Source: a virus. From it: a DNA stretch of 32,123 nt. The notes under the pieces were generated by a model that had not been told where the DNA came from, ran no database searches, and saw only the letters and a list, made by a program, of their open reading frames with translations. Positions within the stretch are counted from its first letter, which is position 1. Every line of letters begins with the position of its first letter. The stretch lies in IMG/VR virus record IMGVR_UViG_3300038701_003224, positions 1 to 32,123 of that record. One strand, given 5' to 3'. Shown here piece after piece: positions 1 through 32,123 of the stretch. Both the position numbers and the translations under genes were made by a program.

Positions 1-544
1 ACCAATCAAGGGAAGTGACAATCATTGTCCAAACATTATCAAAAATAATATCGAACCAATTTGGATTTCCTTTTGAGCCAATATCATCTTCATCGACAAT
101 CTCACCTGTTTCAGTATTTTCAAATTTTGCATGTTTTGTAATGTGTCCAGTGGACAAACCCTTTAGAACACCATTTTCAAAAGCTTTCCAACTGGTTTCG
201 TCCATGAGATTCTGAAAAACAAATCCTTCAACCTCAAGTCCTTTTTCAGTCACACTTGCAGACGTTGCTTTCCCGATAGGTGATTTTGAATCATGCTGAA
301 GAAGAATGACAGGGTTTGTCATAAAAGTTTCAATCGAATCTTTCCAGGCTTCTTCTTGTATCTTGTACCCATTTCGATTCAACTCACCAGTACTGGCAAT
401 GCCTTTAAAAAACTTTGCCCCTTCTGGAACTTCCATTCCATTTGGCGGTGTTGCTTCACACAGTTCCATTTTTGAAAAGAAACCGTTTTCATTGATGAAG
501 TTTTTCAACCCTTTTTTTGTCAAAATGTCTTCAGATTTTTTCAT
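1..544 (-). CDS. Prohead protease-scaffold fusion, N-terminal part (cut by the window edge)
   Basis: This is the N-terminal protease domain of the capsid maturation protease. It starts with ATG at 544 and continues in frame, through the terminal repeat, into 31997-31236, giving a protein of about 434 residues. The fold is the HK97-type (assemblin-like) serine protease. The His motif LLQHDSKSPIGKATS places His84, the Ser motif GLSTGH places Ser131, and VEFSLVTIPAN is the usual end of the domain. These proteases cut the scaffold and delta domain inside the procapsid before DNA packaging. It lies between the MuF gene and the major capsid gene, as expected. No AGGAGG-type ribosome site precedes the ATG, but a good promoter lies about 30 bp upstream. 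Family call is firm; base 1 differs from its counterpart at 31997. Confidence 0.93.
   Translation of the reverse strand, partial: MKKSEDILTKKGLKNFINENGFFSKMELCEATPPNGMEVPEGAKFFKGIASTGELNRNGYKIQEEAWKDSIETFMTNPVILLQHDSKSPIGKATSASVTEKGLEVEGFVFQNLMDETSWKAFENGVLKGLSTGHITKHAKFENTETGEIVDEDDIGSKGNPNWFDIIFDNVWTMIVTSLDW
2..127. repeat. Terminal direct repeat, left copy
   Basis: These 126 bases are identical to 31998-32123. The repeat lies inside the protease gene and joins its two parts in the same frame, so it is most simply an assembly overlap showing that the sequence closes into a circle. The base just before it differs (A here, C at 31997). Confidence 0.97.
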
Positions 545-571
545 TTAAGTGTGGTTTTAGAAATCAAAATC

Positions 572-600
572 ATTGTAGCACAAACAAAAACTTTTGTGAA
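572..600 (-). promoter_or_regulatory. Candidate promoter for protease and capsid genes
   Basis: On the minus strand, TTCACA (600-595) and TACAAT (577-572) are separated by 17 bp, close to the sigma-70 consensus. Transcription would begin about 20 bases before the ATG at 544. The -35 overlaps a DnaA-box match. This 98-bp gap after the MuF gene is the right place to start the highly expressed capsid unit. Inferred from sequence only. Confidence 0.55.
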
Positions 601-631
601 TAAGCACAAAGTTTTCCACATTTTATGCACA
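595..631. promoter_or_regulatory. Three DnaA-box matches
   Basis: TTATTCACA (minus strand, 603-595), TTTTCCACA (plus, 612-620) and TTATGCACA (plus, 623-631) all fit the bacterial DnaA-box consensus TTWTNCACA, within 37 bases of non-coding DNA. They overlap the -35 of the candidate capsid promoter, so DnaA could act here as a repressor or activator, or the site could be a titration or second replication element. Confidence 0.5.
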
Positions 632-642
632 ATTTATGAACA

Positions 643-1473
643 TTATTTTTTTTGCGCTGGTATGTCGTATCGAGTGAAACACCTGCAACGCGGATTGTCA
701 GAACCAGGTGCGTGCTGATCATCTGTTCCAGAAAAAACAAAACTGTAATCCACCCAACCGTCATTTTGGTTTTCCCTGTGCCGCGGTGTCACGCGCTGAT
801 CATTCACGGTTTGCCATTTTTTCTTGACCTGTCTTGCAGGAAACCTTGATCGAAAATCGTTCATAACTTCTGAGTTTCCTTCTTCATACGCAACGCCAAT
901 TTCTCTGGTTGCAATAAGTTGTGCGCGAGCGGGTGAAAAAACACCTGCCTTTGCTAAAGCTTGAATATTCTTTTTCGTTTTACCATACGCAAACCCTTCG
1001 TCATGAGCTTCCAGAAGAACACGCTTCAAACCCTTCTTCGTGGTCGCGTCAATATTTCCGTCCGAATTTGATATTTCAAAATCTTCTTTGTCTTCCAAAA
1101 ACTTTTTTGCAGCTGGGTTTGAAATATCAAAACCAATACCAAATCGTTTCTTCAAATCCAAGTCTTTCACAATTTTTTTTCCACCCCGTTTTATTGCCAC
1201 CCTCATAAATGCAACAATTTCTTCTGCTAACTCGTTTTTGTGTGGAATTTGATTTAAAAGATTTTCTATTTCGTCATTCACAGTGTTTGTTTGTAAAAAA
1301 GAAAGAGATTTCATTTCTTCAACCACCCACCTTTCTTGCTTCTTCCAAATAGAACGAACCTTTTTGATCATTCTTTTCTCGTGACGAACAATCCAAGTTC
1401 CGTCAGGACGATTCAATTTTTTGGCGTTTGTTTTCCAAAAAAAGTTCATGAATGTTTCTGTTGTTGTTTTCAT
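643..1473 (-). CDS. MuF-like minor head protein
   Basis: Protein of 276 residues of the phage Mu F / SPP1 gp7 head morphogenesis family, a minor capsid protein that associates with the portal. The signature is in the last third: ATREIGVAYEEGN, then KKWQTVNDQRVTPRH, then the closing PGSDNPRCRCF. The N-terminal two thirds are helical and basic. The ATG overlaps the portal stop as ATGA (1470-1473), so translation is probably coupled to the portal. It ends with TAA, followed by a 98-bp gap holding a candidate promoter. Length and gene order (portal, MuF, protease, capsid) match siphoviruses. Confidence 0.9.
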   Translation of the reverse strand: MKTTTETFMNFFWKTNAKKLNRPDGTWIVRHEKRMIKKVRSIWKKQERWVVEEMKSLSFLQTNTVNDEIENLLNQIPHKNELAEEIVAFMRVAIKRGGKKIVKDLDLKKRFGIGFDISNPAAKKFLEDKEDFEISNSDGNIDATTKKGLKRVLLEAHDEGFAYGKTKKNIQALAKAGVFSPARAQLIATREIGVAYEEGNSEVMNDFRSRFPARQVKKKWQTVNDQRVTPRHRENQNDGWVDYSFVFSGTDDQHAPGSDNPRCRCFTRYDIPAQKK

Positions 1474-2771
1474 GAATCATCTTCATCAAAATCAATATCT
1501 GGGTCAGTCCCAACGTCCTCAAGAAGAACTGCCGAAGCTCCTTGATGTATGATGTATGAATCAAAGTTTTCTTGTTTTTCATCTTCAGGCGTTATTTCAT
1601 CACCCATTCTTTGTTTTGCCTGTCTAAGCGTAACAAGACCAGATTTATACAACGCATTGACCCTGTCTTCGATTTCTTTTGCGTTTGTGAATTGATGAGC
1701 GCTAAAAAGAAAAGCAATTTGATACCCCTCACGAATCAAAAACTGCATGGTGATATTCTCTTGAATCATCGTTTCAATTGGGTCGATAGTATCTTCAAAA
1801 AAAGTTTTCAATAATTCTGTACCATTATTATTGTTCACCTTTTCCGTGTAACCCAGTTTGAACATTGGAACACCAAAAGAAGCACATATTTTTTCCGTGC
1901 TGAATTTTCTTCCCGCAAGAAATTCCATGTCTTTCTGTGTAATATTGAGCATTTTGATGTCTTTCACACCAACAATTGCACCCGCTTTTTTATAATTCGC
2001 AGCGCCACCAAAATGTTTTTTGATCTCATCGAATTTCAATTTCAACTTATCCTTTGGTATTTTCTCATCGAGAATGTAAAGAGCGGAAGGCACAGCGTTG
2101 TTCTCGAAAAATTTATAGTTTGAAACCATTGCTGCATTGTCCGTTCTGGCTTCCCAAATAATAGGCTCAAGCTTTCCCATTCCAAAAACTTCATGGTTCG
2201 GGTCATCTTCGCCTTTGAAATGAACAATGTCTTCTGGCTTATATTCTTTGACTTCTTTTCCTATAACACGCTGAATATAGGAATGAATCAATCCAGTTTC
2301 GTCAGCAATTATTGCCATGGTTCTTGGGTCTGCTGGCTGGAATCCAAGCGCCTTTCCACCGTCATTTCTTAATATCACCCAGTATGCGTTTCCCGTGACT
2401 TCCATATCACGAACCGTTCGAGCCAAAAGAGATTTGAAAGTCTTGTGTGTAGACTCTGAGCAGTTGAAGATTTCTGAAAGTTCATTTTTTTCCGCGTCAG
2501 ATATTTCCTTTTCGGTATCAGCTAGGTTCACATACATGTGACCAGACTTACCAGTGTTTTGAGCTAATTCGCGCACACAATTCCGAATGTCTGAATTCAT
2601 TCGATAGACTGCAAACAAAGAAGCAACACTGATTTTAAAAGTCTGAAGCTCTGAACCAGGGCGCAATCCACCAAAAAAACTTCCAAATGAAATGGGTCTT
2701 GGTGTCGATTGATTTTCTTCAAATTCTCCTGAATTTCCAAATGAAAGATTTGTAAATGGTATTTTGAACAT
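1470..2771 (-). CDS. Portal protein (HK97 family)
   Basis: Protein of 433 residues forming the dodecameric portal at the capsid vertex through which DNA is packaged and ejected. Family marks are GNAYWVILRND, the region YKPEDIVHFKGEDDP, GAIVGVKDIKM and GVPMFKLGY. I start it at the ATG at 2771 (MFKIPFTN); an upstream TTG at 2825 in the same frame would overlap the terminase stop and would place the candidate promoter inside the coding region. The leader TACAAAACAATC precedes the ATG. It stops with TGA overlapping the MuF ATG. The C-terminus is acidic, as in many portals. Confidence 0.93.
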   Translation of the reverse strand: MFKIPFTNLSFGNSGEFEENQSTPRPISFGSFFGGLRPGSELQTFKISVASLFAVYRMNSDIRNCVRELAQNTGKSGHMYVNLADTEKEISDAEKNELSEIFNCSESTHKTFKSLLARTVRDMEVTGNAYWVILRNDGGKALGFQPADPRTMAIIADETGLIHSYIQRVIGKEVKEYKPEDIVHFKGEDDPNHEVFGMGKLEPIIWEARTDNAAMVSNYKFFENNAVPSALYILDEKIPKDKLKLKFDEIKKHFGGAANYKKAGAIVGVKDIKMLNITQKDMEFLAGRKFSTEKICASFGVPMFKLGYTEKVNNNNGTELLKTFFEDTIDPIETMIQENITMQFLIREGYQIAFLFSAHQFTNAKEIEDRVNALYKSGLVTLRQAKQRMGDEITPEDEKQENFDSYIIHQGASAVLLEDVGTDPDIDFDEDDS

Positions 2772-2796
2772 GATTGTTTTGTAAATTTTCAAAAGA

Positions 2797-2825
2797 ATTG
2801 TACCTGAAAATCTGCTACATCTCAA
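2797..2825 (-). promoter_or_regulatory. Candidate promoter for portal
   Basis: TTGAGA (2825-2820) and TACAAT (2802-2797) on the minus strand are 17 bp apart, ending 25 bases before the portal ATG. The 15-mer GGTACAATTCTTTTG (2804-2790) also occurs at the promoter of the gene at 15111, which supports a real promoter core. It overlaps the end of the large terminase gene. Confidence 0.5.
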
Positions 2826-4344
2826 TGAATTCTAAATCTACTTCCTCGCGCAAATCAAACCAAGACTTCATCATGAACGTGTCAAAATGATCTGGTGAGC
2901 GACCAGATAGTGAATTTTTTTGTTCTTCTTTTGAGTTTATTTGTTTTTTCTGTTCTGCGTCTGGTTTTTTTCTTTTTATAACTCGCAATTGCTTCTTTAT
3001 GTCCCGAAGAATATCAATGTTTTTCCCTCGTAAAGAAAGCGTTGTAGTATTTTCCCCGTCAATCCAAATATTTTCAGGGTCGATACCAAAATTTCCCACG
3101 TTCAGTTTTTCAAAAAAACGATACGCACACTGAGTTTTCAAATTTTTATAATTCTCTTTTATTCCCGTTGCTGGGTCTTTCATAGCAGAAGCCCCATTTG
3201 AAAAACCATGATAATCACCACGATCAACTAGACCGCCACCGACACCGTCTTGATCTACCAATACGTCATCAGTAGAAACAGACCATTGTTCCCTTAATTC
3301 TTCTATTTTCAAGAAAAGGTCTTCTGTGCTGGATTTTGTGAATATTTCCAAATGAACAACCCTTTCCCCTTCCCAAACCGCAATTTCTGCCAAATCTTTT
3401 CCAAAACGCGCAACATCGCATGTGATCTTGTTGGGTTCGTCTTCTTGTTTCGGTGGAAAGTTTTTGAATATCGCAGCAATTTTACCGTACTTTCCCAAAG
3501 CCATTCCGTCCTGTTTCATTTTCCAGTTCCCGCCTAAAAGCTGAAACCTTTCGCTTTCTTCTAGCGCCATGAGATTTCCCAAGTATTGCGGATTTTTTGA
3601 AAGCAATTCTTTGTTTTCGTAAATATCACCAGGCAAAAGAGTCATCGAAACAACCATGTCTTCTGGGCTTCCTTCTACATGATCGAAAAGGTGCGGGCAT
3701 TTTTCAATCACTTCTTTTTTTGAGTTTCCCCAAACAATATTGTTTCCGTCACGGGTAAAATATCTGAGTTTACCACACCTTTCTGGAATAGGAAGCCCGT
3801 GAGTCGGTGAATCTTCTTTCTGATCAATGAACCATTCCACAAACTCAGCCACCCATGAATCTGGGTCTGGATTACACGTTGCCCGAACACAGGGCGGGAC
3901 ACCAGAAGCCGAACGATTCCGACCCAATAAATAAAAGAATTGTGATTCGGTAAAATGGGTCAACTCATCAAACCCAATCCAAGGAACTTGCGCACCTTGC
4001 CAGTTTAGCTTGTCTTTCTCGTGTTCAAGGTGACTGAATTTCATTCGAGCGCCAGAAGGAAAAACCCACTCTAAAACAGAATCCTTTGGAACAGCTGATA
4101 GTTCAGGGTATATGTCCATTGACGTGTCCCAAAGTCCACCTTCGTTCCGAATCATCGGACTTGTCCTTCTAAAAATAACAGCCCCAAATTTTGAATTGTA
4201 CATGTATCTCAACGGGTCAAGAAGAAGCGCAAAAGTCTTTCCGACACCCGCCTTTGCTCCACCAATAATTATGTCGGCAGAACACGAAAGGAATCTTTCT
4301 TGGAAACCCTCTTGCGCTCTTATTTCAGAAATTTCAGTTGTCAT
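2815..4344 (-). CDS. terL: Terminase large subunit
   Basis: Protein of 509 residues: the packaging motor ATPase with a C-terminal nuclease. Walker A is GGAKAGVGKT (about residues 28-37); Walker B with catalytic acid is WIGFDELTHF (Asp126, Glu127). The RNase-H-like nuclease acids are seen in CDVARFGKD (Asp310), VDQDGVGGG (about Asp364) and SPDHFDTFM near the C-terminus. It uses ATP to drive DNA into the prohead and cuts the concatemer. The ATG overlaps the small subunit stop as ATGA (4341-4344), so the two are translationally coupled. Full length for the family; a stretch at about 455-480 is Lys/Gln-rich and looks like a small insertion. Confidence 0.95.
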   Translation of the reverse strand: MTTEISEIRAQEGFQERFLSCSADIIIGGAKAGVGKTFALLLDPLRYMYNSKFGAVIFRRTSPMIRNEGGLWDTSMDIYPELSAVPKDSVLEWVFPSGARMKFSHLEHEKDKLNWQGAQVPWIGFDELTHFTESQFFYLLGRNRSASGVPPCVRATCNPDPDSWVAEFVEWFIDQKEDSPTHGLPIPERCGKLRYFTRDGNNIVWGNSKKEVIEKCPHLFDHVEGSPEDMVVSMTLLPGDIYENKELLSKNPQYLGNLMALEESERFQLLGGNWKMKQDGMALGKYGKIAAIFKNFPPKQEDEPNKITCDVARFGKDLAEIAVWEGERVVHLEIFTKSSTEDLFLKIEELREQWSVSTDDVLVDQDGVGGGLVDRGDYHGFSNGASAMKDPATGIKENYKNLKTQCAYRFFEKLNVGNFGIDPENIWIDGENTTTLSLRGKNIDILRDIKKQLRVIKRKKPDAEQKKQINSKEEQKNSLSGRSPDHFDTFMMKSWFDLREEVDLEFIEM

Positions 4345-4982
4345 TTTTTATTTTTTTCGTGCTTCTTTTTTTTATTTGGTTCTTTTTTTGGCAAATCATC
4401 GCGCCCATTGCTGGGAAGAACAATGACTTTCCCGCCACCAATAGCACCAGAATGCTCAACCTTATCAGTGAATAATTTCAAATACTTACCAAGAAGTTCA
4501 AGCGCTCGATTTGCATTTGAAGCGTCATTTTTCCAGATATAAGCTTTTACATTCACACCGTCAATTTTTACTTCTCTTGTAACTGGAACGCCAAACGCTG
4601 TGGTGACTTCAACCTTTTCCATTGATCTTTCGACAATCTCAACCAACTTGCCAATGACCCATTCAGCAGTGAGACCTGCCTTTTTTGAAATGCCAGCGGA
4701 AAGCTCACCAACCCTTTCTTGAATTTCAGGTTTTTTTAAGTTCTCAAAGCCTATTGCACCAGCACTTGCCTTTGAATAACCTGCACGAGCAGCCGCAGCA
4801 GAAGCATTCCAATCAATGATGAATTCTTCACAAAAACGAACCTGAAGCTTAGTCAGTCCTGCTTTAGAACTGAGCCTACGCCCTTTTTTCTTTTTAGTTT
4901 TACGAACAGGCTTTTTTTTTGGCTTAATCGTAACAAGCTCATTCTTCCCCTTTGTGGCGTTGTTTTCTTTTGTTTTTGCCAT
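4341..4982 (-). CDS. terS: Terminase small subunit
   Basis: Protein of 213 residues of the Terminase_2-like group. After a Lys-rich N-terminus comes the typical LTKLQVRFCEEFIIDWNASA and ARAGYS helix-turn-helix region that recognises the packaging site, then oligomerisation helices, and a very basic Lys-rich tail. It positions the large subunit on the DNA. I use the ATG at 4982 rather than an upstream TTG at 5018, because the upstream region contains a -35/-10 pair with an operator. The ATG sits only 7 bases after the -10, suggesting a leaderless message. Confidence 0.9.
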   Translation of the reverse strand: MAKTKENNATKGKNELVTIKPKKKPVRKTKKKKGRRLSSKAGLTKLQVRFCEEFIIDWNASAAAARAGYSKASAGAIGFENLKKPEIQERVGELSAGISKKAGLTAEWVIGKLVEIVERSMEKVEVTTAFGVPVTREVKIDGVNVKAYIWKNDASNANRALELLGKYLKLFTDKVEHSGAIGGGKVIVLPSNGRDDLPKKEPNKKKKHEKNKK

Positions 4983-4989
4983 TGATTCT

Positions 4990-5019
4990 ATAGTACAACA
5001 CTTGAAAGGTTTTTTCAAT
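4990..5019 (-). promoter_or_regulatory. Promoter with dyad operator (copy a) for terminase
   Basis: On the minus strand TTGAAA (5018-5013), 17 bp, TACTAT (4995-4990). The -35 is part of the dyad ATTGAAA-N5-TTTCAAG (5019-5001), one mismatch from the symmetric consensus CTTGAAA-N5-TTTCAAG found in five other places. Predicted transcription start falls at or next to the terminase ATG. Confidence 0.7.
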
Positions 5020-5045
5020 TTTCAAAATAAAAGGTTAAACCTGAA

Positions 5046-5432
5046 TTATAAAACCCCTGCTATTTTCAAATCCTGCTCAAGTTCTTCGACAGAACAAACA
5101 ACAGCAAAAACCCCGCCTGCTTCTCTTATGCGCTTTGATGTTTCTTTCTGTGCTTCATTCCTCAAGTTTCTTTCAATAGGCTTTCCTCTTAGACCTAAAG
5201 GGTATGCCAACCATTTTTGAACTTCTTTTTCATCTCTTTTAACTTCCACGCCCAAAAACCTTCCATTCAAACAACCAATCATGTCAGGTGTTCCACGTTC
5301 CCCCATGTGAATCATGTGTGTTCTTCCTTTGTATTCTCTGGGAATTACGCCACTTTGACATTTTGTTATGTACCCACCATGAAGAAAAATGAAATTCTTG
5401 ATAGCTGTTTCTATTGCACGTTCACGCCCCAT
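5046..5432 (-). CDS. VRR-NUC domain nuclease
   Basis: Protein of 128 residues made up of a single VRR-NUC (PD-(D/E)XK superfamily) domain. The catalytic set is visible: Asp50 in GTPDMIG, then Glu63 and Lys65 in GVEVK, followed by a helix with NEAQKE. Stand-alone VRR-NUC proteins are common in phages and are thought to cut branched or structured DNA, helping resolve recombination or packaging intermediates. It is the last gene before the terminase promoter, which fits a role in preparing concatemers for packaging. Overlaps the previous gene by 11 bases. Confidence 0.85.
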   Translation of the reverse strand: MGRERAIETAIKNFIFLHGGYITKCQSGVIPREYKGRTHMIHMGERGTPDMIGCLNGRFLGVEVKRDEKEVQKWLAYPLGLRGKPIERNLRNEAQKETSKRIREAGGVFAVVCSVEELEQDLKIAGVL

Positions 5433-5724
5433 TTGACCCGATTGAAGAAAAAATTGCCACCAAAAAAGAAATAACGCCTGAAATACCTGCTACTTTCACC
5501 CAAAGACTTTGAACGGAATTTCTTAAATTTTCGTTTGCTTGTTTTAGTTCGTGATTTTCTCTTTCAACCGTAGTAACACGAACCTGAAGCTGTATCACGC
5601 TATCATGCGTAGAAACAAATTTTTCAATGTTTTCCTTGATGTATTTTATGTGACTTGTCATTTCAGCAAATTGCCTTTCCAGTAATGAAATTCTGGACTG
5701 TATTTCCGAATGATGTTTGCTCAT
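5422..5724 (-). CDS. Small coiled-coil protein with C-terminal membrane segment
   Basis: About 100 residues from the ATG at 5724. Residues 5-75 are long heptad-like helices (RISLLERQFAEM, TTVERENHELKQ) and residues 78-96 are a membrane helix (GISGVISFLVAIF). The design resembles XhlA-type and other phage membrane accessory proteins that act with holins, but sequence alone does not prove this. It overlaps the upstream gene by 62 bases. An in-frame ATG at 5766 would enlarge the overlap; I prefer 5724, which has an A-rich leader. Confidence 0.6.
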   Translation of the reverse strand: MSKHHSEIQSRISLLERQFAEMTSHIKYIKENIEKFVSTHDSVIQLQVRVTTVERENHELKQANENLRNSVQSLWVKVAGISGVISFLVAIFSSIGSNGA

Positions 5725-6013
5725 GTTTATTTTGTGGTTCTGATTTTTCAAGTAATTTTCCCTCATATTTTACAGCAGAAACTTTTGTCGGGCAAAGGAA
5801 TTGATCAATCTTGAATTCTTCACAAAAACATTGGTGCGGTCTGAATCCAAAAGTTCTAGTCCATTCAACTGCCATGAACAACCCCCATTTATTTTTTCCA
5901 ATCTTTATTTCCTCATCACACCAAGGGCAAACCAATTCTTCTTCTACGTCCCTCAGAAGAACTGCCGCAATCCTATTTTCACCAACGAAAACGCTGATCA
6001 TTTTTTTTGGCAT
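5663..6013 (-). CDS. Hypothetical protein with cysteine pairs
   Basis: Protein of 116 residues, not recognised. CPWC near residue 30 and CFC near residue 65 (HQCFCEEF) could together bind one zinc ion. The first 25 residues look like a beta-strand pair; the last 30 are polar and probably disordered. Located in a run of small accessory genes between the SprT-like and terminase genes. The ATG at 6013 follows a short 45-base gap with a TACAAT but no convincing -35. Confidence 0.6.
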   Translation of the reverse strand: MPKKMISVFVGENRIAAVLLRDVEEELVCPWCDEEIKIGKNKWGLFMAVEWTRTFGFRPHQCFCEEFKIDQFLCPTKVSAVKYEGKLLEKSEPQNKHEQTSFGNTVQNFITGKAIC

Positions 6014-6058
6014 TTTTCATATTGTACAGATAAATTGAACAAAGCGAAAGAACGTGTT

Positions 6059-6277
6059 TCACAATAAAAAGAAATCAATCATTCCAATAATAAAAGTACA
6101 AACCGAAAAGAAAAGTGATGCGAGGAAAAACAAAGAAGACCAAAAAGCATTTTCATCTGAAAAATCCAGCCCTCTGCTCATGTCAGAAAATATAATAAAA
6201 GCATTCATCACCATGCAAATTGTAGTTAAAAAACAAAGAGCCTGTAAGAGGGGAACGGTTTGATCAATCATGTTCAT
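6059..6277 (-). CDS. Small membrane protein, two helices
   Basis: Protein of 72 residues with membrane helices at about 8-29 and 48-70 separated by an acidic loop (GLDFSDENAF). Its ATG overlaps the stop of the preceding 50-residue membrane gene as ATGA, so the two are probably made together and might form a complex. Function unknown; phage genes of this kind include inhibitors of superinfection and holin partners, but nothing here decides. Confidence 0.55.
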   Translation of the reverse strand: MNMIDQTVPLLQALCFLTTICMVMNAFIIFSDMSRGLDFSDENAFWSSLFFLASLFFSVCTFIIGMIDFFLL

Positions 6278-6426
6278 TTTTCAAGTTTTACAAAGTAAAT
6301 AATGCATAGGCTAGTACCAATTAGCCACCCAAAAGCTCCGATTATAATATTCGGATTGTCCTCAGAAATTTTAATCATATAAAAACCCATAATCAAATAC
6401 TGAATCGGTAATAAATATTTCTTCAT
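6274..6426 (-). CDS. Small membrane protein, 50 residues
   Basis: This short reading frame encodes MKKYLLPIQYLIMGFYMIK, a loop, then a second hydrophobic helix (IIIGAFGWLIGTSLCIIYF) and a basic end. It is joined by ATGA overlaps on both sides (6423-6426 and 6274-6277), which is strong support for a real gene despite its size. Two membrane helices; function unknown. Confidence 0.6.
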   Translation of the reverse strand: MKKYLLPIQYLIMGFYMIKISEDNPNIIIGAFGWLIGTSLCIIYFVKLEK

Positions 6427-6605
6427 TGGACTCTAATTATACATTCTATCATTTTTGCACAATTGTAATTCAATCCCTCGCACTTTGATTTACAAGTATC
6501 GTTGAATGCCTTTTTTTCTTCGTCTGTTGCGTTTTCTAGGTTTCGAGCTATGTCGATACCCTTATCGAAGTTTGAACACGTTGACGGAAATGGTTTTTTT
6601 TTCAT
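6423..6605 (-). CDS. Small cysteine-rich protein
   Basis: About 60 residues from the ATG at 6605 (MKKKPFPSTC). Five cysteines (TCSNF, DTCKSKCEG, NYNCAKM, IECII) suggest metal binding or disulfides, in a helical protein. No signal peptide, so a metal site is more likely if cytoplasmic. An upstream in-frame start at 6647 would add a hydrophobic N-terminus; there is no support for it. ATGA overlap with the next gene. Confidence 0.5.
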   Translation of the reverse strand: MKKKPFPSTCSNFDKGIDIARNLENATDEEKKAFNDTCKSKCEGLNYNCAKMIECIIRVQ

Positions 6606-6650
6606 GAAAAATTTTTGTAAATAAAATAAATAAATCCGAGAAAACAAATT

Positions 6651-7271
6651 TTATTTTTTAGTTAAATGCTGAAGCTTTCTCATTTGTTTCTCAACGTACT
6701 CAAGGAACTCGTCTTCCGTTCCTTTCAAATTGTGTCGATTCGCCCACTGCTCAAAGTTTTGCATTCCGAAACTCATGATCAATTCTTCAAAAGCAGTTTT
6801 CATTTCCTCTGGACTTCTTTGTTTTCTGCAATTCAATGAAAGCTCCAAAACATAATGCGTCCCATTGTAACCGCAAATAGACCAGCCATTTTGAATGAAC
6901 CAACGCAAATGATTCACAAGCTGTCTCTGATAATCCACCTTGTCATCTAATTTCAAACTGGCTTCTTTGTGCTTATCTTTCCATATTTTTTCATTTTCCT
7001 CTGGTGGAAACCCAAAAACTTCTGGAAAAATGAATTCAGAATCCATGTCGAATTCCTGCACTCTTTCAAGATTTTCTGCGCGCGGATTTTCTGGAAGCCT
7101 GATTGTCTGCCCCAAACTAAATTTCCCAAGATCGACCCCTGTTTTGAGTTCAGGATATTCATTTAATAATTCCTTAGTCACAACACAATCCTTCATCTTC
7201 ACGGCTTTTTTTCCGTTCTTCTCTCGAACTATATTATTTGTCATCTGGTAAAGTATACACATTGCTTTCAT
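6651..7271 (-). CDS. Hypothetical protein
   Basis: About 206 residues from the ATG at 7271 (MKAMCILYQM), or 197 from 7244 (MTNNIVREKN). Not recognised. Mixed alpha/beta content with a central motif QLVNHLRWFIQNGWSICGY and a charged helical C-terminus (DEFLEYVEKQMRKLQ). No membrane segment or obvious catalytic motif. Lies directly after the SprT-like gene with a 29-base gap. Confidence 0.6.
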   Translation of the reverse strand: MKAMCILYQMTNNIVREKNGKKAVKMKDCVVTKELLNEYPELKTGVDLGKFSLGQTIRLPENPRAENLERVQEFDMDSEFIFPEVFGFPPEENEKIWKDKHKEASLKLDDKVDYQRQLVNHLRWFIQNGWSICGYNGTHYVLELSLNCRKQRSPEEMKTAFEELIMSFGMQNFEQWANRHNLKGTEDEFLEYVEKQMRKLQHLTKK

Positions 7272-7300
7272 GGTTTTTGGATTATAAAATAGAAAGTTTT

Positions 7301-7915
7301 TTAAATAACCAATTTGTATTGTACATTGCAATCACCGCAAACCAAGTTCAAAGAAGGTTTCCCATAAATGATTGTTGTACACTTCTCGCACAAATATTTC
7401 ACCCTAGTTTGCTTTGCTTTCAGTATCGGTGGCTCTAGGGCTTTTATCATGTCCACCGTTTCTTGGTCTATTGCTTCAAATACTTTTAAAAATTTCCCAT
7501 GTGGAATAATTTCATGTGAACAACTTTGTCCCGTGTCACCACCGCTTGAACATTTTGGCTGAAGACCAATTTCGATCATTTTTTCAGCCCACTGTCTGTT
7601 GTGATAACCGCCACGAGAAGGCTTTCCAAATCGGTGCTGCCAAAGGTGACACTGTTCATGAACCAAGGAAGAAAAAATTTCATCAAGCCCCCTGTCTAAA
7701 AACCTAGGACAAAGTGAAATTTCGTGAACATATTCACCACCAGGCTTCTTCCAACGCTCAGGCGCGAAAAATGCAACCGTTCTTTTTGATGAGCGTGAAA
7801 AATTCATAATGACCTGAGGAAGCGCACCCGCAAACAAATTATCATTGAACAAATCAAAAACATATTGCATGACTCGCGCCTGCTCAATCGTTGGTGTTGT
7901 TTTTTCAGTTTCCAT
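7301..7915 (-). CDS. SprT-like zinc metalloprotein
   Basis: Protein of 204 residues. The SprT-like domain has the zinc protease motif HEQCH (His86, Glu87, His90) followed by a third ligand His105 in GGYHNRQWAEKM. A C-terminal zinc ribbon has CEKC and CGDC pairs near residues 175-197. Related to bacterial SprT and to the eukaryotic Spartan proteases that digest proteins crosslinked to DNA. In phages the role is not established; protecting or clearing replicating DNA is the natural guess. Follows the RecB-like nuclease and an 83-residue gene in the same transcript. Confidence 0.85.
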   Translation of the reverse strand: METEKTTPTIEQARVMQYVFDLFNDNLFAGALPQVIMNFSRSSKRTVAFFAPERWKKPGGEYVHEISLCPRFLDRGLDEIFSSLVHEQCHLWQHRFGKPSRGGYHNRQWAEKMIEIGLQPKCSSGGDTGQSCSHEIIPHGKFLKVFEAIDQETVDMIKALEPPILKAKQTRVKYLCEKCTTIIYGKPSLNLVCGDCNVQYKLVI

Positions 7916-7917
7916 TT

Positions 7918-8169
7918 TTATTCACCAGTACCATAAATAAGTTTCAAATCAGACTCCTTCTTTAAAAAATCAACGAACTCGTCATGCTCTTTTTTTGTGA
8001 TTTCGTGAGTGTACGGGTGAGCGCCTTTTGACGGAAGGGCAAACTTCACCATGTATCTTTGAACCGATGTAATTTTTTCGCTGCTGGTATACGTCCGAAA
8101 TTTCCCAACGCACAACACCCGATCTACGTTCACCGTGACTTCTGATTCCGAGAATTTATAAAATATCAT
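7918..8169 (-). CDS. Hypothetical protein
   Basis: 83 residues from the ATG at 8169 (MIFYKFSESE). A beta-rich N-terminal half (TVNVDRVLCVGKFRTY) is followed by an acidic and basic helix (KKEHDEFVDFLKKE). Starts 8 bases after the RecB-like nuclease stop and ends 2 bases before the SprT-like ATG, so it is part of that operon. Not recognised. Confidence 0.6.
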   Translation of the reverse strand: MIFYKFSESEVTVNVDRVLCVGKFRTYTSSEKITSVQRYMVKFALPSKGAHPYTHEITKKEHDEFVDFLKKESDLKLIYGTGE

Positions 8170-8177
8170 TTTTGTTT

Positions 8178-9206
8178 TTATGAATAAGTTTCTGCATTTT
8201 TCTTCAAACCACCAGGGCAAAATTCGTAAGCACAACAGCCAGAATCCCGCGTTCCTAACTCTGAATGTGTCGGGAAATGTTCATTTTCCTCACAAGCAAC
8301 CATGAATTCAAGCGCTGCTTGAATGTGGTTTCTTTCTTCATCAAGAAGCTCTTGTGGAATGATCATTGGTCTGTATCTGGGAACTTCTTTTTTGTCAAAA
8401 ATATCAAGGACGCATGGCAATGTTTGACCAGTGTTCAGTTCTATCAATAATTGATAAAAGGCAAGCTGCTGAATGTATCGGTTGTCCTGTATTTTAAACT
8501 CAGCCTTGTCTATGTCCTCAAGAAGCTTTGTGTCTCGAATCATGCCACCTTCACCCAATCGAACCCGATCAGGCTTTCCACCTAACTTCAGTTTTCCTTT
8601 GAAATTTGCTTCAAACTCAACCTGCGCAGCCCATTCCCCATTCAGGTCAAATAACTCTTGCCTTTCCGCTTCCCTTTGAAGCTTGGCAATCATGTCGCCT
8701 TCCACAGCTGTCAGCTGAATAAATTTCACTATCGAATCTATATATTCAACTTTTAGCACAGCTTCTGAAACCTTCTGCGTCCAAGAATCAAAAGACTTCT
8801 GAACAGCAGTGGTTGCCTTTGGTTTTTTCCCTTCTTTTTCCAGTGCCTTGTTTTCTTTCAATTTCAAATCAAGCCTTTCTTTTCTTTCGGAAAGTTCGTT
8901 CTCAAGTTTTTCCAAGTCCATTTTCGCACTTTCCAAATCATCAAGACTCAAAGAATTCTTACCTGGCTCTAAGATCATGTATTTTTCCAAAAACTTTTTT
9001 TCACCATAAGAAAAAAGATCATCAATCGCAGTTCCCATTTTGAAATAAGTCTTGACCTTTCTTTCTAGTGGCTGCTTTTTTTTGTATATCAATTCGTACG
9101 AAAAAGGACACTTCATAAAAGTTTTCAGCTTAGAAGAAGTGACAATGCCTTCTGTTTTTAAAACGTACGGGTCAACTGAGGCAGAAACGGTTTGAATTGG
9201 TAACAT
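8178..9206 (-). CDS. RecB/AddB-family PD-(D/E)XK exonuclease
   Basis: Protein of 342 residues. The N-terminus has the family opening TSSKLKTFMKCPFSYE; the nuclease core is GGKPDRV (Asp213), IRDTK (Asp225, Lys227) and the helix QQLAFY (QxxxY motif, about 247-251). Between residues 85 and 185 is a long charged coiled-coil insertion. Cys33 with Cys305, 324/325 and 330 might form an iron-sulfur cluster as in AddB or Cas4, though the spacing is not the textbook one. With the RecT-like protein it would form an exonuclease-annealase recombination pair. Its own dyad promoter lies upstream, and TACAAAAAAAC precedes the ATG. Confidence 0.85.
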   Translation of the reverse strand: MLPIQTVSASVDPYVLKTEGIVTSSKLKTFMKCPFSYELIYKKKQPLERKVKTYFKMGTAIDDLFSYGEKKFLEKYMILEPGKNSLSLDDLESAKMDLEKLENELSERKERLDLKLKENKALEKEGKKPKATTAVQKSFDSWTQKVSEAVLKVEYIDSIVKFIQLTAVEGDMIAKLQREAERQELFDLNGEWAAQVEFEANFKGKLKLGGKPDRVRLGEGGMIRDTKLLEDIDKAEFKIQDNRYIQQLAFYQLLIELNTGQTLPCVLDIFDKKEVPRYRPMIIPQELLDEERNHIQAALEFMVACEENEHFPTHSELGTRDSGCCAYEFCPGGLKKNAETYS

Positions 9207-9234
9207 GTTTTTTTGTATGAAAAAGTACTTTTGA

Positions 9235-9264
9235 ATTGTGAACTACTTGAAAGAATATTTCAAG
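9235..9264 (-). promoter_or_regulatory. Promoter with dyad operator (copy b) for the RecB-like nuclease
   Basis: On the minus strand TTGAAA (9263-9258), 17 bp, CACAAT (9240-9235). The dyad CTTGAAA-N5-TTTCAAG (9246-9264) is perfect and extends to ACTTGAAA/TTTCAAGT. The predicted leader is about 20-25 bases and includes a TACAAAAAAA tract before the ATG at 9206. Confidence 0.7.
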
Positions 9265-9379
9265 TCCATTGCCCCTTTTTTACTTGATGAAAATTAATTT
9301 TATTTCAAAGCAATCTTTCCTGAACAAGGTTTTTTGGAATAATTCCAACCGATTCGTTTAAAATATGAAGCGCGACTTC

Positions 9380-9616
9380 TCATTTTTTTATAGTATCTAA
9401 AACAATCATTCTTTGATCTTCCGATAATCCACAGAATGATTCATGATTCCATGGAAAAATAAACTTCTTAATTGCAGCGGCAATGGTGCTTCCCTTCATA
9501 CACTCAACCAACACAAGCCTTTTGAGCCTTTTCTTCTGCCTTCCCTTAATTGGAAACCTTTTTTCAAACTCAAATTCAATCCGAATGAACCGCGACCGTT
9601 TTATTTTTGTTTTCAT
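9380..9616 (-). CDS. Small basic hypothetical protein
   Basis: 78 residues, strongly basic N-terminal half (KTKIKRSRFIRIEFEFEKRF, then KGRQKKRLKR), followed by a helical half with GSTIAAAIKKF and a final SEDQRMIVLDTIKK. The charge suggests nucleic-acid binding, but no fold is recognised. Separated by 6 bases from the HNH/AP2 gene. Downstream is a 115-base stretch with no gene before the dyad promoter of the nuclease. Confidence 0.5.
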   Translation of the reverse strand: MKTKIKRSRFIRIEFEFEKRFPIKGRQKKRLKRLVLVECMKGSTIAAAIKKFIFPWNHESFCGLSEDQRMIVLDTIKK

Positions 9617-9622
9617 GATTTT

Positions 9623-10153
9623 TTATATTCTATCTTTATAAAGATTTTTTCTCGTTGATTCATAAAAAGAAATTGCCTCCTCTTTTGTGTCGAATAGACC
9701 TCTTGACGATCTAAAAACACCTCCTCCGACTTGTGCGAGCCATTTGTTTTTTTGTTTGTCCCAACAAACGCCACGAACCCCCGTTTTGTTGTCGGTTCTA
9801 ATTCCTCTTTTCATGCAAGTTTTTGATCGACTTGTCATTTCTAAATTCTCCAAAAAATCAATATGCGGCAAATCTTTATTTTTGTATGAAATATCAAACC
9901 CATTTGGGACTTTCCCATTAAATGCCTCAAAAATCATTTTTCTAACATTCCCAGTTTTTTTCTTTTTGTCTTTGAAAAGAGAAACTACTGTTTTACCGTC
10001 TTCTCTTTTACATATTTTCAACATTTTTCCGTTGTGGCTTATGGTCGTTCCTACTCCACTTTGCCATGTTTTTGGGAGACTAAAAACATTCCCGAGGTTA
10101 CTCACTTCGTATAATCCCTCGAAACCTAAAACAGGTTTAAATACTTGTTTCAT
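9623..10153 (-). CDS. NUMOD4-HNH-AP2 protein, HNH probably inactive
   Basis: 176 residues with three parts: a NUMOD4 motif (residues 6-24, GFEGLYEVSNLGNVFSL), an HNH-type region (about 70-110) and an AP2 DNA-binding domain (120-170, GVRGVCWDKQKNKWLAQV). Such proteins are normally mobile homing endonucleases. Here the usual HNH core (NHxDGN) reads ISYKNKD, so the catalytic His is Tyr, while the later Asn-Leu-Glu (ENLEM) is kept. It may now be a DNA-binding protein only. ATGA overlap with the preceding gene is unusual for a free-standing mobile element and argues it is settled in the operon. Confidence 0.85.
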   Translation of the reverse strand: MKQVFKPVLGFEGLYEVSNLGNVFSLPKTWQSGVGTTISHNGKMLKICKREDGKTVVSLFKDKKKKTGNVRKMIFEAFNGKVPNGFDISYKNKDLPHIDFLENLEMTSRSKTCMKRGIRTDNKTGVRGVCWDKQKNKWLAQVGGGVFRSSRGLFDTKEEAISFYESTRKNLYKDRI

Positions 10154-10575
10154 CTCAATAAAGTTAAGAGTTTTTTAATGGTTTCTGATTCTTGGTCTTC
10201 GTCTGTGGCTTCGGATTTATCATCTTTTAAGAGTTTCCAGTGACAAATAAAAATAGGATTAAGTAACCAGTCTTTTGTAATATTTTTTTCCGAAATTCCA
10301 AATTTAGTATCGTATAAATAGTTTTCGCCCAAAGCTGACATAACCCTGCCGATTGTTATTGGTAATTTGTCTTTCTCTGAAACACCGAGACCAAGACAGC
10401 AAGGGCATTTGGGATAAGGCTTGTTTATTTTTCCCTTTCCAAATCTACCATTCACACGACACATATAACACTCGCATACAACCTCTTCATAAGGAAGTCT
10501 GTGTATTTTTTCAATAACGAGTCTTTTAAACTCTTTTCTGATTTTCTTTTCCGTTTCCGTGTTTTGGTTAGTCAT
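10150..10575 (-). CDS. Hypothetical zinc-binding protein
   Basis: 141 residues. CECYMC and CPCCLGLG (about residues 34-62) form a likely zinc site, the second resembling a DnaJ-type CxxCxGxG knuckle. The middle LPITIGRVMSAL and the C-terminal DEDQESETIKKLLTLL look like a pattern common in phage proteins of unknown role. It starts one base inside the stop of the clamp-like gene (TAATG) and ends with an ATGA overlap, so the three genes are one unit. Confidence 0.55.
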   Translation of the reverse strand: MTNQNTETEKKIRKEFKRLVIEKIHRLPYEEVVCECYMCRVNGRFGKGKINKPYPKCPCCLGLGVSEKDKLPITIGRVMSALGENYLYDTKFGISEKNITKDWLLNPIFICHWKLLKDDKSEATDEDQESETIKKLLTLLR

Positions 10576-11174
10576 TATTTTCTTGGCATTATAATTAAAG
10601 AAACCCCTTCTTTCGCTTCAAAAATTACAGGCTCTATACCAAAGTGATGAACATCGACAGTTTCAACCCCAAGGGCTATCAATGCTTCCACAACTGTTTG
10701 AAGATATTGTTCGCCGACGTAAGTGTTTGTTCTAGGAAGCTTGACTCCTAGAACATGATTTCTTTGAAGATACCCTGATCCGTTGCATTCATAGCAGGAT
10801 TTATAGATCGTTTCGCTGTCCAAATTTCCACATTCTTCAAACCCTGCTCCACTACAAAAGGAACATGACCCAGAATCAGGGATCACAAAGTCAAAAACCA
10901 TATCAAGAAGATCCAGAACTTTGATTTTAGTTTTTTCGTGCTTCTCTGTGGGATTTAAGATCTCGAGAGTTTTTTCTCCAGGAAAGGCTTTATTTTCCGT
11001 GTAATTCATACCGATGAGCTTTTTATCGACAATCATTGCTATATATCCATTCGTAGATACTACAAAATTTTTAATAAGATGCGGATTTTCTAGTATTGAT
11101 CGCCGCCCACCTCCTGTAAATTTTTTGAGATAGAAGTCGAGAATATTTGGCGAAACCGATTTTTTATCATTCAT
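10575..11174 (-). CDS. Zinc-finger protein with sliding-clamp-like ends (possible)
   Basis: 199 residues from the ATG at 11174. The N-terminus (RRSILENPHLIKNF, then STNGYIAMIVDKKL) recalls the beta-clamp pattern RPxL...ATDGxRLA, and the C-terminus (EQYLQTVVEALIALGVETV, PVIFEA, VSLIIMPRK) recalls the clamp ending with YL..aL, P.l and IMPxR. Between them is a double DnaJ-type zinc site (CSFCSGAG, CYECNGSG). The protein is far shorter than a 360-residue clamp. The likeness is a reading by eye and should be treated as a hypothesis; a zinc-binding phage protein is the safe call. Confidence 0.5.
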   Translation of the reverse strand: MNDKKSVSPNILDFYLKKFTGGGRRSILENPHLIKNFVVSTNGYIAMIVDKKLIGMNYTENKAFPGEKTLEILNPTEKHEKTKIKVLDLLDMVFDFVIPDSGSCSFCSGAGFEECGNLDSETIYKSCYECNGSGYLQRNHVLGVKLPRTNTYVGEQYLQTVVEALIALGVETVDVHHFGIEPVIFEAKEGVSLIIMPRK

Positions 11175-11228
11175 GTTTTCTTCTCTCTTTTTACTTGTGA
11201 GAGTCAAGGGTTTTAAGGGTTGTTTTCC

Positions 11229-11486
11229 CTATGTTGTGGTTAAAATACTGTTTAAATAAAATTCCTGTCTTTCTTCTCTCGTTTCTAAATCAATGTATTT
11301 ATCGAGCTTTCTGTTGTAGTCTATTGCTGACTCCTCTGGCTTTCCGACACTGTGTGCAAAATCTAGGAAGTCGTGGTATCGACATATTTTACATACACCG
11401 CACCCCGTTGGAATGTTATCATCACTACTCCAATCGCAGTCAAACCATCGCATTTTTCTTCCGTCTATTTTTATTTTATCTGCCAT
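11229..11486 (-). CDS. Hypothetical protein with Cys cluster
   Basis: 85 residues. WFDCDWSSDD, then CGVCKICRYHDFLDFAH gives four cysteines and a His that could bind one zinc ion. The rest is helical and acidic (YIDLETREERQEF). Upstream is an 88-base gap with possible -10 sequences (TACAAT next to the ATG, TATACA) but no clear -35. Not recognised. Confidence 0.55.
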   Translation of the reverse strand: MADKIKIDGRKMRWFDCDWSSDDNIPTGCGVCKICRYHDFLDFAHSVGKPEESAIDYNRKLDKYIDLETREERQEFYLNSILTTT

Positions 11487-11574
11487 ATTGTATTAAGTGT
11501 ATAGATTTTTGGTTTTTCTATTCATAGGTTTGAAGCTATGTATAAGGGTTAAAAATTAATGCTGTTTTTAGGGT

Positions 11575-11763
11575 CTAGTCCTGAGTTTCATCAGGCTTTG
11601 AACATTGTATTGCACCGATGACACCATTGATATTAACGAGTTGGTTGACGGACATTCCGTTATCTTGGCAATATTTTATCTCCTTGACTATTTCCTCGTT
11701 AGTAAGTGGCTGCATACACCCAACCAAGATCAATCCGAAAGCTAATATAAGTAATTTTTTCAT
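11575..11763 (-). CDS. Small lipoprotein
   Basis: 62 residues with a classic lipoprotein signal: MKKLLILAFGLILVGC, the lipobox LVGC placing the lipidated Cys at residue 16. The mature part (about 46 residues) has TNEEIVKEIKYCQDNGM and a late Cys (AIQC), suggesting one disulfide. Small lipoproteins of this shape are common in phages and mobile elements; they may be outer spanins or exclusion factors, but no partner inner spanin is evident beside it. It implies a host that processes lipoproteins. Confidence 0.75.
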   Translation of the reverse strand: MKKLLILAFGLILVGCMQPLTNEEIVKEIKYCQDNGMSVNQLVNINGVIGAIQCSKPDETQD

Positions 11764-11764
11764 T

Positions 11765-12103
11765 TTAAAATAAAGTTGAAATGAATTTTTGTTCTGCTGG
11801 AATTTCCTTCATTTCGATTTTCTCTTTTCCTTTTTCAGTGAAAAAATCTACCTCGAAGTCGTTTGAAATTTTGTATTCCTTGAGCCTTGAACCAAGAGCT
11901 GTGACCATAGAAGACCACCTTGAAACAAGGATTCCTTTTTTCTGCATTTCTGAAATCCGAGTCGGTGCTTTATATCCGACAAACGGAAGCTGATAATCTC
12001 TGCCACAGAAATCAGCCGCCAGAAACCACCTGTCTGGCTGGCTGATCATTGAACAAAGAATGAGTCCGTTTTGTGTTTGTGTTTTGTATTGAAATTTTTT
12101 CAT
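11765..12103 (-). CDS. Winged-helix-like phage protein
   Basis: 112 residues. Residues 42-80 (YKAPTRISEMQKKGILVSRW ... LGSRLKEYKI) match the small winged-helix domain often found in phages, where the helix that reads DNA and the wing end in a K/R-EYxL motif. The remainder is short and acidic-basic mixed. Probably a DNA-binding accessory or replication-associated protein. ATGA overlap with the upstream ExoX-C-like gene. Confidence 0.65.
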   Translation of the reverse strand: MKKFQYKTQTQNGLILCSMISQPDRWFLAADFCGRDYQLPFVGYKAPTRISEMQKKGILVSRWSSMVTALGSRLKEYKISNDFEVDFFTEKGKEKIEMKEIPAEQKFISTLF

Positions 12104-12387
12104 TTTTTATCAAGAAAAGAATATTTTTTTAGATAAAACTCAATTGATTTTTTAGTGGTCGAGCTTTTTTGAACCACTGGTTGTTCGTAAATCCATTTCA
12201 AGTATTCATAATCCTTTGCAGCAACGTCTTCTATTTTTTGTTTGTAATATTTTCCAAAGTAAAGTTTTTCTTGCAATTTTGGGTGACCCTGAAGACCAAA
12301 CAAACCACGAATCTTTCTTTTTTGTGGGTTCAGGTGTCCACGAACCTCTACGTTTTCAAATCGGACTGGGTCTTTTTTTCCTCTCAT
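12100..12387 (-). CDS. Exonuclease X C-terminal/DUF3820-like protein
   Basis: 95 residues. The middle reads YFGKYYKQKIEDVAAKDYEY followed by LKWIY, close to the pattern fGKYkGk-ieeva-DpxYLxWl of the ExoX C-terminal and DUF3820 families. These occur fused to exonucleases or alone in phages next to recombination genes, as here just after the RecT-like gene. No nuclease catalytic residues are present in this short protein, so it is perhaps a DNA-binding or docking module. Confidence 0.6.
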   Translation of the reverse strand: MRGKKDPVRFENVEVRGHLNPQKRKIRGLFGLQGHPKLQEKLYFGKYYKQKIEDVAAKDYEYLKWIYEQPVVQKSSTTKKSIEFYLKKYSFLDKK

Positions 12388-12536
12388 TTTTTGAAAAGTT
12401 CATTAAGTAATATTTCTACATGCTTGCACTTCTCACGGTGCTTGAATCCAGGACAGGTGCAATGTTCAAATGTGTCAAAGATTTTTGTGCAATAAACAGT
12501 CACCCCGTCTGAAGAAATAAATTGGCGCTCAAGCAA
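12384..12536 (-). CDS. SWIM zinc-finger micro-protein
   Basis: A short frame of about 50 residues with the SWIM signature CxCx(n)CxH: CTCPGFKHREKCKH. No ATG is available; TTG at 12536 starts it 14 bases after the RecT-like stop, and a GTG inside (before TVYCTK) is the alternative. It ends with an ATGA overlap with the next gene, which supports translation. SWIM domains bind DNA or proteins and in eukaryotes and archaea associate with recombination factors, fitting the position beside the annealing protein. Confidence 0.6.
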   Translation of the reverse strand: MLERQFISSDGVTVYCTKIFDTFEHCTCPGFKHREKCKHVEILLNELFKK

Positions 12537-12550
12537 CGGGACTGCGCGCC

Positions 12551-13657
12551 CTACGTAAAAAGGTTTTCTACATATTCAGCGTCAGCAACCTCATCACCTT
12601 CTCTTTTTGGAAATGTTTTTAGCTTTTCCCCAAGTGCATTCCAAATAGATTTCACCTGTTCATCACAAAGCCCGCCACGATCTTCAAGACTCACTGCTTT
12701 TGAAAACTTTTCTTTGAGCTGATTTATTTCTTTGAACGATTTACAGGCTTCTATTTTCTTACAAAAAGAAGAAACACTTCTTGAAATTTTTTCTTTTTGA
12801 GACTCAGAAAATACTTCTTTGTCTTTTTTTGAAACCACTGGTTTTTTCACTTCTTCAGAAACCCCAATTCCTTTTTTGTCTTCACTCGTTGGCTTGATGT
12901 CAGGTTTTTCGTTCGCAACAGAACCAACTTCTTTTTCTTTTGGTTTTTCTTCTTCTATATTTTCAGGCACTTCCGTTGGCGCTGAAAAATCTGAAGCATT
13001 GAACTCTGCGTTTCCCAATCTCACTGCTGGTTTTTCGCTTATGTTGGGCAAATCGTCCATTTCTTCTTTGATGTACGAAACAGCATTTCCCATGACTTCA
13101 GGAATGTGGAATCTCAAAAGTCTCGCAAGTCCGTGCCAACGCAGTTTGTCAGAAAGAGCAAACCCCGCAGCCTTAGACCCAAGCTTCTTGAGTTGTTCTT
13201 GTGTCGCAGTGTATTCATGTTCCTCGCCATTCTTAGACACCTTCACCGTGACTTCTGTTTCTTTTTCTTCTAAATATTCTATTTTCCAACCATGCTCACG
13301 AATTCTTTTTGAAACCGCAGCACCCCAAAGCGTGATCTTTCCTTTCACAATATAAAGAGAATTCATGGCTTCCATTGGCGGCATTCCCATTTCCGCACCC
13401 GTCTGAATTTTCACAAAAGCCTGAAAAGCATTTTGAACATCTGAACCAAAGCAACCTGCTTTGTGTAGCGTGTCAGCAATCGTCATCATTTGTGAAATCC
13501 GTTCACGTTGAAAATGAATGTCTAGTGGTGACATCATGACTGAGTCTGGAAGTTCAGGGTTTGAATCCTGAGTTTTTACCAGATTGTTTTTATCTGGTTG
13601 CGCAACCAAATTATTTGTTTGCACATTATTATTCTGTATCTGGGTTTGTCCGTTCAT
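12551..13657 (-). CDS. RecT-like single-strand annealing protein
   Basis: 368 residues. Residues 50-200 carry the pattern FVKIQTGAEMGMPPMEAMNS then IVKGKITLWGAAVSKRIREH, and a later SDKLRWHGLARLLR, like the phage recombination proteins usually annotated as RecT. The C-terminal part (about 210-368) is a charged linker plus a helical domain (ISRSVSSFCKKIEACKSF). Such proteins anneal single strands produced by the partner exonuclease, here the RecB-like enzyme at 8178-9206. It has its own dyad promoter. ATG is preceded by TACAAAAAA with no spacing. Confidence 0.7.
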   Translation of the reverse strand: MNGQTQIQNNNVQTNNLVAQPDKNNLVKTQDSNPELPDSVMMSPLDIHFQRERISQMMTIADTLHKAGCFGSDVQNAFQAFVKIQTGAEMGMPPMEAMNSLYIVKGKITLWGAAVSKRIREHGWKIEYLEEKETEVTVKVSKNGEEHEYTATQEQLKKLGSKAAGFALSDKLRWHGLARLLRFHIPEVMGNAVSYIKEEMDDLPNISEKPAVRLGNAEFNASDFSAPTEVPENIEEEKPKEKEVGSVANEKPDIKPTSEDKKGIGVSEEVKKPVVSKKDKEVFSESQKEKISRSVSSFCKKIEACKSFKEINQLKEKFSKAVSLEDRGGLCDEQVKSIWNALGEKLKTFPKREGDEVADAEYVENLFT

Positions 13658-13690
13658 TTTTTTGTATGATTAAGAGATAAGGACAAGAGA

Positions 13691-13720
13691 ATTATTTCAC
13701 ACCTGAAATATTCTTTCAAG
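13691..13720 (-). promoter_or_regulatory. Promoter with dyad operator (copy c) for the RecT-like gene
   Basis: On the minus strand TTGAAA (13719-13714), 17 bp, AATAAT (13696-13691). The dyad is CTTGAAA-N5-TTTCAGG (13720-13702), one base from perfect. The leader would be about 27 bases. Confidence 0.7.
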
Positions 13721-13760
13721 TCGTAACACCACTTTCTTGTGGCAAACATTTGAAAATGTT

Positions 13761-14324
13761 TTATTTATATAATTCTTGTTTCTTGGAAACAACCAACGAA
13801 ACGTAGTCATCACCAGCGTTCCAGTTATGCAACCGAAGCGCACAATAAATATCACCATGAATGATTTCGCCTTCAATCTTTCTTGGTGCGCACCCGTAAT
13901 AAGAAACCAGATCAATGCGGTTTTTATATCTTCTCAAAAGTTCTTCTATCTGCCAGTTACCGTCCAAAAGATATTCAAATTTCTTGAGTCTTTCATATTC
14001 ATCGACATGGAATCCAGCAGCATTGGTCAGAACGTAGTAAATATATTCAGCCTGATCTTTCGTCCAACCGAAATCATCGCAAACATAATTCTGCCACATG
14101 CCCCAAGAACAATGCTTTTCGCTGGCATATTCTGCCCAGCGCCAAGGATTGTAACCACCCTCACGTTGGATTTGTGCGTCTGCATACTGGCAGAAGTTTT
14201 CATCGAATTCCTGAAAACAACGCGCCATGAATTTATTTTGCCAATGGTAAGGCGAAGACTCACCGTCCCAAAATTCTCTTGGCTTTTCTGTGGCAACTAC
14301 TTCAGAAAAGCCCTCGTAAAACAA
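13761..14324 (-). CDS. Lysozyme/transglycosylase-like protein
   Basis: 187 residues, starting with TTG at 14324 and overlapping the upstream gene by 28 bases. The sequence has the outline of a lytic transglycosylase or goose-lysozyme fold: a possible catalytic Glu55 in QIQREGGYNPWRW, then CSWGMWQNYV (compare GxxGlxQ), and LHNWNAGDDYV (compare YNaG) near residue 170. It carries no signal peptide. The preceding gene is a membrane coiled-coil protein, so the pair could be a cell-wall attack or lysis pair, oddly placed in the early region. The fold call is by motif outline only. Confidence 0.5.
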   Translation of the reverse strand: MFYEGFSEVVATEKPREFWDGESSPYHWQNKFMARCFQEFDENFCQYADAQIQREGGYNPWRWAEYASEKHCSWGMWQNYVCDDFGWTKDQAEYIYYVLTNAAGFHVDEYERLKKFEYLLDGNWQIEELLRRYKNRIDLVSYYGCAPRKIEGEIIHGDIYCALRLHNWNAGDDYVSLVVSKKQELYK

Positions 14325-14815
14325 TTTTTTTCATCGACACAAACCTTGAAATAAAGACCGTCTTTTTCTAAAAATTCAATGTTTGATTTCGTTTCATCAA
14401 TAACACTGGAAAGCCTTTCTATCTCCTTCGATAGTTCTAAAACTTTTTCAGTGTCTCGTTCTTTCAAAGCCTTCTTTTGAAGTTCTGTTGCCTTAACTGC
14501 CTTTGAGAAAGCCAAATCACCGCGGAACTTGTATTCAGACTGCATTTCTCGAATCAAATGAAACTCTGCTTGCTCTCTTTCATAAACTGATTGCTTGTAA
14601 TGAGATTCAGGGTCAGTGAACCAAGAAATGTTCATAGCTTGCGCAGAATTGAAAACTAAAACCATACAATAAAAAATCGGTGAGAGAATAATCAATCGAA
14701 GCAATATTGATTTATTTGCCCACAACCTTGCTCGCTCTCGAAATGTTTCAGGAACTCTATGAACGAAATATCGAACTGAAAAAAAATCATGTAAATATTT
14801 ATAAATTTTGCTCAT
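14297..14815 (-). CDS. Membrane-anchored coiled-coil protein
   Basis: 172 residues. A basic cytoplasmic N-terminus (to about 36) is followed by one membrane helix (38-58, LLRLIILSPIFYCMVLVF), then a long helix predicted to form a coiled coil (80-152, with AVKATELQKKALKERD and KEIERLSSVIDETKSN) and a short end with two cysteines. The layout resembles inner-membrane spanins, which have an N-terminal anchor and a periplasmic coiled coil, but length and context differ. ATGA overlap with the upstream gene at 14812-14815. Confidence 0.65.
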   Translation of the reverse strand: MSKIYKYLHDFFSVRYFVHRVPETFRERARLWANKSILLRLIILSPIFYCMVLVFNSAQAMNISWFTDPESHYKQSVYEREQAEFHLIREMQSEYKFRGDLAFSKAVKATELQKKALKERDTEKVLELSKEIERLSSVIDETKSNIEFLEKDGLYFKVCVDEKNCFTRAFLK

Positions 14816-15111
14816 GTTTTTGTGTTTTTTAAAAAATAGAAAAAGAGCAGTCCGAGAAATAAAACAAATATGACTCGCAGAAGAACGCGCAAAAAATAAT
14901 AATAATGCGTTCTTTTGCCAGGCTTACTTTTTAAAGAATAAGAATTCAAAAATCCATTTTCTATTTCCCAGCCCTGTTCTCGTAAATAATAAATCGGTGA
15001 ATACGGGTTCTTGTATCCTATTTTTTCCAAATTCTCTATTGAAATGCAGTTGTATTCAGTCAGGATTCTTTTTACCCGATCTAGTTTTGTGGCTTTGTTT
15101 TTGTTATTCAT
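14812..15111 (-). CDS. HTH-membrane protein
   Basis: 99 residues. The first part (LDRVKRILTEYNCISIENLE, YLREQGWEIE) looks like a small winged-helix domain, followed by a basic linker (KSKPGKRTHY) and a single membrane helix at about 73-94 (LLRVIFVLFLGLLFFYFL). A DNA-binding domain tethered to the membrane, N-in topology, would be compatible with a membrane-located sensor-regulator. Transcribed from the best dyad promoter in the genome (copy d). Confidence 0.6.
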   Translation of the reverse strand: MNNKNKATKLDRVKRILTEYNCISIENLEKIGYKNPYSPIYYLREQGWEIENGFLNSYSLKSKPGKRTHYYYFLRVLLRVIFVLFLGLLFFYFLKNTKT

Positions 15112-15132
15112 TATTTTTTATTGAACAAAAGA

Positions 15133-15162
15133 ATTGTACCACACTTGAAAGAATGTTTCAAG
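15133..15162 (-). promoter_or_regulatory. Promoter with dyad operator (copy d)
   Basis: On the minus strand TTGAAA (15161-15156), 17 bp, TACAAT (15138-15133), with a perfect dyad CTTGAAA-N5-TTTCAAG (15144-15162). It overlaps the stop codon of the previous gene. The 15-mer GGTACAATTCTTTTG (15140-15126) at the -10 also occurs before the portal gene. Confidence 0.75.
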
Positions 15163-15370
15163 TCTTTTCTTTCCAAGTCCAATCAAAAGTAAGTACAAAC
15201 AAATAAAAATCGAATGATATTCTATGCTTTATTTCTACGGGAACGGTGTTCACAGTTCCGTCAAAAATACTTCTGGTTTCCGTTGTGATCTCCACAAATC
15301 TGTGAACAATAATCGCATTTGAAGGACAGCCTTCTTGTGCGGTTTCAAAAAGCCTTCTAAATTTTATCAT
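15158..15370 (-). CDS. Hypothetical protein
   Basis: 70 residues: MIKFRRLFETAQEG, then CPSNAIIVHRFVEITTET and a beta-rich acidic/hydrophobic end (ISFDFYLFVLTFDWTW). Its ATG overlaps the stop of a 24-residue membrane peptide (ATGA), which in turn is coupled to the HTH gene. Not recognised. Confidence 0.5.
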   Translation of the reverse strand: MIKFRRLFETAQEGCPSNAIIVHRFVEITTETRSIFDGTVNTVPVEIKHRISFDFYLFVLTFDWTWKEKT

Positions 15371-15441
15371 ATTATTTTTTCAAGAATATTTGAAATCCTC
15401 ATAAGCGCACAAAAAATCAGAAATAATATAAACGATCTCAT
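15367..15441 (-). CDS. 24-residue single-helix membrane peptide
   Basis: A very short frame encoding MRSFILFLIFCALM followed by RISNILEKII: one hydrophobic helix with a positive end. Both its ends are ATGA overlaps (15438-15441 with the HTH gene, 15367-15370 with the next gene), so the ribosome would pass through it. This coupling is the main reason to call it. Function unknown. Confidence 0.5.
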   Translation of the reverse strand: MRSFILFLIFCALMRISNILEKII

Positions 15442-15683
15442 TTCAAAATATCAAAAAAAGTCGAAGCGTCAAAACCACAGATTTCAGAAAGAACCTGAAT
15501 TGATTTTTCATCTCTGGGATTGTACGTTCCTTTTTGCCAATACCAAATAGTCGTTGGGGAAACAGACACACCATACTTTTCAAACTCAAGCGACAATTTA
15601 GTTGTTGTCCAACGGTTTTCTTTGCACCAAACATCGAAACTAAGTTTAGTTTTTACGATTTTTTCAATTTTTGATTTGCCCAT
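15438..15683 (-). CDS. Small HTH protein, candidate regulator
   Basis: 81 residues from the ATG at 15683 (MGKSKIEKIV); a TTG at 15692 is a weaker choice. Residues 26-51 (TTTKLSLEFEKYGVSVSPTT then IWYWQKG) match the Cro/C1-type helix-turn-helix, with the recognition helix at about 42-50. C-terminal helices (SIQVLSEICGFDASTFFDIL) complete the five-helix fold. It is in the first operon, transcribed from a dyad promoter, and is the only clear repressor-sized HTH protein here, so it may bind the repeated dyad and regulate itself. Confidence 0.7.
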   Translation of the reverse strand: MGKSKIEKIVKTKLSFDVWCKENRWTTTKLSLEFEKYGVSVSPTTIWYWQKGTYNPRDEKSIQVLSEICGFDASTFFDILK

Positions 15684-15876
15684 TTTCTTCAATAATTACA
15701 ACATGTTTCCAATGACACTTTGGGCAATTTGCCCTTCTGTTTGCAAAACGCCAAATGGTATAGAAAACACCAGGAAGCAAAAAAAAGAACCAACCGAAAA
15801 TTTCCAACGTGAGACTTCCCGCACGTTTCTTTTTTGCAGTTCCTTCGTATTCACAATTTGGACACTTGATTTTCAT
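15664..15876 (-). CDS. Zinc-ribbon membrane protein
   Basis: 70 residues. CPNC (5-8) and CPKC (51-54) flank one hydrophobic segment (about 22-43, TLEIFGWFFFLLPGVFYTIW). This is the layout of a widespread family in which two cysteine pairs join into a zinc ribbon across a membrane-dipping helix; function is not known. First gene of the early region. The ATG lies 7 bases after the -10, implying a leaderless transcript. It overlaps the HTH gene by 20 bases. Confidence 0.7.
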   Translation of the reverse strand: MKIKCPNCEYEGTAKKKRAGSLTLEIFGWFFFLLPGVFYTIWRFANRRANCPKCHWKHVVIIEENGQIKN

Positions 15877-15883
15877 CTACAAC

Positions 15884-15913
15884 ATTCTTTCACACCTGAA
15901 AACTTTTTTCAAG
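15884..15913 (-). promoter_or_regulatory. Promoter with dyad operator (copy e), first early promoter
   Basis: On the minus strand TTGAAA (15912-15907), 17 bp, AAGAAT (15889-15884). The dyad CTTGAAA-N5-TTTCAGG (15913-15895) has one mismatch. It sits between the origin-like region and the first gene, and would drive the HTH gene itself. Confidence 0.65.
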
Positions 15914-15937
15914 TTTTTTTCTTTCTTACTGATATTT

Positions 15938-16361
15938 AGTTTTTAAATATTTATAAATAGTAGTAGATAGTAGTGAAAACTTGTGCAAAACCTTGTGATT
16001 AAATAAGAATTTCTTTTTATAGAATCAAAAAAATACTTTTCCAGCGTTGAATAAATAATATTTATAAAATCATTTTTTTTTCAAAAACATTACTGTTGAA
16101 TAAATTTTTTGACCAATTCCCTTTTGTTATAGAAACAAATATATAAATCGCGCATAAAATGTGCAAAAACCATTTGAATTGTTGAAAAACTTTGTGTAAA
16201 ACTTCTGTAAAAATGTGCAAAACCGAGAAAAATAAAAACAAAAACAATAGTTTTGCACAATAGAAATTTTAGAAATTGTTCAAAACAAAAAAACTATTGT
16301 GCAAAACTATTATAAAATGTGGAAAAAACATTCTAAAATGTGCAAAACTTGTGTAAAACTT
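15938..16361. other. Origin-like region: AT-rich stretch, TAG trios, nine DnaA boxes
   Basis: This is the only gene-free stretch above 300 bases. From left: AT-rich 15938-15957; TAG trinucleotides at 15958-15966 and 15968-15973; then DnaA-box matches (TTWTNCACA) at 15982, 16160, 16193, 16214, 16298, 16318, 16339 and 16350 on the minus strand and at 16251 on the plus strand (start positions, 9 bases each). The order AT-rich, trio, box is that of the bacterial basal origin-unwinding element (DnaA-trios on the 5' side of a box). I infer replication start by host DnaA. No coding frame here is convincing. Confidence 0.65.
16246..16311. repeat. 18-bp perfect inverted repeat containing two DnaA boxes
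   Basis: AATAGTTTTGCACAATAG (16246-16263) is repeated exactly in inverted orientation at 16294-16311, with a 30-base AT-rich spacer. Each arm holds one DnaA box, facing each other. It could be a DnaA loading site, an extruding cruciform, or, read on the minus strand with T-rich sequence after it, a weak terminator behind the gene ending at 16362. Confidence 0.8.
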
Positions 16362-16763
16362 TTAATCAAAAGAAAACACTTTTTCTTCAATGCTTGGGTC
16401 GCTAGTATCAAAGTTCTGAATGCTTCCAGATATCGGCAGAAGTTCTACATAAAACCGAGCCATGAGCCTTTTTTGCAATGGAATTGGTGACTTTGTTCTG
16501 ATCTTCCCAAGAAGTTCTGCGCGATTCGTTTCATATATAAAATCAAGCGCTGATTGTTCTTCTATTGAGTTTTGATACAAAAGACCTGCTCCGCTTTCTT
16601 TTATTTCAAAAAACAAAGGGAAAGACTCGTCATTCAATTCCAATTCCCCAGAAATAAAATCACTTCTGTGTTGCACCTTTTCCGTATCACTTAGCAATAC
16701 GCCAGCGCTGAACGTGAAAATTGAAAGAATTGTGACCAATGCTGTTTTTGAATTTTGCTTCAT
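16362..16763 (-). CDS. Exported or membrane-anchored hypothetical protein
   Basis: 133 residues from the ATG at 16763 (MKQNSKTALV). Residues 7-25 (TALVTILSIFTFSAGVLLS) form a signal peptide or signal anchor, with no lipobox. The exported part is acidic and polar (SGELELNDESFPLFFEIKES) with a central helical region and no cysteines. It is the last gene of the surface block, placed directly after the exported fibre-like protein. Not recognised. Confidence 0.6.
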   Translation of the reverse strand: MKQNSKTALVTILSIFTFSAGVLLSDTEKVQHRSDFISGELELNDESFPLFFEIKESGAGLLYQNSIEEQSALDFIYETNRAELLGKIRTKSPIPLQKRLMARFYVELLPISGSIQNFDTSDPSIEEKVFSFD

Positions 16764-16770
16764 TTTAAAA

Positions 16771-18411
16771 TTATAACGATGTCCAACCAGTATTCGTCCC
16801 CGTTCCAGTTGCCTTGATGTACAAAGCTCCGTTTGTTCCGTCAATGGCAAGATCGCCAATAGAACCCGTGACCGAACCTTCGGGCGTTGCATCAACGCGG
16901 AATATTTGGATATCTCCCGCTGTGTTTTCCAGCGTCATGATTGACGCGGTATTTGCACCATTTGAATCAATTTTTAAATTTTGATTAAGAGCGAAGCTAT
17001 CCGTTGCGTTGTCATAATTAAATTTTCCAGACGTAGCATTGTCTTGGTCGCCGAAATAAAGAGTCGAAGACGCTGATCTGCCCGCCAATATAGCAACTCT
17101 ATTATTTGTACCATTCGTTGCTCCAGCGGTAAAAATTGCTGAAAAATCAGAACCTATGCTCGGAATTGTTCCCGAATCAAGAGCCACGTGTAATTTGGAA
17201 GAAGGACTCGAAGTACCAATCCCCACATTGTGATTGTTTGTGTGATCATCAATATACATAGCAACCGTTCCGTCTCCAGTATGAAAACCTATTTCGCCAG
17301 AACTAGAACCTTGGATTCGTGTATTATTTCCGCCAAATTTTATCTTTCTTGTTCCAGTAGGAAGCAAAATACCGTCACCAGTTTCAATCTTGAGTTCTTG
17401 TACCAAAGAACCATTGAGAGCAGTCTCAAAAACCATGTCTGAATCTTGCGTACTCGTGGTTGATGTCCAATTCGCGTCAGTTTCGACCGATATTCTACCA
17501 GACTGAACTGGTGTCAAGTCTTCATAGGGCGATTGATAAAAACCAATCCCCGTTCCAGTTGCAGTCATCGAAGCGTCATTCCCAGTATTCGTGAGATTTA
17601 CAAAATCCGTTGTTGTGGTAACAGTCCCCGCTTTTTCGATCGAAACCGAGTCAGCAGAATATACCAAACCCGTTTTTGAAACCGAGAAAACATCAGTCCC
17701 GCCATTTATAGCCCGCAAGAAATTCGCAGAACCACCAGCACTTGAACCAACCGACATAGAAATTACATCAGAATTGAATCCAGCAGTGCTTGCTGTAAAC
17801 GAAGAAACAGAAGAACTTCCCCCGTTCTCCGCTGATGTGATTCTAAGGGCAGAAACATTATCAGGTGTGTCAATATCAAGCTTAGCACTTGGACTTGTCG
17901 TTCCAATTCCGAAATTTGCGTTGGTAATAGAAATATTATTATCCGAAGGAAAATTTAAAAAACCCACAGAAGCATCTCCCTTGTAAATACCAGAATTTGC
18001 ATATCTCATAGAATCAACGTATATGGTGGATTGAGCGGAAAGTTCACCAGCAACAGAAAGCTTCCTTGACGGACTTGCTGTGCCAATACCAACATTTCCA
18101 GAATCATCAACCCGCAAACCTTCGTCACCACCGTCATTTGACAACCAGAAATCATTCAAAAGAATGTTTCCATTCATTCCAGCCCCAGAAAAATTGAAAG
18201 TTCCAGCAGTCAAAGCCCCTGTAACATCAAGGTTTTCCGCAGTAATAGTTCCCAACTCCCAAGGGGAAATTGGTTCAATAAGATTCCCAGAAGGATTTGT
18301 CCAAAATTGAGTAGAACCAACCGTGTCACCACCAAGAGTTCCACCAGCGAGTGTTGTTGCAAATAAACCAAAACAAAAAGCGAGTCCGAAGCCGAGAATA
18401 AATTTTTTCAT
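16771..18411 (-). CDS. Exported fibre-like protein with GIGTTSP repeats
   Basis: 546 residues. Unlike ordinary tail fibres, it begins with a Sec signal peptide (MKKFILGFGLAFCFGLFATT, cleavage expected near LAGG). The body is Gly/Ser/Thr/Asn-rich beta structure with three copies of the motif VGIGTxSPSxKLxV (about residues 107, 168 and 397), typical of fibre shafts and of large surface proteins in several bacterial groups. The end (LAIDGTNGALYIKATGTGTN then GW) is a common fibre terminus. No intramolecular chaperone domain is seen. It could be exported to coat the cell, or be a virion fibre with an unusual N-terminus. Confidence 0.75.
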   Translation of the reverse strand: MKKFILGFGLAFCFGLFATTLAGGTLGGDTVGSTQFWTNPSGNLIEPISPWELGTITAENLDVTGALTAGTFNFSGAGMNGNILLNDFWLSNDGGDEGLRVDDSGNVGIGTASPSRKLSVAGELSAQSTIYVDSMRYANSGIYKGDASVGFLNFPSDNNISITNANFGIGTTSPSAKLDIDTPDNVSALRITSAENGGSSSVSSFTASTAGFNSDVISMSVGSSAGGSANFLRAINGGTDVFSVSKTGLVYSADSVSIEKAGTVTTTTDFVNLTNTGNDASMTATGTGIGFYQSPYEDLTPVQSGRISVETDANWTSTTSTQDSDMVFETALNGSLVQELKIETGDGILLPTGTRKIKFGGNNTRIQGSSSGEIGFHTGDGTVAMYIDDHTNNHNVGIGTSSPSSKLHVALDSGTIPSIGSDFSAIFTAGATNGTNNRVAILAGRSASSTLYFGDQDNATSGKFNYDNATDSFALNQNLKIDSNGANTASIMTLENTAGDIQIFRVDATPEGSVTGSIGDLAIDGTNGALYIKATGTGTNTGWTSL

Positions 18412-18413
18412 TT

Positions 18414-18701
18414 TTATACAGGAAATAGTCTAATATTTGTATTGTCAGAAGTATCAGAAATCAAGTGAAGGTCTTCAAAACTATCAATTTTTAGTTCCAT
18501 TGTTCCACCTGATTTTATAATTCTCAGACCGTCAGAAACACTTGCCGCCGAACCTTTCTCAGCATAAATATCCTTTGTGCCAAGATTTTGAATCACAAGA
18601 ATCAATCGACTTGAATTTCTGAACATTTCCAAAGTCTCTTGTTCTGAAGAACTCAGAATGTCTGCCAAAGTTTGGTCTGAAGTTGTAACAGTTATAAGCA
18701 T
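18414..18701 (-). CDS. Small beta-sandwich-like structural protein
   Basis: About 95 residues from the ATG at 18701 (MLITVTTSDQTLADIL). The second half (LILVIQNLGTKDIYAEKGSA, IIKSGGTMELKIDSFEDLH) has the strand pattern of small phage beta-sandwich proteins found next to tail fibres or as virion decoration. Two bases separate it from the exported fibre-like gene. Function is inferred from shape and position only. Confidence 0.55.
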   Translation of the reverse strand: MLITVTTSDQTLADILSSSEQETLEMFRNSSRLILVIQNLGTKDIYAEKGSAASVSDGLRIIKSGGTMELKIDSFEDLHLISDTSDNTNIRLFPV

Positions 18702-18782
18702 TTTTTTAAAATAAGATTGCCTAGAATATACCAAAAACACCGCTCAAAAGCAAATTTTGAACCACCAGTAGAAAAAACAATC

Positions 18783-19751
18783 CTATCCTAATTTTTCGTC
18801 AATCCTTTTCAAAAGAACTGCCATTTCTGCACGGGTAACGGGCTGGTTTGGTCTAAAAGTTCCGTCATCATATCCTTTGAAAATTCCTTCATCACGCGCC
18901 CACTTTATTGCTTCAAAAGCCCAAGAATCATTGGAAACATCTTTGAACAATTTTTCTTTTTCCTCTGATTTTTCATTTCCCTCAACGTACTCAAACCCAA
19001 TGGTGAAACCCCAAAAACGAAATAGGTTTCCGCGCTGATCAGATTTTGTATAAAAATTCCCGTTATCTCCCCAGCGACTGCCCCAACTGTTCTTGTGAAC
19101 CGCAGCACCTTCATCAGAAAAAGACTTGAACTGTCTTGAAACAAATTCTTGCCAAGACCGACCTTTCCCAACAATAGGAAAAGCGTGTCCGTCATTCACA
19201 GCCCTTTTCTGGCTTTTTGGGAAATAGGGTTTGTATTTGGCATTTGCAATCACCAGACCCAACCGAGAAGACGTACCAGTTAAAACACACCCGCCAAAAT
19301 AAACTTCTTCCCAAAAAGAATTCTCGTCTTCATCGTCCATGTCAAAATAATCTTCAACCCAAACTTTTACTTCCCTTCCGTCTTCGTCCATAAATATTTG
19401 ACCGCGTTCTTTTTTGTGAAAGAATTTTAAAACGTCATAAATATAAGACCCCTTTTTCTTGTCCCCAAATCCTTGAGAAGTTCCAAAGTTCCAAAGTTCC
19501 AAAATCCTTTCGTCTGGAATCACCAATTTCTTTCCCGTTGTGAGAAAGAATTTTATTTCAAGACCAGAACACCCTGAGAAATACCCACAAGCCATTGAGT
19601 CATGTTGGTCTTTTGTTTTGTACAAAACAGAATGATCGAATTCTTTGATCACAGACCTTCCCGTCTTTCCACCAAAAAAGTGACCTCTTTTGAAGTCTCG
19701 AACATCTTTTGGTGTGTCGAAAGCCCCGTAACCTTTGTTTGAAAATATCAT
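18783..19751 (-). CDS. Papain-like (C1A) cysteine peptidase with SLH domain
   Basis: 322 residues. The C1A catalytic set is clear: Gln49 and Cys55 with papain spacing (DQHDSMACGYFSG), His189 (NDGHAFPIVG) and Asn221 in KNSWGSRWGDNG. Residues 269-317 form one SLH repeat (FKDVSNDSWAFEAIKWARDE, then GYDDGTFRPNQPVTRAEM), a domain that binds secondary cell-wall polymers. No signal peptide or propeptide. It lies in the block that begins with a holin-like protein, so it is a good endolysin or cell-wall peptidase candidate; a virion-associated receptor or S-layer protease is the alternative. ATGA overlap with the upstream gene. Confidence 0.9.
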   Translation of the reverse strand: MIFSNKGYGAFDTPKDVRDFKRGHFFGGKTGRSVIKEFDHSVLYKTKDQHDSMACGYFSGCSGLEIKFFLTTGKKLVIPDERILELWNFGTSQGFGDKKKGSYIYDVLKFFHKKERGQIFMDEDGREVKVWVEDYFDMDDEDENSFWEEVYFGGCVLTGTSSRLGLVIANAKYKPYFPKSQKRAVNDGHAFPIVGKGRSWQEFVSRQFKSFSDEGAAVHKNSWGSRWGDNGNFYTKSDQRGNLFRFWGFTIGFEYVEGNEKSEEKEKLFKDVSNDSWAFEAIKWARDEGIFKGYDDGTFRPNQPVTRAEMAVLLKRIDEKLG

Positions 19752-19984
19752 TTGAAGTGTTTTTTTATTTTATCGAGAAACAAAGAAAGATCATTCAGTC
19801 CGAATCTCTCTTTTTCTAAATCGGCAAACTGATTTATAAATTTTTTGATTGTTTCAAAATTGTCTATATTTCTACGCATACCAACAAACCTAGAAAAATA
19901 TTTTGGTCTACAAAATGAAGCCATGGACTCAAGAAGCCCAATCATTTTTTCCCTATCAGTTTTTTTCTTTTTTTTGAAAATCAT
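19748..19984 (-). CDS. Hypothetical basic helical protein
   Basis: 78 residues, Lys-rich start (MIFKKKKKTDREKMIGLLES) and amphipathic helices (NFETIKKFINQFADLEKE, LSLFLDKIKKHFK). No membrane segment. ATGA overlaps on both ends, so it is translationally tied to the secreted protein upstream and the SLH peptidase downstream. Not recognised; perhaps a lysis accessory. Confidence 0.55.
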   Translation of the reverse strand: MIFKKKKKTDREKMIGLLESMASFCRPKYFSRFVGMRRNIDNFETIKKFINQFADLEKERFGLNDLSLFLDKIKKHFK

Positions 19985-20196
19985 CTTGAAATCTTTCTAG
20001 GTGAAGAAAGTCTCACTTCAGACCTCTCTGCTATGTGTCCAGAATCAGGAAGACCCCGAAAGTTCTTCACCATTTTTGTTGTCCAAGTCCAGACGTAACG
20101 ATTTTGCACATGGCTTTGACATCGTAGGCACACAGCGGAAACGTCTGTCATTCCAAAAACAAAAAAAGCGAGTCCAAAAAATAAAAGTTTTTTCAT
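19981..20196 (-). CDS. Small secreted protein
   Basis: 71 residues. A signal peptide (MKKLLFFGLAFFVFGMTDVSA) is followed by VCLRCQSHVQNRYVW and a basic polar end. After cleavage about 50 residues remain, with a CxxC near the new N-terminus. It lies between the holin-like gene and the peptidase and is coupled to both sides by ATGA overlaps; the position suits an outer spanin-like or lysis-regulating protein, but there is no lipobox. Confidence 0.55.
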   Translation of the reverse strand: MKKLLFFGLAFFVFGMTDVSAVCLRCQSHVQNRYVWTWTTKMVKNFRGLPDSGHIAERSEVRLSSPRKISR

Positions 20197-20393
20197 GATT
20201 TTTCTTGTATAAATTCTCGGATAGAATTTGCAGCAAAAACAGCAAGTGAACCGATCAATGGCGCATAAGCCCCAAAATCAAAATTGTCTGTCAAAGCTAC
20301 CAGCCAAGTTGCAAGTGCTGTCAAAAGAGAAAGACCCAATGACATCAAAATTGCTTTTCCTCTACCCTCGAAACTGAATTTTGGTGAAGTCAT
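20193..20393 (-). CDS. Holin-like protein
   Basis: 66 residues from the ATG at 20393 (MTSPKFSFEGRG). Two hydrophobic helices (about 14-33, LMSLGLSLLTALATWLVAL, and 39-57, YAPLIGSLAVFAANSI) and a charged C-terminus (REFIQEKS): the class II holin layout. It opens the block with the C1A-SLH peptidase, so it would release that enzyme or trigger lysis. Start chosen to avoid overlap with the candidate promoter. Confidence 0.65.
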   Translation of the reverse strand: MTSPKFSFEGRGKAILMSLGLSLLTALATWLVALTDNFDFGAYAPLIGSLAVFAANSIREFIQEKS

Positions 20394-20420
20394 GTGTAAA
20401 AAAAAATATAATACACGCAT

Positions 20421-20449
20421 ATTGTATCACATCAAAGTTGTTTTTCCAA
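20421..20449 (-). promoter_or_regulatory. Candidate promoter for the lysis/surface block
   Basis: On the minus strand TTGGAA (20449-20444), 17 bp, TACAAT (20426-20421). The leader before the holin-like ATG would be about 20 bases. It overlaps the end of the tail-hub gene. No dyad operator is present, so it would be controlled apart from the early promoters. Confidence 0.45.
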
Positions 20450-21514
20450 CAACTGATTGCCTAGGTACTTTGTCAATTCTGTTCCAAAATTTTGAAATTC
20501 ATCACCCAAAGTCAGAACCACATTCGTTTCATCATAATCAACTGAAACAACAACCATATTTGTTCCCAAAACCGTTGACCCAATCTTCGTTCCGTAAAAC
20601 TTGCAGGTGTCCCCAGGTTTTATTGTCTCAATATTGTAAGAAGAATTTATTTCACATTTAACTTGAATCACTGGGTCTTTGTTGTCAGCCACTCTACCGT
20701 CAACAAACTGCTGCGCTGCATTTGCGTCCAGGTCAGTGTCTTCTTGCCACTCGTCCCTTTTGAAATAGTTTGTGATCGAAGTTGCGTCTGTTGCATTCTT
20801 TGTTCCTGAATAAGAAACAGTGCTGTCGTTCACAATTTTTTCGGAACTATTTACAACCCTCACACTATTCACATGCTTTAGTATATTGAAAGAATGCGTT
20901 GCTGTGGAAGGAATTTGCTTGAAATATAATTCACCGTCAGCCCCAATGAACCAATAAAAATCACCACCCGCCAGCTCTAAAGACTTTTGCATGGACGCAA
21001 GCCACCTCATTTTTTTAAAAACATATGAAACATTTGTGCCAACGCTATCAATATTTGCACCAGAAGAAAGCCAAGAAGTACCAATGGCAGTGTTCACCGC
21101 CGAAATAATATCGGTTGCAATCGTGGAAGGGTCAACCGTAGATTTCGTAACATCAAAAGAAGCACCGCTTTTGAACAAAGCAAGTCCCAAAAGTCCAGCC
21201 AGTGACATTGTAGAAATTTCCATGTATTCTTTTGAACCCTCACGAACATGTTCAACGCGAGAAATGAACCCAGAAAAAACCAACTGTTCAGTTTGAACTT
21301 TGTTTTCCAGTTTTATGCAATAAATTTTGAAAAAATTATTCAGCGCAGCCCAAGAAGGCGGGTCATCAAATTCAGATTTTATCTTAACCGAAAGATTCCC
21401 TTGCCCACCGTTCACCGTTGATCGAAACCTAATTTTTGAAAGTCTCAACTGATCATTCACAGTTGTCAGATACGTTCCGTCAGGTTCATAAACCTTTATT
21501 GTGTAGGATTTCAT
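20432..21514 (-). CDS. Tail hub / tail-associated protein (gp37-like)
   Basis: 360 residues. The N-terminus (SYTIKVYEPDGTYLTTVND, then RFRSTVNGGQGNLSVKI) and the later baseplate-like barrel region (ETIKPGDTCKFYGTKIG, VVVSVDYDETNVVLTLGDEF) match siphoviral tail hub proteins of the ReqiPepy6 gp37 type, which close the tail tip and carry fibres. No peptidoglycan hydrolase domain. Located after the distal tail protein and the fibre gene. Confidence 0.7.
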   Translation of the reverse strand: MKSYTIKVYEPDGTYLTTVNDQLRLSKIRFRSTVNGGQGNLSVKIKSEFDDPPSWAALNNFFKIYCIKLENKVQTEQLVFSGFISRVEHVREGSKEYMEISTMSLAGLLGLALFKSGASFDVTKSTVDPSTIATDIISAVNTAIGTSWLSSGANIDSVGTNVSYVFKKMRWLASMQKSLELAGGDFYWFIGADGELYFKQIPSTATHSFNILKHVNSVRVVNSSEKIVNDSTVSYSGTKNATDATSITNYFKRDEWQEDTDLDANAAQQFVDGRVADNKDPVIQVKCEINSSYNIETIKPGDTCKFYGTKIGSTVLGTNMVVVSVDYDETNVVLTLGDEFQNFGTELTKYLGNQLLEKQL

Positions 21515-21545
21515 ATTTAGAACTTGATGTTGTATTTTTTGATCA

Positions 21546-22832
21546 TCAAATAAATTTTTTCAATGGTCTAACAGTAAAACTCGCACCAGAAACCGTTGAT
21601 GTAGTAGACCTTGAAGTGGAGTTTATTGTCAACGAAGCCGTAAGTTTCACTCTTATCGTTGTTCCTCCGTATATAAGACAGCTTCCAGAAAGAGTACCAC
21701 TTCCAGATGCGGCAGATACCGAAGAATCCCCAGATAATAACGAATCGGGAACGCCAGTCACCTCAATACTTGTCTTTCCGTCACCAGCACCAGATTGAGA
21801 ATACGGAATATTCCATTCTAAAATATAAGCACCGTTAGAGGTCGCTACACTCGTTAAGCTCACCGTGAACATACTAAAATCATCAACCTCTGTCCGATCA
21901 TCAAATTCAACGTAATCAAAGTCAGAACTCGGACCAGTACCACTTTCTGTCACATCAAAACTTCCCGTCATCTCCATTAGTGCCTTATTGTTTGTTTCCA
22001 TGACGCTTTCTTCTTCTACGAACTCGACATCAGTTTCACCAGAATTTACTTTTAAAAGCTTGCCACCTTGTCCAGAATAACTCGCGGGTGTGTCCCCCAA
22101 ATCAGTAAAATCAAAACCAACACCGACAATAACATCATCAACATATTTTTTATTTGCGACCTCATAATCAGAAGAAGGCGCGCTCGAAGGCGTTACAGGA
22201 AAACTAGAAAAAGTTTTTACACCTGCCACAGATTCTGCACCAGTAAGGTGAACCACCCCTGAGTCTTCTGCCTTTCTTCTCATCAGTTCACCCAAAGCTT
22301 TATTCGATTGATTCACAAATTGCGCTGAAGTATAAACTGAAAAATAATCGTCAGCCAAAAAGTCAGTTGCCACACCCTCGACCCCACGGGTTTCAATGTG
22401 TACTTGATCAGAAGAAGCGTCAATATATTCAACCAAAACAAGTTCGCGCGTTGTGTCTTCTCCACTTGCGTCTTTTTTTGAAATCCAAGCATAAGTTGAA
22501 CCGATCACCCATTCATCTGAACTTTCCCAAGTATCGTCCGAACCACCAATCAATTCTGTTGTCGTTATGCTATTTGCCGAAACCGTCAAAACCCAACCCC
22601 AAGAACCGTCTGTGATATTCCTTATGAAATCCCCAACAACTGCCTTTGACCCAATACCAGTGCTGTTCAAAGTCGTTGAAGTTCCAGCCGAAGTTGCAGC
22701 TGCTTTGTAGCCAGTTGGGTGAAGCGCCGCTTCTCCTGTTTTTAGCTGTATTGTGTCACCAGCCGCAGAAAGCCCAGAAGAAAGTTGGCTTTGAGAATCG
22801 TTTTTCGCAATCGGAAGAAGAAAATCAATCAT
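21546..22832 (-). CDS. Tail fibre / receptor-binding protein
   Basis: 428 residues. The middle contains the fibre module TGAESVAGVKTFSSFPVTP followed by YEVANKKYVDDV (about residues 196-232), a pattern of tail fibre shafts and knobs. The N-terminus is a virion-binding beta domain; the C-terminal 150 residues are Ser/Thr/Gly-rich beta structure that probably binds the receptor. Set between the distal tail and hub genes. No signal peptide, in contrast to the exported fibre-like protein at 16771. Confidence 0.75.
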   Translation of the reverse strand: MIDFLLPIAKNDSQSQLSSGLSAAGDTIQLKTGEAALHPTGYKAAATSAGTSTTLNSTGIGSKAVVGDFIRNITDGSWGWVLTVSANSITTTELIGGSDDTWESSDEWVIGSTYAWISKKDASGEDTTRELVLVEYIDASSDQVHIETRGVEGVATDFLADDYFSVYTSAQFVNQSNKALGELMRRKAEDSGVVHLTGAESVAGVKTFSSFPVTPSSAPSSDYEVANKKYVDDVIVGVGFDFTDLGDTPASYSGQGGKLLKVNSGETDVEFVEEESVMETNNKALMEMTGSFDVTESGTGPSSDFDYVEFDDRTEVDDFSMFTVSLTSVATSNGAYILEWNIPYSQSGAGDGKTSIEVTGVPDSLLSGDSSVSAASGSGTLSGSCLIYGGTTIRVKLTASLTINSTSRSTTSTVSGASFTVRPLKKFI

Positions 22833-22836
22833 TGTT

Positions 22837-23679
22837 TTAAGGTGTCAAATATTGGTTTTTATGTTTTGCAGTCAAATCATGCGTTGCAGACGTGCCTGTC
22901 AGTGTCATTGTAAAGGAATTGATACCAACTGGCAATGATAGCATTCGACCACTGAATTCTATGTCTACGCCATTTTTTGTGACCACATTTCTTTCTGAAT
23001 CGAAAATGATCACATCGCTGGCAGAAATATTTTCTGTTATTGTGATTGTTTCACCAGTCGTTGTGTTTTCAAGTTCTATTGCTGTTATTGATGAAGCAGC
23101 GCTGAAAATAGCAATAAAAATAGGATAAGCCACCGTACTTCCAGAATTGTTCATTTGTCCGTTCAAGGTCAATCCAGATTGAGCACTATAAAAAACGGAA
23201 GTATAGTCTTTGTCTCGCCAAAATGATTTAACCCCAGAAAACTCAAGAGAGAATTTCTTTTTTACGGTTGAATAATGCTTGTTTTCAAAGATTGCTCGCT
23301 GAAGCGTGGTGACCAATTCTTTGTATGTCCCAGCATTTTTGATGTATAAAATCCCGCCTTGACCATGAATGTTTCGCATGAACTCGTGAATCTTTAAGTC
23401 CAATTGTTCTTTTGTAATAGCAGAAACCCAACCATTCAATTTGATAGGATTTTTTCTGAACCAATCTTCCAAAAGGGTCAAACCATGCCCACCTGGAACA
23501 TCAGCAGTGACAAAATCTCTTTCTGGCATTTCCACATCATAATCAGAAATGTGGATTCCATATTGTGTATCATTTTGCAATCCGTATGTATTAAAGGCAA
23601 AATCTTCACTCGGAACGAATTCTGTTTTCACAGAAGATTCTGCGAAAAGTTTTTTGCCGAACATTGATTTTCCAAACAT
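22837..23679 (-). CDS. Distal tail protein (Dit-like)
   Basis: 280 residues. N-terminal region with YGIHISDYDVEMPERDF and GGHGLTLLEDWFRKNPI is the SPP1 Dit-type ring domain; the C-terminal part is a beta-sandwich (TAIELENTTTGETITIT ... LPVGINSFTMTL). It forms the hexameric ring that connects the tail tube to the fibre and hub proteins. It follows the tape measure gene, the normal place. The ATG has a TACAAAAAC leader. Confidence 0.8.
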   Translation of the reverse strand: MFGKSMFGKKLFAESSVKTEFVPSEDFAFNTYGLQNDTQYGIHISDYDVEMPERDFVTADVPGGHGLTLLEDWFRKNPIKLNGWVSAITKEQLDLKIHEFMRNIHGQGGILYIKNAGTYKELVTTLQRAIFENKHYSTVKKKFSLEFSGVKSFWRDKDYTSVFYSAQSGLTLNGQMNNSGSTVAYPIFIAIFSAASSITAIELENTTTGETITITENISASDVIIFDSERNVVTKNGVDIEFSGRMLSLPVGINSFTMTLTGTSATHDLTAKHKNQYLTP

Positions 23680-23690
23680 TGTTTTTGTAA

Positions 23691-25721
23691 TTAAGTTGTT
23701 GCTCCGAATCGTTGAAGTTCCATTTTTCTTGAAAGTCGTTCTTCTACTGCATTTAAAAATTTATTCATTCGTGATTCCGAGTCCATGTCACCATTCAGAA
23801 TGAACGTAAAATTTGAACCACCGCTCAATTTGTCGTTTGGAATAATTGTCCCACTTTGATTTGGAACAAACATTTCCGCACCACGTTCGCCCACTAAATA
23901 AGAAGAACCACCAAGAACACTTCCACCAGTTGCACGCGCCTGATTTGCCCCTTGTTCAGCAGCCTTTTCTTCACCAGTAGAAACCAAAGAAACACTTGGA
24001 ATCATTGGAATGTTCACGCCTGGAATCCTATTGATTGCACGAATCATTTTATTCAAAATCTCAATCGCTTTGTTCAGCATATTTTCCAGGGCTTTCAAAA
24101 TAGAAGTCCAAATATCCGTAAATATTGTTTTCACGCCTGTCCATATAGCTTGCCATTTCTGTGTAAACGCAATTCCAAAAGAATCAATTGCGGAAAGAAA
24201 CCCCGTTGTAAAACTTGAAAGCATTTCAGTAATCCACATCAAAATGTCTGAAATAAAGTCTGCCAATTTTTGAATCCACCCTTCATTCAATTCCATTGCT
24301 TTTTGCCCAGAATCAGAAAGTGCTTTCATAGCTTCTCCCCAATCACCACGCATTGCCGCGGCGGTTGCATTGATCAACCCAGAAACAGCAGTCAAAGACG
24401 TTTTGATCACCGTTCCAATTGAACCAAAAACAAAACTTGTAAATGTTTTTATATACGCGAAATCATCAGCCCAAACTTCTTTCCAAGTAGAAACCGCTGA
24501 ACTGATTGCTGAAAATACCGACTTTATTGTTGGCAAAAGATAATTCACCGCAATGTCTGCCAATTCAGAAAGCACTGTTCCGCTCTCAAGACCATTTTCA
24601 GAAAGGTTTGTGAACCAAGTAGAAAAAGATTGAATCACGGGAAGTATGGCTTGAATTGCTTTGTTCAAAATTGGAAGCACCACAGAACCCAACTGAATCA
24701 TGGCGGCAGTCAGATTGTTTTGAAGAATTTGTTTTTGAGCAGCAAAAGTTGCTGATTGTTTTGCAAAGGCTTCATCAAGAGTTCCCGCAGAATCACCCAT
24801 TCCAAGCATGATCGAATCAAATTCGTCTGCCTGTTCTCCCGCCAAAGACAACGCTGCGCCTAGGGCTTCGACTGAACCGAAAGCTTTTTTCATAACTTCA
24901 GCGCTTCCACCACTGGCTTCATTCACTTTCCTCAAAGACTCGACAAGCCCCAATTCCTTAATCATGGTTTGCCCAGATTCAAACCCAAGTTTCCCAATCA
25001 GTTTTTGCATATCCTTTGTGGGTGCTTGAATCGAAAGAATCGCCTGTCTCAGTGAGTTTTGAGCCACAGAAGCTTTTTGTCCAGAAGTGGTCATTGCAGC
25101 AGTTGCCGCTTGCAATTCCTTGAACCCAACACCAGCAGTTTTTGCGACACCCGCAACATTCCCAAAGGACTGCGCAAGTTCTGAAATCGTAGTCTTTCCG
25201 CTTTTTACCGTCAGTTGAATCAAATCAAAAACCTCATTGGCTTCTTCACCTTTCAAGTTGAATGCGTTCATAGCAGAAGTTGCCAAATCAACCGCCTCAG
25301 CAGTTGACCCAAGACCAGTGATTCCGAGTTGTGCGGATTTTTCCAGAACAGTCATCGCGTCTTCTGCCGCAATTCCAGCAGAACGAACATTGTACAAAGA
25401 CTCAGTCAGATCACCGAGTGCCACAGGTGTTCTTTTTGAAATCTCAAGGACTTCCTTTTTCATGGTGTCCATACTTTCCACACCAGTGTCCACAAGAGTT
25501 GCCACGTTTCCCATTCCTTTTTCGAAATCTCCTGCCATTTTCAAAGAAGCGATTGCCGCAACGCCTGCTGCCGCTCCGATAGCTAGAAAACTTTTTGAAA
25601 CTTTTGAAGAAGAATTGGAAACATTGTTCCCCATACTTTTTGCGTTTTTTTCAACGCCTTTCATTTTTGGGGACACCTCATCAACCCCCTGTATTCTGAA
25701 TTTTAGTTTTTTGTCAGCCAT
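23691..25721 (-). CDS. Tape measure protein (TP901 family)
   Basis: 676 residues. The TP901 core lies at about 70-300 (ALGDLTESLYNVRSAGI, AVDLATSAMNAFNLKGEEAN, ELQAATAAMTTSGQKASVAQ). Two or three hydrophobic stretches follow (around 350-520), as in proteins that enter the host membrane. The family sets tail length at about 0.15 nm per residue, which predicts a tail near 100 nm. It overlaps the frameshifted chaperone frame by 8 bases. Confidence 0.93.
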   Translation of the reverse strand: MADKKLKFRIQGVDEVSPKMKGVEKNAKSMGNNVSNSSSKVSKSFLAIGAAAGVAAIASLKMAGDFEKGMGNVATLVDTGVESMDTMKKEVLEISKRTPVALGDLTESLYNVRSAGIAAEDAMTVLEKSAQLGITGLGSTAEAVDLATSAMNAFNLKGEEANEVFDLIQLTVKSGKTTISELAQSFGNVAGVAKTAGVGFKELQAATAAMTTSGQKASVAQNSLRQAILSIQAPTKDMQKLIGKLGFESGQTMIKELGLVESLRKVNEASGGSAEVMKKAFGSVEALGAALSLAGEQADEFDSIMLGMGDSAGTLDEAFAKQSATFAAQKQILQNNLTAAMIQLGSVVLPILNKAIQAILPVIQSFSTWFTNLSENGLESGTVLSELADIAVNYLLPTIKSVFSAISSAVSTWKEVWADDFAYIKTFTSFVFGSIGTVIKTSLTAVSGLINATAAAMRGDWGEAMKALSDSGQKAMELNEGWIQKLADFISDILMWITEMLSSFTTGFLSAIDSFGIAFTQKWQAIWTGVKTIFTDIWTSILKALENMLNKAIEILNKMIRAINRIPGVNIPMIPSVSLVSTGEEKAAEQGANQARATGGSVLGGSSYLVGERGAEMFVPNQSGTIIPNDKLSGGSNFTFILNGDMDSESRMNKFLNAVEERLSRKMELQRFGATT

Positions 25722-25953
25722 TGTTTGTGGTTTTTTGTTGTGACCTTTTTGCTTCTATTCTGGCTGTTTCGTCTTCAGCTTGAATAAAATCACGCCATAA
25801 TTTTACCACAGAAGCGGGCATTCTGTCGAACTCGTGCGGAAGCTTATGAAACACTCTGCACATTATAAAATCGCTATACTCATCAGGAATTGGGATTCCC
25901 GACAAGTGTCTTTTTGCCAAGGCTTTTTTTACCTTCTCAAGAACTATTTCGTT
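25714..25953 (-). CDS. Tail assembly chaperone, -1 frameshift extension
   Basis: This frame has no good start of its own. It is entered by a -1 slip at 25959-25953 from the upstream chaperone, adding 79 residues (NEIVLEKVKKAL then AKRHLSGIPIPDEYSDFIM) and giving a total of 215. It is the siphoviral G/GT arrangement: a minor longer product made at a fixed ratio that bridges tape measure and tube protein. The last bases overlap the tape measure ATG. Confidence 0.85.
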   Translation of the reverse strand, partial: NEIVLEKVKKALAKRHLSGIPIPDEYSDFIMCRVFHKLPHEFDRMPASVVKLWRDFIQAEDETARIEAKRSQQKTTNNG

Positions 25954-26360
25954 TTTTTTTCTTCTTCGGCTGTCTGAGAAACAATCTCAGAAACACACAA
26001 AGAAAGTTCCGTGAAATCCACTGGACTCATTCTTCCAAAAAACCAAGCATTGTCTGAAGGTGGAAGTTCAGCGCCAGTATCTTCACGAACAATTTTTTCC
26101 ACAAGACCACGAACCATGACTTCCTGAAGATCAAAAACAGCTTCCTGTTCATCATTGGAAACGTCTTTCAAAAGTTCCAATTTCTTTTTTTCATCTTTTT
26201 CATCTGAAATCTTTTTGAATTTTTCTTGTGCTGCACCCATGTCAACTTGTGGGTAATCCGACAAAACACTTCTCATTGCTTTTTGCGTTCCCCTGTCCAT
26301 GTATGAAAAAAAATGAACCGTTGCTTTAATTGGTGTTTTTACTTTTACAGAAGTTTTCAT
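25944..26360 (-). CDS. Tail assembly chaperone (G-like)
   Basis: 138 residues, acidic to neutral helical protein (TQKAMRSVLSDYPQVD, EAVFDLQEVMVRGLVEKIV) ending EEEKKTK at TAG. It is placed between the tail tube and tape measure genes as in lambda-like siphoviruses. The final codons GAA AAA AAA ACG form a textbook A AAA AAA slippery heptamer, so some ribosomes shift into the next frame. Position and slippery site make the call; sequence likeness alone would be weak. Confidence 0.85.
   Translation of the reverse strand: MKTSVKVKTPIKATVHFFSYMDRGTQKAMRSVLSDYPQVDMGAAQEKFKKISDEKDEKKKLELLKDVSNDEQEAVFDLQEVMVRGLVEKIVREDTGAELPPSDNAWFFGRMSPVDFTELSLCVSEIVSQTAEEEKKTK
25953..25959 (-). promoter_or_regulatory. 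Programmed -1 frameshift site A AAA AAA
   Basis: The heptamer sits in a run of nine A on the minus strand and has the phase X XXY YYZ relative to the chaperone frame. After the slip the next codon is AAC and the frame stays open to 25714. The zero-frame stop TAG follows after only two codons (ACG AAA). Confidence 0.85.
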
Positions 26361-26511
26361 GATGTTGTTTTAGAAATATGTTCTATGACACCCACCTCAC
26401 AAGACTCGAAAACATCATCTTTTGAATGCAATTCCTAGATTTATACTCATTAAGAGTGGCTAAGATTCCGAAACGTCGCAATGCGTTATGAGGTGAATGA
26501 GCAAGAGAACA

Positions 26512-26530
26512 CTTGAAAGTTTATTTCAAG
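26512..26530 (-). promoter_or_regulatory. Dyad operator (copy f) without a clear -10
   Basis: A perfect CTTGAAA-N5-TTTCAAG, flanked as ACTTGAAA/TTTCAAGT. At the expected place 17 bp beyond the TTGAAA, the sequence is TCTTGC, not a -10. It lies between the tube terminator and the chaperone, so it may bind the regulator without being a promoter, or mark an atypical promoter. Confidence 0.6.
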
Positions 26531-26549
26531 TTATGGAAAAAGTCAAAAC

Positions 26550-26575
26550 AAAAAACCACAGAATTTTTTCCGTGG
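26550..26575 (-). terminator. Terminator after the tail tube gene
   Basis: On the minus strand CCACGGAA-AAAA-TTCTGTGG (8-bp stem with one G-U pair) followed by TTTTTT, about 25 bases after the tail tube stop. It would limit transcription past the abundant tube gene into the chaperone and tape measure. Confidence 0.75.
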
Positions 26576-26600
26576 CATTCGTAGAAAACCCTTCAATGTC

Positions 26601-27554
26601 TTAGTAAGCTGTGGCGTTGTCATTTATAAGAACACCCTCAATGGCTTCTGAGTCAGACAGATCATATCCGCCAACGAATCCACAAGTTTGTTTCACCCGA
26701 TCATCTTTTCCACCGTCACGCGTCCATTCGGAAATGTCGATTGCATTCAAAACAAATCGAACAGTCGGATTCCCAGCAGCGTCTGTATTTATTGTCTCAA
26801 ACTGAAGTGATTTTTCTGTCCCAGCGGCATTCAAATCAAGATACGTTCCCGCGTCCATATTGAGCATAAATTCACCCGCAATATCAATTGCTTTGTCATA
26901 ATTTTCGGACGGTTCATTGCTTCCGAATTTATAAAGAGATTCTGCCCCTTTGTCTATCGTAAGACGGAAGGACTCTGCACCAATGGCAGTTCCACCAGAA
27001 AGACTGGCAGTGTCATCTTCAATTTTTACACTCGCAAATTTTGAACAGAATTTGTTTTCCGCAGTGATTGACGGTGATTCTGTTGTGGTTGCTGGGTACT
27101 TCCCAACAAAGGAAACATTGTAACGCAAGAAATCACCAGTCTCTTGATTTATTTCAAGGTTTGAAAGCACACACCCCGTCATCATTTTTGTCACATTTCC
27201 GTCTTTGTATACGATAGTATAAGAAGGAATATCACCCTGATTCATGCTGAATGTGTGCGTGTATGGGTCACTCCCAGTTTTTGTATCTGTACCAAAAGCA
27301 GCCATGAGAAGTTGCCCAATCATGTCATCATAAGCAATCCCCTCAAAAGAAGGTTCAGACCATTTTTTTGCGACACAAACACCTTTCAATTTGTTTTCCT
27401 TTCTTCCGAACATTCCTTCCTCTCTGATATTTTCAGTCCTTGGATTCGGATTGAATGATTCAGCTGGGAAATATACGATAGAACTAGCTTTTGATCCAAA
27501 GGAAGATTCTTTCCCAATTCCTACAACGGTTTTTCGTCCAATTTCAGTGGTCAT
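26601..27554 (-). CDS. Major tail protein (tail tube)
   Basis: 317 residues. The start (GRKTVVGIGKESSFG, then VYFPAESFNPNPR) and the region DPYTHTFSMNQGDIPSYTI with a long beta-rich body match tail tube proteins of siphoviruses. It polymerises in hexamer rings to form the tube. Flanked upstream by a 51-residue gene (ATGA overlap) and downstream by a strong terminator, in keeping with high expression. Confidence 0.8.
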   Translation of the reverse strand: MTTEIGRKTVVGIGKESSFGSKASSIVYFPAESFNPNPRTENIREEGMFGRKENKLKGVCVAKKWSEPSFEGIAYDDMIGQLLMAAFGTDTKTGSDPYTHTFSMNQGDIPSYTIVYKDGNVTKMMTGCVLSNLEINQETGDFLRYNVSFVGKYPATTTESPSITAENKFCSKFASVKIEDDTASLSGGTAIGAESFRLTIDKGAESLYKFGSNEPSENYDKAIDIAGEFMLNMDAGTYLDLNAAGTEKSLQFETINTDAAGNPTVRFVLNAIDISEWTRDGGKDDRVKQTCGFVGGYDLSDSEAIEGVLINDNATAY

Positions 27555-27706
27555 GATTTTAGTGAGTTAGTAGATTTTTTTTGAAGACTTGAAAGCTCTT
27601 TCAGCGCTTCTTCTCGCGTCTTTGCAAAAATAGTAATGCCCTCAAGCGGGAAGTTCCAGGGTTTACCCACTGGTTTTTTTTCCGTGATGTTTTTATTTTC
27701 TTTCAT
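27551..27706 (-). CDS. 51-residue hypothetical protein before the tube gene
   Basis: The frame starts with ATG at 27706 (MKENKNITEKKPVGKPWNFP) and continues LEGITIFAKTREEALKEL to a polar Ser/Lys end. It has a possible ribosome site (AGGTG) just before the ATG, rare in this genome, and overlaps the tube ATG as ATGA. The pattern of a folded strand-helix unit suggests a genuine small protein, perhaps a tail assembly accessory. Confidence 0.6.
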   Translation of the reverse strand: MKENKNITEKKPVGKPWNFPLEGITIFAKTREEALKELSSLQKKSTNSLKS

Positions 27707-27732
27707 CACCTACATTTTACCACAAATTTTTT

Positions 27733-28176
27733 TTAAGGGGAAACAATCAATTTTGAAGCGGAAGTTGAAATCGTAATGTCCGTGACTATCATCGGGAATT
27801 CTGCTTCATTGTCCATGTATGGTTCTCCTGAAGAAATTTCCGTGCTGAATGTTTCGCCACCCAAAGTTTCGATAGCGTCAGAAGCACGCAGCCTGTCCAA
27901 AACTGCGTCAATACAATCCAGTCTCAAGTCCTCAATGTCTTCATTGTCTGCGTCAGATTCCTGTGGAATACACAATTTTATGATAAAATCTGAATTCAAT
28001 TTGTTGTCCTGAAAGTCTAGGCGTTCTTCATCAAACTGCTTTAGATACACAAGGACGCAAGGAAATTCTGAGGGTGTTGGTTCAAAATATTTGTAGACTT
28101 TTCTGATCTTAAATTCTCGACCAGAAATGCTTTCTAAGTATGTACCAATTGCGTTTTTTATTGTTTTTAGTCCCAT
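27733..28176 (-). CDS. Tail terminator / completion protein
   Basis: 147 residues. The N-terminal LKTIKNAIGTYLESI, strand PCVLVYLKQFDEERLDFQ, helix LRLDCIDAVLDRLRAS and final strand MIVTDITISTSASK fit the small alpha/beta tail terminator family (lambda gpU or SPP1 gp17 type) that caps the tube and joins it to the head. Position directly before the tube block supports it. Confidence 0.65.
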   Translation of the reverse strand: MGLKTIKNAIGTYLESISGREFKIRKVYKYFEPTPSEFPCVLVYLKQFDEERLDFQDNKLNSDFIIKLCIPQESDADNEDIEDLRLDCIDAVLDRLRASDAIETLGGETFSTEISSGEPYMDNEAEFPMIVTDITISTSASKLIVSP

Positions 28177-28178
28177 TT

Positions 28179-28571
28179 TTATTCAATTATAGCATTTATT
28201 TCTTGGTTGAAAATCTGTTCCCCTCTACCGTCCTTTTGTATCTGAATTGCTTTAGAAAGAAACCGCCTAGCTCTAATGTTTTTGTAACCGAATTCCTGAG
28301 CGCGGGCATACACAAGATTTGTTCCGACTTCAACTTCATTCTTTCGTTCTTTGAAGATTGCATTCCTATCGTTGGGCATAGTCAAAGACCTTCTCAATGT
28401 ACCTGTTTTGAACGGTGCTTTTTTTCCTGCGTCAGATCGAACCTGTGTTCCAATCCTAAAAAGAGCAATTGAATTTGCTTGTTGCATTTTTTCTGGAAAT
28501 TTTTGCATAAAATCAAAGGCTTTCTTGGAAGCCATTCTGTCCAAAAATATTCTGAAAGGTTTGTTTGTCAT
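28179..28571 (-). CDS. Neck protein, HK97 gp10-like
   Basis: 130 residues. The family core is unmistakable: KKAPFKTGTLRRSLTM, then EVEVGTNLVYARAQEFG and ARRFLSKAI. HK97 gp10-type proteins act at the head-tail joint in tail completion. It lies 2 bases from its neighbours on both sides, within the connector operon. Confidence 0.85.
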   Translation of the reverse strand: MTNKPFRIFLDRMASKKAFDFMQKFPEKMQQANSIALFRIGTQVRSDAGKKAPFKTGTLRRSLTMPNDRNAIFKERKNEVEVGTNLVYARAQEFGYKNIRARRFLSKAIQIQKDGRGEQIFNQEINAIIE

Positions 28572-28573
28572 TC

Positions 28574-28921
28574 TTAATTGTCAGGATAGCGCTTGACCAT
28601 GTGGACTTCCAAATGATTTGGAACATCTGGGTTTTCGGAAAACTTTTGAACCGCAGCAACAACAAATGATCTTCCATGATTATCAGTGACCTTGTCCCCT
28701 TCATCAATATCAAACACCCCGTCAGTGATCATCAGAAATCTTTTGAAAGCGGTTTCAGCGTCAAAAATAGCAGCAGTTTTTGGGTCAATTTGCTCAATAT
28801 AGCAATTCAAATCAGTCACCTTTGTTCCCGTTGTCCAACTCTTTTGGTTCTCACTTGTGTCACTCGGTTTCGTCAACCCAGTCACCGTCACAATAGAATT
28901 GAAACCAAATGAAAAATTCAT
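28574..28921 (-). CDS. Head closure / head-tail stopper protein
   Basis: 115 residues. A small beta-barrel pattern (VTVTGLTKPSDTSENQKSW, DLNCYIEQIDPKTAAIFD, DIDEGDKVTDNHGRSFVVAA, NHLEVHMVKRY) as in the SPP1 gp16 or HK97 head closure family, which plugs the capsid after packaging. ATGA overlap with the adaptor gene. Call relies on pattern and gene order. Confidence 0.65.
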   Translation of the reverse strand: MNFSFGFNSIVTVTGLTKPSDTSENQKSWTTGTKVTDLNCYIEQIDPKTAAIFDAETAFKRFLMITDGVFDIDEGDKVTDNHGRSFVVAAVQKFSENPDVPNHLEVHMVKRYPDN

Positions 28922-29772
28922 GAAAAAATTGAGATAGGATTGTATCGCGAAAGGTACATGTCCAAAATCTTTTGAGCGGCTTCTGCCTCTCCTTGATTCC
29001 TAAAATTCACAGACTTTTGCCCAAGCTTATAAGACACAACCCCGTTTGCTCTTTCCGCGTGACCAATAGAACCGCCAGCAATCAAAGCACAAACAAATTT
29101 CAAATCTTCAGGCATGTCAGCAGAATCAATGCTTGCTTCAATTGATGTCGAAACAATGGAAGTTCCAACAGGCGCTGTCCAAACATTATCTTCTGAGCTA
29201 CCACCTATTTTTGAAGCAATTTTCTGTGTGGTAATGGTTTCGGATAATCCTATCAAAATTTGACTGTCTGGGTCATCTGTCTCCTCTTTCATTGTATACG
29301 TTGTCTGAACGCCAGCCTGATCAATAACTAATGTGTTACCGTCTGAAGCATTCCCCTGCAAAGTTAAAACATCTGAATTCTGGAATCCGCCTGTGTAATT
29401 CGCCAAAACTTGCCCCGTCAAATATCCTATAATATTTTTCACACCAGAAGAATCCACCAGGTGAATAATTTGGTCTGAATGACTGTCTGCGCGATACGAA
29501 ATGTCCGTGTCAATCCTCGAATTTAGTGTATTGTACAACTCAATCGTTGAACTATCTACTGGAAAATCTCTGAATTCTAAAGCAGAACCGTCCCCAAGAA
29601 CTTCTATTTCTTCTTTCGAAACCGAATGACTCGACAGATTGTTTGTCTGAAGAATGTCACAAAGCATATTTATTGAAAGCTGGTTGTGAATAGAAGCCAG
29701 CGCGTCAGAAAGATTGCTGTTTCCAAGAATCAGTTTCAATTCCGCATTGGAAATGATTTTTGTTCTGTTCAT
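28918..29772 (-). CDS. Head-tail adaptor-like protein with central insertion
   Basis: 284 residues, longer than usual (100-200). The N- and C-terminal helical parts (NAELKLILGNSNLSDALASI; DLKFVCALIAGGSIGHAERA, EAAQKILDMYLSRYN) look like an Ad1-type adaptor that docks under the portal. Between about 115 and 215 there is a Thr/Ser/Gly-rich beta section (LTLQGNASDGNTLVIDQAGV) that looks inserted. Name based mainly on place between capsid and stopper. Confidence 0.55.
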   Translation of the reverse strand: MNRTKIISNAELKLILGNSNLSDALASIHNQLSINMLCDILQTNNLSSHSVSKEEIEVLGDGSALEFRDFPVDSSTIELYNTLNSRIDTDISYRADSHSDQIIHLVDSSGVKNIIGYLTGQVLANYTGGFQNSDVLTLQGNASDGNTLVIDQAGVQTTYTMKEETDDPDSQILIGLSETITTQKIASKIGGSSEDNVWTAPVGTSIVSTSIEASIDSADMPEDLKFVCALIAGGSIGHAERANGVVSYKLGQKSVNFRNQGEAEAAQKILDMYLSRYNPISIFS

Positions 29773-29778
29773 TTATTG

Positions 29779-30018
29779 TTATTTTTTATCGGACTTTTTT
29801 GTTTCAACCGAAGCTTTTTCAATTTTTTTTGGTTGAACAACCGCCTTTTTCACTTTCGATTCCATAACATGAACTCTGTCAGGGTATAGTCTCGATAGTT
29901 CTTCAGCCACGGATTTATCTACTTCTATTGTTCCGCCAGATTTAACTGGAATGTTTTCCCCACCGAACTCTTTTCTGATCAAAGTGTCCTCACCCGTCCA
30001 TTTGATTGTTGTTTTCAT
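29779..30018 (-). CDS. Small protein after the capsid gene
   Basis: 79 residues from the ATG at 30018 (MKTTIKWTGEDTLIRKEF). A small beta domain (GGTIEVDKSVAEELSRLYP, then RVHVM) and a Lys-rich tail (VVQPKKIEKASVETKKSDKK). Proteins of this kind often sit just after the major capsid gene and are of uncertain role, perhaps a head decoration or connector piece. It lies beyond the capsid terminator, so it needs readthrough or a weak promoter. Confidence 0.55.
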   Translation of the reverse strand: MKTTIKWTGEDTLIRKEFGGENIPVKSGGTIEVDKSVAEELSRLYPDRVHVMESKVKKAVVQPKKIEKASVETKKSDKK

Positions 30019-30064
30019 GGTTTTAAAATTACAAAATATCACAATCATTTTACTTCAAAATGAT

Positions 30065-30097
30065 CAAAAAAGCAAAACAGCGGGAACTTCCCGCTGT
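30065..30097 (-). terminator. Terminator after the major capsid gene
   Basis: On the minus strand ACAGCGGGA-AGT-TCCCGCTGT, a perfect 9-bp GC-rich stem with 3-base loop, followed by TTTGCTTTTTT. It starts 35 bases after the capsid stop. It is the most GC-rich hairpin in the window and a convincing intrinsic terminator. Confidence 0.9.
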
Positions 30098-30131
30098 ATG
30101 CCTTTAGTACGAAACCGATTGAAAAATATGA

Positions 30132-31199
30132 CTACAAAGTCACATTGATTCCAGCCGCAACAGAAGGGTCTACGCCCCCCGCTTCTTTGTTGTAGATTCC
30201 GAATCCAAAGTAGAACCATGCGTGCAATTGGTAACCGTCAGCACCAAAATCAAACATTTTCATTTGAAGGTCTTTTCCAAAACCAAATTGAACCGCTGGT
30301 TTCCAAAGGTATAGGAATTGCCCTTTCGTGTTATTTGATGCTGTCGTTGAAATTTTACCGTCAGCCTCAGTTTTTCCTACATCTCGATTCACAAACAAGT
30401 CTGAACCAAACACATTGCTCAAAGCACCAGTTGAAGTTGTTGCCGCTTTTCCTGCTTTTGAAGCGTCAGCAAAATCAGATAACTGCATTGCTTTCAAATA
30501 AGTTGCCCGATTGAAAAGCCACATACAATCAGCTGGATTTCCAGCAAAATCACCCAAAACACCCATAACATCGGCAAAAGAGCCAACAACAAGTGTTCCA
30601 ACTGATTTTGTATATGTGTTATTGATAGCTAATTCACGGATTCCGTGATCAGCGTTCAAATAATAAGTTCCAGCAGTAGGCGCACCGTCATCTGAATTCA
30701 CATTTCCAGTTGCCCCAGTTTCAGCATCAGCGTTGATGATCAAAGCTTCGATCGTTCGAGCCATTGACTGTGCAACACGTTGTTGCAACGCTGTTTTTAG
30801 TTGCTCAGGATAAGCGCTAAAAGTATCAAGCTCATCAGTAACATCAATCTTCATTGTGTACTTCGCTTGTGTGATAGTTACTTCCCCAGTTGGTGCAGTT
30901 CCACCAGCAGTGACAGCAAAAGCCCCAGTTGTTTTTTCAGAACCAGCTGCAAAAAACCCAGCGTCACCGATAAGTGGTACTTTCGCAACTTTTGGAAGTC
31001 GCACACCATTTTTAGAATGATTCCCAGGCAAAGCCCCAAGAAAAGTTCCATGATCAGGAACAATTTGCAAAGTTTCTTTTGCAAACACTTCATCAGGAAC
31101 AAGTTCCTGTCCTTCCGCAGCCTTACCAGTTCCCATTGGTGCTGCATTCGTTTCGAGTCCCATTGACTCAACCATGTCCAAAATTTCTTTTGTTTTCAT
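30132..31199 (-). CDS. Major capsid protein (HK97 fold)
   Basis: 355 residues from the ATG at 31199 (MKTKEILDMV). The order of elements is HK97-like: an N-terminal arm, the P-domain-like region (AKYTMKIDVTDELDTFSAYP, LKTALQQRVAQSMARTIEAL), the A-domain, and a C-terminal strand-rich part (LQMKMFDFGADGYQLHAWF). It forms the icosahedral shell. The protease-scaffold gene is immediately upstream. TACAAAAAAAAC in the leader; a strong terminator downstream. An upstream in-frame start at 31232 has no support. Confidence 0.88.
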   Translation of the reverse strand: MKTKEILDMVESMGLETNAAPMGTGKAAEGQELVPDEVFAKETLQIVPDHGTFLGALPGNHSKNGVRLPKVAKVPLIGDAGFFAAGSEKTTGAFAVTAGGTAPTGEVTITQAKYTMKIDVTDELDTFSAYPEQLKTALQQRVAQSMARTIEALIINADAETGATGNVNSDDGAPTAGTYYLNADHGIRELAINNTYTKSVGTLVVGSFADVMGVLGDFAGNPADCMWLFNRATYLKAMQLSDFADASKAGKAATTSTGALSNVFGSDLFVNRDVGKTEADGKISTTASNNTKGQFLYLWKPAVQFGFGKDLQMKMFDFGADGYQLHAWFYFGFGIYNKEAGGVDPSVAAGINVTL

Positions 31200-31235
31200 G
31201 TTAGTTTTTTTTGTAAAAAAATAATAAATCAAAAC

Positions 31236-32123
31236 CTAAGCCCAAGAATTTTTCTTCTTTGCTTTGGCTTTTTCAAGTTGCTGGTGAACAATAAAAGGCT
31301 TGTTCACTGCTATTTTATCAAGTCTTTCGTTTGACGATTTGACGGAATTTGAAAGCGCCACAACTGTTTCTGCTAGTTTTTGAATAATCAAATTCTGTTC
31401 AGAAACAACATTGTTCAACTTTTTTTCAATCAAAGCGTTTACGTCTTCCGACTTCATAGCACCCTGTCTTGATTCAGAAAATTCTTTTTCCAAACTCAAA
31501 AGGTTTTTAGCGAGATTTGATGTCATATCTTTGAGCGTTTTCTCAAGTAATTCATTTTCTTCTTGCTCTCCTTCTTCCTCTGGCTGTTCCTTTTCTGGTT
31601 CTTCAGAAGTTTTTTCATCAGGTTTATCACCATTCTCAGGTGCTTCCTCTGGTTCTTCTTCGACTTCCGCAACGGGTTCATCACCATTCTCAGGTGCTTC
31701 TTCACCGCCTTCTGGGTTTCCACCAGAATTTTCATCGGTTTCTTTGCCTTCAGAAGATTCTACTTCTGGTTGTTCAGGGTCTTTTTTTGGTTCTTCGCCC
31801 TCTGGCGATTCTTTAGTTTCTTCTTCAGAAGATTCTTCTTCCTCAATTACATGGCTTTCCATTTTTTCCAAATCTTCCTGAGAAATCTTCCCAGAATTTA
31901 ATGCGTATTTTGAAACAGCGTCTTTCTTGTCGGTGGTGTTTTTTTCTAAAATCATGCTTTTTGAGTTAGCGGGAATCGTGACCAAGCTGAATTCTACCCA
32001 ATCAAGGGAAGTGACAATCATTGTCCAAACATTATCAAAAATAATATCGAACCAATTTGGATTTCCTTTTGAGCCAATATCATCTTCATCGACAATCTCA
32101 CCTGTTTCAGTATTTTCAAATTT
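31236..32123 (-). CDS. Prohead protease-scaffold fusion, C-terminal part
   Basis: Continuation of the gene at 1-544. After the end of the protease domain (VEFSLVTIPANSKSM) comes a very acidic Glu/Pro/Gly-rich linker of about 100 residues, then a long helix (LEKTLKDMTSNLAKNLLSLE, LNNVVSEQNLIIQKLAETVV) and a Lys-rich end (LEKAKAKKKNSWA). This is the look of a scaffolding domain joined to its protease, with the basic tail binding the capsid protein. The protein would process itself and leave the head. A frame starting at 32021 is only an internal Met. Confidence 0.88.
   Translation of the reverse strand, partial: KFENTETGEIVDEDDIGSKGNPNWFDIIFDNVWTMIVTSLDWVEFSLVTIPANSKSMILEKNTTDKKDAVSKYALNSGKISQEDLEKMESHVIEEEESSEEETKESPEGEEPKKDPEQPEVESSEGKETDENSGGNPEGGEEAPENGDEPVAEVEEEPEEAPENGDKPDEKTSEEPEKEQPEEEGEQEENELLEKTLKDMTSNLAKNLLSLEKEFSESRQGAMKSEDVNALIEKKLNNVVSEQNLIIQKLAETVVALSNSVKSSNERLDKIAVNKPFIVHQQLEKAKAKKKNSWA
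31626..31700. repeat. Two 21-bp direct repeats in the acidic linker
   Basis: The 21 bases at 31626-31646 recur exactly at 31680-31700. They encode the repeated peptide EEAPENGDxP in the acidic linker of the scaffold part. A 54-bp period (18 codons) keeps the frame, so copies can be gained or lost without breaking the gene. Confidence 0.85.
31998..32123. repeat. Terminal direct repeat, right copy
   Basis: Identical to 2-127. When this copy is removed, the protease frame joins without a gap. Confidence 0.97.

Follow-up and report, generated by a model that had tools for sequence, protein, structure and literature searches.

A candidate chromosomal-type origin for host DnaA in a tailed phage genome without recognizable initiation genes

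The origins of the phage-plasmid P1 (oriR) and of pSC101 resemble the locus described here in carrying host DnaA boxes on an extrachromosomal element, but they need their own RepA and iterons, and neither was recognized in the present phage. Lambda-type origins likewise combine iterated sites with AT-rich DNA in a phage genome, but lambda encodes the initiator O and the helicase loader P, for which this phage has no recognizable equivalent. To our knowledge, the dsDNA phages and DnaA-using plasmids that have been studied well supply an initiator themselves, and our literature search (open-licence papers only, all terms co-occurring) found no phage with host DnaA as its sole initiator.

Bacterial chromosomal origins with a basal unwinding system (BUS), such as those of B. 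subtilis and C. difficile (oriC2), contain DnaA boxes, a short spacer, TAG trios, an AT-rich unwinding region, and a tandem box next to the trios (PMC6669920, PMC8287927, PMC7561715). The C. difficile trio is 5'-CACCTACTACTATTACTACTATGA-3' (PMC7561715), and a published search rule for the BUS requires a box with no more than two mismatches, a spacer of up to 16, and at least three NAN trios (PMC8287927). These elements recur in the phage, with the trios on the same relative strand, although the tandem box is represented only by a near-box with one mismatch to the consensus. The phage locus differs from the two chromosomal origins in its location in a phage genome, in its boxes, which are mostly TTTTGCACA, in the lack of an adjoining dnaA or dnaN, and in having only two uninterrupted TAG trios by the box, with three more past an extra base.

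The window analyzed is the whole of IMG/VR record IMGVR_UViG_3300038701_003224 (32,123 bases). Both ends of the record carry a direct repeat of approximately 126 bases, and it is therefore probably a complete circular map. All genes read lie on the − strand and mostly start without Shine-Dalgarno motifs; TGA serves as a stop codon (20 of 49 genes). The structural module is of siphovirus type (portal, MuF-like, capsid, tail tube, tape measure, and Dit proteins), and the early module contains RecT-like, exonuclease VIII-like, SprT-like, and endonuclease genes. A non-coding gap separates the tail module, which ends with the gene from 16362, from the early module, which begins with gene 15664–15876. 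An original prediction, made from the sequence alone, had described this large non-coding stretch as a bacterial oriC-like region with nine matches to the DnaA-box consensus TTWTNCACA, eight of them in the same orientation. This description was confirmed: the gap is the longest between consecutive genes (the next measures 240 bp), and it holds nine exact matches, eight on one strand. We consider it likely that host DnaA uses this gap as an oriC of chromosomal type, although this assignment is drawn from sequence features, and binding, opening, and replication are untested. The features of the gap are as follows.

15877–16361, no strand: non-coding gap, proposed origin; 485 bp, 23 per cent GC, largest intergenic gap
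15922–15971, no strand: predicted DNA unwinding element; lowest stability of any 50-bp window in the genome, next to the trios
15958–15973, + strand: DnaA-trio-like repeats TAG TAG TAG A TAG TAG, with a one-base interruption
15982–15990, − strand: DnaA box 1, TTTTGCACA, 8 nt from the closest TAG
15994–16002, − strand: near-box TTAATCACA, one mismatch, in tandem 3 bp past box 1
16049–16148, no strand: second AT-rich low-stability stretch; lowest 100-bp window, between box 1 and the array
16160–16168, − strand: DnaA box TTTTGCACA, exact consensus match
16193–16201, − strand: DnaA box TTTTACACA, exact consensus match
16214–16222, − strand: DnaA box TTTTGCACA, exact consensus match
16246–16311, no strand: inverted repeat with 25-nt arms (88 per cent complementary), a 20-bp stem, and two DnaA boxes
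16251–16259, + strand: DnaA box TTTTGCACA, the only inverted one, within one inverted-repeat arm
16298–16306, − strand: DnaA box TTTTGCACA, within the opposite inverted-repeat arm
16318–16326, − strand: DnaA box TTTTCCACA, exact consensus match
16339–16347, − strand: DnaA box TTTTGCACA, exact consensus match
16350–16358, − strand: DnaA box TTTTACACA, exact consensus match

Read on the + strand, the left part of the gap consists of AT-rich DNA, the interrupted TAG trios, 8 nt, TGTGCAAAA, 3 nt, and TGTGATTAA. That this order corresponds to a BUS had been predicted, and the published rule is satisfied by five trios (TAT AAA TAG TAG TAG) that a 15-nt spacer separates from the box at 15982; the order and strand of trios and box are those described for C. 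difficile (PMC7561715). The rule is permissive, and the striking features are the TAG content and its orientation. (TAG)x3 occurs only once in the whole window, and (TAG)x2 followed by a box within 16 nt is confined to this gap (0.001 expected), with no instance of the reverse order. The TAG trinucleotides adjoin the first box as predicted, but they are not continuous, being interrupted by one extra base.

An AT-rich stretch, predicted to be the unwinding element that an origin should have beside its boxes, is also present. In a nearest-neighbor scan of duplex stability across the whole genome, the windows of lowest stability at 50, 100, 200, and 450 bp are all located in this gap, the first of them at 15922–15971. 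GC skew, which had been proposed as a further check, proved uninformative in this genome with all genes on one strand: its detrended range does not exceed the null (P = 0.55), which speaks neither for nor against an origin.

Comparison with shuffled sequence, also proposed in the original prediction, places the box cluster well above chance. Dinucleotide shuffles of the gap (n = 5000) yielded a mean of 0.30 matches (SD 0.53) and a maximum of four (three in a single orientation), against nine observed. The eight same-strand boxes have start-to-start spacings of 178, 33, 21, 84, 20, 21, and 11 bp and are helically phased, with a best period of 10.50 bp (R = 0.948 in a scan of 9.5–12 bp; P = 0.0015 after the period scan and less than 1 in 20,000 at a fixed 10.5), placing them on one helix face over 35 turns. 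The tandem near-box (15994), with its single consensus mismatch, is not among the nine. The commonest box word on the + strand is TGTGCAAAA, and three of its four one-mismatch neighbors in the gap differ at the N position of the consensus, where DnaA tolerates variation. At this position the nine boxes have G six times, A twice, C once, and T never.

The same preference (G>A>C) is found in an order of Patescibacteria that includes a Peregrinibacteria genome. Log-likelihoods of the nine phage boxes are −11.95 for this order, −18.5 for Saccharibacteria (preferred box TTTTCCACA), and −26.7 for Clostridia (preferred box TTATCCACA); among the three groups compared, the spelling thus fits the Patescibacteria order best, while the host itself is only inferred. 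At 30 dnaN loci of the order, TTTTGCACA occurs 27 times (2.4 expected), TTTTACACA 23 times, and TTTTCCACA 10 times; the first two are enriched approximately tenfold, whereas TTTTTCACA is not enriched (3 versus 4.8 expected). Upstream of dnaN, 12 of 29 loci carry the trio motif on the expected strand and none has it on the other (null mean 2.3), and the dnaN starts mostly lack Shine-Dalgarno motifs.

This survey was not selected by box spelling, whereas two individual loci were, having been retrieved by scanning bacterial genomes for three close TTTTGCACA boxes, a scan that also returned many unrelated repeats. One is the oriC beside dnaN of Candidatus Peregrinibacteria bin120o (L147), which reads AT-rich DNA, TAGTAGTAGTAATAATAG, 10 nt, and TGTGGAAAA, together with a mixture of TTTTGCACA and TTATGCACA boxes. 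The other (L066), from Candidatus Gracilibacteria, adjoins recA and has eleven boxes, CTACTACTACCACTAC, and AT-rich DNA in a design like that of the phage gap. The bin120o oriC and the dnaN regions of its order (L190–L219) share with the phage the box spellings and their rank order, the trio motif with an AT-rich flank, and gene starts (dnaN) without Shine-Dalgarno motifs. Unlike the phage locus, they are chromosomal, lie beside dnaN, and have boxes in both orientations, and there is no long sequence similarity to the phage. A 17-mer, the longest word common to the phage and a host-type oriC (L202), was discarded as evidence in its own right, being within chance expectation (P = 0.18). In the Gracilibacteria MAG, the oriC-like cluster by recA occupies positions 600–960 of L066, and dnaA is on a different contig.

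Among 288 genomes of the class concerned (Gracilibacteria-class Patescibacteria), 11 have homologs of the phage portal protein, and the capsid and terminase queries matched nothing in the 89 genomes of the best-matching order. The host is therefore likely to be a member of the class, which is unproven, and its exact identity is an inference. No match was obtained with the capsid query in a sample of the phylum or with the portal query against genome contigs, and tetranucleotide usage, which gave no pointer to the best-matching order, was uninformative about the host. The fetched contigs that carry the class-level portal homologs contain no box cluster. Some of the genomes with portal homologs, and the related phage L230/L221 (IMGVR_UViG_3300001765_000077), read TGA as a residue, whereas the present phage uses it as a stop; in L230/L221 the genes stay open when TGA is decoded as glycine (code 25).

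Two distant relatives encode initiation proteins of their own. L230 has a Lin1244_N-type protein and an IstB/DnaC-like ATPase, with only six scattered boxes in its record, and L182 has DnaB and a Phg_2220_C protein, with two boxes in a 6.4-kb fragment. These observations are consistent with a host-type origin having taken the place of initiator genes in the present phage, a suggestion that depends on three phages and incomplete sequences. A sister phage fragment (L043) contains structural genes only. Among viral contigs, the RecT-like and tail protein queries recovered no relatives, the terminase query recovered only distant ones without box clusters, and no relative covering the gap was found.

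The phage itself was predicted to encode no recognizable initiator, helicase, or primase, and this holds in Pfam and PHROG scans of approximately 20 non-structural proteins, in which no initiator, loader, helicase, primase, or polymerase was matched. Two recombination proteins were identified.

8178–9206, − strand: PD-(D/E)XK exonuclease, exonuclease VIII-like, RecT partner (Pfam DUF3799, E = 1.7e-15; PHROG 412, E = 8.2e-13)
12551–13657, − strand: RecT-like annealing protein (PHROG 4171, E = 1.4e-7)

The observed box count, phasing, position of variation, strand and order of the trios, duplex stability, and box spelling, independent checks that might each have turned out negative, lend support to the predicted direct use of host DnaA, a role that is still inferred. 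Under this proposal, host DnaA would bind the phased array (16160–16358) and the tandem pair (15982–16002), and its filament would extend onto the TAG trios (15958–15973) and melt the AT-rich stretch adjoining them. Theta replication of the circularized genome would follow, started by the helicase loader, DnaB, primase, and Pol III of the host. The RecT-like protein, a likely recombination partner for later replication, could together with the exonuclease subsequently make concatemers for packaging. DnaA binding, opening, helicase loading, circularization, and the switch to recombination are inferences throughout. We lean, by no more than a little, toward the broader interpretation that this is an initiator-free tailed dsDNA phage of Gracilibacteria-class Patescibacteria, whose replication from a functional counterpart of the host chromosomal oriC is governed directly by host DnaA, and that its relatives instead encode proteins for initiation. 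If this is true, reliance on host DnaA alone would tie phage replication to host cell-cycle control. The phage would then also serve as a compact natural mini-chromosome in which to read the oriC code of uncultured Patescibacteria, since in vivo study of DnaA from these bacteria is not yet possible.

Alternatively, the repeats could be iterons for an unrecognized phage initiator that merely resemble DnaA boxes. Iteron origins, too, typically have direct repeats in helical phase beside AT-rich DNA. For several early proteins, the Pfam and PHROG scans assigned no family, and single-sequence models of two of them failed (pLDDT of about 36); therefore, a new type of initiator among the early proteins cannot be excluded. 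However, tandem units of equal length are not seen: the spacing is irregular (11, 20, 21, 33, and 84 bp), with neither a constant unit nor a long common one. Nor was an adjacent rep gene recognized: the non-structural proteins that were scanned against Pfam and PHROGs gave no Rep-like match. Moreover, the repeats vary at the W and N positions of the DnaA consensus, their spellings match the chromosomal oriC boxes of a plausible host class, and BUS trios are present in the correct orientation. We regard the iteron explanation as unlikely.

Box clusters by themselves make no origin, and the array might instead titrate host DnaA (datA-like) or couple early transcription to DnaA, with replication starting elsewhere or depending on recombination, which RecT and the exonuclease could support. 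This explanation can also draw on a second, smaller group of boxes.

595–631, no strand: second mini-cluster of three boxes (TTATTCACA on the − strand, TTTTCCACA and TTATGCACA on the + strand), in the gap 545–642

This mini-cluster spans 37 bp of a 98-bp gap between the head-protease and MuF genes, and its variation is confined to the W and N positions, which counts in favor of the host-DnaA reading; one of its boxes falls in a terminator-like stem. Titration or transcriptional coupling gives no reason, however, for trios beside the least stable DNA or for the adjoining tandem box pair, and we find it quite unlikely.

The repeats could also be operators for a phage repressor or activator that controls early transcription, for which there is one candidate.

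15438–15692, − strand: small HTH-like protein, candidate repressor (weak Pfam HTH_32 match only)

The early operon follows the gap, the − strand of which has seven sigma-70-like sites (3.2 expected), and the HTH-like gene is the second one downstream. Nevertheless, a Cro-like operator would not usually comprise nine asymmetric sites, mostly in one orientation and spread across 370 bp, and the trios, the match to host oriC spelling, and the missing initiator would be left unexplained. We find operators alone very improbable, although operator and origin roles could coexist. Finally, a chance accumulation of boxes in DNA of only 23 per cent GC is scarcely credible, being already contradicted by the counts (no shuffle above four) and by the phasing.

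Two of the nine boxes of the proposed host-DnaA origin, those at 16251 (+) and 16298, sit one in each arm of the inverted repeat and may be there for another reason. As − strand RNA, the repeat is predicted to form a strong hairpin (z = −8.75) with a U-rich tract after it. It may terminate late transcription or act as a DnaA-box hairpin; both roles are untested. A DnaA-box hairpin can load helicase in the ABC primosome (PMC6127211). The phage repeat resembles the A-site of that system in holding DnaA boxes in its stem, but differs in that it also resembles a transcription terminator.

Two other phage proteins deserve mention. The product of gene 10575–11207 (− strand) contains a DnaJ-type zinc-finger segment, and its terminal IIMPRK recalls sliding clamps; its identification as a clamp was supported neither by BLAST to DnaN nor by a single-sequence model. 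In the tail region, the protein encoded at 18783–19751 (− strand) has an SLH domain as well as a weak match to papain-like peptidases and possibly acts on the host surface.

Among viral contigs, matches to the two-box pattern were mostly unrelated repeats. Seven viral contigs have 8–10 boxes, mainly TTTTCCACA, within 450 bp; these boxes are in both orientations, no trio motif accompanies them, and several of the contigs have gene products in common. Given that many other viral contigs have such trio-less TTTTCCACA clusters, phages may carry DnaA-box arrays more often than has been described.
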